Of a stretch of DNA of 64,000 nt, positions 1-64,000 are shown one piece after another. The stretch is from Stutzerimonas urumqiensis (GTDB lineage Bacteria > Pseudomonadota > Gammaproteobacteria > Pseudomonadales > Pseudomonadaceae). The position numbers were made by a program, and so were the translations under genes. Below the pieces are notes generated by a model. The model saw only the letters and a program-made list of their open reading frames with translations. It was not told where the DNA came from and did not search any database. The stretch covers positions 124,001-188,000 of the forward strand of contig NZ_RBZQ01000004.1 in assembly GCF_003640395.1 (NCBI RefSeq), read 5' to 3'. Every line of letters begins with the position of its first letter. Positions within the stretch are counted from its first letter, which is position 1.

Positions 1-1
1 C

Positions 2-463
2 CTGCGCGAGCTGGGTGCCGAGCGCGTGATCGTCACCGAAGAAGAAGACCTGGTCACGCGGGTCCAGAAGCTCACCGAGGGGCGGGGTGTCGACGTCGTG
101 CTCGACGGCTGTGGCGGCTCGCAGATGAAGCTGCTCGGCGAGGTGATCGCGCCGCGCGGCAAGCTGATTCTCTATGGTCTCAGTGGCGGCAATGAAACGG
201 CCCTGCCGGCCTGTGCGGCCTTCGAGAAGAACTTCAAGTTCTTCATCCATTGCCTGTGCGACTTCACCGGGCAGCCGGACATGGGCATCGAGCAGGATCG
301 GCGCGCCGTCGAAGCCGCGCTGATGCGCATCAACCAGCTCACCGCAGACCGGCTGCTGGTGCCGCGCGTCGAACGCGTCTTTCCGCTCGAACAAGCGGCC
401 GAAGCCCATCGACAGGTCGAAAGCGGCCACCCGCGCGGCCGTATCGTACTGAGCACGAGCTGA
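2..463 (+). CDS. zinc-type alcohol dehydrogenase / quinone oxidoreductase family protein, C-terminal part (5' end outside window)
   Basis: The frame is open from base 2 and ends at TGA 461-463, so about 153 C-terminal residues are visible and the N-terminal GroES-like half lies upstream of the window. The visible part resembles the cofactor-binding half of medium-chain dehydrogenases: a GRGVDVVLDG stretch, a later PRGKLILYGL strand, and the typical ending in which a hydrophobic helix rich in AAEAHR is followed by a GRIVL strand. These proteins use NAD(P)H to reduce or oxidise alcohols, aldehydes or quinones. The substrate cannot be told from this half, and the catalytic zinc ligands, if any, are not visible. 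It lies 96 bp upstream of a short-chain dehydrogenase on the same strand. Confidence 0.8.
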   Translation: MRELGAERVIVTEEEDLVTRVQKLTEGRGVDVVLDGCGGSQMKLLGEVIAPRGKLILYGLSGGNETALPACAAFEKNFKFFIHCLCDFTGQPDMGIEQDRRAVEAALMRINQLTADRLLVPRVERVFPLEQAAEAHRQVESGHPRGRIVLSTS

Positions 464-559
464 GGCGCTGGCGCGGCGCCTCTCATCAGCGCAGAGAAAC
501 TTTCGCGACGCCGTGCCAGTCCTCCGAAGACAGCTTTCAGCCACGTTTTCGGAGGACAC

Positions 560-1414
560 ATGAGCGAGAACCAGACCCTTCCGCCGCAGGAACAACCGGA
601 ACCGGGCAAGGAAAGCCTGATGAACCCACGCCCGGAATTCCGCGGCGAGGACTACAAGGCCGCCGGCAAGCTCAAGGGCAAGTCGGCGATCGTCACCGGC
701 GGCGACAGCGGCATCGGCCGCTCGGTCGCCGTGCTCTTCGCCCGCGAGGGCGCCAACGTCGCCATCCTCTACAAGGACCAGCACGACGACGCCGACAAGA
801 CCCGCAAGGTGGTCGAGGAACAGGGCGTCAAGTGCCTGACCTTCGCCGGTGACGTCGACGACCGCGCCTTCTGCGAAAAGGTCGTCAGCGAGACGGTCAG
901 CGCCTTCGGCGGGCTGCAGGTGCTGGTCAACAATGCCGGCGAGCAGCATCCGCAGAAGCGCCTGGAGGACATCAGCGAAGAGCAGTGGGAACGCACCTTC
1001 CGCACCAACATCTTCGGCATGTTCCAGCTGACCAAGGCGGCGCTGCCGCACCTGAAGGAAGGCGCATCGATCATCAACACCACCTCGGTGACCGCCTACA
1101 AGGGCAACCCGATGCTGATCGATTACTCATCGACCAAGGGCGCGATCGTCGCCTTCACACGGTCGCTGGCGATGAACCTCGCCGAGCGCGGCATCCGGGT
1201 CAACGGCGTGGCGCCGGGGCCGATCTGGACGCCGCTGATTCCCTCCACCTTCGACGAGGACCATGTCGCCAGCTTCGGCTCGAACGTGCCGATGAAGCGA
1301 CCCGGCCAGCCTGAAGAAGTCGCGCCGACCTACGTCTACCTGGCCAGCAGCGACTCGTCCTATGTCAGTGGCCAGGTGCTGCACGTCAACGGCGGCACGG
1401 TCGTCAACGGTTGA
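560..1414 (+). CDS. SDR family oxidoreductase (YghA/general-stress type)
   Basis: A 284-residue short-chain dehydrogenase. The first ~40 residues form a Pro/Glu-rich tail (PPQEQPEPGKES) typical of the stress-induced YghA/YhdF-like subgroup. The nucleotide-binding motif TGGDSGIG follows at about residues 46-53, then NNAG near 124, and the catalytic Ser-Tyr-Lys set (TTSVTAY, then YSSTK). The likely reaction is NAD(P)-dependent reduction or oxidation of a small carbonyl or sugar; the substrate is unknown. The start ATG at 560 has a strong ribosome site (GGAGGACAC just upstream). The gene is 49 bp upstream of ku on the same strand and may share its transcript, which fits a stress-protection locus. 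Confidence 0.88.
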   Translation: MSENQTLPPQEQPEPGKESLMNPRPEFRGEDYKAAGKLKGKSAIVTGGDSGIGRSVAVLFAREGANVAILYKDQHDDADKTRKVVEEQGVKCLTFAGDVDDRAFCEKVVSETVSAFGGLQVLVNNAGEQHPQKRLEDISEEQWERTFRTNIFGMFQLTKAALPHLKEGASIINTTSVTAYKGNPMLIDYSSTKGAIVAFTRSLAMNLAERGIRVNGVAPGPIWTPLIPSTFDEDHVASFGSNVPMKRPGQPEEVAPTYVYLASSDSSYVSGQVLHVNGGTVVNG

Positions 1415-1463
1415 TCGCGACGGGCCGTCCTCCGGCGGCCCGCCATCCGGCAGGAGGAACGCC

Positions 1464-2444
1464 ATGCCTCGCACGATCTGGAAAGGCGCCGTCAGTTTCG
1501 GCCTGGTGCACATACCCGTGGCGCTGGTGCCGGCCACGACCCGCACCGGCATCGACTTCGACTGGCTCGACAAACGCAGCATGGATCGGGTGGGCTACAA
1601 GCGCATCAACAAGACCACCGGCGAAGACATCGACAGCGAAAACATCGTCAAGGGCGTCGAGTACGAGAAGGGCCAGTACGTCGTCCTTAGTGACGACGAG
1701 ATCAAGGCGGCGCATCCCAAGGCGACGCAGACAGTCGACATCGTCGCCTTCGTCGATGCGAAGGACATTTCCTTCCTCTATATCGACACCCCGTACTACC
1801 TCACGCCCGATCGCCGCGGCGAGAAGGTCTATGCGCTGCTGCGCGAGACGCTCATCCAGACCGGCAAGGTGGGCATCGCCAACGTGGTGCTGCGCAACAA
1901 GCAGCACCTCGCCGTGGTGATGCCGCTCGGCAAGGCGCTGGTGATGAACACGCTGCGTTGGGCCGAGGAAGTTCGCAGCGTGGAATACCTCGAACTCAAG
2001 GACGAAGCGCTCAACGCCGACCTCAACCCGCGCGAGCTGGACATGGCCAAGCGGCTGGTGGAAGACATGAGCGAGGACTGGAAACCCGACCAGTACAAGG
2101 ACACCTTCCAGGACCAGATCATGGCGCTGGTCGAGCAGAAGGCGCGTGAAGGTCGGATCGAGGCGGTCGGCGGGCCGGAAGAGGCCGTGGACCGGCGCTC
2201 GGCGGACGTCATCGACCTGACCGAACTGCTCAAGCGCAGCCTGGCGGCCAAGACCGGCAAGGCGAAGCCGGCCAAAGACGAGGCGGAGGACAACGAGCCG
2301 GCCGACGAACCGGCGCCAAAGCCCGCCCGCAAGACCACGGCCAAGAAGACCGCGGCCAAGTCGACCACGTCGGCCGAATCCGATAGCGGCACGACCCGCG
2401 CCCGAAAGAGCACCGCGGCCAGCAAATCGAAGAAGGCGGGCTAG
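1464..2444 (+). CDS. ku: non-homologous end-joining protein Ku
   Basis: A 326-residue bacterial Ku. The protein forms a homodimeric ring on double-strand DNA ends and recruits LigD. The N-terminus (PRTIWKGAVSFGLVHIPV) is the family signature, and the Ku core runs to about residue 255. After that comes a tail of roughly 70 residues rich in Lys, Ala and Thr, resembling histone H1 and likely to bind DNA; such basic tails are known in many pseudomonad Ku proteins. ATG 1464 was chosen because CAGGAGG lies 7 bp upstream and the protein begins at the conserved motif; a longer upstream reading would overlap the preceding gene. The next gene, a LigD-type polymerase, starts 3 bp after the stop, which argues for one transcript. 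Confidence 0.95.
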   Translation: MPRTIWKGAVSFGLVHIPVALVPATTRTGIDFDWLDKRSMDRVGYKRINKTTGEDIDSENIVKGVEYEKGQYVVLSDDEIKAAHPKATQTVDIVAFVDAKDISFLYIDTPYYLTPDRRGEKVYALLRETLIQTGKVGIANVVLRNKQHLAVVMPLGKALVMNTLRWAEEVRSVEYLELKDEALNADLNPRELDMAKRLVEDMSEDWKPDQYKDTFQDQIMALVEQKAREGRIEAVGGPEEAVDRRSADVIDLTELLKRSLAAKTGKAKPAKDEAEDNEPADEPAPKPARKTTAKKTAAKSTTSAESDSGTTRARKSTAASKSKKAG

Positions 2445-2447
2445 CGC

Positions 2448-3455
2448 ATGGCCAAGGCGCAGGACGAAAGCCCGGCCACGTCTCGCTCGCCACGTCGCAA
2501 GACGACGGGAACCGGCAAGTCCGGCTCGGCCGGCGGTGCGCGGGCTCGCAAGGCGAACGCGGCGCGACCCTTGGTCGGCGGGGTGGGTATCAGCAGCCCC
2601 GACCGGATCATCGATGTCGATAGTGGCGTCACCAAGCGACGGCTGGCCGAGTTCTACCTGGAAGTCGCCGACTGGCTGCTGCCGCACCTGCGCGGGCGGC
2701 CGCTGTCGATCGTCCGGGCGCCCGAGGGGGTCGGTGGCGAGGCCTTCTTTCAGCGGCACATGGGCCGGCTGAAGATGCCGCACGTGCGCCAGCTCGATCC
2801 TTCGCTGGACCCGAAGCACGCCCGCCTGCTGCAGATCGACGAAGTCACCGGAATCCTCGAAGCCGCGCAGATGGGCACGGTCGAATTCCATACCTGGAAC
2901 GCACGCAGCGACCGCATCGACCGGCCCGATCGGATTGTCTTCGATCTCGACCCGGACCCGTCGCTGCCCTGGTCGCGCATGGTCGAGGCGACCTGCATGA
3001 CGCTCGATCTGCTGGCCGACTTCGGCCTCCAGGCCCGCCTCAAGACCAGCGGCGGGCGCGGCATGCATGCGATCGTCCCGTTGACGCGACGGCAGGACTG
3101 GGAATGCGCCAGCGGCTTCGCCCGGCGCATCACCGAACGGCTCGCGACCGAGGCGCCCGAGCGCATCGCGGCGAAGATGGGCGCGCAGAACCGGGTCGGG
3201 AAGATCTTCGTCGACTACCTGCGTAACCAGCGCGGCGCCAGCACCGTGGCGGCCTATTCGGTGCGTGCGCGGCCGGGGTTGCCCGTGTCGGTGCCCATCG
3301 CGCGCGAAGAGTTGCCCGACCTGGGCGCTGCCAACCGCTGGACGGTCGAGAACTTGATGCAGCGGCTGCGCGAACAGGGCGATCCCTGGCCTGCCAGCGA
3401 ACCCGGCCAGTGCATCACCTGGGCGATGCGCGATCGCCTGCGCAAGGGCGGCTGA
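2448..3455 (+). CDS. stand-alone LigD-type polymerase (PolDom, AEP primase superfamily)
   Basis: A 335-residue protein matching only the polymerase domain of LigD; there is no ligase or phosphoesterase domain. Residues 1-45 are a basic low-complexity leader (RSPRRKTTG). The domain then begins with ISSPDRIIDV. It contains the metal-binding DLDPDP motif near residue 167, the nucleotide-binding segment KTSGGRGMH near 200, and FVDYLRN, all expected in archaeo-eukaryotic primase-type NHEJ polymerases that fill gaps and add ribonucleotides at breaks. It sits 3 bp after ku. A full-length LigD with its own polymerase domain is encoded 36 kb downstream (39316-41856), so this is a second polymerase. 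Whether it replaces or assists LigD is not shown by the sequence. Confidence 0.9.
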   Translation: MAKAQDESPATSRSPRRKTTGTGKSGSAGGARARKANAARPLVGGVGISSPDRIIDVDSGVTKRRLAEFYLEVADWLLPHLRGRPLSIVRAPEGVGGEAFFQRHMGRLKMPHVRQLDPSLDPKHARLLQIDEVTGILEAAQMGTVEFHTWNARSDRIDRPDRIVFDLDPDPSLPWSRMVEATCMTLDLLADFGLQARLKTSGGRGMHAIVPLTRRQDWECASGFARRITERLATEAPERIAAKMGAQNRVGKIFVDYLRNQRGASTVAAYSVRARPGLPVSVPIAREELPDLGAANRWTVENLMQRLREQGDPWPASEPGQCITWAMRDRLRKGG

Positions 3456-3490
3456 GCCAAAGACCGCTCGGACCAGCGGCGGGTCGTGAT

Positions 3491-3556
3491 CGCGAGCAAG
3501 CTCGCTCCTACAGGCAATCTCGCTGTTTGGCTCTCGTAGGAGCGAGCTCGCTCGCG
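3491..3556. repeat. REP inverted pair
   Basis: Two ~21-bp Pseudomonas REP cores in opposite orientation: 3491-3511 reads CGCGAGCAAGCTCGCTCCTAC and its near-perfect inverse is at 3536-3556. A 24-bp spacer separates them. Each half is itself an imperfect palindrome. The pair lies 35 bp after the polymerase gene and could stabilise or end that transcript. Confidence 0.85.
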
Positions 3557-3580
3557 AACCGGGCGCGCGACCGCTGGTCC

Positions 3581-3670
3581 CGTAGGGTGCATTCGCGAAG
3601 CAATGCACCGGTGGCGAGCGCGGTGCCGGGCCTGGCGGATTGTTCGCTGCGCGCCTGAATCCGCCCTACG
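3581..3670 (+). repeat. 90-bp three-way-junction element, copy 1
   Basis: A 90-bp unit bounded by CGTAG and CTACG. Inside are two perfect 8-bp hairpins: GGTGCATT (3586-3593) pairs with AATGCACC (3602-3609), and GGCGGATT (3634-3641) pairs with AATCCGCC (3658-3665). The outer 5-bp arms pair at the base. Further copies of exactly 90 bp lie at 4143-4232 and, inverted, at 12773-12862. Stems are conserved while the linker and second loop vary. No gene is proposed. Confidence 0.8.
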
Positions 3671-3753
3671 GACCACGGACCACGGATTGCGCCTTGCACG
3701 GCGCGAAAGCTTCAAAAGAACTGTAGGAGCCGGGGGACGCCTAGTTCTTGCTG

Positions 3754-4300
3754 GCGAAGCTTTTGTCTTTTGGCTTCACGATCTGGCGTTTCGGACGCCG
3801 CGCTTTCCTCGGCTCGGTCTACAGATTGCGCCTTGCACGGCGCCTCACTTTTTCAGTCGCGAAAAAAGTAAGCAAAAACGCTTGCCCCTGCATCCGGCCC
3901 CGGCGTTGCCGGGGTTCCCTCGCTCCGGCGCCGTTGCAGGGGCACGCCACGAAGGGCCATCCATGGCCCTCGCGGCTCTCGCGGCATCCCTGCCGCTCGA
4001 CCCCTTCCACGACACCTGCGCTCGGCCTTCTGATGGGGCGAGTGGTGTGGCTTGATGGCTGGCTCCTACAGGTAAGCGCCACGGTTTTGGGCTTTTCGTA
4101 GGAGCGAGCTTGCTCGCGAACCCGGCGCGCAACCGCTGGCCCCGTAGGGTGCATTCGCGAAGCAATGCACCGGTGGCGAGCGCGGCGTCGGGCCTGGCGG
4201 ATTGTTCGCTGCGCGCCTGAATCCGCCCTACGGGTTTGGCGTCGCCGGGTGATCTGATCGCCAGCAAGCCGGCTCCTACAGGGAAGCGCCACGGTTTGGG
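3754..4300 (+). repeat. composite dispersed repeat, copy A (about 0.55 kb)
   Basis: This stretch recurs, inverted, at about 12704-13279. In order it holds GCGAAGCT, a TTTTGGCTTCACGATCTGG segment, a TTGCGCCTTGCACGGCG segment (also at 3686-3703), the CTTTTTCAGTCGCG region, and a palindromic CCCCGGC-GTT-GCCGGGG hairpin at about 3898-3914. Then come the near-palindrome AGGGCCATCCATGGCCCT at about 3953-3970, a REP core (4098-4120), the second 90-bp element and another REP (about 4255-4281). Open frames across it are not conserved between the two copies, so I read it as non-coding. With the flanking sequence it accounts for most of the ~1 kb between the polymerase gene and glgE. Confidence 0.85.
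4143..4232 (+). repeat. 90-bp three-way-junction element, copy 2
   Basis: Same length and stems as the copy at 3581-3670. Two substitutions fall in the linker (GGCGTCGGG instead of GGTGCCGGG). It is embedded in the larger composite repeat, directly after a REP core. Confidence 0.8.
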
Positions 4301-4391
4301 CCTTGGTACATGCCGATCGAGCGAGTCGTTCCGGCGTTCCGAGTTCCCGGCCCAGCCGCTCTGGCGACCGGCGGCAGGCCCCTAAAACTCT

Positions 4392-4418
4392 GAACTTTTG
4401 GTCGCCCCTCGGCTCGGA
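4392..4418 (+). promoter_or_regulatory. candidate AlgU/sigma-E-type promoter of glgE
   Basis: GAACTT at 4392-4397, a 16-bp spacer, then TCGGA at 4414-4418. This matches the AlgU consensus (GAACTT, 16-17 bp, TCnnA). It would give a leader of about 75 nt ahead of glgE. The match is by eye; no transcript data are available. Confidence 0.6.
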
Positions 4419-4498
4419 AAGAACAGAGCCGGAAACACCGGCGAGGCGGCCCTTGCGCCGTCTTTCTCCGTCCCTATTCGCGCCCAGGAGCTCGCTCG

Positions 4499-6499
4499 AT
4501 GAACGATGCTGTCCAGCCCGATTCGATCCACCCCCGGTTAGAAGAGGCCATGCGCCTGCCGCGTATCGCCATCGAATCCACCGAACCGGTGGTCGACGGC
4601 GGACGCTTCGCCGCCAAGGCCATCATCGGTCATCCGATCAACGTCACCAGCAAGATCTTCACCGATGGCCACGACAAGCTGGCCGCGGCGATCTGCTGGC
4701 GGCAGAAGGGCGAAACCGAGTGGCGGCGGTGCCGGCTGGAGCCGTTGAGCAACGACAGCTGGGTCGGGCACTTCACCCCGACCCAGGTGGCCAGCCACGA
4801 GTTCTGCATCCAAGCCTGGTGGGACTTGTACGAGACCTACCGCAACGAGCTGTCGAAGAAGCACGCCGCCGGTGTGCCCGTTTCGGTCGAGCTGGAAGAG
4901 GGGCGCCGTCATCTCGATGCCGCTGTGCAGCGCGCCGATGGTCAGACCCGTGCGGTGATCGAGGATGCGCTGCGGCGCTTTGGCAGTGCGCACCTGGATG
5001 ACGAACGGGTGTCGGTGTTGCTGGCCGAAGAGGTGGCCGCGGCGATGGAGGCCGCCGATCCGCGCGAGCATTGCAGCCAGAGCGAGGTGTTCCCCGTCGA
5101 GGTCGAGCGCCCGCTGGCGCAGTTCGCGAGCTGGTACGAGCTCTTTCCGCGTTCCGAGACGGACAACCCCGAGCGCCACGGCACCTTCCGCGACGTCATC
5201 AAGCGCCTGCCGCAGATCCGCGATATGGGCTTCGACGTGCTGTATTTCCCGCCGATCCACCCCATCGGCCGCAAGAACCGAAAGGGCCGCAACAACACCC
5301 TGACGCCCGGCCCGCAGGATGTCGGCAGCCCCTATGCCATCGGCAGCGAGGAGGGCGGCCACGATGCCATCCACCCGCAGCTCGGCACCCATGAAGACTT
5401 CCGCGAACTGGTGCGCGCCGCCGCTGAGCATGGCCTCGAGATCGCGCTGGACTTCGCCATCCAGTGCTCGCCCGATCACCCCTGGCTCAAGGAGCATCCC
5501 GGCTGGTTCTCCTGGCGGCCGGACGGCACCATCAAGTACGCCGAGAACCCGCCCAAGAAGTACCAGGACATCGTCAACGTCGACTTCTACGCCGAAGACG
5601 CCATGCCGGGCCTGTGGATCGCATTGCGCGACGTGATCTGGCACTGGGTCGAGCAGGGCGTGAAGATCTTCCGCGTCGACAACCCGCACACCAAGCCGTT
5701 GCCGTTCTGGGAGTGGCTGATCGCCGACATCCGCGAGCGCGACCCGGACGTGATGTTCCTCTCCGAAGCCTTCACCCGCCCGGCGATGATGGCGCGCCTG
5801 GGCAAGGTGGGTTTCAACCAGAGCTACACCTACTTCACCTGGCGCAACACCAAGGCCGAGCTGACCGAATACCTCACTCAGCTCAACCAGCCGCCCCTGC
5901 GCGACTGCTACCGGCCGAACTTCTTCGTCAACACGCCGGACATCAACCCGTTCTTCCTGCAGACCTCCGGGCGTGCCGGGTTCCTCATTCGCGCGGCGCT
6001 GGCGACGATGGGGTCGGGCCTGTGGGGCATGTACTCGGGCTTCGAGCTGTGCGAGTCAGCGGCCATTCCGGGCAAGGAGGAGTACCTCGACTCGGAGAAG
6101 TACGAGATCCGCCCGCGTGACTACCGCGCGCCGGGCAACATCGTCGCCGAGATCGCCCAGCTCAACCGCATCCGTCGGCAGAACCCGGCGTTGCAGACGC
6201 ACCTGGGCTTCCAGGCCTACACCTGCTGGAACGACAACATCCTGTACTTCGGCAAGCGCACGCCGGATCTCTCCAACTTCATCCTGGTGGCCATCAACCT
6301 CGACCCGCACAACGCGCAGGAGGGGCATTTCGAGCTGCCGCTGTGGGAGTTCGGCCTGCCCGACGACACCGCGACCCAGGGCGAAGACCTTATGAACGGG
6401 CACCGCTGGACCTGGTACGGCAAGACCCAATGGACGCGGCTGGAGCCCTGGCACCTGCCGTTCGGTATCTGGCGACTGAGCCCGCCGCGCAGGGCCTGA
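4499..6499 (+). CDS. glgE: alpha-1,4-glucan:maltose-1-phosphate maltosyltransferase
   Basis: A 666-residue GH13 enzyme of the GlgE family, the usual length. It transfers maltosyl units from maltose 1-phosphate to the non-reducing end of alpha-1,4-glucan in the cytoplasm. The N-terminal ~200 residues form the beta-sandwich and helical insert domain, followed by the barrel (ELFPRSE, then FPPIHPIG). The nucleophile is Asp394 in FRVDNPH and the acid/base Glu423 in LSEAFTRP. The tail is a C-terminal beta domain ending GIWRLSPP. AGGAG at 4486-4490 supports ATG 4499. It is followed by treS-maltokinase, which makes its substrate, and glgB, which branches its product. A candidate AlgU promoter lies at 4392-4418. 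Confidence 0.96.
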   Translation: MNDAVQPDSIHPRLEEAMRLPRIAIESTEPVVDGGRFAAKAIIGHPINVTSKIFTDGHDKLAAAICWRQKGETEWRRCRLEPLSNDSWVGHFTPTQVASHEFCIQAWWDLYETYRNELSKKHAAGVPVSVELEEGRRHLDAAVQRADGQTRAVIEDALRRFGSAHLDDERVSVLLAEEVAAAMEAADPREHCSQSEVFPVEVERPLAQFASWYELFPRSETDNPERHGTFRDVIKRLPQIRDMGFDVLYFPPIHPIGRKNRKGRNNTLTPGPQDVGSPYAIGSEEGGHDAIHPQLGTHEDFRELVRAAAEHGLEIALDFAIQCSPDHPWLKEHPGWFSWRPDGTIKYAENPPKKYQDIVNVDFYAEDAMPGLWIALRDVIWHWVEQGVKIFRVDNPHTKPLPFWEWLIADIRERDPDVMFLSEAFTRPAMMARLGKVGFNQSYTYFTWRNTKAELTEYLTQLNQPPLRDCYRPNFFVNTPDINPFFLQTSGRAGFLIRAALATMGSGLWGMYSGFELCESAAIPGKEEYLDSEKYEIRPRDYRAPGNIVAEIAQLNRIRRQNPALQTHLGFQAYTCWNDNILYFGKRTPDLSNFILVAINLDPHNAQEGHFELPLWEFGLPDDTATQGEDLMNGHRWTWYGKTQWTRLEPWHLPFGIWRLSPPRRA

Positions 6500-6643
6500 C
6501 GGCCGGTCGGCGCATGACGATTCGCTTCAACAAGGAGAACTAACCCACTGTCGTAAAAGGAATTACGAGGCGATCGCCAGGCGCCCTGACCATTGATGTT
6601 GCGTTGACGGCATACAAGGGCACATGCCCACAGGAACCCGACA

Positions 6644-9959
<3,316 letters not shown>

Positions 9960-9967
<8 letters not shown>

Positions 9968-12176
9968 CCGACCGGCCGTGACCATGTCCGGCGAATCCCT
10001 GCTACCCCACGACGCCGCGGTCGATACGCTGGTGCGCGCCGAGCATGGGGATCCCTTTTCCATCCTCGGTCCGCACCCGGACGGCGACGGGCTCATCGTG
10101 CGGGCCTACCTGCCCAACGCCCTGGGCGTGGAGCTGCTCGAACGCAGCGGCGGGCGAGTGCTGGCGATCATGGAGCAGGGCCAGGTGCCCGGCTTCTACT
10201 TCGCGCGGCTGAGCAATGCGCAGCCTTATCTCATGCGCGTTCGTTGGGCCGGCGGCGAGCAGATCACCGAAGACCCCTACAGCTTCCCGCCACTGCTCGG
10301 CGAGATGGATCTGTACCTGTTCGCCGAGGGCAACCATCGCCACCTGGGCGACACCTTCGGCTCGCAGGTGATGGAAGTCGACGGCGTGCAGGGCGTGCGC
10401 TTCGCCGTGTGGGCGCCCAATGCCCGTCGCGTATCGGTGGTCGGTGATTTCAACGGCTGGGATGGCCGGCGCCATCCGATGCGGCTGCGTTACCCGGCGG
10501 GGGTGTGGGAGTTGTTCATCCCGCGCCTGCAACCGGGCGACCGCTACAAGTACGAGATTCTCGGCCCGCATGGCGTGCTGCCGCTCAAGGCCGACCCGGT
10601 CGCGCTGGCGACCGAGCATCCGCCGGGCACGGCCTCGGTGGTCGCGGAGCCTTTGGATTACCAGTGGCAGGACGAGGAATGGATCAACACGCGCGGCGCC
10701 CACCAGTCGATCACGGCGCCCATGTCCATCTACGAGGTGCACGCCGGCTCCTGGCGGCGCGACGGCGGTGATGACGGCCGCCTGTTCGACTGGCACGAGC
10801 TGGCCGAGCGGCTGATTCCCTACGTCAAGGAGATGGGCTTCACGCATGTCGAGCTGATGCCGATCATGGAGCACCCGTTCGGCGGTTCCTGGGGTTACCA
10901 GCTGCTGTCGCAGTTCGCGCCCAGCGCGCGTTATGGCAACGCCCATGACTTCGCGGCGTTCGTCGACGCCTGCCACAACGCCGGGATCGGCGTGATTCTC
11001 GACTGGGTGCCGGCGCACTTTCCGACCGATGCACACGGCCTGGGCGAGTTCGACGGGACGGCACTGTACGAATACGCGCACCCGTTCGAGGGCTTCCACA
11101 ACGACTGGAACACCTACATCTACAACCTCGGCCGCACCGAGGTGCACGGCTTCATGCTCGCCTCGGCGCTGCACTGGCTGAAGAACTTCCATGTCGATGC
11201 GCTGCGCGTCGATGCGGTGGCCTCGATGCTCTATCGCGACTATTCGCGCAAGGAAGGCGAGTGGATACCCAACCGTCACGGCGGGCGCGAAAACCTCGAG
11301 GCGATCGAGTTCATCCGCCACCTGAGCGACGTGGTGGCGCTCGAGACCCCCGGCGCGCTGGTGATCGCCGAGGAATCGACCGCGTTCCCTGGCGTCAGCC
11401 GGCCGACCACCGAGGGCGGGCTGGGCTTCTCCTACAAATGGAACATGGGCTGGATGCACGACACGCTCAAGTACATGGAGGAAGACCCGATTCACCGCCG
11501 GTATCACCACGACAAGATGACCTTCGGGCTGGTGTATGCCTTCTCGGAGAACTTCGTGCTGCCGATCTCCCACGATGAAGTGGTGCACGGCAAGGGCTCG
11601 CTGATCGACAAGATGCCCGGCGACCGCTGGCAGAAGTTCGCCAACCTGCGGGCCTACCTGAGCTTCATGTGGACCCATCCGGGCAAGAAGCTGCTGTTCA
11701 TGGGCTGCGAGTTCGGCCAATGGCGCGAGTGGAGCCATGACCGGGAGCTGGACTGGTTTCTGCTCGAGGAACCCGACCACCGCGGCGTGCAGACGCTCGT
11801 CAAGGACCTCAACGCGCTCTACGCCCGCGAACCCGCGCTCTATCAGCGCGACTGCCAGCCGGATGGCTTCCGCTGGGTCATCGGCGATGACAGCGCCAAC
11901 AGCGTCTACGCCTGGCTGCGTTGGGGCGAAGACGGCCGCCCCCTGCTGGTGGTCGGCAACTTCACCCCCGTGGTGCGGTACGAGTACCGCATCGGCGTCC
12001 CGGTCGAAGGGCGTTGGACGGAGGTGCTCAACAGCGATGCCGAGGTCTACGGCGGCTCCAACGTCGGCAATGGCGGTGGCATCCGAACCGAGCCGGTCGA
12101 AGGCCACGGCGAGGCGCAATCCCTGTCGCTGACCCTGCCGCCGCTGGGCGTGGTGGTACTGCGACCGGAAGACTGA
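9960..12176 (+). CDS. glgB: 1,4-alpha-glucan branching enzyme
   Basis: A 738-residue GH13 branching enzyme. It cuts alpha-1,4 chains and rejoins them as alpha-1,6 branches on glycogen or the GlgE glucan. Residues 1-110 look like an N1 CBM48 domain and residues ~125-225 like the second CBM48 ([20 protein letters not shown]). The barrel follows with the nucleophile Asp418 (LRVDAVAS) and acid Glu471 (VIAEEST), then the typical [10 protein letters not shown] motif. Having both N-terminal modules matches the long proteobacterial form. It is the last gene of the glgE-treS-glgB block; its start overlaps the treS stop and uses AGGAGACGCCA upstream. A hairpin at 12259-12288 may end the transcript. Confidence 0.96.
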
Positions 12177-12258
12177 GGCGCGGCTTTCGGCCTCGGGGCA
12201 TCGAGGCGTGACGGCGGGTGGCGGTCGTGCAGGCGGCCACCCATCGAATCAGGGCGCT

Positions 12259-12288
12259 GATCGGCGCGGCCTCCCTACCGCGCCGATC
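12259..12288 (+). terminator. strong hairpin downstream of glgB
   Basis: A perfect 11-bp stem (GATCGGCGCGG with CCGCGCCGATC) and an 8-nt loop, 82 bp after the glgB stop. No T-tract follows, so it is a terminator-like hairpin rather than a canonical intrinsic terminator. The rest of 12177-12290 shows nothing recognisable. Confidence 0.4.
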
Positions 12289-12320
12289 ACATGCTGGCTG
12301 CGAGGTCCATGCAGACGACA

Positions 12321-12660
12321 GAACACCGCGATGAGTTCGTCAGTCGCAGCTACCCGATTCAGGAAGACATGGCCCTGCAGCGACACGGTGCTCTGATCGC
12401 CTCGCTGATCTCGCTCAACATCGGCCTGTCGCTGATCAAGCGGCAGTTCCCAGGGTTCGGCAAATACATGGATGGCGAGCCGATGCTGATCGTCGAGTAC
12501 GGCAAGTTTCTCGAGCAGCGCGCCCGCAAGTCGCGCGTCGATGTACACGACATCCTCGAAGCGGCGCGCTACACCCAGGAGCTGGAGCGACTGGACCAAG
12601 TTCGCCATCCTAGAGAAGGACGGCAAGATCCATCATCCCCAACCAATGAACCGGACCTCG
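12321..12660 (+). pseudogene. remnant of a DUF421 (YetF/YcaP-like) membrane protein gene
   Basis: Translation gives the C-terminal half of DUF421 proteins: a last membrane helix (LIASLISLNIGLSLIK), then the cytoplasmic domain with DGEPMLIVEYGKFL and DILEAARYTQELERLDQ. At about 12597-12601 the frame breaks. The expected continuation KFAILEKDGKI is present but in the next frame, so codons or a base were lost. The N-terminal membrane helices are missing and nothing like the usual end follows; the sequence runs into repeats. I therefore read it as a decayed fragment, probably left by rearrangement next to the repeat. Assignment rests on remembered family patterns. Confidence 0.6.
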
Positions 12661-12676
12661 AGGCGGCGCGCCCGGT

Positions 12677-12697
12677 CGCGAGCAAGCTCGCTCCTAC
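12677..12697 (-). repeat. REP core
   Basis: CGCGAGCAAGCTCGCTCCTAC, identical in core to the REP at 3491-3511. It sits just outside the inverted composite repeat. Confidence 0.8.
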
Positions 12698-12703
12698 GAA
12701 AAA

Positions 12704-13279
12704 GCCGAAACCGTGGCGCTTTCCTGTAGGAGCCAGCTTGCTGGCGATCAGATCGCCCGGCGACGCAGAACCTGTAGGGCGGATTTCGGAGCGCAGCGAA
12801 CAATCCGCCAGGCCCGGCAGCACGCACGCCACCGGTGCATTGCTTCGCGAATGCACCCTACGGGACCAGCGGTCGTGTGCCCGGTTCGCGAGCAAGCTCG
12901 CTCCTACGAAAAAGCCCAAACCGTGGTGCTTATCGGTAGGAGCCAGCCATCAAGCCACATATTCGCCCCGTCAGTAGGCCGAGCGCAGGTGTCGTGGAGG
13001 GGGTTGAGCGGCAAGGATGCCGCGAGAGTCACGAGGGCCATGGATGGCCCTTCGTGGCGTGCCCCTGGAACGGCGCCGGAGCGAGGGAACCCCGGCAAAG
13101 CCGGGGCCGGATGCAGGGGCAAGCGTTTTTGCTTACTTTTTTCGCGACTGAAAAAAGTGAGGCGCCGTGCAAGGCGCAATCGGTAGTTCGGGCCGAAGGA
13201 AGTGCGGCGTCCGAAAGGCCAGATCGTGAAGCCAAAATCCGAAACGCCAGATCGTGAAGCCAAAAGACAATAGCTTCGC
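12704..13279 (-). repeat. composite dispersed repeat, copy B (inverted)
   Basis: Reverse complement of the 3754-4300 repeat, nearly collinear over its whole length. The main difference is a tandem duplication of about 28 bp (the TTTTGGCTTCACGATCTGG unit occurs twice in copy B and once in copy A). Point differences and small indels are scattered, so the two copies are diverged rather than recently duplicated. Copies A and B bracket glgE-treS-glgB in inverted orientation. Apart from the repeats, 12661-13361 shows no gene. Confidence 0.85.
12773..12862 (-). repeat. 90-bp three-way-junction element, copy 3 (inverted)
   Basis: Reverse complement of the element at 3581-3670, again exactly 90 bp. 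Both 8-bp hairpin stems are intact although the linker and second loop differ at several positions; one outer base pair is lost (TGTAG instead of CGTAG). Confidence 0.8.
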
Positions 13280-13346
13280 GCGCAAGCTCGCTCCTACGAA
13301 GAGGCCCAAACCGTGGCGCTTACCGGAAGGAGCCAGCTTGGCGATC
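13277..13346. repeat. REP inverted pair downstream of ybhN
   Basis: REP-like cores at about 13277-13297 (GCAAGCTCGCTCCTAC) and 13325-13346 (GGAGCCAGCTTGGCGATC) in opposite orientation. They lie just past the 3' end of ybhN and could protect or end that minus-strand transcript. Confidence 0.7.
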
Positions 13347-13361
13347 AGATCACCCGGCGGC

Positions 13362-14357
13362 TCAACTCGTCGCACCACTCTGCGCGGCGGCGGTGCGCCT
13401 CAGTTTCTTGGCGCGTGCTTCGAGCACGACATAGATGATCGTGGCGAACACCAGCGGCACCAGGAAGTAGATCACTCGGTAGCCGATCAGCCCGGCGATG
13501 ATGCTCGGGTGGCTCATCTGCGAGCCGAGCAGGCCGACGAACACCGCTTCGATCACGCCGAGCCCGGCGGGCACATGGCTGATGACCCCGGCGATGCTGC
13601 TGACCATCAGTACCGCGAGCACTTCGGGGTAGCTGATCTTCTCCAGCAGCATGAAGTAGATCACCGTCGCCATCAGCGACCAGTTGGCCGCGCCGAGCAG
13701 GATCTGGATCACCGCCAGACGCAGCGAGGGCAGCTCGACTTCGTGGCCGCGAATCGTCCACGACCGGCGCTTGGAAAAACCGCACAGCAACAGGTAGGTC
13801 ACGCTGACCGCCATCAGCGAAAAACCGATGATGTGCAGCGTCATGCTGCCGATTTCCCATTCCGGCGGCGGACGGATGTCGGCGAAGGTGAAGATGACCC
13901 CGGCCAGGGCCATGTAGCCCAGCCAGTTGGTCAGCAGGCTCAGCGTGAAGATGCGCGTGACCTGCGCCGGCTTCACACCCAGCCGCGAGTAGAGCCGGTA
14001 GCGCAGCGCGATGCCGCCGACCCAGGCGCTCAGGTTGAGGTTGAAGGCGTAGCAGACGAAGGTCAGCGGCACGATCTGCCGGATCGGCAGGCCATGCCGG
14101 ACGTAGTACTTGCCCAGCACGTCGAAGAAGCAATAGACGAGGTAGCTGCCGAAGGCCGCCGCACCGGCCAGCCAGAGCGTGCGCAACTGGTAGCTCTGCA
14201 GCGTGCCGATGATTTCCTTCCAATCCAGGTTGCGCGCCAGCCCGATGAGCAGGCCCGCCACCAGAATGAAGAAGGCGTAGCTCAGGTACTTCTTGATCGT
14301 CGGCCAACGCTGTCGCCAGCGGCCCTTGGGCAGGTCCGCCCGAGTGGTGGAGGTCAT
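13362..14357 (-). CDS. ybhN: YbhN/LPG-synthase transmembrane-like inner membrane protein
   Basis: A 331-residue polytopic membrane protein of the lysylphosphatidylglycerol synthase TM-region family (UPF0104), with about eight hydrophobic segments starting at YLSYAFFILVAGLLIGLA. Family signatures include CYAFNLNLSAWVGG and SHVPAGLGVIEAVF, the latter typical of these transporter/flippase-like proteins. There is no catalytic aminoacyl-transferase domain, so lysyl transfer is unlikely. The gene overlaps the clsB stop by 4 bp. The order ybhP-clsB-ybhN is the same as in E. coli, which suggests a role linked to cardiolipin or another lipid in the inner membrane; the exact function is unknown. Confidence 0.88.
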   Translation of the reverse strand: MTSTTRADLPKGRWRQRWPTIKKYLSYAFFILVAGLLIGLARNLDWKEIIGTLQSYQLRTLWLAGAAAFGSYLVYCFFDVLGKYYVRHGLPIRQIVPLTFVCYAFNLNLSAWVGGIALRYRLYSRLGVKPAQVTRIFTLSLLTNWLGYMALAGVIFTFADIRPPPEWEIGSMTLHIIGFSLMAVSVTYLLLCGFSKRRSWTIRGHEVELPSLRLAVIQILLGAANWSLMATVIYFMLLEKISYPEVLAVLMVSSIAGVISHVPAGLGVIEAVFVGLLGSQMSHPSIIAGLIGYRVIYFLVPLVFATIIYVVLEARAKKLRRTAAAQSGATS

Positions 14358-15598
14358 GAATGCTCTCGTGGAAAGGGCGGGGTACCGCTGTCGATGCGAT
14401 CGGACGTTGGCTCCAGCACCGTGATCTTCGGGCTATGTGCCGGCAGCATGCCGGCCCAGCGGGGGAAGCGGCGGATGATGTGGAAGCAGATGAACGCCAG
14501 CGGCGCGCGCCACCAGTAGCCGCGAACGATCCGCTCGAGCGGAATGCGGCGGCAGTCGGTCTGCAACAGGTAGTCGAGCCGCTCGTGCAGGTGCTTGTTG
14601 AAGGCGTGGTCGCGGATCATCACGTTGCATTCGAGGTTGAGCGACAGGCTCAGCGGGTCGAGGTTGCTGGAGCCGACCGTCGCCCACTCGTAGTCCGCCA
14701 GCGCGACCTTGCCGTGCAGCGGCCGGCGGCAGTACTCGTGCACTTCCACGCCGTCGCGCATCAGGTAGTTGTAGAGCATCCGCGCGCCGAACTTGGCGAT
14801 CGGCATGTCCGGCTGGCCTTGCAGGATCATCCGCACACGCACGCCACGCCGGGCCGCGTTGCGAATTTCCCGCAGCACCCGGTAACCGGGGAAGAAATAG
14901 GCGTTGGCGATCAGCAGCCGCGAGCGGGCGTCGCGTATGACCTGCAGGTAGTGCTGCTCGATGTCGTTCTGGTGCTGGTCGTTGTCGCGGACGACGAACA
15001 GCGCGCGCGCTTCACCCTTGTTCACGCCGATGTAGCTGTCCGCCTGCTGGCGGCGCATGCGCCGACGCCACCAGCGGCGCGACGGGTCGGCCGGGGCGAT
15101 GGTGGTCAGCGCGAAGCGGTGGATGTCATGCACCACCGGCCCTTCGATCTGGATGGCGTAATCCTGCTTGGCGCCGGGGCCGAAGTCGCCCAGGTGATCG
15201 GCCGAGAAGTTGATTCCACCGATGAAGGCGATCTCGCCGTCGACCACCACGATCTTGCGGTGCAACCGGCGGAAGAGGTTGATTCGCCGGCCGAGCAGAC
15301 GCTCGCGCGGGTCGAAGATGTGGATGCGGATGCCGACATCGGTCATGGGCGTGACGAACTCGGGGGTGAGGTCGGCCGAGCCGTAGCCATCCACCGTGAC
15401 GTCGATGCGTACGCCGCGCGACGCGGCCTCGATCAGGGCGTCGCGCAGGGCGTGCCCGACCTTGTCTTCGAACAGGATGAAGGTTTCCAGCAGAACTTCC
15501 TCGCGCGCCTGCCGAATGACCTCGTAGACACGCGGGTAGAACTCCTCGCCGTTCTCCAACAGCTCGATCCTGTTTCCATCTCTCCAATGGAACTTCAT
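14354..15598 (-). CDS. clsB: cardiolipin synthase B
   Basis: A 414-residue phospholipase D superfamily enzyme of ClsB length. Two HKD motifs are complete: His113-x-Lys115-x4-Asp120 (HRKIVVVD) followed by GGIN, and His295-x-Lys297-x4-Asp302 (HGKVALAD) followed by GSSNLD. ClsB makes cardiolipin by phosphatidyl transfer at the inner membrane. In E. coli it can use phosphatidylethanolamine or phosphatidylglycerol derivatives; that activity is inferred here. There are no N-terminal transmembrane helices, as expected for ClsB rather than ClsA. It overlaps ybhP upstream and ybhN downstream by 4 bp each, a tightly coupled trio. Confidence 0.92.
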
Positions 15599-16398
15599 AA
15601 CTGCAACTCCACCGCCAGGGGCAGATGATCGGACAGATGCGTCCAGGGTTTGTTACCGAGAATTCGTGGCTCGCGTGCCGTAGCGTTGCGCACGTAGATG
15701 CGATCCAGGCGCAGCATCGGGCAGCGCGCCGGAAAGCTCTTGGCAAGCTGGCCGTTCGCCCGTTCGAAGACTTCGTAAACCCCCGCGCACTCGGTCAGCG
15801 GGGTATTGGCCTTCAGGCGCCAGTCGTTGAAGTCGCCGGCGATCACCACCGGCGCATCGGACGGCAGCGACAGCACCAGGTCGCACAGCAGGCGGATCTG
15901 CTGTTGCCGATGCACTTCGCGCAGCCCGAGGTGGACGCAGATCGCGTGCAGCTCGCCGTGGCCGGGCACCTCCAGCACGCTGTGCAGCAGGCCGCGCCGT
16001 TCGGGGCCGGCGATGGAGACGTCGAGGTTCTCGTAACGCAGAATCGGGAATTTCGACAGCAGCGCGTTGCCGTGATCGCCGTCGGGGTAGACCGCGTTGC
16101 GCCCGTAGGCGAAGTCGGTCCAGATGCTGTCGGCGAGGAATTCGTACTGCGGCGTCTTCGGCCAGTCGTGGAAGCGCAGCGCATGCCGTTCGTGCGTGCC
16201 GTGCACCTCCTGGAGGAACACCACGTCCGCCGACACCGCCCGCACCGCTTCGCGCAGCTCGGGCAGGATGAAACGACGGTTGAAGGTGGTGAATCCCTTG
16301 TGGGTATTGACCGTCAGCACACGGATCGAGTCCACCGCCGAGGCCATGTGCGCATCGAGCTTGCTCGTGTCCAGGTGGCCGTCGTTCTCTATGCTCAC
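15595..16398 (-). CDS. ybhP: endonuclease/exonuclease/phosphatase family protein YbhP
   Basis: A 267-residue member of the EEP fold family. Visible active-site motifs are TVNTHKG near residue 30, metal-binding Glu64 in FLQEVH, AGDFNDW near 195, and the C-terminal SDHLPL. Such proteins hydrolyse phosphodiester or phosphomonoester bonds; with clsB and ybhN as translationally coupled neighbours a lipid-related substrate is more likely than DNA, but this is inference. The start ATG at 16398 overlaps the stop of the DUF72 gene by 4 bp. Confidence 0.88.
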
Positions 16399-17321
16399 GC
16401 AAACGCTCCTTCCAGCCGGCCCGGCGTCGTCTCCAGGCCCTCGTCCAGGCCCAGGCGATGCAGCAACCCGCGTGCATCGTAGGGTGCCCGGACCTTCACA
16501 TCGTTATCGAAATAGCAGTAGACCTGCCGCGGATTGCCATCGGCCTCGCGTGGCTCGATGAGCTCGGCGTCGTCGGGCTGGCCACCGCTGCGCCAGCGGT
16601 CGATCCGCTCGCACCAGCGATCCAGCGCGGCGGGCGTGTAGCCGCTGGTGTAGAGCTCATCGGCGCCATGCAGGCGGATGTAGACGAAGTCGCTCGTCAG
16701 GTCCTCCCGGTAAGGCCATTTACCCGCCGTGTCCGCAACCACCAGCGCCACCTGGTGCTCGCGCAGCAGCGCCACAAAGGCCGGGTCGACGAAGCTCTGG
16801 TTACGGATTTCGACCGCGTGGCGCAGCCGGCGGTTGCAGTCGATTTCCAGATGGCTGCGGCCTTCCATCCGCGCGTCATGGCCACGGGCCGTCTGGAGCG
16901 CCGCCGCGGTGTCGTGCGGCAGCAGATCGAGGAACCGGGCGAAGGTCTCGGGTACGAACCGGAAGGAGGGCGGAAACTGCCAGAGGATCGGGCCGAGCTT
17001 TTCACCGAGTCCGAGAACGCCCGATGCGAAGAAGTTGGCGACCGGTTTTTCGACGTCGACGAGTCGCCTGACGTGCGTGATGAAACGCGGCGCCTTGACG
17101 CTGAATACGAAGCCTTGCGGCGTGTCGGCATACCAGTTCGCATAACGCTCCGGTGTCTGCAAGGAGTAGAAGGAGCCATTGATCTCGATGCTGCTCACCG
17201 CCCGCGAGGCGAAGCGCAGCTCGTCCTTTTGCGTCAGTCCCTCGGGGTAGAAGTCACCGCGCCAGGGCGCGTAGCGCCACCCGGAAATGCCTATCCGGAC
17301 CTCGGCCTTGTCCTGCTTCAA
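16395..17321 (-). CDS. DUF72 domain-containing protein (YecE-like)
   Basis: A 308-residue DUF72 protein. The family features visible are the N-terminal [15 protein letters not shown] (strand then SFY), [25 protein letters not shown], and the C-terminal VYCYFDND. The fold is TIM-barrel-like; the biochemical function is not established. It lies 9 bp after the alcohol dehydrogenase gene and overlaps ybhP by 4 bp, so it belongs to the same five-gene run. I cannot assign a reaction. Confidence 0.88.
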
Positions 17322-17330
17322 TGCGGCCTC

Positions 17331-18605
17331 CTAGCGGGACCTCGGGTTCTGCATGGTGGTCGGGTCGCTCGCCGGAAAGGTGTCGGCGACGGCCTGGTCG
17401 ACCAGCGTTTCCTCGCCGCTTTGCCCACCATGAACCTGGCGCTGCGGGAGCAGTTCGACCTTGACCCAGCCATTCTCGCGCCGGTCGAAGGCCTCGAACG
17501 CGGCGATCACGTCGCCGATGGGCTTGACCTGGGTGAGGATCTTCGCCGGGTCGATGCGCCGCGCCAGCACCATTTCGATCAGCCGCGGGATGTACTTGCG
17601 GTGATGGCAGTTGCCCATGTTCATGGTGATGTTCTTGTTCATCGCCATGCCGATGGGAAAGGTCCGGGCATCGGGCGGGTACACGCCGATGATCGACAGC
17701 GTGCCGGCCTTGGCCAGGCCCTGGACGGCCCACTCGAGCGCCTGGGCCGGTGCGTCGCCGGGCTTCCACTGGCCGTTGCGACCCTTGGGCTCCGGCTCGG
17801 CCTCGCCATGCCCGCCGCAGAAGGCGTGCTCGGCGTCGACGCCCACGGCATCGATGGCGCGGTCGACGCCGATGCCGCCGGTGAGCCGCTTGAGGGTCTC
17901 GATCGGGTCCTCGCGATTGAAATCGATGGTCTCGGCGCCCTGTTTGCGGGCCATGCGCAGGCGATCGTCGTACTGGTCGATGGCGAACACGCGACCGGCG
18001 CCGAGCAGCTTGGCGCTGGCGATCGCGAACTGACCCACCGGCCCGCAGCCGAACACCGCCACGGTGTCGCCGGGCTTGATCTCGGCCATCTCGGCACCGA
18101 AGTAACCGGTGGGGAAGATGTCCGACAGCAGGATGGCCTGGTCGTCGCTGATCTCGGGCGGCAGCTTGACCAGCCCGACGTTGGCGAACGGGATGCGCGC
18201 CTTCTCGGCCTGCAAACCGTGGAACGGACCGGTCGCCGCGGGGCCGCCGTAGAAGGCGGTGCCCGCTTCCTTGCCGTTGGGATTGGCGCCGTCGCACTGG
18301 GCGAAATAGCCGGCGCGGCAGTAGGAACAGTTGCCGCAGGCGATGGTGGAAGGGATCACCACGCGGTCGCCGATCTGCAGGTTGCGCACGTCTTCGCCCA
18401 GCGCCTCGACGATGCCCACGGCTTCGTGCCCGAGGATGGTGCCGGGCTTCATCCCGCTGAAGGTGCCGCGGACGAAGTGCAGATCGGTGCCGCAGATAGC
18501 CGAGGCGGTGATGCGCACGATCGCGTCAGTCGGCGCTTCGATACGCGGCTCGGGGACGTCTTCGAGGCGGATGTCGCCGACGTCGTGAAAAACCACTGCT
18601 TTCAT
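17331..18605 (-). CDS. zinc-dependent alcohol/formaldehyde dehydrogenase-like protein with FPASDP tail
   Basis: A 424-residue medium-chain dehydrogenase of the glutathione-independent formaldehyde dehydrogenase type. The catalytic zinc region has Cys38 (AICGTD) and GHE at 59-61; the structural zinc cysteines are 90, 93, 96 and 104 (ACGNCSYCRAGYFAQC). The Rossmann motif is FGCGPVGQFA. Its C-terminus extends past the usual end with DQAVADTFPASDP, a short motif also seen on unrelated stress proteins. ATG 18605 was chosen over a start 9 codons upstream because GGCAGGAGTAGAC sits directly before it. It heads the operon leading into DUF72, ybhP, clsB and ybhN. A weak AlgU-like promoter lies at 18735-18761. 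Confidence 0.9.
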   Translation of the reverse strand: MKAVVFHDVGDIRLEDVPEPRIEAPTDAIVRITASAICGTDLHFVRGTFSGMKPGTILGHEAVGIVEALGEDVRNLQIGDRVVIPSTIACGNCSYCRAGYFAQCDGANPNGKEAGTAFYGGPAATGPFHGLQAEKARIPFANVGLVKLPPEISDDQAILLSDIFPTGYFGAEMAEIKPGDTVAVFGCGPVGQFAIASAKLLGAGRVFAIDQYDDRLRMARKQGAETIDFNREDPIETLKRLTGGIGVDRAIDAVGVDAEHAFCGGHGEAEPEPKGRNGQWKPGDAPAQALEWAVQGLAKAGTLSIIGVYPPDARTFPIGMAMNKNITMNMGNCHHRKYIPRLIEMVLARRIDPAKILTQVKPIGDVIAAFEAFDRRENGWVKVELLPQRQVHGGQSGEETLVDQAVADTFPASDPTTMQNPRSR

Positions 18606-18734
18606 GTCTACTCCTGCCGGATACGACCGCAAGCACCCTCCATGACAGTTGCGGCCGCGACGTGTTCGGGGCGGCGACGAGGGGCCGCCAGGGAGTCGCG
18701 GCGAACGCCGTTCCGCGTCGCCAATGCCTTTCTT

Positions 18735-18761
18735 TCCGACTTTGGGCGCTGGCGGCGGTTC
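18735..18761 (-). promoter_or_regulatory. weak AlgU-like promoter before the alcohol dehydrogenase operon
   Basis: On the minus strand: GAACCG (18761-18756), a 16-bp spacer, then TCGGA (18739-18735). The GAAC core and the -10 match AlgU sites, but the last two -35 bases do not. Nothing else is recognisable in 18606-18874. Confidence 0.35.
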
Positions 18762-18874
18762 ACTTTTTCCGGCCGGATGCCTCGGCTTGCCGGCCGATGC
18801 CAGCGGCAGTCAACGATGAGCGGCGTCCGCGCGGCGGCACGGCGGTTGGCCCGCGTGCGGCGTGCCCGTATGGG

Positions 18875-19789
18875 CTATGAGAGCGCCCAGGGCGGCGTGC
18901 CGGAAAAGGCGTCGGCCAGGAAGTCGATCATCGCGCGCACCTTGGCTGGCGGGTGCCGATCGCGCGGGTAGATGGCATGGACGCCGCCGAGTTCGAGCGG
19001 CGGATGGTCCAGCTCCAGCGCCACCAGCTCGCCGGCCCGGAGCGCGCGGGCGACGACGAACTGCGGCTGGTAGATCAGCCCTTGTCCGCCGACAGCGGCG
19101 GCCACCAGCGCCGCGCCGTTGTTCGCTACCAGGTTGCCCTCGATCCGTACCCGTACGCGGCCATCGAGCCCAAAGCCCCATTCACTGGCACCGCCGGAAG
19201 CGGACAGGGTGTAGCCCAGGCAGTTGTGCTGCGCCAGGTCGGCCACGCGCCGAGGCGTGCCGTGTTGCGCCAGGTAGGTCGGCGAGGCGCACAGCAGCAT
19301 CGGCGATTCGCACAGGCGCCGCGCCTGCAACGGGCTGTCGGCCAGCCGACCGATGCGGATGCCCATGTCCCAGCCGCCGTCGAGCAGATCCAGCTGGTGG
19401 TCGCTCAGCCCGAGCTCGACCCGCACGGCCGGGTGACGACGGCTGAAGTGCGGCAACAGCGGGGCGACGAAGCGAACGCCGAACGCCAGCGGCAGGTTCA
19501 TGCGCAAGAGGCCGACGGCCTCGGCGCGCTGCGAGGCGATTTCCGCCTCGGCTTCGTCGAACTCGCCGAGGATGCGCTGGCAGGCTTCGAGGTAGCGGCT
19601 GCCGGCCTCGGTGAGGCTCAGCCGCCGCGTGGTGCGGTGGAACAGTTTGACGCCCAGCCGGGCTTCGGTGGCATCCACATGCTTGGTTGCCATCGCGGCG
19701 GACATGCCGAGCTGCCGCGCGGCGCCGGACAGGCTGCCGGCAGCCGCCGTGCGCATGAAGACCCGCATGCTGGTGATGCGATCGAGCAT
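18875..19789 (-). CDS. LysR family transcriptional regulator
   Basis: A 304-residue LysR-type regulator of the usual length. The N-terminal winged helix-turn-helix covers residues 1-60 (FMRTAAAGSLSGAARQLGMS, then LGVKLFHRTTR). The effector-binding domain starts near residue 90 (GLLRMNLPLAFG). It is divergent from the dioxygenase gene at 20057 with 267 bp between them, the usual arrangement for a LysR regulator and its target. The inducer is unknown. Confidence 0.93.
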   Translation of the reverse strand: MLDRITSMRVFMRTAAAGSLSGAARQLGMSAAMATKHVDATEARLGVKLFHRTTRRLSLTEAGSRYLEACQRILGEFDEAEAEIASQRAEAVGLLRMNLPLAFGVRFVAPLLPHFSRRHPAVRVELGLSDHQLDLLDGGWDMGIRIGRLADSPLQARRLCESPMLLCASPTYLAQHGTPRRVADLAQHNCLGYTLSASGGASEWGFGLDGRVRVRIEGNLVANNGAALVAAAVGGQGLIYQPQFVVARALRAGELVALELDHPPLELGGVHAIYPRDRHPPAKVRAMIDFLADAFSGTPPWALS

Positions 19790-20056
19790 TCCAACCTCAC
19801 TGTCGATGAACCTGCCGCGAATGTCGCGCGAACCCTCGCGCCGCCCGCAGCGCCGCAGTGGGCGTGACGAGCGAACCGCCCGGCAGGCCGCGTGTGCATA
19901 TGACCGAACTGCTGCAACGGGTTCCGGCGCGGTCGGCCATCATGCGCAACTCTGTCTTCATCTCCAACCCTGAGCGGGAGGTGAACCGTCCAATTGCCAT
20001 GTTCTTTACCAAAGGAGCGTAGGTGATACTGCGGCCATCGAACCGGAGCCTTGCCC

Positions 20057-20872
20057 ATGAGCGTCCCGCCAGTTGTCCCGATGCCGACCTATTTCGTCCC
20101 GCATGGCGCCGGGCCGTGCTTTTTCATGGACTGGAACCCGCCAACCGCCTGGGACCCGACCGAGCGCTTCCTGCGCGGCATCGCCGGGCAATTGCCGAGC
20201 GCGCCGCGCGCCATCCTGGTCGTGTCCGGGCATTGGCTGGAAGACGACTTTCGGGTAACGACCGCGCCGGCGCCCTCGCTGATCTTCGATTACTTCGGAT
20301 TTCCGCCGCATACCTATGAGCTGACCTACCCGGCGCCAGGCGATCCGGCACTGGCCGGGCAGGTCATCGAACTGCTCGACGGCCACGGCCTGAAGGCCTG
20401 CGGCGATGCCGAGCGGGGGTTCGATCACGGCGTGTTCGTGCCGCTCAAGGTCATGTTTCCCGAGGCGCGCATCCCGGTCATCCAGCTCTCGCTGCACGCC
20501 GACATGGACCCGGCCGCGCACCTGGCGGCCGGTCGCGCGCTGGCGCCGCTGCGCGAGCAGGGCGTGCTGATCGTCGGTAGCGGCATGAGCTTTCACAACA
20601 TGCGCGGCTATGGCGATCGGCGCTTCGGGCCGGTGTCGGACAGTTTCGACCACTGGCTGACCGAGGCGGTCGAATCAGCGCCTGCGGCGCGGCACGCTGC
20701 CTTGGTCGACTGGGCGAACGCCCCGTCGGCGCGGTTGTGCCATCCGCTCGGCGCGGAGGAACACTTCCTGCCGCTGCTGGTGGCCGCTGGCGCCGCAGCG
20801 GGCGATCCCGGCCGCAAGGTGTTCAGCGACCGCGTGATGGAAACGACCCTGTCGGCGTTCCGGTTCGGCTGA
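20057..20872 (+). CDS. DODA-type / class III extradiol ring-cleavage dioxygenase family protein
   Basis: A 271-residue member of the LigB/DODA superfamily (YgiD-like). Candidate metal or catalytic histidines are His16 (VPHGAGP), His59 (VSGHW), His124 (FDHGVF) and His180 (GMSFHN). These enzymes open catecholic rings with Fe(II) or bind zinc; the true substrate here is unknown. ATG 20057 is preferred; a TTG two codons upstream is in frame, and GGAGCC lies upstream. The divergent LysR gene probably controls it. A DUF2218 gene follows 22 bp later. Confidence 0.9.
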   Translation: MSVPPVVPMPTYFVPHGAGPCFFMDWNPPTAWDPTERFLRGIAGQLPSAPRAILVVSGHWLEDDFRVTTAPAPSLIFDYFGFPPHTYELTYPAPGDPALAGQVIELLDGHGLKACGDAERGFDHGVFVPLKVMFPEARIPVIQLSLHADMDPAAHLAAGRALAPLREQGVLIVGSGMSFHNMRGYGDRRFGPVSDSFDHWLTEAVESAPAARHAALVDWANAPSARLCHPLGAEEHFLPLLVAAGAAAGDPGRKVFSDRVMETTLSAFRFG

Positions 20873-20894
20873 TTTGTTCAATGAGGAGTAACCG

Positions 20895-21188
20895 ATGCAC
20901 ACGAGTCATGCGCTGATAGCCAGCGAAAACCCCAATCGCCTGATCAACCGGCTGTGCAAGCACTGGGGCCACAAGTTTGCGGTACACCTTGGCGAGAACG
21001 AGGGCCGCATCGAACTGCCCCTGGGCGAATGTCGAATGAGCGCTGACGGGACGACGCTGGCGGTCGAACTGCAGTCGAATGACGCCGAGGCGCAGGGGCG
21101 GATGCGCCAGGTGGTTGCCGAGCACCTCGAGCGCATGGCCACCGGCGAGACGCTGGCCATCGACTGGCAGGACGGTCCGGCCGCCTGA
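20895..21188 (+). CDS. DUF2218 domain-containing protein
   Basis: A 97-residue acidic soluble protein matching DUF2218. Visible family features are RLINRLCKHWGHKF, then GRIELPLGE, and a C-terminal helix ending VVAEHLERMA. No catalytic motif or signal peptide is visible. Members often sit beside iron, siderophore or dioxygenase genes, but the function is unknown. GAGGAGTAACCG upstream supports ATG 20895. It probably shares the dioxygenase transcript. Confidence 0.85.
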   Translation: MHTSHALIASENPNRLINRLCKHWGHKFAVHLGENEGRIELPLGECRMSADGTTLAVELQSNDAEAQGRMRQVVAEHLERMATGETLAIDWQDGPAA

Positions 21189-21270
21189 TCGGCGGCTGTG
21201 TGAGGGGCTCTACCGTCGGCAGGTCAGGCGCGACGACCTCTAGCGGCGTACGCGCTGAGGCCGCGCCTGT

Positions 21271-22080
21271 TCACTCCTTCAGCGCGAAGTTCGGCAGGCT
21301 CTCCACGGGCCTGCTGAAGCGGAAGGGGATCGAGACCCGATCTTCGCCGTGCGCCTTCTGCACCACGAAGTGCAGGTGCGGCCCGGTGCTGCGGCCGGTA
21401 TTGCCGGAGCGGGCCAACAGCGTGCCGGTGCCGACCTGCTGCCCCGGCTTCACCACGACCGAGCCGCGTTTGAGGTGCAGGTAGGCGCTTTCGGTGCCGT
21501 CTTCGTGACGAATGCGCACGAAATTGCCGGATGCCCGCGGCCAGCGCCCGGCCTGGCTGTCGTGCACCTCGATCACCGTGCCGTCTCGCGCTGCCACGAT
21601 GGGCGTGCCGCGCGGCATGGCAATGTCTACCGCATAACGGCCCTTGGGCGAGTTATGGCTGAAGTCGCCGCCGGCGCCCTGGCTGATGCGGAACGGGCCG
21701 CCACGCCACGGCAGCTCGTAGGCCGGGCCGCTGACGGCCAGCGCGCCAGGCTCGGGCGAGTAGTGCAGGCGGTAGCTGAACGAATGGCGGTACATCATCG
21801 GAAAGCCCGCCTTGCGCTTGCGCAGCAGGGCGATGCGCACCTGGCTGTGGGGCGGCACGGTGCGCTGGATCGCACCCTTGCCGACGCCGGCCACGTTCAC
21901 TGGCCGCTGGATGCGCAGCACCGCGTTCACCGGCACGTCCAGGTCGTTGCGCACCACCATCGCCTCGCCGCCACCGACCCGCTTGACCATCAACCGCACC
22001 CCTCCGGCGGCGTGCACCAGCGGGGCGAGCAGCGTCGTGGCGGTTACCAGGAGGCACAGCGCAAGGCGTAGCGAGGTCAT
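21271..22080 (-). CDS. M23 family metallopeptidase (exported)
   Basis: A 269-residue protein with a signal peptide (hydrophobic ALCLLVTATTLLAPL, cleavage near HAAGG at about residue 25). The C-terminal half is a LytM/peptidase M23 domain: HNSPKGRYAVD carries the first histidine and the aspartate, HLKRGSVVVKPGQQVG lies in the middle, and GPHLHFVV carries the HxH zinc pair. Such enzymes cut peptidoglycan cross-bridges in the periplasm, or act as inactive activators when ligands are lost; here the ligands look complete. It is convergent with the DUF2218 gene and lies 146 bp after glgX with a hairpin between, so it is probably transcribed separately. Confidence 0.9.
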   Translation of the reverse strand: MTSLRLALCLLVTATTLLAPLVHAAGGVRLMVKRVGGGEAMVVRNDLDVPVNAVLRIQRPVNVAGVGKGAIQRTVPPHSQVRIALLRKRKAGFPMMYRHSFSYRLHYSPEPGALAVSGPAYELPWRGGPFRISQGAGGDFSHNSPKGRYAVDIAMPRGTPIVAARDGTVIEVHDSQAGRWPRASGNFVRIRHEDGTESAYLHLKRGSVVVKPGQQVGTGTLLARSGNTGRSTGPHLHFVVQKAHGEDRVSIPFRFSRPVESLPNFALKE

Positions 22081-22177
22081 GGGCGTGTTCCTTCACAGCA
22101 TCGAAGAGGCGAGGGCGGCCGATGGCCACCAGCGGTTCGGACCGATGGCGGCGCGCAGGGTTCAAGGCAGGGGATGA

Positions 22178-22200
22178 GCGGCCCCTCGGATCGGGGCCGC
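22178..22200 (-). terminator. hairpin downstream of glgX
   Basis: An 8-bp GC stem (GCGGCCCC with GGGGCCGC) and a 7-nt loop, 27 bp past the glgX stop on the minus strand. No T-run follows, so this is only terminator-like. Confidence 0.4.
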
Positions 22201-22226
22201 GTGGTGCAGGGTGCCGGGCGGCGGAC

Positions 22227-24377
22227 TCAGTCCTCGTCCTTGATCAGCTCGAACAGCAGCAGCGAGCGGCCGCTGACCTCGTACTCGCTGTCGAATTCGA
22301 ACTGTTCGGGACGGGCGTCGGGCTGGGCGGTGTCGATCAGGCGGTTCCAGTGCATGCCCTGCGGGGAATCCGGCAGCACGAAGCCGACCTGGTCATGGTG
22401 CGCGTTGACGATGATCAGCAGGGTCGCGTCGGAGCCGGCGCGCCGGATGCCGGTGGGTTGCGCGCGGCCGTCGAGCAGCATGCCTAGGCAGCGGTTGTGG
22501 GGGTTTTCCCACTGCTCGACGGTCATTTCCTCGGCGTCCGGCATCAGCCAGGTCACATCCTTCACGCCCAGCTCCTCGTTGTAGGCGCCGACGAAGAAGC
22601 GGCTGCGGCGCAGCACCGGATAGCGCTCGCGCACACGAATCAGCTTGCGGACGAACTGCGCCAGTTGCTTGCCTTCCTGCCCCCAGTCCCAGTTGACCCA
22701 ACCGATTTCGCTGTCCTGGCAGTAGGCGTTGTTGTTGCCGTGCTGGGTGCGGGCGAACTCGTCGCCGGCTACTATCATCGGCGTGCCCTGGGAGAACAGC
22801 AGCGTGGCGAAGAAGTTGCGCATCTGCTGGAAGCGCAGGGCGATGATCGCCGGATCGTCGGTCGGGCCTTCGACGCCGTGGTTCCACGACAGGTTGTTGT
22901 CGCTGCCGTCGCGGTTGCCTTCGTCGTTGTCTTCGTTGTGCTTGTGGTTGTAGGACACCAGGTCGTTCAGCGTGAAACCGTCGTGCGCGGTGACGAAATT
23001 GACCGAGCTGAATGGCCGGCGGCCGCGCTGGTTGTAGAGATCGCCGGAGCCGGTCAGGCGTGCGGCGAAGTCGGCGAGCTGGCCTTCGTCGCCTTTCCAG
23101 AATGACCGCACCGTATCGCGGAACTGGTCGTTCCATTCCGCCCAGCCGGGCGGGAAGCCGCCGACCTGATAGCCGCCGGGGCCGATGTCCCAGGGTTCGG
23201 CGATGAGCTTGGTCTTGGCCAGCACAGGGTCCTGCCGGCAGGCGACCAGGAAGCCGTGGCGCTCGTCGAATCCGTAATGCTCGCGTCCGAGCACCGTCGC
23301 CAGGTCGAAGCGGAAGCCGTCGACGTGCATCTCCTGCGCCCAGTAGCGCAGCGAGTCGGTGACCATCTGCAACACGCACGGGTGGCTCATGTCGAGCGTG
23401 TTTCCGGTGCCGGTGTCATTGATGTAGTAGCGCTTGTTGTCCGGCATCAGCCGGTAGTACGAGGCGTTGTCGATGCCGCGCATCGACAGGGTCGGGCCCA
23501 GCTCGTTGCCTTCGGCGGTGTGGTTGTAGACGACGTCGAGAATGACCTCGAGCCCGGCGTTGTGCAGGTGCGCGACGGCTTCCTTGAACTCGCTGATCTT
23601 GCCGCTGGCCAGGTAGTCGGGGTGGGGCGCGAAGAAGGCGATGGTGTTGTAGCCCCAGTAGTTCTTCATGCCTTTCTCGAGCAGGTGCTGGTCCTGCACG
23701 AAGGCATGGATCGGCAGAAACTCGACGGATGACACGCCGAGCTTGCGGATGTAGTCGATCACTTCCGGGGTCTTCATGCCGGCAAAGGTGCCGCGCACCG
23801 ACTCGGCCACCGCGGGATGGCGCATGGTGAAGCCGCGGACATGCGTCTCGTAGATCAGGGTGCGATCCCAGGGCACCTGCACCGGCTGGTCGCGGCCCCA
23901 GGTGAAGGCCGGGTCGATGACCTTGCTCTTGGGCACGAAGGGCGCGCTGTCGCGCTCGTCGAAGCTCAGATCGCCGTCCTTGTGGCCGATGGTGTAGCCG
24001 AACAGCGCCTCGGACCACTTCAGCCCGCCGACCAGCTGCTTGGCGTAGGGGTCGATCAGCAGCTTGTTGGGGTTGAAGCGGTGGCCTGCGTCAGGCTCGT
24101 ATGGGCCGTAGACGCGGTAGCCGTAGATCTGGCCCGGATGCGCGTCGGGCAGGTAGCCATGCCAGATCTCGTCGGTGAATTCGGGCAGCTCGATGCGCTC
24201 GATTTCGCGCTCGCCGTCGTCATCGAACAGGCAGAGTTCGACCTTGGTGGCGTTCGCCGAGAAGATCGCGAAGTTGACGCCCAGCCCGTCCCAGGTTGCG
24301 CCGAGCGGGAACGGCAAGCCCTCCCGGATGCGCGAGGGATTGAGAATCTGCGGGGCTTGAACGTCATTTTTTCGCAT
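22227..24377 (-). CDS. glgX: glycogen debranching enzyme GlgX
   Basis: A 716-residue GH13 isoamylase-type debranching enzyme. It hydrolyses alpha-1,6 branches of glucan, releasing chains that TreY/TreZ can use. An N-terminal CBM48-like domain covers about residues 20-170 (GLGVNFAIFS). The barrel has DVVYNHTAEG, the nucleophile Asp358 (GFRFDLA), acid Glu394 (LIAEPWDIG) and VTAHDGFTL. The length and the FNPNKLLIDPYAK segment fit GlgX/TreX. It is the last glucan gene of the glgA operon, 63 bp after the DUF2934 gene. Confidence 0.95.
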   Translation of the reverse strand: MRKNDVQAPQILNPSRIREGLPFPLGATWDGLGVNFAIFSANATKVELCLFDDDGEREIERIELPEFTDEIWHGYLPDAHPGQIYGYRVYGPYEPDAGHRFNPNKLLIDPYAKQLVGGLKWSEALFGYTIGHKDGDLSFDERDSAPFVPKSKVIDPAFTWGRDQPVQVPWDRTLIYETHVRGFTMRHPAVAESVRGTFAGMKTPEVIDYIRKLGVSSVEFLPIHAFVQDQHLLEKGMKNYWGYNTIAFFAPHPDYLASGKISEFKEAVAHLHNAGLEVILDVVYNHTAEGNELGPTLSMRGIDNASYYRLMPDNKRYYINDTGTGNTLDMSHPCVLQMVTDSLRYWAQEMHVDGFRFDLATVLGREHYGFDERHGFLVACRQDPVLAKTKLIAEPWDIGPGGYQVGGFPPGWAEWNDQFRDTVRSFWKGDEGQLADFAARLTGSGDLYNQRGRRPFSSVNFVTAHDGFTLNDLVSYNHKHNEDNDEGNRDGSDNNLSWNHGVEGPTDDPAIIALRFQQMRNFFATLLFSQGTPMIVAGDEFARTQHGNNNAYCQDSEIGWVNWDWGQEGKQLAQFVRKLIRVRERYPVLRRSRFFVGAYNEELGVKDVTWLMPDAEEMTVEQWENPHNRCLGMLLDGRAQPTGIRRAGSDATLLIIVNAHHDQVGFVLPDSPQGMHWNRLIDTAQPDARPEQFEFDSEYEVSGRSLLLFELIKDED

Positions 24378-24440
24378 GGCAACTCCACTCGGCCACGAAG
24401 GGCCGTTGCGAGGAACAGGGCGGTCGGGCGTGCGGTCGGT

Positions 24441-24806
24441 TCAGCTATCGGATTTCTTCGCTGCCTTGGTCGCACGCGGCTTGCGCATGGCTTTCGGGGC
24501 GCCGGCTTCGGCCTCGGTGTCGCCCTTGGGCGCCGCCGGCGTGGCCTGCGCGGACTCGCTCGCGGCGCTGCGCGTGCTACGGGCGGAGCGGGCCGGCTTG
24601 GGCTGGGCGGCCGGTGTAGCGGCGGTGGGCTTGGTGGCGGCCTTGCGGGCGCGGGTGGCAGGCTTGGCGGTCTCGCCCGGTTGTTCGGATTCAGCGAGCT
24701 TGCGGGCCATTTCCCAGTGGCGCGCTTCCTCACCTTCGGGTCGTCCCTCGGACTCCCAGATCTGATAGGCGAGTTCGCGGATGCGCTGATCTTGTTGTTC
24801 ACTCAT
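24441..24806 (-). CDS. DUF2934 domain-containing protein with basic Ala/Lys tail
   Basis: A 121-residue protein. Residues 1-45 form the DUF2934 motif (IRELAYQIWESEGRPEG, then HWEMARKLAE). The rest is a low-complexity tail rich in Ala, Lys, Thr and Pro, resembling basic DNA- or polymer-binding tails. No enzyme motif is visible. The start overlaps the treY stop by 4 bp, so it is translated with the trehalose genes. The role is unknown; its fixed place between treY and glgX suggests a part in the glucan or stress programme, but that is inference. Confidence 0.85.
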   Translation of the reverse strand: MSEQQDQRIRELAYQIWESEGRPEGEEARHWEMARKLAESEQPGETAKPATRARKAATKPTAATPAAQPKPARSARSTRSAASESAQATPAAPKGDTEAEAGAPKAMRKPRATKAAKKSDS

Positions 24807-27613
24807 GTGTTGGTCTCTCCTGTCTGCATCGCTGTGTGTAAGACGGCCACCGGCAGGCGCTCGAACAGCTGTGCCAGCCGCAGCCCCGCCCGTTCCGGTG
24901 AGACTGCCGCATCATCGAAAAGTCCCGTCAGTTCCCTGCCGTTCAGCGGCTCGGGCAGCTCGACGCGGGTGTCGCCCCAGGCGCCGGGATGAACATGCGG
25001 CACCCCGTCCTGGCTGAGCAGCCGCGCCGACAAGCGCGGCACCACCACGATCGCCCAGCGGCCGTCATGCTCACGGGCGAAGGCCAGCGCCCGGTCGGCC
25101 TGCTCGCCGGTAACCGTCAGCGGCAGGTAGCGGCCCTCGGTGAACAGCGTCGGCTCGCGCCGGCGCAGGCCGAGCGTGCGAGCGATCACGAACTGCTTGA
25201 TGCGACCGTCCTGCCACTGGGCGAGCAGGGTGTCCGGATCATCGTCGGCGGTCAGCGAGGTGCGCCGTGCGGCGAAGTCCACCGGCCGGCGGTTGTCCGG
25301 GTCGACCAGGCTCAGGTCCCAGTAATCGGCGCCCTGGTACAGGTCCGGCACGCCTGGCGTGGTCATGCGAAGCAGCGCCTGCGCCAGGCTGTTCACTGCA
25401 CCGGCCGGCGCGATGGCCTCGACGGCGCCGACGATGTCGGCACGCAGCGAGGCGTACTGCGGGCGCGTCAGCAGTGTTTCCGTGTAGTGGCGGCACGCGG
25501 TCTCGTACGCCGCGTTCGGGTCGGCCCAGGTGCTGCGCAGCTTGGCTTCGCGCACGGCCTTTTCCTGCCAGCGCAGGATGCGTTCGCAGAAGGCTTGCAG
25601 GCCTTCGGTGTCGTCGGCGGCGAGGTCGGTGGGCCAGCTGCCGAGCAGCGTCTGGAACAGCATCAGCTCGTCGCCTGCCGAGGGGGCGGGGCCATCGTCC
25701 AGGTCGCGGCGAAGATCGACCGTCAGCTCGCGCCAGACGCGCACCTTCTCGGCGAACCAGTCGGCACGCTCGCTGAGCACGGCGATGCGGGCGCGGTTGT
25801 CTTCGCCGCGCTTGTGATCGTGCGTGGCGGTGGTGAGCAGATTGCGCGGGAAGTGCTCGTGGCGTTCCTGGCAGGCCGCATGGAAGGCCTCGACCGAGGC
25901 ACTGAAGGTCTGCGGATCGAAACCAACGTCGTTGCGCGACAGCAGGATGCCCGAGCGATAGCAGGCCGTGTCTTCCACCGCCTTGGCTGCCGCCGGGGAG
26001 GTCAGCTGCTGGAAGCGGGTGATCGCATAGCGCCGCGCCTTGCGGGCCGGGCCGGGCGGCGTGTTGCGCAGCGGCTCGCCGCCCAGCCAGCGGGCAAGGT
26101 GATCGAGCAGCGGCCAGTCGGCTTCGCCAAGTCGGCTGCGCGCGCCGTCGAGCGCCTGCTGGAAGAACGGCTCGTCCGCCTCGCGCCGGCCGGTGGCGGC
26201 GATGTAGGTGCGGTAGACGGGGAAGTGAATGATCAGTTCGAGCAGCGCCCGGCGGATCGCGCCGAGGGTGATGTCGCGCGTCATCACATCGCTGCGGGCC
26301 ACGGTCAGCAGGGCATGGGCGACGGTCTCGAAATCCCCGGCGAGGGTGCCGGTCAGCACGAGATGCCGAGCCTGGCGTGCTTCGTCCATGAAGTCGGTGG
26401 TACGCCCGCTGGTTTCGCTCCACAGCGAACACAGGCGCGCTTCGCCGGCCGGATCGTGCTGTAGCAGCGATACCTGGTTCATGAACTCATAGCCGGTGGT
26501 GCCGTCGACGCCCCAATCGCCATGCAGCAGCTCGCCGGCACCGAGGATTTTCTCGACGTAGATGGGCACGTGCGACTGGCGCGCCGACTCCGGCCGGCCC
26601 GCATTGAGCCGATCGACCCGGCGCCGCAGCCGGCGGCAGTAGCCGCGCGGATTCGCCAGGCCGTCGATATGGTCGATGCGCAACCCGTCGACCAGCCCCT
26701 CGCCGAGCAGCTCGAAGATCTTGGCGTGGGTTTCCTCGAACACCACCGGCCGCTCGACCCGCAGGCCGCCCAGCTCGTTGATGTCGAAGAAACGCCGCCA
26801 GTTGATGTCGTCCGCCGCGGTTCGCCAGCTCGCCAGCCGGTAGTGCTGGCGTTCGAGCAGGCGGTGCAGGCGCTGGAAGCCCTCGGGTGTCGTGCCGTCG
26901 TACAGGGCGATGGCGCGTTCGAGCGCCTGGCGGGCTTCCGGTTCGGCGAGTTGGCGCGCGAGTTCGGCGCGCAGTTCGCGCGCGTACTGATAGGGGTTAT
27001 GGGTTTCGCGCAGGCGCTCGAAGCGGCCGGCCATGTCCGCCAGCGCCGGTGCGTCGGCCGCGCGCAGGACGTCGCCATAGGTCAGCGGGTTGAGCGGGAA
27101 GCGGTGCTCGTAATGCTCGGCATACAACTGGCCCGTCGCCGCATCGAACCGCAGCGGGATCTTGCCGTCCTTCAGGGCCTCGCCATAGTCGGCGCCGAGG
27201 AAGGGGATCAGCAGCTGGCCTTCGAGCAGCGGGTCGGGGGAATTCCACTCGATGTCGAAGAACTGCGCGTAGGGGCTGCGGCGGCCCCATTCGAGCACGT
27301 CCAGCCACCAGGGGTTGCCGGCGCCACCGACGGCCATATGGTTGGAGACGATGTCCAGAATCAGCCCCATGCCGCGCGCATGCAGTGCTTCGACCAGTCG
27401 CCGCAGCGCCGGCTCGCCGCCGAGTTCGGGGTTGATGCGGGTGGGGTCGATGACGTCGTAGCCGTGCATCGAGCCGGGGCGGGCGGTCAGCAAGGGCGAG
27501 GCGTACAGGTGGCTGATGCCGAGGTCGGCGAAGTAGTCGACCAGTGCCGTGGCGTCGTCGAGGGTGAACCCTTTGTGGAATTGCAGGCGCAGCGTCGCGC
27601 TCAGGGCTTTCAT
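24803..27613 (-). CDS. treY: malto-oligosyltrehalose synthase
   Basis: A 936-residue GH13 enzyme of TreY length. It converts the reducing-end alpha-1,4 link of malto-oligosaccharides to the alpha,alpha-1,1 link of trehalose. Signatures are the N-terminal TLRLQFHKGFTLDDA, SPLLTARPGSMHGYD and DIVSNHMA, with the nucleophile region GLRIDHIDGL and acid region VEKILGAGE. GTTGYEFMN is typical of TreY. It overlaps malQ by 4 bp at its start and the DUF2934 gene by 4 bp at its end. The product is cut by TreZ, encoded two genes upstream in the same operon. Confidence 0.96.
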   Translation of the reverse strand: MKALSATLRLQFHKGFTLDDATALVDYFADLGISHLYASPLLTARPGSMHGYDVIDPTRINPELGGEPALRRLVEALHARGMGLILDIVSNHMAVGGAGNPWWLDVLEWGRRSPYAQFFDIEWNSPDPLLEGQLLIPFLGADYGEALKDGKIPLRFDAATGQLYAEHYEHRFPLNPLTYGDVLRAADAPALADMAGRFERLRETHNPYQYARELRAELARQLAEPEARQALERAIALYDGTTPEGFQRLHRLLERQHYRLASWRTAADDINWRRFFDINELGGLRVERPVVFEETHAKIFELLGEGLVDGLRIDHIDGLANPRGYCRRLRRRVDRLNAGRPESARQSHVPIYVEKILGAGELLHGDWGVDGTTGYEFMNQVSLLQHDPAGEARLCSLWSETSGRTTDFMDEARQARHLVLTGTLAGDFETVAHALLTVARSDVMTRDITLGAIRRALLELIIHFPVYRTYIAATGRREADEPFFQQALDGARSRLGEADWPLLDHLARWLGGEPLRNTPPGPARKARRYAITRFQQLTSPAAAKAVEDTACYRSGILLSRNDVGFDPQTFSASVEAFHAACQERHEHFPRNLLTTATHDHKRGEDNRARIAVLSERADWFAEKVRVWRELTVDLRRDLDDGPAPSAGDELMLFQTLLGSWPTDLAADDTEGLQAFCERILRWQEKAVREAKLRSTWADPNAAYETACRHYTETLLTRPQYASLRADIVGAVEAIAPAGAVNSLAQALLRMTTPGVPDLYQGADYWDLSLVDPDNRRPVDFAARRTSLTADDDPDTLLAQWQDGRIKQFVIARTLGLRRREPTLFTEGRYLPLTVTGEQADRALAFAREHDGRWAIVVVPRLSARLLSQDGVPHVHPGAWGDTRVELPEPLNGRELTGLFDDAAVSPERAGLRLAQLFERLPVAVLHTAMQTGETNT

Positions 27614-29691
27614 GGGTGCGAACTCCGTCGGGCTCGCTGCCTCGCTTCGGCGAGACCGGCCAGGCGTCTGGATGACACCGGGCCGTCGAGCAGGGTGGCG
27701 GCTTCGCCGGGGTAGCGCCGCTGCCAGTTGGGATGGGTGTGGATGATGCCGGGCATGTTCGGCTGCTCATCCAGGCCGAGCGCGTCCTCGACTGGCAGCA
27801 GCACCAGCGGGGCGGGCGAATGGCCGAGGAACCGTGCGCTGGCATCGACCGCGTCGGCCGGGTCGAGCAGCGAAGGCGCCTCGCCGTGGCCGCCGGCGTC
27901 GGCATGCAGCGCCCGGTTGAGTCCCCAGCGTTCGTGCTGGCGCTCGTTCCAGTGGCGTTCGCGGTCGTCTTCGCGGTTCTGCCCGACGCGGATGCGCCAG
28001 TCGATGTCGCGCCCCTGCCACCAGCCGGCGATGGTCGGGATGTCATGGGTCGTGGTCGTCGCCAGCGCCTGCGAGGACCAGTGACCCGGCGCATGGAAAT
28101 GCCCGTGATGGTGCTCGAACAGCAGCACGCGCATGCCAAGAATGCCGCGCCGTGCGAGGGTTTCGCGCAGGCCCGGCGGGATGGTGCCCAGGTCCTCGCC
28201 AAGAATGACCGCATCGTGCCGCGCGGCTTCGAGGCAGAGCAGGCGCAGCATGTCGTCGAACGGGAAGTCCAGGTACACGCCCTGCTTGGGATCAGCGCCA
28301 GCGGGCATCACCCACAGGCGCTTGAGGCCCAGTACGTGATCGATGCGCATGCCGCCGGCGTGGGCCAGGTTGGCGCGCAGCATCTCGATGAACGCGCGGA
28401 AGCCGTGCTGTTTCAGCCCCCACGGGGAGAACGCCGAGATGCCCCAGTTCTGACCGTCGCGGTTCATGATGTCCGGCGGCGCACCGACGCTGAGCGAGGC
28501 CAGCAGCTCGGACTGACGGCTCCAGGCCTGGCTGCCACCGCCGTCGGCGCCGACGGCGAGGTCGGCGATCAGCCCGATCGGCATGCCGGCGCTGCGCGCG
28601 GCCTGCTGGGCGCGCTCCAGTCCGCGGGCCATGAGCCACTGGCTGAAGGCGTAGAAGCTGACGTCGTCGGCGTGCTCCTCGGCGAAGCGGCGCACCGCCT
28701 CGCTGGTCGGGTCGCGATAATCCTCCGGCCAGCCGCGCCAGTGCTGCGGCAGGCCACCGGGGCTGCGGAAGTGGTCGTGCAGCACTTCGAAGCGGCAGTG
28801 GTTCTCCAGCATTTCGCCGCCGGCCGCGCGGAAACTGTCGAAATCGGCCTGCTGGGCATTGCCGCCGGTGCGGAAATCTTCGTAAAGCGTGCGCAACAGA
28901 CACTGGTGCGAGGCCGACACGGCGGGCCAGTCGACCAGATCGAGCTGCTCGAGCCGTTCCAGCTCGGCGCCGATCCCGCAGCGCTCGATGGCCTGCCGCA
29001 ACGGCCGCTCGCCGAGGATGCTGCCGGGCGAGCAATACAGGGCGTTGTAGAACAGCCGGCTGGAGGGCGAGTAGGGGCTGTACTGGTCGGGGTAGGCATT
29101 GAACATCGCGTGCACCGGGCTGATGCCCAGGGCATGCGCGCCATGCGCGGCGGCGTTGCGCGCCAGTTGCTCCAGCGCCTCGGTGTCGCCCAGGCCGCCG
29201 TCGCCGGGCCGGCGCAAACCGTAGAGCTGCACCGTCAGGCCCCAGGCACCCGGCCCGGCGCGCTCGGTCACGGTCGGGCAGGCATGGGGGGCGACGGCCA
29301 GGCACAGGCTGCTGTCGCCGATGCTGAGCTGGTGGTAGCCGATCGCATCCGGCGCGCGCAGGTGCGCCGCATCATCGAGGTGGCCGTCGAGACGTTCGCC
29401 CTGTTCGAGCTGAAGCGAGAACGGTGCGCCCGGCGCGAAGAAGCGCGAAAGGTCCAGTCGGTCATTGCGATCGACCGTCAGCAGCGGCGGTAGCGTGCCG
29501 CCGCCGATGGTCGCGTCGAGCCGATGCAGGCTATCGGCGATGGCGTCATCGCTGTCGGCCGGCAAGCCCAGCTCGGCCAGCACGCCTCGCAGCACCTCGG
29601 GGCTGACGCGCTGCTCCTTGTTGTCCGCATCGATCCAGTCAATGGAGAGTCCGGCCGCTTCGGCCAGTTCGAACAGGCGTCGATCGCTCAT
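27610..29691 (-). CDS. malQ: 4-alpha-glucanotransferase (amylomaltase)
   Basis: A 693-residue GH77 enzyme, the long proteobacterial MalQ form. It moves glucan segments between malto-oligosaccharides, lengthening chains too short for TreY or GlgE. Motifs include the N-terminal LAEAAGLSIDW, then GISPVHAMFNAYPDQYSPYS, the nucleophile region MRIDHVLGL, acid region ILGEDLGTIP, and TTTHDIPTIAGWW near the end. It overlaps treZ and treY by 4 bp each, so all three are probably translated together. Confidence 0.95.
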   Translation of the reverse strand: MSDRRLFELAEAAGLSIDWIDADNKEQRVSPEVLRGVLAELGLPADSDDAIADSLHRLDATIGGGTLPPLLTVDRNDRLDLSRFFAPGAPFSLQLEQGERLDGHLDDAAHLRAPDAIGYHQLSIGDSSLCLAVAPHACPTVTERAGPGAWGLTVQLYGLRRPGDGGLGDTEALEQLARNAAAHGAHALGISPVHAMFNAYPDQYSPYSPSSRLFYNALYCSPGSILGERPLRQAIERCGIGAELERLEQLDLVDWPAVSASHQCLLRTLYEDFRTGGNAQQADFDSFRAAGGEMLENHCRFEVLHDHFRSPGGLPQHWRGWPEDYRDPTSEAVRRFAEEHADDVSFYAFSQWLMARGLERAQQAARSAGMPIGLIADLAVGADGGGSQAWSRQSELLASLSVGAPPDIMNRDGQNWGISAFSPWGLKQHGFRAFIEMLRANLAHAGGMRIDHVLGLKRLWVMPAGADPKQGVYLDFPFDDMLRLLCLEAARHDAVILGEDLGTIPPGLRETLARRGILGMRVLLFEHHHGHFHAPGHWSSQALATTTTHDIPTIAGWWQGRDIDWRIRVGQNREDDRERHWNERQHERWGLNRALHADAGGHGEAPSLLDPADAVDASARFLGHSPAPLVLLPVEDALGLDEQPNMPGIIHTHPNWQRRYPGEAATLLDGPVSSRRLAGLAEARQRARRSSHP

Positions 29692-31460
29692 TCGGCGTCC
29701 TCCAGATAGACCCGCGCGGTGCGCGCCGGAAGCTCGTCGGGGCGTGCGCCGGCCGACTCGTCACGGCTGCTGTGAAGCGGTTCGTTCGATGGCAGGTCGC
29801 GCGCGGGCACCGCCTTCTCGGACAGGTTGACCGCGAGGGTCAGCATGCTGCCGTCGCCCAGGCGGTAGCGCGCCTGCACGGCGGCTTCGCCCAAAACCGT
29901 CGCCCCGGCGAAGGTCGCGCCCTGCAAGCGCGGCACGATGTGCGTATGCCGCAGTGCGAGCAGTTCGCGATAACGCTGCTGCCAGTCGGCATGTTCGGCT
30001 TCGGTCATCGCGCCGAAGTCGGGACGGGAGTTCTCGAAGGTGGTCAGGGCGTTCGGGTCCGGGATCTGCTCGCGGACCTTGTCGTCGGCGAATTCGGCAA
30101 ACTCGGCGAACTCGCCGCGCCGGCCTTCACGTACCGCTTCGGCCAATTCGCCGTGGTGGCTGGTGAAGAACAGGAACGGTTGCCGCGCGCCCCATTCCTC
30201 GCCCATGAACAGCAGCGGAATCATGGGCGACAGCAGCAGGACGGTGGTTGCCGCGCGCAGGGCATCCGGGTCGGTGAGGCTGACGAGTCGCTCGCCGAAG
30301 GCGCGGTTGCCGGTCTGGTCGTGGTTCTGAAGGAACAGCACGAAGGCGGTGGTCGGCAGGTGGCCGCTCGGCTCGCCACGTGTGTGGCCGCGGCGATTCT
30401 GCTGGCCCTGGTAGATGAAGCCTTCGCCGAGGAAGCGCGCCAGCTTGGCGGTGGCGTCCTGGTGGTAGTCGCCGTAATAGCCTTGCTGCTCGCCGGTCAG
30501 CAGGGTGTGCAGCACGTTGTGGCCGTCATCGTTCCATTGCGCGGTGAAGGGCCCGGCCAGGAGGCTCGCGCGGTTGTCTTCGTTTTCCAGCACCAGATGC
30601 ACATGGCGCCCCGGCTCGACGGCCTCGTGCACGCGCTCGGCCAGTTCGGTGAGAAAGCTGCGGTCCGGGATCGCATGCACCGCATCCAGCCGCAGGCCGT
30701 CGAAGCGGTACTCGGTGAGCCACATGAGCGCGTTGTCGATGAAGAAGTCGCGCACTTCGCCCTGGCGGAAATCGATCGCATCGCCCCAGGGCGTCTGCTG
30801 GTCATGGCGGAAGAAGTGGCGGGCGTAGCGGCCGAGGTAGTTGCCGTCCGGCCCGAAGTGGTTGTAGACCACATCCAGCAGCACCATCAGGCCGAGGCCG
30901 TGCGCGGTGTCGATCAGGTGCTTGAGCTGTTCGGGCGTGCCGTACGAACACTCCGGCGCGTAGAGCAGCACCCCGTCGTAGCCCCAGTTGCGATCGCCGG
31001 GAAACTCCGCCAGCGGCATCAGTTCGATCGCCGTGACGCCGAGTTCGGCGAGCCGCGCCAGCTGGCGCTCCACGCCGGCGAAACCGCCGAGCAGGCCGAC
31101 GTGCAGCTCGTACACGACCGCCTCATGCCAGGGCCGGCCGCGCCAGTCCGGGTGCTGCCACTCGTAGGCGTCGGGGTCGACCACCACGCTCGGCGAGTGC
31201 ACGTCTTCGGCCTGCGCGCGGGAGGCCGGGTCGGGCACGTTCAGCTCGTCGTCGATGCGGAAGCGATACCGGGTGCCGGCGCCGCATTCGACGTCCAGGC
31301 TGTACCAGCCACTGGCGTCGCGCGGCATTTCGCGCGGCGTGCCGTCGAGCAGGTCGAGGTCGACGCGCTTGGCGTCCGGGGCCCAGAGGCGGAACCGGGT
31401 GTGGGTTGAATCGAGGGGTGACGCTCCGTGTCCCTGGGTCCTGGCACGCTGATGCTGCAT
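29688..31460 (-). CDS. treZ: malto-oligosyltrehalose trehalohydrolase
   Basis: A 590-residue GH13 enzyme that releases trehalose from maltooligosyl trehalose made by TreY. The N-terminal beta domain starts FRLWAPDAKRVDL. The barrel has YELHVGLLGGF, DVVYNHFGPDGNYL, the nucleophile region GLRLDAVHAI and the acid region LVLENEDNRA. The start ATG at 31460 is supported by GACGAGGAAAACGA upstream. It begins 12 bp after glgA and overlaps malQ by 4 bp. Confidence 0.95.
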   Translation of the reverse strand: MQHQRARTQGHGASPLDSTHTRFRLWAPDAKRVDLDLLDGTPREMPRDASGWYSLDVECGAGTRYRFRIDDELNVPDPASRAQAEDVHSPSVVVDPDAYEWQHPDWRGRPWHEAVVYELHVGLLGGFAGVERQLARLAELGVTAIELMPLAEFPGDRNWGYDGVLLYAPECSYGTPEQLKHLIDTAHGLGLMVLLDVVYNHFGPDGNYLGRYARHFFRHDQQTPWGDAIDFRQGEVRDFFIDNALMWLTEYRFDGLRLDAVHAIPDRSFLTELAERVHEAVEPGRHVHLVLENEDNRASLLAGPFTAQWNDDGHNVLHTLLTGEQQGYYGDYHQDATAKLARFLGEGFIYQGQQNRRGHTRGEPSGHLPTTAFVLFLQNHDQTGNRAFGERLVSLTDPDALRAATTVLLLSPMIPLLFMGEEWGARQPFLFFTSHHGELAEAVREGRRGEFAEFAEFADDKVREQIPDPNALTTFENSRPDFGAMTEAEHADWQQRYRELLALRHTHIVPRLQGATFAGATVLGEAAVQARYRLGDGSMLTLAVNLSEKAVPARDLPSNEPLHSSRDESAGARPDELPARTARVYLEDAE

Positions 31461-31472
31461 TCGTTTTCCTCG

Positions 31473-33020
31473 TCAGGGCTGGGCGACGGCCTCTTGCCGT
31501 TCGCCGAGCAGGCGCTGGTAGAGCGAGTCGTAGGGGTCGGTGGCCTGGCGCCAGAAGAAGCCGGCGCTCATGGCACGCCGGCGCATGGCTTCGAGCAGGT
31601 CGGGGTGGCGATAGGTCGCCAGTGCGCGTTCGATCGCCAGGCGGTAGTGGGCCGGGTCGGCCTGGTCGAACAGGAAACCGGTCAGGCCGTCTTCGATCGA
31701 GTCCGCCAGGCCGCCGGTGCGCCGCGCCACCGGCAGCGAACCGAACCGCTGGGCATACATCTGGCTCAGGCCGCACGGCTCGTAACGCGACGGCATGAGC
31801 AGGAAGTCGCTGCCGGCGAACAGCAGCCGGGCATCGGGTTCGTTGAAGCCGATGTGCACGCTGATCTGCTCGGGATGCAGCAGCGCCAGTGCGCGAACGT
31901 CATCTTCAATGTGCGGTTCGCCGCAGCCGAGGATCGCGAGCTGCGCGCCCGATCGGACGAGCGTGTCGGCGATGGCCATCGTCAGGTCCAGGCCTTTCTG
32001 TTGCGCCAGCCGGGACACCACCGCGAACAGCGGGCCGTCATGCTCCGGCAAACCGAAGCGTTGCCGGGCAAGGGCCTTGTTGGCGGCTTTGCCGGACCAG
32101 TCATTGGCGCTGAAATTGTGCTGCAGATGGGTGTCGGTCTGCGGGTCCCAGCTTTCGTCGATGCCGTTGAGAATGCCGCTGAGCAGGCCCTGTCCGGCCT
32201 TCCAGCCGAGGAAGCCCTCGAGGCCGCAGCCGAACTCGGCGGTGGTGATCTCCTGCGCGTAGGTCGGGCTGACCGTCGTCACGTGGTTGGCGTAGGCGAT
32301 GCCGGCCTTGAGCATGGACAGCTTGCCGTAGAACTCCATGCGGTCGTGGTGGCAGGCTTCGACGGGAATGCCGAGCGCGCGGCGATAGCCCATGTCCATC
32401 GTGCCCTGGTAGGCCAGGTTATGGATGGTGAAGACGCTCGGCGTCGACAGCCCGCGCCAGTGCATGTAGGCCGGTGCGAGCCCGGCCTGCCAGTCGTGCG
32501 CATGGACCAGGTCCGGCGCCCAGCGGATGCAGGCGGTACCGGCGGCGATCTCCGCCGCGGCCAGTCCGAGCCGGGCGAAGCGCACCGGGTTGTCCGGCCA
32601 GTCGCGGCCATGTTCGTCGCTGTAGGGGTTGCCGGGGCGCTGGTACAGCTCCGGGCAGAGCAGCAGGTACACGATCAGCCCGTCGTCCATGTCCAGCCGA
32701 CCGATCGCGCAGGGCGGTATGCCGGCCAGGCCGCCGAGGTTGCCGACGATGCGTATCGGCAGGCCGCTGTCGATGATCGAAGCGTAGGCCGGCATCAGCA
32801 CGCGGACGTCATGGCGGTCGAGCAGGGCGCTGGGCAGCGCCGCCGAGACGTCCGCGAGGCCGCCGGTCTTGACCAGTCCGGTCAGTTCGGAGGTGACAAA
32901 AAGGATTTTCTTTCGGGCCTGGGTCGAGCTGATCTGCACCACCGGGCGGGCGGTTGCCGGTGGCGCGATGTTCACAGGGGTGGAACGCAGGTTCCGGGCG
33001 GTCACAGCAGCTTCACTCAT
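31473..33020 (-). CDS. glgA: glycogen synthase (GT5)
   Basis: A 515-residue GT5 glycogen synthase. It transfers glucose from a nucleotide sugar to the non-reducing end of alpha-1,4-glucan. The donor-binding KTGGLADV motif is at about residues 52-59, VHAHDWQAGL lies in the middle, and the C-terminal PSRYEPCGLSQ contains the catalytic Glu. About 40 residues precede the usual start of the fold. ATG 33020 was chosen because CTAGGGAGAATCGA precedes it; a longer reading 49 codons upstream adds unrelated sequence across the probable promoter. It heads the glgA-treZ-malQ-treY-DUF2934-glgX operon. No glgC is in the window, so the donor's source is not seen. Confidence 0.94.
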   Translation of the reverse strand: MSEAAVTARNLRSTPVNIAPPATARPVVQISSTQARKKILFVTSELTGLVKTGGLADVSAALPSALLDRHDVRVLMPAYASIIDSGLPIRIVGNLGGLAGIPPCAIGRLDMDDGLIVYLLLCPELYQRPGNPYSDEHGRDWPDNPVRFARLGLAAAEIAAGTACIRWAPDLVHAHDWQAGLAPAYMHWRGLSTPSVFTIHNLAYQGTMDMGYRRALGIPVEACHHDRMEFYGKLSMLKAGIAYANHVTTVSPTYAQEITTAEFGCGLEGFLGWKAGQGLLSGILNGIDESWDPQTDTHLQHNFSANDWSGKAANKALARQRFGLPEHDGPLFAVVSRLAQQKGLDLTMAIADTLVRSGAQLAILGCGEPHIEDDVRALALLHPEQISVHIGFNEPDARLLFAGSDFLLMPSRYEPCGLSQMYAQRFGSLPVARRTGGLADSIEDGLTGFLFDQADPAHYRLAIERALATYRHPDLLEAMRRRAMSAGFFWRQATDPYDSLYQRLLGERQEAVAQP

Positions 33021-33180
33021 TCGATTCTCCCTAGCGACCGACCCCTTGGGCCGGCACCAACAACGCGCAAGATTCCACGACGCGCTGATCCGCAAGGGAC
33101 CGCGCAACCCGAGCACAGCGAGGCTTTTGTCTTCTTTTGGTATCCGCTTGCGCGGTAGGCGCTGCAATGGCCTTAAAGGA

Positions 33181-33207
33181 CCAGACCGAGTGGTCGAATT
33201 TAAGTTC
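33181..33207 (-). promoter_or_regulatory. candidate AlgU/sigma-E-type promoter of the glgA operon
   Basis: On the minus strand GAACTT (33207-33202), a 16-bp spacer, then TCTGG (33185-33181). The -35 is perfect and the -10 differs from TCTGA by one base. It would give a leader of about 155 nt before glgA. Confidence 0.6.
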
Positions 33208-33233
33208 TCGCCGCCTGGCGGATTCCCCGGTCG

Positions 33234-33261
33234 GAACTTCGCGACCTTCGTTCGGCTCGGA
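33234..33261 (+). promoter_or_regulatory. candidate AlgU/sigma-E-type promoter of the CinA-like gene
   Basis: GAACTT at 33234-33239, a 17-bp spacer, then TCGGA at 33257-33261. It is back to back with the glgA candidate; the two -35 boxes are 26 bp apart. Transcription would start about 55 nt before the CinA-like ATG. Confidence 0.55.
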
Positions 33262-33321
33262 ACTGAACGCCCGTCAGGCAGGTTTTCCAGACCTGCGAGG
33301 GCCTATTCGCGGAGCCGGAAC

Positions 33322-33831
33322 ATGCACGATCTCGCCGACCTGATTACCTTCCTGAAAGACCGGGAATTAACCCTTTCCACCGCCGAATCCTGTACCTGCG
33401 GATTGATGGCTTCGCTGCTCGGCGACATTCCCGGCTGCGGCCAGGTGCTCGACAGCGGCTTCGTGGTGTATTCGCCCAAGGCCAAGCACGGCCTGTTGAA
33501 GGTGAGCTACCAGACCATCGAGCGCTTCGGCCTGACCAGCGAGGAGGTCGCGCGAGAAATGGCCTGCGGTGCGCTGGGCGCGAGCGTGGCGAACATTTCC
33601 GTCGCCAACACCGGGGTTGCGGATGATTCGGAAGAGGACGAAGGCGGCACCCAGTGCTACGCCTGGGCGCTGCGCCAGAACGGACGCACCGCGGTGGTCA
33701 GCGAAACAGTGCAGTTCGACGGCGACCGCGTGGCGATCCGCAAGCAGGCGGCCCGCCACGGCCTGGCCCAGCTACCGGTGCGCTACGCGCAGTTGCAGAC
33801 GCAGCTCGAGGGCAATCACACAGGGGGCTGA
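33322..33831 (+). CDS. CinA C-terminal domain family protein (divergent)
   Basis: A 169-residue protein made only of the CinA C-terminal (nicotinamide-nucleotide amidohydrolase, PncC-like) domain. The family start STAESCTCGLMA and the helix TSEEVAREMACGALG are present. The usual active-site loop TGIAGPGGG is replaced by TGVADDSEEDEGG, and the normal SCTGG is SCTCG, so amidase activity is uncertain. GGAGCCGGAAC precedes ATG 33322. It is divergent from glgA and its 3' end overlaps the convergent MscS gene by 16 bp. It could be a stress-linked variant rather than a housekeeping PncC. Confidence 0.85.
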   Translation: MHDLADLITFLKDRELTLSTAESCTCGLMASLLGDIPGCGQVLDSGFVVYSPKAKHGLLKVSYQTIERFGLTSEEVAREMACGALGASVANISVANTGVADDSEEDEGGTQCYAWALRQNGRTAVVSETVQFDGDRVAIRKQAARHGLAQLPVRYAQLQTQLEGNHTGG

Positions 33832-35006
33832 CGCTCCGGTTCCGTGTGCTCGGGCGTGCGCATGTCGACCTGTGGTTTCTGCCCGACGCTGAGGTCGGCG
33901 CGCAGTTGCGGGAGGGCGTGCGGGTATTGCCGCTGGATGAAGCCGATCAGGTTCTCCCGCACGTGGCAGCGCAGGTCCCAATTGCGCGAGGAGTCGGCCG
34001 AGCTGACCAGCGCCCGCAGCTGCATGCTCTTCTCGCTGGTGTCGGTGACCTGCAACACACAGACGCGCCCATCCCACAGTTCCGGTACGTCCTTGCACAG
34101 CCGGCGCAATTCCTCGCGCAGCGGCTCGAGCGGAAGCGCGTAATCCACCCAGACGAACACCGTGCCGATGAGGCTGGAGTTGCGCCGCGTCCAGTTCTGG
34201 AAGGGGTTCTCAATGAAGTATTGCAACGGCACGACCAGCCGCCGGTCGTCCCAGATCCGCACGATGACGTAGCTGCCGGTGATTTCCTCGATGCGGCCCC
34301 ATTCGTTCTCCACGATGACCACATCGTCCAGGCGAATCGGCTGCGTCACCGCGATCTGAATGCCGGCGATCAGGTTGGCCAGCACCGGCCGCGCCGCGAA
34401 ACCCGCCGCCAGGCCCGCCAGACCCGCCGAAGCCAGCAGGCTGGCGCCGAACTGGCGCGCCGCCGGGAAGGTCATCAGCATCGCCGCCAGGCCGATCAGC
34501 AGGACGAAGAAATTGATGGTGCGAAACAGCACCTTGGTCTGTGTCTGGATACGGCGAGCGCGCAGGTTGTCGGCGACGTCCACGGGGTTGCTGAGCAGGA
34601 TGGTCTGCTCCAGCGCGCGCAGTATCCGCATGATCAGCCAGGTGACGCACACCAGGATGAGGATGCCGGTCAGGCGCCGCGCGATCGGGATCAGCGCCAG
34701 GTCATCGGGCGCCGACAGCCAGACCGATTGCAGGCCCAACAGCGGCAACAGCAGGCGGACCGGCTTTTCCAGGTGCGTCGACAGCTCGCGGGTAACGATG
34801 AAGCGCCGCGCCAGACGCAGCGTCAGGCTGGTCAGCAGGCGGCTCGCCAGGCTCATCACCAGCAGCACCAGAACGGCGGCCGCGAGGGTGCGCACGCCGG
34901 GGTTGTCGATGAAGCTCTCCCAGGAAAGCGTGGCTAACGCGTCGATGGCCTTTCTCCTGTTCCGCTCGTTTGCGCTTGCCGAAGGTGACCGGAACACCGC
35001 CGGCAA
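33816..35006 (-). CDS. MscS family mechanosensitive channel
   Basis: A 396-residue small-conductance mechanosensitive channel protein. Several transmembrane segments occupy about residues 35-215 (TLAAAVLVLLVMSLA; LTGILILVCVTWLIM). The pore-lining helix region is GLAGLAAGFAARPVLANLIAG, followed by the beta domain signature IAVTQPIRLDDVVIV and EEITGSYVIVRIWDDRRLVVPL. Such channels release solutes on hypo-osmotic shock, which fits the trehalose genes nearby. The start is uncertain: ATG 35006 opens the frame, but residues 1-20 look unlike the family and AGGAGAAAGG lies inside them, so the real start may be internal. Confidence 0.88.
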   Translation of the reverse strand: MPAVFRSPSASANERNRRKAIDALATLSWESFIDNPGVRTLAAAVLVLLVMSLASRLLTSLTLRLARRFIVTRELSTHLEKPVRLLLPLLGLQSVWLSAPDDLALIPIARRLTGILILVCVTWLIMRILRALEQTILLSNPVDVADNLRARRIQTQTKVLFRTINFFVLLIGLAAMLMTFPAARQFGASLLASAGLAGLAAGFAARPVLANLIAGIQIAVTQPIRLDDVVIVENEWGRIEEITGSYVIVRIWDDRRLVVPLQYFIENPFQNWTRRNSSLIGTVFVWVDYALPLEPLREELRRLCKDVPELWDGRVCVLQVTDTSEKSMQLRALVSSADSSRNWDLRCHVRENLIGFIQRQYPHALPQLRADLSVGQKPQVDMRTPEHTEPERQPPV

Positions 35007-35101
35007 AGTTCAGGCGCGGTTGGCCTGCGAGCGGCTGGCAGGGGGTTGCGGCGGGACCGCAGGCGAGACATCCGGCCGCAGGTTCGGTCATCGGCCGACG
35101 G

Positions 35102-35129
35102 GAACTCCTGACGCCGCCCCCGGTTCGTA
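35102..35129 (+). promoter_or_regulatory. weak AlgU-like promoter of the DUF892 gene
   Basis: GAACTC at 35102-35107, a 17-bp spacer, then TCGTA at 35125-35129. One mismatch in the -35 and one in the -10 relative to the TCGGA sites elsewhere in the window. Confidence 0.35.
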
Positions 35130-35181
35130 CCTTGCAGTGGACCTGAGGGTCCGGTCGTCCAACCGATGCAGGAGTTTCGCC

Positions 35182-35712
35182 ATGCAAAGTGCACAAACCG
35201 GTCACGATGTACGTGTCGAACGGCTTATCGAATGGTTGCGTGATGCCCATGCGATGGAGGCGCAGGCCGAGTCCATGCTCAAGCGCCAGGCCGAACGCAT
35301 CGAGCACTATCCCGAGCTCAAGGCCCGGATCGAGCAGCACATCATCGAAACCCAGAACCAGGCCAAGCTGGTGGAAAGCTGCCTCAAGCGCTACGACGCC
35401 TCTTACTCGGGCTTCAAGGACGCGGGCGGCAAGATGATGGCGATGGGGCAGGCGATGGGCGGCATGCTGATGAACGACGAGGTCGTCAAGGGCGCCCAGA
35501 TGGGCTACGTGTTCGAGAACATGGAGATCGCCTCGTATCAGATCCTCATCGCGGCGGCCGATGCCATCGGCGATAGCGAAACCAAGCAGATCTGCGAGCG
35601 CATCATCGTCGAAGAGGAAGCGATGGCCGCCTGGCTGCGCGAGCATCTGTCGAAGATCACGCAGGACTATCTCACCCGCACGGCAACGCCGGGCGCCGAA
35701 GCCAAGCGCTGA
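35182..35712 (+). CDS. ferritin-like DUF892 (YciE/YciF) family protein
   Basis: A 176-residue protein with the YciF/DUF892 four-helix pattern: RLIEWLRDAHAMEAQAESML, then HIIETQNQAKLVESCL, a glycine/methionine-rich link (KMMAMGQAMGGMLM), FENMEIASYQILIAAAD and a last helix with IVEEEAMAAWL. The Glu and His residues in these helices are those that form the di-metal site in the family. Members are induced by osmotic and general stress; the exact reaction is unknown. GCAGGAG precedes ATG 35182. Confidence 0.88.
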   Translation: MQSAQTGHDVRVERLIEWLRDAHAMEAQAESMLKRQAERIEHYPELKARIEQHIIETQNQAKLVESCLKRYDASYSGFKDAGGKMMAMGQAMGGMLMNDEVVKGAQMGYVFENMEIASYQILIAAADAIGDSETKQICERIIVEEEAMAAWLREHLSKITQDYLTRTATPGAEAKR

Positions 35713-35870
35713 TCCAGACGGCCCGGTACGTGTGACCGGGCCGTTTTCCGAGCCTGTCGGCATTCCTCCTCGCGGATGGCGTCGGGCACGAACGATTCAT
35801 ACAGGGTGTCCGCGCCGTTGCGGCGGCAGGACGACGCGCCACGAGCGCATTTCCGGTTGCGGGGTTGCCA

Positions 35871-37319
35871 ATGTTCGGCTTGGATGCGGTGGAACTCGCA
35901 AGGCTGCAGTTCGCGTTCACCATCTCCTTTCACATCATCTTTCCCGGCATCAGCATCGGGCTGGCCAGCTACCTGGCCGTGCTCGAAGGGCTGTGGCTGA
36001 AGACCGGCAAACCGGTCTACCTGCAGCTCTACACCTTCTGGCTCCAGATTTTCGCCGTCACCTTCGCGATGGGCGTGGTCTCGGGCGTGGTGATGAGTTA
36101 CCAGTTCGGCACCAACTGGGCCGGGCTTTCCCAGGCGGCGGGCAACATCATGGGGCCGCTGTTGACCTACGAGGTGCTGACGGCGTTCTTCCTTGAGGCC
36201 GGCTTCCTCGGGATCATGCTGTTCGGGCTGAACCGGGTCGGCAAGAAGCTGCACTTCTTCGCCACCTGCATGGTGGCGCTCGGCACGCTGATCTCGACGT
36301 TCTGGATTCTCTCGTCCAACAGCTGGATGCAGACACCGCAGGGCTACGAGCTGGTCGACGGCATCTTCATGCCCAAGGACTGGCTGGCGATCATCTTCAA
36401 CCCCTCCTTCCCGTTCCGACTGGTGCACATGACCCTGGCCGCCTACCTCACCACGGCGCTGATCGTCGGCGCGGCCGGTGCCTGGCACCTGCTCAAGGGG
36501 CACCGGGACGAGGCGAACCGCACGATGTTCTCGATGGCGATGTGGATGATGCTGCTCGTCGCGCCGATCCAGGCGGTGGTCGGGGACTTCCACGGCATCA
36601 ACACGCTCGAGCACCAGCCGGCGAAGATCGCCGCGATCGAAGGGCATTGGGAAACCGACACGGGCGTGCCGCTTTTGCTGTTCGGCATCCCGGACATGGA
36701 AGACGAAGTCACCCGTTACGCGGTAGGCATCCCTAACCTGGCGAGCCTGATCCTGGCGCACGATTGGGTCGGGGAAATCCGCGGTCTCAAGGAATGGCCG
36801 AAGGAAGACCGCCCCAACTCGCTGATCGTGTTCTGGAGCTTCCGCATCATGGTCGGCCTCGGCTTGCTGATGATCCTGTCGGGCATCATCAGCGCCGTCC
36901 TGCGCCGGCGCGGCAGGCTGTATGAGTCGCGCGGCTTCCAGAAATTCGCCGTGGCGATGGGGCCGGCCGGCGTGATTGCGCTGCTCGCCGGCTGGGTGAC
37001 CACCGAGGTCGGCCGGCAGCCGTGGGTCGTCTACGGCGTGCTGCGCACGAGCGACGCGGCATCGAATCACACGGCAGGGCAGGTCGGCACCTCGCTGGTG
37101 ATCTTCATCGTGGTGTACTTCCTGGTCTTCGGCGTCGGCGTGACCTATCTGCTGCGGTTGATGCGCCGCGGTCCGCAGAAGCTCGCCGATCTTCACCCGC
37201 ACCACGAGGACTCCGGGCCGGGACGCAGCCGGCAGCCGATGCGCCCGCTGTCCGGTGCGGAGCTGGCCATCGACGAAGAAGAACCCCAAGGGCCGGAGGG
37301 CAAGCCGGATGGACATTGA
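35871..37319 (+). CDS. cioA: cyanide-insensitive terminal oxidase subunit I (bd-type)
   Basis: A 482-residue cytochrome bd family subunit I, which oxidises ubiquinol and passes electrons to oxygen. About nine membrane helices are visible. Haem ligand candidates are the His in SFHIIFPG (about residue 18) and the His in RLVHMTLAAY (about residue 186). The GWVTTEVGRQPW motif near 380 is the bd signature. The quinol loop is short, as in CioA and unlike the long-loop CydA of E. coli. ATG 35871 follows GGGGTTGCCA; a TTG two codons upstream is possible. It overlaps cioB by 11 bp. Confidence 0.94.
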   Translation: MFGLDAVELARLQFAFTISFHIIFPGISIGLASYLAVLEGLWLKTGKPVYLQLYTFWLQIFAVTFAMGVVSGVVMSYQFGTNWAGLSQAAGNIMGPLLTYEVLTAFFLEAGFLGIMLFGLNRVGKKLHFFATCMVALGTLISTFWILSSNSWMQTPQGYELVDGIFMPKDWLAIIFNPSFPFRLVHMTLAAYLTTALIVGAAGAWHLLKGHRDEANRTMFSMAMWMMLLVAPIQAVVGDFHGINTLEHQPAKIAAIEGHWETDTGVPLLLFGIPDMEDEVTRYAVGIPNLASLILAHDWVGEIRGLKEWPKEDRPNSLIVFWSFRIMVGLGLLMILSGIISAVLRRRGRLYESRGFQKFAVAMGPAGVIALLAGWVTTEVGRQPWVVYGVLRTSDAASNHTAGQVGTSLVIFIVVYFLVFGVGVTYLLRLMRRGPQKLADLHPHHEDSGPGRSRQPMRPLSGAELAIDEEEPQGPEGKPDGH

Positions 37320-38313
37320 TCTGCCACTGATCTGGGCGGCGGTAATCGCCTTTGGCATCTTCATGTACGTGGTGATGGATGGCTTCGACCTGGGCATCGG
37401 CATCCTCTTCCCGTTCATCCCGGAGGAAGAAAACCGCGACGTGATGATGAACACCGTCGCGCCCATCTGGGACGGCAACGAGACCTGGCTGGTGCTGGGC
37501 GGGGCAGGGCTGTTCGCCGCCTTCCCGGTGGCCTACTCGGTGGTGCTGACGGCGCTGTATATGCCGCTGATCATCATGCTGGTGGCGCTGATCTTCCGTG
37601 GCGTGGCGTTCGAGTTCCGCTTCAAGGCCAAGCGTACCCGGCACCTGTGGGACCTGGCCTTCATCGGCGGTTCGGTGCTGGCGACCTTTAGCCAGGGGGT
37701 GGTGCTGGGCGCCTTTCTCAACGGCATCGAGGTCGAAGGGCGGGAGTTCGCCGGTGGCGCGTTCGACTGGTTCGCACCCTTCCCGCTGTTCACTGGCGCG
37801 GCGCTGCTGGTCGGCTACGCGATGCTCGGTTGCGGCTGGTTGATCATGAAGACCTCGGCGGAGCTGCAGCAGCGGATGTTCAAGCTGATGACGCCGCTGT
37901 CCATCGCGCTGCTGGTGACCATCGCGCTGGTCAGCCTGTGGACGCCGCTGGCGCACCCGGCGATCGCCGAGCGCTGGTTCACGCTGCCCAACCTGTTCTA
38001 TTTCATGCCGGTACCGATCCTGGTCGGCGTGACGCTGCTGGCGCTGTTGCGGGCGATCAAGCAGCACCGTGAAATCCAGCCGTTCGTGCTGACGCTGGTG
38101 CTGATCGTGCTGTCCTACACGGGGCTGGCCATCAGCCTGTGGCCGAACATCGTGCCGCCGGACCTGGACTTCTGGGAGGCCTCCGCCGCGCCGAGCAGTC
38201 AGGCATTCACGTTGGTGGGCACGCTGATCCTGGTGCCGGTGATCCTGGCATACACGCTGTACAGCTACTGGATCTTCCGCGGCAAGGTGAACGTCGGGGA
38301 GGGCTACCATTGA
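37309..38313 (+). CDS. cioB: cyanide-insensitive terminal oxidase subunit II
   Basis: A 334-residue bd oxidase subunit II with about eight membrane helices. It opens with DLPLIWAAVIAFGIFMYVVM, followed by GFDLGIGILFPF and DGNETWLVLGG, conserved in CydB/CioB. It pairs with CioA in the inner membrane. ATG 37309 lies inside the end of cioA, after GGAGGGCAAGCC; an upstream start would read mostly cioA sequence. Its stop overlaps the start of a small DUF2474 gene. Confidence 0.94.
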   Translation: MDIDLPLIWAAVIAFGIFMYVVMDGFDLGIGILFPFIPEEENRDVMMNTVAPIWDGNETWLVLGGAGLFAAFPVAYSVVLTALYMPLIIMLVALIFRGVAFEFRFKAKRTRHLWDLAFIGGSVLATFSQGVVLGAFLNGIEVEGREFAGGAFDWFAPFPLFTGAALLVGYAMLGCGWLIMKTSAELQQRMFKLMTPLSIALLVTIALVSLWTPLAHPAIAERWFTLPNLFYFMPVPILVGVTLLALLRAIKQHREIQPFVLTLVLIVLSYTGLAISLWPNIVPPDLDFWEASAAPSSQAFTLVGTLILVPVILAYTLYSYWIFRGKVNVGEGYH

Positions 38314-38420
38314 AACGCCGCTGGAGCCAGTTGGGCTGGTTCGTCGGGCTATGGTGCGCCGGGGTGATCGCGGTCAGCCTGCTGGCTTACGGCATCCGCT
38401 GGGCGATGGGTATCTCGTGA
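38310..38420 (+). CDS. DUF2474 small membrane protein (CydX-like partner of CioAB)
   Basis: A 36-residue single-helix protein beginning MKRRWSQLGWF, with one hydrophobic span (GLWCAGVIAVSLLAYGI). It starts with TTG that overlaps the cioB stop (TTGA), with GGGGAGGGC upstream as ribosome site. DUF2474 proteins follow cioAB in many pseudomonads and are thought to play the role of CydX, a small subunit of bd oxidases. Start codon and overlap suggest translational coupling at low level. Confidence 0.8.
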   Translation: MKRRWSQLGWFVGLWCAGVIAVSLLAYGIRWAMGIS

Positions 38421-38448
38421 ATCGATAGCGCGGGGTTCGGCGGCCGGC

Positions 38449-38730
38449 TCAGCGGTTGCCGAGGCCCTGCGAGTCGGCTGCCGCATCGAGCGTGCTGCGC
38501 GTGGCATAGAGTTCCACGCGCAACTCGTGCGCCAGCTTCTCGAGGTGCTCCGCGTCGCTGCACTGCTCCTGGGTGATGCCCATGACCGTCAATTCCTCGC
38601 CTTCGGGCTGCTCTTCGTAGACGCGCACGCTCAGTGTGCTGTTGGACTCGCTGCGGCATTCGCAGCGATACGGCCGCAGGTGGTCGTGCAGGATCGCTTC
38701 GATGGTGACGAGTGGGAGACGGGTGGTCAT
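38449..38730 (-). CDS. DUF1652 domain-containing protein
   Basis: A 93-residue protein of the pseudomonad DUF1652 family. The features are an N-terminal IEAILHDHLRPYRCEC, where the Cys-x-Cys is typical, then a beta strand region (LSVRVYEE), a VMGI strand, and a C-terminal helix LEKLAHELRVEL. No catalytic motif is seen and the function is unknown. ATG 38730 is chosen for the strong GAACAGGAGGAACC upstream. It is convergent with the cio genes. Confidence 0.85.
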   Translation of the reverse strand: MTTRLPLVTIEAILHDHLRPYRCECRSESNSTLSVRVYEEQPEGEELTVMGITQEQCSDAEHLEKLAHELRVELYATRSTLDAAADSQGLGNR

Positions 38731-38997
38731 GGTTCCTCCTGTTCGGTCGGAGGTGAAACGGCCGCGATCATGAAAGCGGGAATCGCGCCGTGAGGTAATG
38801 CACAACCCTAGCAGCGTGAAATCGATTGTCTAGCCCCGAAAACAGGCGGGGCGCTGCGACGACGGGCCACTCCGGCCAGGTGCCATCACGCCATGCAGCC
38901 GGCGACTTCGGCGCCCCGGCGGTCGGGTTTTCTGCAACTCGTCCGCCGCCGGCGTGCCCAAATCGATGAACGCATTGGCATTCGCGGAGGTTTCGCC

Positions 38998-39294
38998 ATG
39001 AACAGAACGATCGCCCTGTGTGCAGCGCTCGCCCTGAGCACACCCGCCCTGGCGCAATGGCCGGCTGGCGTCCCGCTAGAAGACCAGGGTTCGCGTCCGA
39101 GCCCGATGGGCACGCCGACCCCATCCACCAAGGTGGAGACTCACTACAACGAGAAGGGCCAGTTGGTGACCGAGGAAGGGCTTGTGGTGGAAGGGCTGCC
39201 GGAACCCGATGAAGTCGATGACGCCTCGCCGGCGAAGGACTCGGGCACCGGCGGGCCGCGCGACGAGAGCACCGACCCCGGCACCGTGGAATGA
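38998..39294 (+). CDS. small exported protein of unknown function
   Basis: A 98-residue protein with a clear signal peptide: MNRTIALCAALALSTPALA, cut before QWPAG. The mature part is short, hydrophilic, and acidic with many Pro, Gly, Asp and Glu residues (EGLPEPDEVDDASPAK), and looks disordered. It has no cysteine beyond the signal and no recognised domain. GCGGAGGTTTCGCC precedes ATG 38998. It lies 21 bp upstream of ligD and may be on the same transcript. Function unknown. Confidence 0.7.
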   Translation: MNRTIALCAALALSTPALAQWPAGVPLEDQGSRPSPMGTPTPSTKVETHYNEKGQLVTEEGLVVEGLPEPDEVDDASPAKDSGTGGPRDESTDPGTVE

Positions 39295-39315
39295 ACCCGC
39301 GCGAGGTGAAGCGTC

Positions 39316-41856
39316 ATGGCGCTAGAGGAATACAACCGCAAGCGTGATTTCGGCGCCACGCCCGAACCGGCCGGTGCCAGCCGCAGCCGTAAGGCTCAGC
39401 AGACCGAGCACGCGCTGCAATACTGCATCCAGAAGCACGACGCCACGCGCCTGCACTATGACTTTCGCCTCGAGCTCGATGGCACGCTCAAGAGCTGGGC
39501 CGTGCCGAAGGGGCCGAGCCTCGACCCGAAGGCGCGGCGGCTGGCCGTCCATGTGGAGGACCATCCGCTCGAATACGCGACCTTCGAAGGCAGCATTCCC
39601 AAGGGGCATTACGGCGCCGGCGATGTGATCGTCTGGGACCGCGGCCTCTGGGTGCCCGAGGGCGATCCGCGCGAGGGTTATCGCAAGGGCAAGCTCAAGT
39701 TCAGGCTCGAGGGCGAGAAGCTCGCCGGCAGCTGGAATCTCGTGCGCACCAAAAGCGACAGCAGCGGCAAGGAGCAGTGGTTCCTGATCAAGTCCAACGA
39801 CGAGGCGGCCCGGCCCGGTGATGAATACGACATCGTCGTTGCCGAGCCCGACAGTGTGCTCAGCGATCGCACCCTCATTCCGCGCAAGCGGGGGGCTGCC
39901 AAGGCGGCACCGGCAGCGGCCAGGCAACCGGTGCGCCGCCGATCGCGAAAGGAAGAGCCGGCTGTCAGCCTGGAAGGCGCCAAGCCGGCGGCGCTGCCGG
40001 ACAGCTACAAGCCGCAGCTCGCCACGCTGGTGGAATCCGTGCCTGATGGCGAGTGGTTCTACGAGATCAAGTTCGACGGCTACCGGATCATGGCGCGGAT
40101 CGAGTCCGGCAAGGTCCAGCTCTTCACGCGCAACGGCCACGACTGGACTGCGAAGATGCCGGAGCAGGCCGAGGCGCTGGCCGGGCTGGCGCTCGACTCG
40201 GCATGGCTCGATGGCGAGGTGGTGGTGCTGAACGAGGACGGCACGCCGGACTTCCAGGCGTTGCAGAACGCCTTCGAGATCGGCCGCAGCGGCAACATCG
40301 TCTACTACCTGTTCGACATGCCCTATCTCAATGGCATGGATCTGTCTGGCGTGGTCCTGGAGCAGCGCCGGGCCGCGCTGCGCGCCGTGCTCGAACGGAA
40401 CGAGAGCGAGTTGCTGCGCTTCTCGGACGATTTCACCGAACAGCCGGACAGCGTGCTCGACAGCGCCTGTCAGATGAAGCTCGAAGGGCTGATCGGCAAG
40501 CGGGCCGGCAGCAGCTACGTATCGCGCCGCAGCAGCAACTGGGTGAAGATCAAGTGCAAGCATCGGCAGGAATTCATCATCGTCGGCTACACCGAGCCCA
40601 AGGGCACGCGCAGCGGCTTCGGCGCACTGCTGCTGGGGCTGCACGGCGACGACGGCGAGCTGCGTTATGCCGGCAAGGTCGGCACCGGTTTCAACCAGAT
40701 CACCCTTCAAAGCCTTTTCGCCCGGCTGAAGCCACTCGAGCGTGCCAAGCCGGCGCTGGCCAAGCCGCCAACCGGCGCTGACGCCAAGGGAGCGCACTGG
40801 GTCGAACCGGAACTGATGTGCGAAGTCGCCTTCGCCGAGATGACCCGGCAAGGCGTGGTGCGGCATTCGGTCTTCCACGGCTTGCGCGAAGACAAGCCGC
40901 CCCAGGCCATCACCTACGAGAAGGCCAAGCCGACGCCGCGCGCGCCGGCCGCGAAGCCGTCTGGCAGCGCGGCGAAGATCCGCATTTCCAACCCCGAACG
41001 GGTGATCGACAAGAGCATCGGCGCCACCAAGATGGAGCTCGCGCGCTACTACGCCGGGGTGGCGCCCTGGGCCTTGCCGCACCTACGCCAGCGGCCGCTC
41101 GCGCTGGTTCGCGCCCCGGAGGGCATCGAAGGCGAGCTGTTCTTCCAGAAGCACGCCGACAAGCTGACGATCCCCAACATCACGCAGCTGGACCCCGCGC
41201 TGTATCCCGAGCACGCGCCGCTGCTGGTGATCGACACGCCCGAAGCGCTGGTCGGCGCGGCGCAGATGGGCACGCTCGAATTGCACACCTGGAATGCCGT
41301 GGCGCCCGAGCTGGACAAACCGGATCGCTTCGTCCTCGACCTCGACCCGGACCCGGCGCTGCCGTGGAAACGCATGGTCGAGGCGACGCAACTGACGCTG
41401 ACGCTGCTCGAGGAAATCGGCCTGCGCGGGTATCTCAAGACCAGCGGCGGCAAGGGCATGCACATCGTGGTGCCGCTGACGCCGGGCGAGGGCTGGGCGC
41501 CGGTCAAGCATTTCAGCCAGGCGATTGCACGCTACCTGGCCAAGTTGCTGCCCGAGCATTTTTCGGCGGTCAGCGGCCCCAAGAATCGCGTCGGCCGCAT
41601 CTTCATCGACTACCTGCGCAACAGCAAAGGCGCCAGCACCGTCGCGGCCTATTCGGTACGCGCCCGCGAAGGGCTCGGCGTCTCGGTGCCGATCCACCGT
41701 GACGAACTGCTCGACCTCAAGGGCGCGAACCTGTGGACGATCCGCAACCTCATCGAGCGCCTGGAAGAGCAGGGCGACGACGACCCCTGGGCGGACATGT
41801 ACGACATCGACCAGACGATCACCGACGATATGCGCGAGCGATTGGGGATGGGGTGA
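39316..41856 (+). CDS. ligD: multifunctional ATP-dependent DNA ligase LigD (phosphoesterase-ligase-polymerase)
   Basis: An 846-residue LigD with the same domain order and size as the P. aeruginosa enzyme. Residues 1-180 are the 3'-phosphoesterase domain (HDATRLHYDFRLE, later GHYGAGDV). The ligase domain covers about 210-530, with nucleotidyl lysine Lys252 in YEIKFDG. The polymerase domain covers about 550-846, with metal-binding DLDPDP, KTSGGKGMH and FIDYLRN. It processes and seals Ku-bound double-strand breaks. A separate polymerase-only paralogue is encoded beside ku at 2448-3455. GAGGTGAAGCGTC precedes ATG 39316. REP sequences follow its stop. Confidence 0.96.
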   Translation: MALEEYNRKRDFGATPEPAGASRSRKAQQTEHALQYCIQKHDATRLHYDFRLELDGTLKSWAVPKGPSLDPKARRLAVHVEDHPLEYATFEGSIPKGHYGAGDVIVWDRGLWVPEGDPREGYRKGKLKFRLEGEKLAGSWNLVRTKSDSSGKEQWFLIKSNDEAARPGDEYDIVVAEPDSVLSDRTLIPRKRGAAKAAPAAARQPVRRRSRKEEPAVSLEGAKPAALPDSYKPQLATLVESVPDGEWFYEIKFDGYRIMARIESGKVQLFTRNGHDWTAKMPEQAEALAGLALDSAWLDGEVVVLNEDGTPDFQALQNAFEIGRSGNIVYYLFDMPYLNGMDLSGVVLEQRRAALRAVLERNESELLRFSDDFTEQPDSVLDSACQMKLEGLIGKRAGSSYVSRRSSNWVKIKCKHRQEFIIVGYTEPKGTRSGFGALLLGLHGDDGELRYAGKVGTGFNQITLQSLFARLKPLERAKPALAKPPTGADAKGAHWVEPELMCEVAFAEMTRQGVVRHSVFHGLREDKPPQAITYEKAKPTPRAPAAKPSGSAAKIRISNPERVIDKSIGATKMELARYYAGVAPWALPHLRQRPLALVRAPEGIEGELFFQKHADKLTIPNITQLDPALYPEHAPLLVIDTPEALVGAAQMGTLELHTWNAVAPELDKPDRFVLDLDPDPALPWKRMVEATQLTLTLLEEIGLRGYLKTSGGKGMHIVVPLTPGEGWAPVKHFSQAIARYLAKLLPEHFSAVSGPKNRVGRIFIDYLRNSKGASTVAAYSVRAREGLGVSVPIHRDELLDLKGANLWTIRNLIERLEEQGDDDPWADMYDIDQTITDDMRERLGMG

Positions 41857-41895
41857 TTCTGAACGGCGCGGCCGATCGTCAAGGACGCTGGCCCC

Positions 41896-41932
41896 GGCGG
41901 ATTGTTCGCTGCGCTCCTGAATCCGCCCTACG
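41896..41932 (+). repeat. fragment of the 90-bp element (second hairpin only)
   Basis: GGCGGATT, a 16-nt loop, AATCCGCC and CTACG: the right half of the 90-bp element found at 3581-3670. A degraded piece like the left half (GGGTGCAT-CGCGAAGC-) lies at about 42082-42107. Together with the REP pair this accounts for most of 41857-42170; the remaining part up to msrP shows no recognisable feature. Confidence 0.65.
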
Positions 41933-41988
41933 CCGCTCAGCCGTGCCAGGTGCCGGGGCTTGATGTAAGCCGTGTGTTCGTTGCCCGG

Positions 41989-42059
41989 ATCGCCAGCAAG
42001 CTGGCTCCTACAGAACAGCGCGGCGTCTGCTTTTCGTAGGAGCGAGCTTGCTCGCGAAG
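41989..42059. repeat. REP inverted pair downstream of ligD
   Basis: Core ATCGCCAGCAAGCTGGCTCC at 41989-42008, extending to 42013, and the opposite-orientation core GTAGGAGCGAGCTTGCTCGC at 42036-42055, extending to 42059. It is the same kind of pair as at 3491-3556. Confidence 0.8.
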
Positions 42060-42359
42060 CGGCATGCACGGTGACGAACGCAGGGTGCATCGCGAAGCCG
42101 TGCACCGGGTCCGTTCCGGCGATTCAGCGCGGCAGCAACATCAGCAACGTCGTGATGGCGCGCATCAGGGGTGGCGATCCTGCTACAGCCCGTCGGCCAG
42201 CTCGACCGTTGGTGGATACCGGCCGAATCCTGCTCCGTGCCCGCATTCGGAACTGAAACAACACGAATCACGCTCGGCATGGCGAAGCACTGCCAGGCGA
42301 GTAGCATCGTGCGGGTTGTTCGAGCCGTGCCGGCGCCAACCATTGACCGCGGAGGCCCC

Positions 42360-43373
42360 ATGCTTATCCGAGTACCGTCTGCTTCACGCTGTTCATCCGC
42401 CGACATCACGCCCGAGTCGGTCTACCTGTCGCGCCGGCGCTTCATGGCGGCGAGCGGTGCCGGCCTGGCCCTGGGGGCGTTGCCCGGCGTGGCGTTCGCG
42501 CAGGACGTCTCGCCCTACGAGGTGCCGGTCCCGGCCGAGCAGCCCACCTGGTTCACCGAGAAATTGCCTGGCGTGCAATGGCGCGCCGTGGTGCCGCTCG
42601 ACGAGACGATCACGCCGTTCGAAGACGCCACGCACTACAACAATTTCTATGAGTTCGGCCCCGACAAGGGCGACCCGGCCGAGCATGCCGATGCGATGGA
42701 CATCGAGCCCTGGACGGTGCAGATCGACGGAGCGGTGGAGAAGCCCGGCACCTACAGCGTCGCCGACCTGGTGCAGCCGCATCGGCTGGAGGAGCGCATC
42801 TATCGGCTGCGTTGCGTCGAGGCCTGGTCGATGGTCATCCCCTGGCTCGGCTTTCCGCTCGGCGAGCTGATTCGTCGTGCCGGGCCGACCGGCGGCGCCA
42901 AATACGTGGCCTTCGAAACGGCCGTGCTCCCCGAGGTGATGCCGGCGGTGGATTCACGCTTCAGCCTGATCGACTGGCCGTACCGCGAGGGGCTGCGGAT
43001 CGACGAGGCCATGCACCCGCTGACGATCCTGGCGGTCGGCATGTATGGCCGCATTCTGGAAGAACAGAACGGCGCGCCGATGCGCCTGGTGGTGCCCTGG
43101 AAGTACGGTTTCAAGAGCATCAAGTCGATCGTGCGCCTCAGCCTCGTCGAGGAGCAGCCGTACACCACCTGGCAGAATCTGGCGCCCGAGGAATATGGCT
43201 TCTACGCCAACGTCAACCCGAACGTGGACCACCCGCGCTGGACGCAGGCACGCGAGCGCCGGCTGCCGGCCAACCTGTTCAGCACCAATGTGCGCGACAC
43301 CCTGATGTTCAACGGCTATGCCGACGAAGTTGCCTCGCTGTACCAGGGCATGGACCTGGCGAAGTTCTACTGA
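42360..43373 (+). CDS. msrP: periplasmic protein-methionine-sulfoxide reductase, catalytic molybdopterin subunit
   Basis: A 337-residue molybdenum enzyme (formerly YedY) that repairs oxidised methionines in periplasmic proteins. It carries a twin-arginine signal ([12 protein letters not shown], residues ~24-35) for export folded with its cofactor. The molybdenum ligand is Cys152 in LRCVEAWS, and [12 protein letters not shown] near the end is typical. GCGGAGGCCCC precedes ATG 42360. The stop overlaps the msrQ start (TGATG), so the pair is coupled. Confidence 0.95.
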
Positions 43374-44017
43374 TGAAGCATCCGATCTGGCGCGCCAGCG
43401 TCTTCGTGCTCGGCTTGCTGCCACCGCTCTATTGGCTGTACCTCGGCTGGACGTCCGCCCTCGGACCGGACCCTGGGCAGGTACTGGTGGAACGGCTGGG
43501 GCAGGGCGCGCTGGTGATCCTGCTGCTGACGTTGTCGCTGTCGCCGCTGCAATGGACGATGCGCTGGACCGGGTGGGCGCACGTCAGGCGGCAGCTGGGG
43601 CTGTGGTGCTTCGCCTATGTCTGCCTGCACCTGACGGCCTACCTGCTGTTCATCCTCGGGCTGGATTGGGCGCAACTGGGCGAGGAATTGGTCGAGCGAC
43701 CCTACATCATCGTGGGTGCGCTGGCCTGGCTCTGCCTGCTCGTGATGGCCGCGACCTCCAACCGCTGGAGCATGCGCAAGCTGGGCCCGCGCTGGAAGAA
43801 GCTCCATCGCCTGGCCTACGCGGTGCTGGGGCTCGGCCTGCTGCACATGCTGTGGGTGGTGCGCTCGGACATCGGCCTGTGGCTGATCTATTTCGCCTGC
43901 GGTGCGGCCTTGATGCTGATGCGTACGCCCTGGGCCAGCCGTCGCCTGAAGCAACGGCGGCGCGCTCGACAGGGCGCGCGAACGGCCGACCGTCAGCCGC
44001 CGGCCGCTAGGTTTTGA
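43373..44017 (+). CDS. msrQ: haem-binding membrane subunit of the MsrPQ system
   Basis: A 214-residue ferric-reductase-like membrane protein with about six helices. It passes electrons from the quinone pool to MsrP. Family features are an N-terminal helix ([16 protein letters not shown]), the histidine-bearing helix [15 protein letters not shown], and [21 protein letters not shown] with two further histidines. The C-terminus is basic. It overlaps msrP by 1 bp, and its 3' end overlaps the convergent chemoreceptor gene by 11 bp. Confidence 0.93.
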
Positions 44018-45641
44018 AGCGACCCACCTGCTGGCTGAGCGTTTCGGCAAGCCGGACCATCCGCTCGCTCGTCGTCCGGCTGTGTTCGGAGGCCTCGGCC
44101 GACTGATTGGAAAGCGCCTGGATGTCGCTGATGTTGCGTGCGATGTCCTCGGTCGTCTGGCTCTGTTCCTCGCAGGCGGTGGCGATCTGCGCAGCCATGT
44201 CGTTGATGCGCACCACCGAATGGGCGGCCTCGGTCAGTGACCGCTCGACGTCCGGCGCCTGACTCACGCCCTGTTCGGCGATCGCCACGCCACGCTGCAT
44301 GACGCCGACCGCCTGCGCGGTCGCCGCTTGCAGGCTCTGCATCATCTGCTGGATGTCGCGGGTGGACGCCTGGGTCCGTGCGGCGAGGGCGCGCACCTCG
44401 TCGGCCACCACGGCGAAGCCACGGCCCTGCTCGCCGGCACGCGCCGCTTCGATGGCCGCGTTGAGCGCCAGCAGGTTCGTCTGTTCGGCGATGCCCTCGA
44501 TGACCGACAGCACCCCGTCGATCCTGCCGGTGTCCTGCTCGAGGCGGTCGATCACGTGGGCGGCTTCGCCCACGTCGGCGGCGAGGCGGCGCAGGGCGTC
44601 CATCGTCGCAGCCACCACCTGGCTGGACACCCGGCCCTGGCGGTCCGCGTCTTCAGCCGATTGCGCCGCATTGTGCGCGTTGCTGGCCACCTCATGGATG
44701 GCGGCACTCATTTCGGTGGCGGCCGTGCTGACCTGATCGATCGCCTGGTACTGGTCATTGACCAGCGATTGCTGCCGACTGGCGATGCGATCCATTTCGA
44801 GCGAGGCATCGGTCACCTGATGGGTCGACTCGGCGACCTGGCGCACCAGACCCTGCAACTGCCCGAGGAAACGGTTGAGCGCGCCGCCGAGCTGGCCGAG
44901 TTCGTCGCGCGACGCGATGTCGACGCGGCGGGTGAGATCGCCCTCGCCATCGGCGATGTCTTCGATGCGCGCGAGCATGGAACGCAGCGGCTTGGTCACC
45001 ACACCCGGGAACAGCACGATCAGCAGCGCGAACAGGCACAACCCGGCGAGCAGGGTGCCGAGCACGAGCATCTGGCCGGCCTCTGCGGCCTCGGCGGCCA
45101 GGGTGCGTTCGATGCCGACCTCTTCGTTGGTCAGGTCGGTCAGGCGGTCGATGAGGTTGCGCGCAGCGCTGAATTGCTGGAGGCCGTCACCAAAGCTCAG
45201 GTCGCCGGCCTGGTCCATGTCATCGGACGAACCGCGCTGTGCCAGGCTGATCGCACGCAGCGAGGCCTGCTGCCAGGTGGCGAATGCGCGCTCGAACTCC
45301 GCGGCGAGCGCGCGGCCGCGTTCGGAGTCGGTGCTGCGGGCATAGGCCTGGATGCGTTCATGCGCCTGCTGGCTATTGGCGCGATGCTCGTCAAGAAGCC
45401 CCGGTTCGAGCACGCCGGCGACGATCGCCCGTTCGGCGGCCTGGGCCTGATAGAGATCGCGGTCGGCCTCAAGTAGCGTCGTGCTCTGTGGGAGCAGCTC
45501 TTCGGCGACATGCCTCAGGCGCTGTTGCAGGTCGGCAACCGTTCGGTAGGCCAGCGCACCTTCGACCAGAAACAGCAGGGCAAGAAAGAGGAGGGGGAGC
45601 GTCAGTTTCCAGCGGAAACTCAAGTTGTAGAAGGACTGCAT
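44007..45641 (-). CDS. methyl-accepting chemotaxis protein
   Basis: A 544-residue transmembrane chemoreceptor. A first helix ([18 protein letters not shown], about residues 15-32) and a second ([20 protein letters not shown], about 190-210) enclose a ~155-residue all-helical periplasmic domain, probably a four-helix bundle. A HAMP linker follows ([20 protein letters not shown]), then the signalling domain with the conserved tip [20 protein letters not shown]. The ligand is unknown. No pentapeptide for CheR docking is seen at the C-terminus (QQVGRFKT). It is convergent with msrQ and divergent from the gluconate genes. Confidence 0.93.
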
Positions 45642-45821
45642 GGGGACACCGTGGCTGTGCGAGTGGTTCGCGTTGGGCAGTCACTTCCATGTCGACCGGT
45701 ATGCCCCTTCTATCGGCAGGGATTTGCAAGGCTGTAGGGGAGTCGCGCGTTGGCTGGGGCCGTTGAGCCGATCGCTTCGGATTGACAGGCTCGGCGCGCC
45801 TGAAGAATCCCCAAGGCAGGG

Positions 45822-45849
45822 TTGACACGCAGGATGTTAGCGCTACCAT
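45822..45849 (+). promoter_or_regulatory. sigma-70 promoter with embedded LacI/GntR-type operator before the gluconokinase fusion
   Basis: TTGACA at 45822-45827, a 16-bp spacer, and TACCAT at 45844-45849. Between them lies TTAGCGCTA (45837-45845), the 8-bp palindrome TAGCGCTA typical of LacI-family operators and, from memory, the core of the P. aeruginosa GntR site. The bound repressor would block RNA polymerase. The 18-bp string 45828-45845 recurs exactly at 46492-46509. Confidence 0.7.
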
Positions 45850-45899
45850 TCGGCCAACAATCACAAGACAGCGCAGCATTCCAGCTGCCGGGATCGATC

Positions 45900-47057
45900 A
45901 TGCAGACGCCCGAAGCGCCCAACCTCACCGCTCCGAGCCCATCCCGCGCCCTCGTCGTCATGGGCGTGAGCGGATGCGGCAAGACAGAAACCAGCCTTGG
46001 CGTCGCCCGATGCCTGGGTTATCGCCACATCGAAGCCGACCATTTCCACTGCCCTGAAAACGTCGCCCGCATGAAGGCCGGCACGCCGCTGAGCGACGCC
46101 GATCGCGTGGTATGGCTCGATCGGCTGATCGTCGAAATGCGCCAGGCGCAGGCGGACGGCGAGGGCTTCGTCCTGGCCTGCTCGGCGCTCAAGCGCAGCT
46201 ACCGGGACCGTCTGCGTGCGGCGGTACCGGAATTGTGTTTCGCCCATTTGGTGGTCGATTACGAGACAGCGCTCGACCGTGTCGGCGCGCGGCCGGGCCA
46301 TTTCATGCCCATTTCGCTGGTCGACAGCCAGTTCGCCACGCTTGAGTCACCGGAAGGCGAGGCGGGAGTGCTGTCGGTCGATGCGACGCGCCCGGTCGAC
46401 GAGGTCGTCCAGACCATCTGCACCTGGATGCAGCGCCAGACGCCGGGGGATGCCATTCAGGCGCAGGTGGCCCTTTCCGCCGCCGCGACGCCGCAGGATG
46501 TTAGCGCTAACGCCGCTGAGCAGGCGCCGGAGCTCACGGTGCCGCCCCTCTATACGGGCCGCCTCGCGCAGACGCTCGACAAGCTCACCGATGGCTTCAT
46601 GGCGATATTGCTGGCCGTGATGGTCATCGCCGTCTTCGCCAATGTGGTCGGCCGCTACGTATTCGATGCGGGCTGGACCGGGGCGGAGGAGCTGTCGCGC
46701 CTGGCCTTCGTCTGGCTGGTGTTCGTCGGCGTCGCATCCGGGATGCGGCGTGGCGAGCTGATGAGCTTCACGCTGCTGCGGGACAGGTTGCGCGGCGTCG
46801 CGCAGCGGGTGGTCGATACCCTGAGCTGGCTGCTGGTGGCGGTCGTCAGTTTCCTCAGCGCGTGGGGCGGCTGGTACCAGGTCAAGTACGGCTGGGGCAA
46901 TGAAAGCCCGGTGCTGGCGTATCCGGTGGTGCTGGCGATGGTGCCGATCCTGGTGAGCATGGGCGCGCTCGGCGTGCTGGCACTGCTGCAGGTCGTCCAG
47001 ACCTGGCGTCGCCAGGCGCCGCCGCGCGCCGCGAGTGCAAACGTCACCGCCGACTAG
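45900..47057 (+). CDS. gluconokinase fused to TRAP transporter small permease (GntK-DctQ fusion)
   Basis: A 385-residue in-frame fusion. Residues ~17-178 are a complete GntK-type gluconate kinase with P-loop GVSGCGKT (22-29), DHFHCPENVARMKAG and the ALKRSYRDRLR lid region; it makes 6-phosphogluconate with ATP. Residues ~214-385 are a DctQ-type TRAP small membrane subunit with four hydrophobic spans, starting LTDGFMAILLAVMVIAVFAN. The ~35-residue Ala/Gln-rich linker includes DNA of a second operator (46492-46510). An in-frame GTG at 46539, preceded by GGAG (46529-46532), could also start DctQ alone. ATG 45900 is chosen because upstream starts fall in the promoter. dctM follows 40 bp later. Confidence 0.85.
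   Translation: MQTPEAPNLTAPSPSRALVVMGVSGCGKTETSLGVARCLGYRHIEADHFHCPENVARMKAGTPLSDADRVVWLDRLIVEMRQAQADGEGFVLACSALKRSYRDRLRAAVPELCFAHLVVDYETALDRVGARPGHFMPISLVDSQFATLESPEGEAGVLSVDATRPVDEVVQTICTWMQRQTPGDAIQAQVALSAAATPQDVSANAAEQAPELTVPPLYTGRLAQTLDKLTDGFMAILLAVMVIAVFANVVGRYVFDAGWTGAEELSRLAFVWLVFVGVASGMRRGELMSFTLLRDRLRGVAQRVVDTLSWLLVAVVSFLSAWGGWYQVKYGWGNESPVLAYPVVLAMVPILVSMGALGVLALLQVVQTWRRQAPPRAASANVTAD
46492..46510 (+). promoter_or_regulatory. second GntR-type operator copy inside the fusion linker
   Basis: CGCAGGATGTTAGCGCTAA: 18 bp identical to the promoter operator at 45828-45845, and here the palindrome TTAGCGCTAA (46501-46510) is perfect. No good -35 box precedes it. It lies 28 bp before the possible GTG start of the DctQ part. 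Confidence 0.65.
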
Positions 47058-47097
47058 GCATAACAACAAGACGGGCACTGCCCGCGAGGTTTCCTGC

Positions 47098-48375
47098 ATG
47101 ACTGTCGTCGTCTTTCTTTCGTCGCTCCTCGGCTTCATGTCGTTCGGCATGCCGATCGCCTTCGCACTGCTGCTGACCGGCGGCGTGCTGATGTGGTACC
47201 TGGATTTCTGGGACGTGCAACTGCTGGCGCAGAATCTCAAGGCCGGCGCCGACAGCTTCCCGCTGCTAGCCGTGCCGTTCTTCATCCTGGCCGGCGAGCT
47301 GATGAACGCGGGCGGAATTTCCCGCCGCATCATTAACATGGCGCAGGCGTATTTCGGCCACCTGCGTGGCGGATTGGGTTACGTCGCCATCGCGGCGTCG
47401 GTTCTGCTGGCCAGCATGTCCGGCTCGGCGCTTGCCGACACCGCCGCGCTGGCCACCTTGCTGCTGCCCATGATGCGCGAACGCGGATATCCGCTGGGCT
47501 CGTCCGCCGGTCTGGTTGCGGCGGGCGGGATCATCGCGCCGATCATTCCGCCGTCGATGCCCTTCGTCATCTATGGCGTAGTGACCAATACGTCGATCAG
47601 CCAGCTGTTCCTGGCCGGTCTGGTGCCGGGCCTGATCATGGGCGCCGGACTGGTGATCGCCTGGACGCTGATTTCCCGCGGGATGACCGAGCCCTTGCCG
47701 CCCAAGGCGACCAAGGCGGAGCGCCGCCGCTCGCTGATCGACGGGGCGGCCGCGCTGATGCTGCCGGTCATCATCGTCGGCGGTCTGCGCGGCGGCCTCT
47801 TCACGCCGACCGAAGCGGCCGTTGTCGCGGCCGTCTACGCGCTGCTCGTGTCAGTGCTGCTGTACCGGGAACTGAGCTGGCAGGCGCTGGTGGAGGTGCT
47901 GACCCGCGCGAGCCGTACGACGGCGTCGGTCATGTTCCTCTGCGCGGCGGCGACGGTGTCCGGCTACATGATCACGCTGGCCCAGCTGCCGGCGGAAATC
48001 GCCGCGTTGCTCGGCCCGCTGGCTGACCATCCGCGCCTGCTGGTCGCCGGCATCATGCTGCTGATGGTGGCGATCGGCATGGTGCTCGATCTCACGCCGA
48101 CCATCCTGATCCTGGGGCCGGTACTGGCGCCGATCGCGGCGGGCGCGGGGGTCAATCCGGTCTACTTCGGCGTGATGTTCGTGCTGATCGGCTCGATCGG
48201 GCTGATCACTCCGCCGGTCGGCACCGTGCTGAACGTCGTCGGTGGCATCGGCAAGCTGCGCATGGAGGTATTGGTGCGCGGCGTGATGCCTTTCTTCCTT
48301 ATTTACCTGATGGTCGTGGCGCTGCTGGTGGCATTCCCCGCGATCGTCACGGTGCCGCTCGAGTGGCTGCACTGA
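47098..48375 (+). CDS. TRAP transporter large permease (DctM)
   Basis: A 425-residue polytopic membrane protein of the TRAP large-permease family, the usual length with roughly 11-12 helices. Family signatures include FGMPIAFALLLTG, VPFFILAGELMNAGG, SMSGSALADTAAL and ALLVAFP near the end. It forms the sodium- or proton-driven channel with the DctQ part encoded upstream. ATG 47098 fits the family start; a GCGAGG sequence lies upstream. By context the substrate is probably gluconate or a related sugar acid. Confidence 0.94.
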   Translation: MTVVVFLSSLLGFMSFGMPIAFALLLTGGVLMWYLDFWDVQLLAQNLKAGADSFPLLAVPFFILAGELMNAGGISRRIINMAQAYFGHLRGGLGYVAIAASVLLASMSGSALADTAALATLLLPMMRERGYPLGSSAGLVAAGGIIAPIIPPSMPFVIYGVVTNTSISQLFLAGLVPGLIMGAGLVIAWTLISRGMTEPLPPKATKAERRRSLIDGAAALMLPVIIVGGLRGGLFTPTEAAVVAAVYALLVSVLLYRELSWQALVEVLTRASRTTASVMFLCAAATVSGYMITLAQLPAEIAALLGPLADHPRLLVAGIMLLMVAIGMVLDLTPTILILGPVLAPIAAGAGVNPVYFGVMFVLIGSIGLITPPVGTVLNVVGGIGKLRMEVLVRGVMPFFLIYLMVVALLVAFPAIVTVPLEWLH

Positions 48376-48472
48376 ACCCGGCTTGCGACCGGCCGGCAAG
48401 GCTGCCCGGTCGCCAAGAGGCTTCCTCGGAAGCGATTTCGTCCCTGTCCAACAACAACAAAGGTACCGCCAC

Positions 48473-49495
48473 ATGAAACGCTCGCTAATCGCCTCGTTCG
48501 CGCTTGTCACGCTATCAGCCATGGTCAGCCTCAATGTCCAGGCCGCAGAGGATGATGTGCGTTCGCGCATGATCCGCTTCGGCTACGGCCTGAACGAAGA
48601 CAGCAACCAGGGCAGGGCAGCCAAGCTGTTCGCCGAGGAAGTCGCCAAGGCATCCGATGGCAAGTTGAAGGTCCGCACCTTCGGCTCCGCCAGCCTCGGA
48701 TCGGACGACCAGATGCAGAATGCGCTGATCGGCGGCGCCCAGGAAATGATGGTCGGCTCCACTGCGACGCTGGTGGGCATCACCGAGGAAATGGCCGTCT
48801 GGGATACGCCGTTCCTCTTCGAAAACGAGCAGCAGGCCGACGCCGTGCTCGACAGCGAAGTCGGCCGCAAGATCATGGACAAGCTCGAAGAGAAGGGCCT
48901 GGTCGGGCTCGTCTACTGGGAAAATGGCTTCCGCAACATGACCAACAACGTTCGGCCGATCGAGAAGATCGAGGATTTCGAGGGGATCAAGCTGCGCGTC
49001 ATGCCCAACCCGGTCTTCATCGAGACCTTCAAGCTGCTCGGTGCCAATGCCGTGCCGCTGCCATTCTCGGAATTATTCACGGCGCTCGAGACCAAGGCGG
49101 TGGACGGCCAGGAAAACCCCTTCAACACCATCCTGTCGTCGAAGTTCTATGAGGTTCAGGACTACCTGACCATCACCAACCACGTCTACAGCCCCTGGAT
49201 CGTCACGGCGTCCAAGCGCTGGTGGGATGGGCTGTCGCAGACCGAAAAAGACATTCTTATGGAGGCGGCCGCCAAGGCGAGGGACTTCGAGCGCCAGGAC
49301 ACCCGTGCCGAAGGCGCCAAGGCGCTTGCCGCGTTGAAGGAAGAGGGCATGAAGGTCAACAAGATCAGCCCCGAAGTGACGCAGCAGATGCGTGAAAAGG
49401 CGCAACCGGCGATCCAGAGCGTCATCGATCGTGTTGGCGAGGATCTGTTCCAGGAAGTCCAGGCGGAACTGGAGAAAGCCAAGGCCGCCCAGTAA
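48473..49495 (+). CDS. TRAP transporter substrate-binding protein (DctP)
   Basis: A 340-residue periplasmic binding protein. The signal peptide is MKRSLIASFALVTLSAMVS, with cleavage near VQAAEDD at about residue 24. The mature protein shows the DctP pattern: IRFGYGLNEDSNQGRAAKLF, then VWDTPFLFENEQQA, GIKLRVMPNPVFIETFKLLG (with the conserved Arg that contacts carboxylates) and VDGQENPFNTI. It captures an organic acid, by context gluconate or a similar hexonate, for the DctQM permease. The next gene is the LacI-type regulator; a hairpin at 49505-49525 lies between. Confidence 0.94.
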   Translation: MKRSLIASFALVTLSAMVSLNVQAAEDDVRSRMIRFGYGLNEDSNQGRAAKLFAEEVAKASDGKLKVRTFGSASLGSDDQMQNALIGGAQEMMVGSTATLVGITEEMAVWDTPFLFENEQQADAVLDSEVGRKIMDKLEEKGLVGLVYWENGFRNMTNNVRPIEKIEDFEGIKLRVMPNPVFIETFKLLGANAVPLPFSELFTALETKAVDGQENPFNTILSSKFYEVQDYLTITNHVYSPWIVTASKRWWDGLSQTEKDILMEAAAKARDFERQDTRAEGAKALAALKEEGMKVNKISPEVTQQMREKAQPAIQSVIDRVGEDLFQEVQAELEKAKAAQ

Positions 49496-49504
49496 GGGGC
49501 AGGA

Positions 49505-49525
49505 GAGCAGGGCGCTGCCCTGCTC
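49505..49525 (+). terminator. hairpin after dctP
   Basis: A perfect 9-bp stem (GAGCAGGGC with GCCCTGCTC) and a 3-nt loop, 9 bp after the dctP stop. No T-run follows. It could end or attenuate the transport operon before the regulator gene. Confidence 0.5.
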
Positions 49526-49583
49526 ATGACCGGCGCCATCCGGCGGTTTGCTAGGATGGCGCTCCTTTCCGTCGAGCACCTTC

Positions 49584-50603
49584 ATGACTCAACGCCGCCG
49601 CCGCGCACCGGAGCGCGTCACGCTGTCGGACGTCGCACGCGCCGCCGGCTGTTCATTGATGTCCGCCTCACGCGCACTGTCCCAGCCAGCCCTGGTGTCC
49701 GACAGCTTGCGTGAGCGGGTCGAAAAAGCCGCCAAAGAGCTGGGCTATGTGCCGCATCCCGCCGCCCGCAGCCTGGCAAGCGCACGCTCGAACCTGGTCG
49801 CCGTGGTTATTCCGTCGCTATCCAACGCCGTGTTCGTCGACATGATCGAAGCGGCACAACATGTGCTCATGCCAGCCGGCTTCGAACTGATGATCGGCGT
49901 GAGCCATTACCGCCCCGAAGAAGACGAGCGCCTGCTCAAGGCCTACCTGGCGCATCAGCCGGCGGGGCTGCTGGTGACTGGGTTCGAACGCAGCGAAGCG
50001 GCGCGGGAGCTGCTGGCCAGCTACAGCCGGCCGATTGTGACCCTGATGGAACTCAGCCAAACACCGGACGATTGCTGCGTCGGGTTTTCCCAGCTCGATG
50101 CAGGCGCCGCCATGACCAGGACGCTCATCGAGCGTGGTTACCGTCATATCGCATTCGCCGCGGCGCAGCTCGATCCGCGCACGCTGCAGCGCGCCGAAGG
50201 CTACCGCCAGGCAATGCGCGCCATTGGGCGCCATGACCCGGCGCTCGAGCTGCTGACACCGGAGCTGTCATCGATCGCGCTCGGCGCCGAGCTGCTCGAT
50301 CGATTGATCGCGCGCCAGCCGCAGGTCGACGCGATTTTCTTCAACAACGACGACCTGGCACTGGGTGCGCTGTTCCGCGCGCGGCAGCTCGGCATCGAGG
50401 TACCTGGGCGTTTGGCCGTGGCCGGCTTCAACGATCTGCCAGCCGCCGCCTGGATGCATCCGTCATTGACGACGGTGCGAACGACCCGCGCGCAGATCGG
50501 CGAACTGGCGGCGAAGATGCTGCTGGACCTGATACGCGGCAAGCAGCCGACGGCACGGCAGATCGACGTGGGCTTCGAAGTCATCGTGCGCGAGAGCGCT
50601 TGA
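49584..50603 (+). CDS. gntR: LacI family transcriptional regulator, GntR-like (gluconate repressor)
   Basis: A 339-residue LacI/GalR family repressor. The N-terminal helix-turn-helix is VTLSDVARAAGCSLMSASRA (about residues 12-31), and the hinge HPAARSLASARSNL follows near 60-73. The rest is a periplasmic-binding-protein-like effector domain (VVIPSLSNAVFVDM; FFNNDDLALGALF). By position and by the TAGCGCTA operators before and inside the kinase fusion it probably represses gluconate uptake and phosphorylation and responds to gluconate or 6-phosphogluconate. ATG 49584 was preferred over an in-frame TTG 12 codons upstream, although its ribosome site is weak. Confidence 0.9.
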   Translation: MTQRRRRAPERVTLSDVARAAGCSLMSASRALSQPALVSDSLRERVEKAAKELGYVPHPAARSLASARSNLVAVVIPSLSNAVFVDMIEAAQHVLMPAGFELMIGVSHYRPEEDERLLKAYLAHQPAGLLVTGFERSEAARELLASYSRPIVTLMELSQTPDDCCVGFSQLDAGAAMTRTLIERGYRHIAFAAAQLDPRTLQRAEGYRQAMRAIGRHDPALELLTPELSSIALGAELLDRLIARQPQVDAIFFNNDDLALGALFRARQLGIEVPGRLAVAGFNDLPAAAWMHPSLTTVRTTRAQIGELAAKMLLDLIRGKQPTARQIDVGFEVIVRESA

Positions 50604-50856
50604 TGGCCAGGTGGCACTTGCTGGCTCAGTATCTGAGTTCGCATAATCTATATTATGTTAAATCACATAACCGACCAGACCGCGGTGCTCATCGCCATCG
50701 GTTAGGAAATTTCTTGCACGGCGTCAAAAAGCCCTACTTTTTGATTTGACGCATGTACTTACAATGTTCAGCGGCCTACAATCGCGCACCATTAGAATCG
50801 CGACGCACTGTCGCAGTCGCGAACCGTGAACAAGCCGTTCCGCAAAGGAGTCCGGC
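50604..50856. other. AT-rich intergenic region upstream of nuoA
   Basis: This 253-bp gap is clearly more AT-rich than its surroundings, especially 50640-50780 (e.g. TATATTATGTTAAATCACA). Two TACAAT hexamers lie near 50760 and 50778. It very likely holds the nuo promoter, but I could not pair a convincing -35 with either hexamer, and I see no Anr/FNR box. Confidence 0.4.
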
Positions 50857-51264
50857 ATGCCTGATCTACTTCAGCCCCACCACTGGGGCTTCGCTGTCTT
50901 CCTTCTCGGCGTCCTGGCGCTGTGCGCGTTCATGCTCGGCGTATCGAGCCTGCTCGGCAGCAAGGCCTGGGGACGCAGCAAGAACGAGCCGTTCGAATCC
51001 GGCATTCTTCCGACTGGCAGCGCGCGCCTGCGCTTCTCCGCCAAGTTCTATCTCGTTGCGATGCTCTTCGTCATTTTCGACGTCGAAGCGCTCTATCTGT
51101 TTGCCTGGGCTGTCTCGGTGCGCGAAAGCGGCTGGGCGGGCCTCATTGAAGCTACCGTATTCATAGCAATTCTGTTGGCAGGTCTTGTCTACCTTTGGCG
51201 GATTGGAGCGCTCGATTGGGCGCCTGCAAGCCGTCGCGAGCGACAGGCGAAGCTAAAACAATGA
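50857..51264 (+). CDS. nuoA: NADH-quinone oxidoreductase subunit A
   Basis: A 135-residue membrane subunit of complex I with three helices. The conserved [15 protein letters not shown] loop and [16 protein letters not shown] are diagnostic. It sits at the join of the membrane arm and peripheral arm. GCAAAGGAGTCCGGC precedes ATG 50857. It is the first gene of the nuo operon; nuoB follows 10 bp later. Confidence 0.95.
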
Positions 51265-51274
51265 GGCTCTCCAC

Positions 51275-51949
51275 ATGCAATACAAACTTACCCGGATCGA
51301 TCCGGATGCGGTCAATGACCGTTATCCGATCGGCCAGCAGGAGGCTGTCGCCGATCCGCTAGAAGGACAAGTCCATCGCAACATCTTCATGGGCAAGCTC
51401 GAGGATGTGCTGAGTAATGCGGTCAACTGGGGTCGAAAGAACTCCTTGTGGCCGTACAACTTCGGCCTGTCGTGCTGCTATGTGGAGATGACGACGGCCT
51501 TCACCGCGCCGCATGACATCGCCCGCTTCGGTGCGGAAGTCATACGCGCATCACCACGCCAGGCCGACTTCATGGTCGTTGCCGGCACCTGCTTCATCAA
51601 GATGGCGCCGATCATCCAGCGTCTGTACGAACAAATGCTCGAGCCCAAGTGGGTCATCTCGATGGGTTCGTGCGCCAATTCCGGTGGTATGTACGACATC
51701 TACTCGGTCGTTCAGGGGGTCGACAAGTTCCTCCCCGTGGACGTGTACATACCGGGCTGCCCGCCCCGCCCCGAAGCGTTCCTGCAAGGTTTGCAGCTGT
51801 TGCAGGAGTCCATCGGCAAGGAGCGTCGACCGCTGTCCTGGGTCGTCGGTGATCAAGGCATTTACCGTGCCGAGATGCCGTCGCAAAAGGAACAGCGACG
51901 CGAACAGCGCATCCAGGTTACCAACCTGCGCAGCCCCGACGACGTGTGA
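51275..51949 (+). CDS. nuoB: NADH-quinone oxidoreductase subunit B
   Basis: A 224-residue subunit that holds iron-sulfur cluster N2, the last electron carrier before quinone. The cysteine ligands appear as the vicinal pair in GLSCCYVEM, then MGSCANSGG, and [10 protein letters not shown]. The N-terminal ~40 residues and a charged C-terminal tail are as in gammaproteobacterial NuoB. nuoCD follows after 60 bp. Confidence 0.96.
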
Positions 51950-52009
51950 TTCGCAGCCCGCATGCGGGCTGCTGCTCACCTTCACGTTGAACCGAAAGCG
52001 ACCGAGATC

Positions 52010-53791
52010 ATGACCGCAGACAGTGCTCTGTACATCCCGCCTTACAAGGCTGACGACCAGGATATCGTCGTCGAACTGAATGCCCGCTTCGGCGCGCAAA
52101 CCTTCACGCTTCAGCCGACCCGCACCGGCATGCCGGTGCTCTGGGTACCGCGCGAGCGACTCATCGAGGTGCTGGCTTTCCTGCGTCAGGTAAGCAAGCC
52201 CTATGTGATGCTCTATGACCTGCACGGCGTCGACGAGCGTCTGCGCACCCACCGCCAGGGATTGCCGGCGGCCGACTTCAGCGTGTTCTATCACCTGATG
52301 TCGCTCGAGCGTAACAGTGACGTGATGATCAAGGTGGCGCTGTCGGAACGCGACCTGAACCTGCCCACGGCCACGTCCGTCTGGCCGAATGCCAACTGGT
52401 ACGAACGCGAAGTCTGGGACATGTTCGGCATCAACTTCGAAGGCCATCCGCACCTGATCCGAATGCTCATGCCGCCGACCTGGGAAGGCCACCCGCTACG
52501 CAAGGACTACCCTGCCCGCGCCACCGAGTTCGATCCGTTCAGCCTGACGGCCGCCAAGCAGGACCTCGAGCAGGAAGCGCTGCGCTTCAAACCCGAGGAC
52601 TGGGGCATGAAGCGCGGCAGCGAGCACGAGGACTACATGTTCCTCAACCTTGGCCCCAATCACCCGTCAGCGCACGGGGCGTTCCGCATCATTCTCCAGC
52701 TCGACGGTGAAGAAATCATCGATTGCGTGCCCGAGATCGGCTACCACCACCGCGGCGCCGAGAAGATGGGCGAGCGCCAGAGCTGGCACAGCTACATTCC
52801 CTACACCGACCGCGTGGACTACCTGGGCGGGGTGATGAACAACCTGCCCTACGTCCTGGCCGTGGAAAAGCTCGCAGGCATCAAGGTGCCCGACCGTGTC
52901 GATTTCATCCGCGTGATGATGGCCGAGTTCTTCCGCATTCAGAACCACCTGCTCTACCTCGGCACCTATATCCAGGACGTCGGCGCGATGACGCCGGTGT
53001 TCTTCACCTTCACCGACCGCCAGCGTGCCTACAAGGTGATCGAGGCCATCACCGGCTTCCGCATGCATCCGGCCTGGTACCGCATCGGCGGTGTCGCCCA
53101 TGACCTGCCTCGCGGTTGGGACAAGCTCGTCCGCGAGTTCCTCGACTGGATGCCCAAGCGCCTCGCGGAGTACGAAAAGGCCGCGCTGAAAAACAGCATC
53201 CTGCGCGGTCGCACCATCGGGGTGGCCAGCTACAACACCAAGGAAGCCCTGGAATGGGGCGTGACCGGTGCAGGCCTGCGGGCTACCGGGCTCGATTTCG
53301 ATCTGCGCAAGGCGCGTCCCTACTCCGGTTACCAGCATTTCGAGTTCGAGGTGCCGTTGGCCGTCAACGGTGACGCCTATGACCGCTGCATGGTCAAGAT
53401 GGGTGAGATGCGAGAAAGCCTGCGCATCATCGAACAGTGCCTCAAGCACATGCCCGAAGGGCCTTACAAGGCCGATCATCCGCTCACCACGCCACCGCCG
53501 AAAGAACGCACGCTGGAGCACATCGAGACGCTCATCACCCACTTCCTGCAAGTGTCCTGGGGACCGGTGATGCCCGCCAACGAAAGCTTCCAGATGATCG
53601 AGGCAACCAAGGGCATCAACAGTTATTACCTGACCAGCGACGGCAGCACCATGAGCTACCGCACCCGGATCCGGACGCCCAGCTTCCCTCACCTGCAACA
53701 GATCCCGTCAGTCATCCGCGGCAGCATGGTCGCCGACCTGATCGCCTATCTGGGCAGTATCGATTTCGTCATGGCCGACGTGGACCGTTGA
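52010..53791 (+). CDS. nuoC: NADH-quinone oxidoreductase fused subunit C/D
   Basis: A 593-residue fusion of NuoC and NuoD (nuoCD), the usual form in gammaproteobacteria. The NuoC part covers about residues 1-190 ([32 protein letters not shown]). The NuoD part runs from about 205 and forms the quinone pocket with NuoB ([36 protein letters not shown]). ATG 52010 was chosen at the family start; the longer reading from an upstream GTG/ATG region has no support. Confidence 0.96.
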
Positions 53792-53792
53792 T

Positions 53793-54287
53793 ATGAGCAC
53801 GCTTATTCAGACAGACCGTTTCGCCCTCAGCGAAACCGAGCGCTCGGCCATCGAGCACGAGATGCACCATTACGAAGACCCGCGGGCAGCCAGCATCGAG
53901 GCGCTCAAGATCGTCCAGAAGGCGCGCGGCTGGGTTCCTGACGGCGCCGCCGATGCCATCGGGGCGATCCTCGGCATTCCGGCGAGCGATGTCGAAGGCG
54001 TCGCGACCTTCTACAGCCAGATTTTTCGCCAGCCCGTCGGCCGGCACATCATCCGCGTGTGCGACAGCATGACCTGCTTCATCGGCGGGCATGAATCGAT
54101 CCTGGATGCGATCGGACAGCAGCTTGGCATCGCGCCGGGGCAGACCACGGCGGACGGCCGCTTCACGCTGATTCCGGTGTGCTGCCTTGGCAATTGCGAC
54201 AAGGCGCCGGCGCTGATGATCGACGACGACACCTTCGGCGACGTGCGCGCCGATGGCGTGGCTGCCCTGCTGGAGGCCTACCCATGA
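53793..54287 (+). CDS. nuoE: NADH-quinone oxidoreductase subunit E
   Basis: A 164-residue thioredoxin-like subunit of the NADH dehydrogenase module, holding the N1a [2Fe-2S] cluster. The four cysteine ligands are in [11 protein letters not shown] and [10 protein letters not shown]. The N-terminal helical part includes [13 protein letters not shown]. It starts 1 bp after nuoCD and overlaps nuoF by 4 bp. Confidence 0.95.
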
Positions 54288-55645
54288 ACCAGCGCATCCT
54301 CGCTTCCCTCGGTCCGGCAAATCGCGTTGCCCGCAACGAGGAAACCCACCCGCTGACCTGGCGCCTGCGTGACGATGGCCAGCCGGTCTGGCTCGATGAA
54401 TACCGGCAGAAGAACGGCTATGCGGCGGCCCGTAAGGCACTGGGCGAGATGGCGCAGGCCGACATCGTGCAGACCGTCAAGGAGTCCGGCCTGAAGGGCC
54501 GTGGCGGCGCGGGCTTTCCCACCGGCGTGAAATGGGGGCTGATGCCGGCTGACGAGTCGCTGAACATCCGCTACCTGCTGTGCAACGCCGACGAAATGGA
54601 GCCCAACACCTGGAAGGATCGCCTGCTCATGGAGCAGCTGCCGCACCTGCTGATCGAGGGCATGCTGATCAGCGCGCGCGCCTTGAAGGCCTACCGCGGC
54701 TACATCTTCCTGCGCGGCGAGTACGTCGACGCGGCGCGCAACCTCAATCGCGCCATCGAGGAAGCCAAGGCGGCCGGCCTGCTGGGCCATAACATCCTGG
54801 GCTCGGGCTTCGATTTCGAACTCTTCGTCCACACGGGCGCCGGTCGCTACATCTGTGGCGAAGAAACCGCCCTGATCAACTCGCTGGAAGGCCGTCGCGC
54901 CAATCCGCGCGCCAAGCCCCCCTTCCCCGCTGCCGTCGGCGTCTGGGGCAAGCCGACCTGCGTGAATAACGTCGAGACGCTCTGCAATGTCCCGGCGATC
55001 GTCGGCCATGGCGTCAACTGGTACAAATCGCTTGCCCGCCCGGGCAGCGAAGACATGGGCACCAAGCTCATGGGGTTCTCCGGCAAGGTCAAGACACCCG
55101 GCATCTGGGAGCTGCCCTTCGGCATTACCGCACGCGAACTGTTCGAGGATTACGCCGGTGGTATGCGCGACGGTTACCGCCTCAAATGCTGGCAGCCCGG
55201 CGGTGCCGGTACCGGGTTCCTGCTGCCCGAGCACCTCGAAGCGCAGATGTACGCCGGCGGGATCGCCAAGGTCGGCACGCGCATGGGAACCGGACTGGCG
55301 CTGGCGGTGGACCACACCATCAACATGGTGTCGCTGCTGCGCAACATGGAAGAGTTTTTCGCCCGTGAATCCTGTGGCTGGTGCACACCGTGCCGTGACG
55401 GCCTGCCGTGGAGCGTCAAGCTGCTGCGTGCGCTCGAACGTGGTCAGGGCCGGCCGAAGGACATCGAAACCTTGCTGCACCTGGTCGACTTCCTCGGCCC
55501 GGGCCGCACCTTCTGTGCCCACGCACCCGGCGCGGTCGAGCCCTTGGGCAGTGCGGTGAAGTACTTCCGCGACGAGTTCGAAGCCGGCGTCGCGCCGGTA
55601 CCTGCGGCGAGCCCGACCAGCCAGCCGGCGGTGATCGGCCAGTGA
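54284..55645 (+). CDS. nuoF: NADH-quinone oxidoreductase subunit F (NADH- and FMN-binding)
   Basis: A 453-residue subunit that binds NADH, FMN and cluster N3. The FMN/NADH glycine-rich site is [17 protein letters not shown] (about residues 65-81), and [19 protein letters not shown] follows near 185. The [4Fe-4S] ligands are [12 protein letters not shown] and a later Cys in [11 protein letters not shown] 54284 overlaps the nuoE stop; longer readings run through nuoE. A 113-bp gap separates it from nuoG. Confidence 0.96.
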
Positions 55646-55758
55646 ATTGACCGCCGCAACGAGCGAGGGACGTTGGCCGTCGCCATTTCCCCTCGTCTCG
55701 ATGCGCCGGGACCGTTTTCCATTAGCCAGGCCCGCTGCGGCGGGTGAGTAGAAACCTT

Positions 55759-58488
55759 ATGGCCACAATCCATGTAGACGGCAAAGCCTATGAGGTCGAT
55801 GGAGCCGACAACCTGCTGCACGCATGTCTGTCGCTCGGACTCGACGTTCCCTATTTCTGCTGGCATCCGGCGCTGGGCAGCGTCGGCGCCTGTCGCCAGT
55901 GTGCGGTCAAGCAGTACCAGGACGAAAACGACACCCGCGGTCGGCTGGTGATGTCCTGCATGACACCCGCGAGCGACAAGACCTGGATCTCCATCGACGA
56001 CGAAGAGGCCAAGGCCTTCCGTGCCAGCGTCGTCGAGTGGTTGATGATCAACCACCCTCACGATTGCCCCGTGTGCGAAGAAGGTGGCCACTGCCACCTG
56101 CAGGACATGACCGTGATGACCGGTCATAACCAGCGCCGCTACCGCTTCACCAAGCGCACGCACCAGAACCAGGAGCTCGGCCCGTTCATCGCCCATGAGA
56201 TGAACCGCTGCATCGCCTGCTACCGCTGCGTGCGCTATTACAACGATTACGCCGGCGGCACCGACCTTGGCGTATTCGGCGCCCATGACAACGTCTATTT
56301 CGGGCGCGTCGAAGATGGCGTGCTGGAAAGCGAGTTCGCCGGCAACCTCACCGAGGTCTGCCCCACCGGCGTGTTCACCGACAAGACCCACTCCGAGCGC
56401 TACACCCGCAAGTGGGACATGCAGTTCGCGCCGAGCATCTGCCACAACTGCTCGGCCGGCTGCAACATCAGCCCTGGCGAGCGCTACGGCGAAATTCGCC
56501 GTGTGGAAAACCGCTTCAACGGCGACGTGAACCATTATTTCCTCTGCGATCGCGGTCGCTTCGGTTACGGCTTCGTCAATCGCAAGGACCGTCCGCGACA
56601 GCCGGTGATGATGCTCAGCGGCATGAAGATGGGCGTGGACGCCGCGCTCGATCAGGCCGCCGCCCTGCTCAAGGGACGCACGGTGATCGGCATCGGCTCG
56701 CCGCGTGCGAGCCTGGAGAGCAACCACGCCCTGCGCGAACTCGTTGGCGCCGAGAACTACTACACCGGGATCGCCGCGCAGGAGCTGGCCAACCTCCAGC
56801 TCATCTGCCAGGTGTTGGAGACCGGCCCGCTGCCGACCCCGTCGATGCGCGAGATCGAGGCGCACGACGCCGTGTTCGTGCTAGGCGAGGACCTCACCCA
56901 GACCGCCGCGCGGCTCGCCCTCGCCCTTCGTCAGGCGGTCAAGGGCAAGGCGACCGAAATCGCCGCCGCGGCGAAGATTCCCGAGTGGCACCAGGCGGCC
57001 GTCCAGAACGTTGCGCAGCAGGCCCGCAGCCCCCTGTTCATCGCCAGCGTCAGCGAGACTCGCCTCGATGACGTCGCGACCCAGAGCGTGCAGGCAGCCC
57101 CGCAAGACCTCGCCCGGCTGGGATTCGCCGTCGCCCATGCGATCGACCCGAGCGCTCCGGCCGTCAGTGGCCTCGAGCCGGAAGCCGCGGCGCTTGCCCA
57201 GCGCATCGCCGACGCGCTGCTGGCGGGCCAGCGCCCGCTTATCGTCTCCGGGGCGTCACTCGGTTCGCGGGACGTGATCGAGGCGGCCGCCAACATCGCC
57301 CAGGCATTGAAGAACCGCGAGAAGAACGCCTCGATCAGCCTGGTGGTGCCGGAAGCGAACAGCATGGGCATCGCCATGCTGGTGGCCGACGATCAAGGCG
57401 ACAAGTCCGTCGACGCCGCACTGCAAGCGCTGACCTCGGGCCGTGGCGATGCCCTGCTCGTACTGGAAAACGACCTGTACCGGCGGGCGCCGGTCGCAGC
57501 GGTGGATGCGGCACTGGCCGCCGCCAAGATCGTCATCGCGGCGGACCATCAGATCACCGAAACCGCGAAAAAGGCTCATCTCGTGTTGCCGGTCGGCAGC
57601 TTCGCCGAGAGCGACGGCACGCTCGTCAGCCAGGAAGGCCGCGCCCAGCGTTTCTTCCAGGTGTTCGACCCAAGCTATTACGACAGCGGCAACCTCGTCC
57701 GCGAGGGCTGGCGCTGGCTGCATGCACTCCACGCAACGCGGCAGAACCAGCCGGTCGACTGGACCCAGCTCGACCAGGTGACCGAGGCCTGCGCCGCGGC
57801 TCATCCGCGCCTGGCCGGCATCCGTGGCGCGGCGCCCAAGGCCGATTTCCGCATCCGCGGCATGAAGCTCGCCCGTGAACCGCACCGCTACAGCGGCCGT
57901 ACCGCCATGCGCGCCAACATCAATGTCAGCGAGCCCCGCCAGCCGCAAGACAGGGACTCGGCGTTCGCCTTCTCGATGGAAGGCTATGCCGGCAGCGCCG
58001 AAGACCGCCAGCAGATTCCCTTCGCCTGGTCGCCGGGCTGGAACTCGCCGCAGGCCTGGAACAAGTTCCAGGACGAAGTCGGCGGCCACTTGCGTGCCGG
58101 CGATCCGGGCGTTCGGTTGATCGAACCCACGGGCGAGCGGAACACCTGGTTCGCCGTCAACCCGGCCTTCGCACCGGAGAAGGGGCAATGGCAGGCGGTG
58201 CCGCTGCATCACCTGTTCGGCAGCGAGGAAACCTCCGCGCGGGCCGCACCGATCCAGGCGCGCATGCCGGAACCCTACGTGGCATTGAACAAGGCCGAAG
58301 CCGATCGCCTGGCGGTCAACGAGGGTGCGCGCCTGACGCTGAGCCTGGATGGCCAGACCCTGCATTTGCCGCTGCGAATTCTCGATGACCTTCCGCTCGG
58401 CGTGATCGGCCTGCCGGTCGGGCTGGCCGGCATTCCCGCCGTCTTCGCCGACGCCCGAGTCACCGACATCCAGGAGGCGGCGCAATGA
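55759..58488 (+). CDS. nuoG: NADH-quinone oxidoreductase subunit G
   Basis: A 909-residue iron-sulfur subunit. The N-terminal [2Fe-2S] domain has [15 protein letters not shown], the His-bearing cluster motif [16 protein letters not shown] follows, and [11 protein letters not shown] begins the ferredoxin-like part. The extra N7 cluster motif ([13 protein letters not shown]) of the E. coli-type enzyme is present. The rest is the molybdopterin-oxidoreductase-like domain without a cofactor role. ATG 55759 matches the family start (ATIHVDG); a GTG five codons upstream is possible. It overlaps nuoH by 4 bp. Confidence 0.95.
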
Positions 58489-59477
58489 GCTGGCTGACCC
58501 CCGAACTGATCGACGTCATCGTCCAGGTCCTCAAGGCCATCGTCATCCTGCTGGTAGTCGTGGTCAGCGGCGCGCTCCTCAGCTTCGTCGAGCGGCGACT
58601 GCTCGGCCTCTGGCAGGACCGCTACGGCCCGAATCGCGTGGGGCCGTTCGGCATGTTCCAGCTGGGTGCGGACATGCTGAAAATGTTCTTCAAGGAGGAC
58701 TGGACGCCTCCGTTCGCCGACAAGCCGATCTTCACCCTGGCGCCGGTGGTGGCGATGAGCTCGCTGCTGATCGCCTTCGCCGTGGTGCCGGTGACGCCGA
58801 CCTGGGGCGTGGCGGACCTCAACATCGGCCTGCTGTTCTTCTTCGCGATGGCCGGGTTGACGGTGTACGCCGTGCTCTTCGCCGGCTGGTCGAGCAATAA
58901 CAAGTTCGCCCTGCTCGGCAGCCTGCGCGCCTCGGCGCAGACGGTCTCGTACGAGGTGTTCCTCGGGCTTTCGCTGATGGGCATCGTGGCGCAGGTCGGC
59001 TCGTTCAACATGCGCGACATCGTCGAGTATCAGCAGGAACACCTGTGGTTCATCATTCCGCAGTTTCTCGGCTTCGCCACCTTCTTCATTGCCGGCGTTG
59101 CGGTGACCCACCGCCATCCGTTCGATCAGCCCGAGGCCGAGCAAGAGCTCGCCGACGGTTATCACATCGAATATGCCGGCATGAAATGGGGCATGTTCTT
59201 CGTCGGCGAGTACATCGGCATCGTGCTGATCTCGGCGCTGCTCACCACCCTGTTCTTCGGCGGTTGGCACGGCCCGTTCCTGGACGCCCTGCCCTGGCTG
59301 TCGTTCTTCTGGTTCGCGCTCAAGACCGGCTTCTTCATCATGCTGTTCATCCTGCTGCGCGCGTCGATTCCGCGTCCGCGCTATGACCAGGTGATGGCCT
59401 TCAGCTGGAAGTTCTGCCTGCCGCTGACCCTGATCAACCTGCTGGTGACCGGCGCGCTCGTGCTGGCCGCGCAGTAA
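58485..59477 (+). CDS. nuoH: NADH-quinone oxidoreductase subunit H
   Basis: A 330-residue membrane subunit with about eight helices that joins the quinone site to the proton-pumping arm. Conserved parts are [20 protein letters not shown], then [17 protein letters not shown], and the acidic loop [20 protein letters not shown]. The start overlaps the end of nuoG. nuoI follows 12 bp later. Confidence 0.96.
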
Positions 59478-59489
59478 GGAGTAACCGAT

Positions 59490-60038
59490 ATGTTCAAGTA
59501 CATCGGCGAGGTGCTGCATGGCACCTACACCCAGTTGCGCAGCCTGGTGATGGTGTTCAGCCATGCCTTCCGCAAGCGCGACACGCTGCAATATCCCGAG
59601 GAACCGGTCTACCTGCCTCCCCGCTATCGCGGCCGCATCGTGCTGACGCGCGACCCCGACGGCGAAGAGCGTTGCGTGGCCTGCAACCTATGTGCGGTGG
59701 CCTGCCCGGTCGGCTGCATTTCGCTGCAGAAGGCCGAGACCGAGGATGGTCGTTGGTATCCGGAGTTCTTCCGCATCAACTTCTCGCGTTGCATTTTCTG
59801 TGGCCTGTGCGAGGAGGCCTGCCCGACCACCGCGATCCAGCTGACGCCGGATTTCGAGATGGGCGAATTCCAGCGGCAAGACCTGGTTTACGAGAAGGAG
59901 GATCTGCTGATTTCAGGCCCCGGCAAGAACCCGGACTACAACTTCTACCGTGTCGCAGGCATGGCCATCGCCGGCAAACCCAAGGGTGCGGCGCAGGCCG
60001 AAGCCGAACCGATCAACGTCAAGGGGCTGCTGCCATGA
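59490..60038 (+). CDS. nuoI: NADH-quinone oxidoreductase subunit I
   Basis: A 182-residue ferredoxin-like subunit carrying clusters N6a and N6b. The two [4Fe-4S] motifs are [16 protein letters not shown] (about residues 63-78) and [16 protein letters not shown] (about 102-117). The N-terminal helical stretch [19 protein letters not shown] anchors it to the membrane arm. TAAGGAGTAACCGAT precedes ATG 59490. A 108-bp stretch with a short frame separates it from nuoJ. Confidence 0.96.
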
Positions 60039-60142
60039 CCTTGCGCGGCTCGATTCCTTCCTGCGCGGCCGTCGCTCTCATGCGGCGCGCCATCGAGGTG
60101 CCCGTTTGCCGGGTGCGCCACGTACACGTGCCGAGGACCTGA
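60035..60142 (+). CDS. possible 35-residue frame between nuoI and nuoJ
   Basis: An ATG at 60035 overlaps the nuoI stop (ATGA), and the frame runs to TGA at 60140-60142, only 4 bp before nuoJ. The product would be basic and cysteine-containing ([13 protein letters not shown]...) with no recognised domain. The position suggests a coupled leader or an inserted spacer. The codon choice is not clearly gene-like, so I hold it as doubtful. Confidence 0.25.
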
Positions 60143-60146
60143 CCTC

Positions 60147-60647
60147 ATGGAATTCGCTTTTTATTTCTCCTCCGGGGCGGCGGTGGTCGCCACGCTGCGG
60201 GTGATCACCGCCAGCAACCCGATACACGCCCTGCTCTATCTGGTGGTGTCGCTGCTGGCCGTGGCCATGTGCTTCTTCAGCCTGGGCGCGCCCTTCGCCG
60301 GCGCGCTGGAAATCATCGTCTATGCCGGCGCCATCATGGTGCTGTTCGTGTTCGTGGTGATGATGCTCAACCTGGGACCGACGACCTCTTCGCAGGAGCG
60401 AGCCTGGCTGACGCCGATGGTCTGGATCGGCCCATCGGCGCTGTCGCTGGTACTGCTGCTGCAATTGCTCTGGACGCTGTTCGCCGCGCCCACCCACGCA
60501 CCGCTCGCGCTGACCAGCGTCGGACCGAAGGCCGTCGGCGTCTCGCTGTTCGGACCCTACCTGCTGGCCGTCGAGCTGGCCTCACTGTTGCTGCTGGCCG
60601 CGCTCGTCGCGGCGTACCACCTCGGCCGCCACGAAGCGAAGGAGTGA
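60147..60647 (+). CDS. nuoJ: NADH-quinone oxidoreductase subunit J
   Basis: A 166-residue membrane subunit with about five helices. The conserved [21 protein letters not shown] and [21 protein letters not shown] segments mark NuoJ. ATG 60147 follows GAGGACCTGACCTC. nuoK starts 4 bp after its stop. Confidence 0.95.
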
Positions 60648-60651
60648 GACC

Positions 60652-60960
60652 ATGACAAGCATTCCCCTGGAACATGGCCTGGCGGTCGCGGCGATCCTGT
60701 TCTGCCTGGGCCTGGTCGGCCTGATGGTCCGGCGCAACATCCTGTTCATGCTGATGAGCCTGGAAATCATGATGAACGCGGCGGGGCTCGCCTTCGTCGT
60801 CGCGGGCAGCCGCTGGGGCCAACCTGACGGCCAGATCATGTTCATCCTGGTGATCACGCTCGCTGCCGCGGAGGCGGCGATTGGCTTGGCGATCCTGTTG
60901 CAGCTGTATCGCCGCTTCAACACCCTCGATGTCGATGCTGCAAGCGAGATGCGCGGATGA
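60652..60960 (+). CDS. nuoK: NADH-quinone oxidoreductase subunit K
   Basis: A 102-residue membrane subunit with three helices. [24 protein letters not shown] contains the conserved glutamate used in proton transfer, and [21 protein letters not shown] holds the second. GGAGTGAGACC precedes ATG 60652. It overlaps nuoL by 4 bp. Confidence 0.96.
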
Positions 60961-62801
60961 ACCTCTTATTCCTGACCTTCGTTTTCCCGCTGCTCGGCTA
61001 CTTCCTGCTGGCCTTTTCCCGCGGCCGGCTGTCCGAAAACCTTGCAGCCACCATCGGCGTGGGCTCGGTGGGCCTGTCGGCCCTGATCACGGCCTGGATC
61101 ATCTGGCAGTTTAACGTCGCGCCTCCGGCCGGCGGCGCGTACACCCAGGTGTTGTGGCAATGGCTGAACGTGTCCGGGCTGGAGGCCGATTTCGGCCTGC
61201 ATCTGGACGGTCTGTCGCTGACCATGCTCGGCGTGGTGACCGGCGTCGGCTTCCTCATTCACCTGTTCGCCAGTTGGTACATGCGCGGGGAGGAAGGCTA
61301 TTCGCGCTTCTTCGCCTACACCAACCTGTTCATCTTTAGCATGCTGCTGCTGGTGCTGGGCGATAACCTGCTCCTGCTGTATTTCGGCTGGGAAGGCGTG
61401 GGGCTGTGCTCCTACCTGCTGATCGGCTTCTATTTCAGCGAGCGCAAGAACGGCAATGCGGCGCTCAAGGCGTTCATCGTCACCCGTGTCGGGGACGTGT
61501 TCATGGCGTTCGGCCTGTTCATCCTGTTCGTTCAGGTGGGCACGCTCAATATCCAGGAACTGCTGGCCATGGCGCCCGAGGCGTTCCGTCGCGGCGACCT
61601 GTGGATCACCCTGGCGACCCTGGCGCTGCTCGGCGGCGCCGTCGGCAAGTCCGCCCAGCTGCCGCTGCAGACCTGGCTGGCCGACGCCATGGCCGGTCCG
61701 ACGCCCGTATCGGCGCTCATCCATGCCGCGACCATGGTGACCGCCGGCGTCTACCTGATCGCCCGCACGCACGGCCTGTTCCTGTTGGCTCCCGACGTGC
61801 TCGAACTGGTCGGTGTCGTCGGCGCCGTGACGCTGGTGCTGGCTGGCTTTGCCGCGCTGGTACAAACGGACATCAAGCGCATCCTGGCCTACTCGACCAT
61901 GAGCCAGATCGGCTACATGTTCCTCGCGCTCGGTGTCGGCGCCTGGGACGCGGCGATCTTCCACCTGATGACCCACGCGTTCTTCAAGGCGTTGCTGTTC
62001 CTCGCTTCCGGTTCGGTCATCCATGCCTGCCACCATGAGCAGAACATCTTCCGCATGGGCGGGCTGTGGAAGAAACTGCCGCTGGCCTACGCGAGCTTCA
62101 TCGTCGGCGGTTCGGCGCTGGCCGCGCTGCCGCTGATCACGGCGGGCTTCTACTCCAAGGACGAGATTCTCTGGGAGGCCTTCGCCACCGGCCACAACGG
62201 CTTGCTCTACGCTGGCCTGCTGGGCGCCTTCCTGACCTCGATCTACACCTTCCGGTTGATTTTCATCGCCTTCCACGGCGAGGCGAAGACCGATGCCCAT
62301 GCGGGGCACGGGCTGGCCCACAACCTGCCGCTCGGCGTGCTGATCGTGCTGTCCACCTTCATCGGCGCGCTGATCACGCCGCCGCTGGCGGGCGTCCTGC
62401 CGGAAAGCTTCGGCCATGCCGGCGGCGAAGCGAAGCACAGCCTGGAGATCGCCTCCGGTGCCATTGCGCTGGCCGGCATCCTGCTCGCCGCGGTGTTGTT
62501 CCTTGGCAAGCGGCAGATCGCCCAGGCGATTTCCCGGAGCCTGCCGGGACGCCTGCTTTCGGCCTGGTGGTTCGCCGCGTGGGGCTTCGACTGGCTGTAC
62601 GACAAGGTCTTCGTCAAGCCCTACCTGTTCCTGTGCTGGCTGCTGGGTTGGGACCCGGTCGACGTCTCGATCGGCTTGGTGCCCCAGACCGCCCGTGCCG
62701 GCAACGCCCTGCTGAGTCGCACCCAGACCGGCCAGCTGCGCTGGTACGCACTGTCCATCGTCGGTGGCGCGGTACTGCTGCTCGGCATCGTTCTGCTCTG
62801 A
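60957..62801 (+). CDS. nuoL: NADH-quinone oxidoreductase subunit L
   Basis: A 614-residue antiporter-like subunit with about 14-16 helices and a C-terminal lateral helix. Conserved parts are [19 protein letters not shown] (helix 5 glutamate), [20 protein letters not shown] (proton-path lysine) and [14 protein letters not shown]. It forms the distal end of the membrane arm and pumps protons. nuoM follows after 21 bp. Confidence 0.96.
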
Positions 62802-62822
62802 ATTGCGCAAGGACCCTTTACC

Positions 62823-64000
62823 GTGATTCTGCCCTGGCTAATCCTGATTCCCTTCATCGGCGGGCTGCTCTGCTGGCTGGTCGAACGCTTCGACCAGACG
62901 CTGCCGCGCTGGATCGCCCTGCTGACGATGTCACTGCTGTTCGGCCTCGGCCTGTGGCTCTGGGCCACCGGCGACTACAGCCTGGCGCCGGCCCCGGATG
63001 CCGGCGCCAACTGGGCCGTCGAGTTCAAGTACGTCTGGATCGAGCGATTCGGCATCAACCTGCACCTGGCGCTCGACGGCCTGTCGCTGCTGATGGTCCT
63101 GCTGACCGGTCTGCTCGGTGTGCTATCGGTGCTCTGCTCCTGGAAGGAAATCCAGCGCCACGTCGGTTTCTTCCACCTCAACCTGATGTGGATTCTCGGC
63201 GGCGTGGTGGGGGTGTTCCTGTCCCTGGATCTGTTCCTGTTCTTCCTGTTCTGGGAAATGATGCTGGTGCCGATGTACTTCCTCATCGCGCTCTGGGGAC
63301 ACAGTTCCAGCGAAGGCAAGCGCTCGCGCATCAATGCGGCGACCAAGTTCTTCATCTACACCCAGGCGAGCGGCCTGGTGATGCTGGTGGCCATTCTCGG
63401 GTTGGTACTGGTGCACTACCACGACAGCGGCGTGCTGACCTTCGACTACGCCCTGCTGCTCGATGCCCAGCTTGACCCGGCCATCGAGTACCTGCTGATG
63501 CTCGGGTTCTTCATCGCGTTCGCGGTGAAGTTTCCCATCGTGCCCCTGCACGCCTGGCTGCCCCATGCGCATGCCCAGGCGCCGACGGCCGGTTCGGTCG
63601 ACCTGGCGGGCATCCTGCTGAAGACGGCGGCCTACGGCATGATCCGCTTCGCGCTGCCGCTGTTTCCCAATGCTTCGGTCGATTTCGCGCCGATCGCGAT
63701 GGTCCTGGGCCTGGTCGGCATCTTCTATGGCGCGCTGTTGTCCTTCGCACAGACCGACATCAAGCGCCTCGTCGCCTACTCCAGCATCTCGCACATGGGC
63801 TTCGTGCTGATCGGCATCTATTCCGGCAGCGAGCTCGCCCTGCAGGGCGCGGTGGTGCTGATGATCGCGCACGGTCTGTCAGCCGCGGCGCTGTTCATCC
63901 TCTGTGGCCAGCTGTACGAGCGGCTGCATACCCGGGACATGCGCGAGATGGGCGGCCTGTGGTCACGGCTGCGCTGGCTGCCGGCGCTCAGTCTGTTCTT
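62823..64000 (+). CDS. nuoM: NADH-quinone oxidoreductase subunit M, 5' part (cut by window end)
   Basis: The first ~392 codons of an antiporter-like subunit. The start is GTG 62823, with AAGGA about 10 bp upstream and the family start [33 protein letters not shown] carries the helix-5 glutamate, [20 protein letters not shown] the proton-path lysine and following loop, and [12 protein letters not shown] is typical. The frame is open to the window end; nuoN is expected just beyond. Confidence 0.95.

Follow-up and report, generated by a model that had tools for sequence, protein, structure and literature searches.

Fusions are known among TRAP transporters, where the small membrane subunit Q can be joined with the large subunit M, or the binding protein P with Q. 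Gluconokinases of the GntK/IdnK type are normally soluble and separate proteins. A physical link between uptake and phosphorylation is known from group translocation by the phosphotransferase system (PTS). On the side of regulation, the lac operon carries an auxiliary operator, O2, inside lacZ, and E. coli gntT has a double operator; the GntR sites of Pseudomonas aeruginosa reportedly share a TAGCGCT core.

Here we describe a gene of Stutzerimonas urumqiensis that touches on all of these systems. A single stop-free frame of 385 codons runs on the forward strand of our window (the whole stretch of 64,000 nucleotides that was analysed) from the ATG at 45900 to the TAG at 47057. It encodes a full GntK-type gluconokinase, then a linker, then a full DctQ subunit of a TRAP transporter, just as a sequence-only reading of this DNA had proposed. 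Both families score above their cut-offs: TIGR01313 covers residues 44-203 with 169.1 bits against a cut-off of 113.75, and PF04290 covers residues 267-397 with 90.5 bits against a cut-off of 28.3, the residue numbers being those of a 411-residue version of the fusion that uses the longer frame from TTG 45822. This TTG is an unlikely gene start, and the ATG at 45900 chosen by the sequence-only reading is to be preferred, because TTG 45822 opens the -35 hexamer TTGACA of the better promoter-like site. The P-loop GVSGCGKT pointed out in that reading is present in the kinase domain; with the other conserved blocks of the kinase (invariant columns were determined among 31 fusions) it aligns with the solved gluconokinases 4eun, 3t61 and 1knq. 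The narrower E. coli-type equivalog models NF007336 and NF008583 match the kinase below their cut-offs, as the YiaM-like model NF007374 does for the DctQ part, and a single-sequence structure model of the fusion, made with no alignment, was poor (pLDDT 47). The kinase thus resembles GntK/IdnK enzymes in its full domain, its TIGR01313 score and its alignment with solved structures, but differs from them in being joined to a four-helix membrane subunit. Likewise the transporter resembles the DctPQM/SiaPQM type, with DctP, DctQ and DctM all above cut-off in one gene run (PF03480, PF04290, PF06808), whereas its small subunit bears a whole kinase at the N-terminus. The coordinates of all features are collected in Table 1.

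Table 1. Features of the fusion gene and its operon; positions are those of the window.
Feature	Position	Strand	Basis or remark
Sigma-70-like operon promoter, TTGACA-16-TACCAT	45822..45849	+	10/12 matches
Upstream GntR-like operator, TGTTAGCGCTACCA	45835..45848	+	between -35 and -10, overlaps -10
GntK domain, N-terminal part of fusion	45900..46430	+	TIGR01313 above cut-off; aligned with solved 4eun, 3t61, 1knq
Linker between the two family matches	46431..46580	+	sequence and length vary among relatives
Intragenic GntR-like operator, TGTTAGCGCTAACG	46499..46512	+	inside linker codons D-V-S-A-N
DctQ small TRAP membrane subunit, C-terminal part of fusion	46581..47057	+	PF04290 above cut-off
dctM, large TRAP membrane subunit	47098..48375	+	PF06808, TIGR00786 above cut-off
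dctP, TRAP substrate-binding protein	48473..49495	+	PF03480, TIGR00787 above cut-off
gntR, LacI-family gluconate regulator	49584..50603	+	NF052440 488.8 bits, cut-off 400

Downstream of the fusion and on the same strand follow dctM, dctP and the LacI-family gene gntR, and this gntK-dctQ-dctM-dctP-gntR order was found in all 16 fused loci with at least 7.5 kb of sequence. A promoter scan of 45600-50700 gave two promoter-like sites (shuffled sequences average 1.0), of which TTGACA-16-TACCAT is the better one. The regulator passes NF052440, the NCBI equivalog model for Pseudomonas GntR, and the nearest solved chain to DctP is 7bbr_A (E 3.3e-107), which we take to be a sugar-acid binder of Advenella. 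GntK, GntR and this nearest solved protein together point to gluconate, or a close sugar acid, as the substrate. The fused kinase is the sole GntK-type match in its genome (E 0.001), no gluconokinase of the FGGY type reaches the cut-off in the same genome, and edd, encoding 6-phosphogluconate dehydratase, is present elsewhere in it. A methyl-accepting chemotaxis gene (TarH/4HB, HAMP and MCP signal domains; 44007-45641, reverse strand) lies divergent from the fusion operon, and on an Azospirillum lipoferum plasmid a chemoreceptor likewise adjoins the regulator of a gntK-TRAP operon. Farther upstream the window also carries a large multi-domain DNA ligase D with phosphoesterase, ligase and primase-polymerase parts (39316-41856, forward strand).

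The sequence-only reading had left open how widely proteins with both domains occur. We found the single-frame fusion in 65 of 298 sampled genomes of the family, so that it is widespread in part of the Pseudomonadaceae, and all 65 were re-read from the DNA. They belong to four genera: 45 of the 56 same-genus genomes listed, three in genus g27, two in g25 and 15 in g36. The 56 are the same-genus genomes of a listing that puts this genus first (50 with a match, six without), and 76 unmatched family genomes stand outside it. In 62 of the 65 one match spans the two domains, while three (G027, G034, G147) have a longer linker; the nearest relative fusion (locus L032) is 74% identical. The fusion is therefore real: a stop codon or frameshift between the domains would have spoken against it, and the frame is open across both of them in all 65 genomes. 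A linker frameshift in one further genome (G033, locus L046) indicates that errors or mutations do happen at the joint, but with the frame kept in 65 re-read genomes we count a sequencing or assembly error as already refuted and give it practically no chance.

At a threshold of E 1e-30, 202 of the 298 family genomes have a match, and the 137 without the fusion comprise G033 and a set in which the matches listed lie in the kinase part. In G033 the frameshift splits the frame, whether as a real mutation or a sequencing error, and the operator described below is retained. We could rule out that G033 preserves an ancestral split, as the linker in which its frameshift lies is of the fusion type and has kept this operator. 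Among the matches listed, a kinase alone was found at 60-65% identity in three genomes (G005, G209, G248), and a more distant kinase match in G021 (48% identity). Three same-genus loci (L050-L052) have the kinase without DctQ, so the kinase can exist alone; possibly these loci descend from the fusion and lost their DctQ part secondarily. In these three, gntK was the only one of six window queries (gntK, dctQ, dctM, dctP, gntR and the chemotaxis gene) to match within 10 kb, and no operator match was found in the 10 kb of each. Beyond the family, no fusion turned up in 390 genomes of the order (E 1e-55), in 369 of the class and 398 of the phylum (E 1e-50), or in 299 of the family of genome G1195 (E 1e-55); these samples overlap, the best four to six candidates per genome were scored, and remote fusions could escape such limits. 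In 72,556 plasmid records a single record had a place covering at least 80% of the query, and the best row (H1, 87%) consists of separate genes. A scan of genome contigs with the window peptides returned one locus, a kinase match in Rhodobacter (L031).

The part newly found by this analysis is the operator-bearing linker; the sequence-only reading had missed the linker operator and its upstream copy, together with the spread of the fusion in part of the family. Across fusions the linker holds an operator-like site, mostly TGATAGCGCTAAC, which lies within an unchanging stretch, TGATAGCGCTA[A/C]C, of an otherwise drifting linker. With at most one mismatch allowed, all 65 fusions have the pattern TGNTAGCGCTANC upstream of the gene and 60 of them have it in the linker as well; the rest of the gene is free of it in every one of the 65. 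The five fusions without a linker operator (L028, L032, which is the nearest relative, L033, L037 and L039) indicate that the inner site is dispensable in some lineages. The distance from the upstream to the linker operator is 664 bp in the window and 629-664 bp across 52 loci, with no tight helical phase by eye. The only two exact copies of the core TGTTAGCGCTA in the 64-kb window are those at the fusion gene; with one mismatch there are four hits (palindromes, counted on both strands) against 0.39 expected, a number reached by 0 of 100 shuffles. Genome-wide the 13-base pattern is unspecific, with five matches at four places, two of them at the fusion, against nine for a reversed control, and it is therefore the pairing and the conservation of the sites that count rather than the pattern alone. 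Of the two remaining places, one (L074:1501-1513, G000 C1:217419-217431) is followed after 57 bp by a gene for a likely chemoreceptor, which has an HBM sensor domain and a HAMP domain. This gene is incomplete in the stretch examined, which ends before the gene does, and its product is possibly a gluconate-regulated chemoreceptor. The other (L075:1501-1513, G000 C12:385009-385021) falls inside a long frame which, judged by eye, resembles a sensor histidine kinase, and this match is probably due to chance.

What, then, keeps the linker stretch constant? In 57 distinct sequences (seven loci added later lie outside this set and one duplicate was removed) mean pairwise identity is 77% for the kinase, 80% for DctQ and 42% for the linker, whose length ranges from 34 to 62 residues. 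Four of the 57 have linkers of 54-62 residues; those of L047, L048 and L049 exceed the usual length by some 15-25 residues, the additional residues standing directly after the operator and being, in L048 and L049, rich in glycine, glutamine and arginine. The codons of the operator are nearly frozen while the linker protein drifts: Asp is GAT in 53 of 55 cases, Ser is AGC in 51 of 51 and Ala is GCT in 51 of 52, although GCT makes up 12% of the Ala codons in these genes overall. Of 78 triplets of conserved columns, the operator codons D-S-A have the lowest sum of synonymous changes, three, as against 9 for the second lowest and a median of 30; single columns are equally quiet elsewhere, since no more than two synonymous changes are seen in 14 of the 192 conserved columns, of which three belong to the operator. 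When synonymous codons were shuffled with the protein kept, an operator-like match arose in 965 of 13,000 cases (7.4%). The constraint on this stretch therefore most likely acts on the DNA. It might be argued that D-S-A-N/T is a protein motif, say a hinge or a cleavage site, as the residues are conserved along with the codons. We consider this very unlikely and rejected the motif on the codon constraint just described; a site of the same pattern also stands upstream of the gene in all 65 loci.

A DNA site inside the gene could act in more than one way. If the inner operator controlled an internal promoter, DctQMP would be made without the kinase and the gene would yield two products. In 60 of 65 loci the operator-like site does lie just before the dctQ part, and in the window GTG 46539 is preceded by a GGAG starting ten bases before it, so that this GTG could be the start of a minor separate DctQ. 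The window is one of 11 in 57 loci with a start that has a Shine-Dalgarno-like core before DctQ, at scattered places; the same test was passed by 40 of 57 gntK starts and by 55 of 57 dctM starts (a looser test in the latter case, allowing any frame). The position of such a start is not conserved among the 57 loci, and eight of them have no in-frame ATG, GTG or TTG before DctQ at all; an in-frame ATG within the stretch searched is present in 35, two of them with a Shine-Dalgarno-like core. Moreover, the region upstream of the gene scores above 95% of background windows for a sigma-70 promoter in 51 of 57 cases and the inner site in 4 of 52, the median inner score (2.3) being close to that of the background (1.7). 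An internal promoter thus seems improbable to us. The inner site is best explained as an auxiliary operator that would act through a DNA loop or by obstructing RNA polymerase, and the linker DNA probably doubles as an operator similar to lac O2. The upstream operator falls between -35 and -10 of the best promoter in 13 of the 15 upstream regions listed. The arrangement shares with lac and E. coli gntT a LacI-family repressor, one operator at the promoter and a second operator-like site inside the transcribed region, but differs in that the inner site lies in the linker of a gene fusion and is known from sequence alone.

How did the fusion come about? In all seven outgroup loci read at the joint (L067, L071, L072, L073, L079, L080, L081) gntK and dctQ are separate neighbours, which agrees with the view that DctQ is normally a separate protein and suggests one fusion event; two further loci flagged as unfused (L068, L069) lie outside this set. 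In two Azospirillum loci the genes overlap, with the gntK stop 4 bp inside the dctQ start; in the other five outgroups gntK ends before dctQ begins. Three annotated plasmid loci show a divergent regulator, then gntK, dctQ, dctM and dctP. Such operons on Comamonas and Azospirillum plasmids resemble the fused one in gene order, in a LacI-type regulator and in two upstream operator-like sites; they differ in the divergent orientation of the regulator, in having a gntK stop and a dctQ start of their own (with a 15-bp gap or a 4-bp overlap), and in a joint that carries no operator-like site. A tree was built from 34 kinase domains (20 fusions, the three kinase-only same-genus copies and 11 outgroups, including the kinase-only L070 of the Pseudomonadaceae). 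In it the fused kinases and L050-L052 stand apart from the outgroups with a branch support of 100. The kinases of L050-L052 fall among the fused ones, but with a support of 59 and a long branch. The simplest reading of these sequences would be a single fusion event in the Pseudomonadaceae from adjacent genes of an operon, with DctQ later lost in a few lineages.

Ahead of gntK, all seven outgroup loci carry two operator-like sites at a spacing of 87 to 145 bp (at most two mismatches), with further weak matches farther off in L071, L072 and L073; no operator-like site was found at the gntK/dctQ joint of any of the seven. The two-operator design may therefore be older than the fusion, its second site now lying in the linker, or the pair may, in outgroups with a divergent regulator, serve two promoters instead. 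The adjacency of the genes in the outgroups also allows a neutral origin, in which the fusion is a read-through product of two operon genes whose parts act as if separate and whose joint brings no benefit. In the four hits from the family of G1195 the two parts share a frame and are separated by a single stop codon, so that its loss could fuse the genes, and the linker protein is poorly conserved. However, among the close matches listed (about 60% identity or more) 65 are fused and one, the frameshifted L046 of G033, is split; this comparison concerns close matches, and of the more distant kinase matches in other genera only L070 was read at the joint. The operator, too, is kept at 60 of 65 joints. 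Taking both sides together we regard a purely neutral joint as rather unlikely.

The sequence-only reading had further placed the N-terminus of DctQ, and with it the kinase, on the cytoplasmic side. In the 57 sequences the loop between TM2 and TM3 has a mean net charge of +3.4 and loops 1 and 3 are near zero; because of this positive loop, and because the kinase needs cytosolic ATP, an N-in and C-in topology of DctQ is plausible. The charge case rests on this one loop: the stretch before TM1 (mean charge -0.96) and the neutral C-terminus (0.0) do not speak for it. Tethering of the kinase at the inner face of the transporter would follow from the architecture, and so would a fixed stoichiometry and local capture, the kinase being fused to DctQ.

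Our favoured explanation, to which we assign a probability of about 0.72, is a bifunctional, tethered kinase-transporter with a second GntR operator in its linker. In such a protein the gluconokinase would sit on a linker at the cytoplasmic N-terminus of DctQ, with one kinase per DctQ/DctM transporter in a fixed 1:1 ratio. In the periplasm DctP would bind the substrate, be it gluconate or a close sugar acid, and DctQM would import it; the tethered kinase would then convert gluconate to 6-phosphogluconate for the Entner-Doudoroff route, and the 1:1 tethering would make trapping of gluconate at the transporter exit likely. Without gluconate, GntR would hold both operators and thereby form a DNA loop or block RNA polymerase, in the manner of lac O2; binding of GntR to the operator pair is what the sequences predict. 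As a more specific and tentative version, on balance doubtful but well worth considering, the built-in kinase might trap gluconate as it leaves the channel, in a non-PTS, two-step vectorial phosphorylation, with the joint being kept as DNA and its operator looping with the promoter. The likeness to group translocation that the sequence-only reading had drawn can be taken as an analogy only. Uptake and phosphorylation are physically linked in the fusion as in the PTS, but here by a separate secondary transporter and a kinase domain. The family matches of the fusion, dctM and dctP are to GntK and TRAP families, with no PTS enzyme II domain among them, and there is no sign of phosphorylation during passage.

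In conclusion, the gntK-dctQ gene offers a natural single-gene test case for the question of whether fixing an enzyme to a transporter speeds nutrient capture. The comparators for such a test exist in nature as well, with the same genes unfused in the outgroups and the kinase alone in a few relatives. The gene also illustrates that a fusion linker can stay constant through a probable role in DNA control while its protein drifts, and it calls for caution, since conserved linkers are easily misread as protein motifs.
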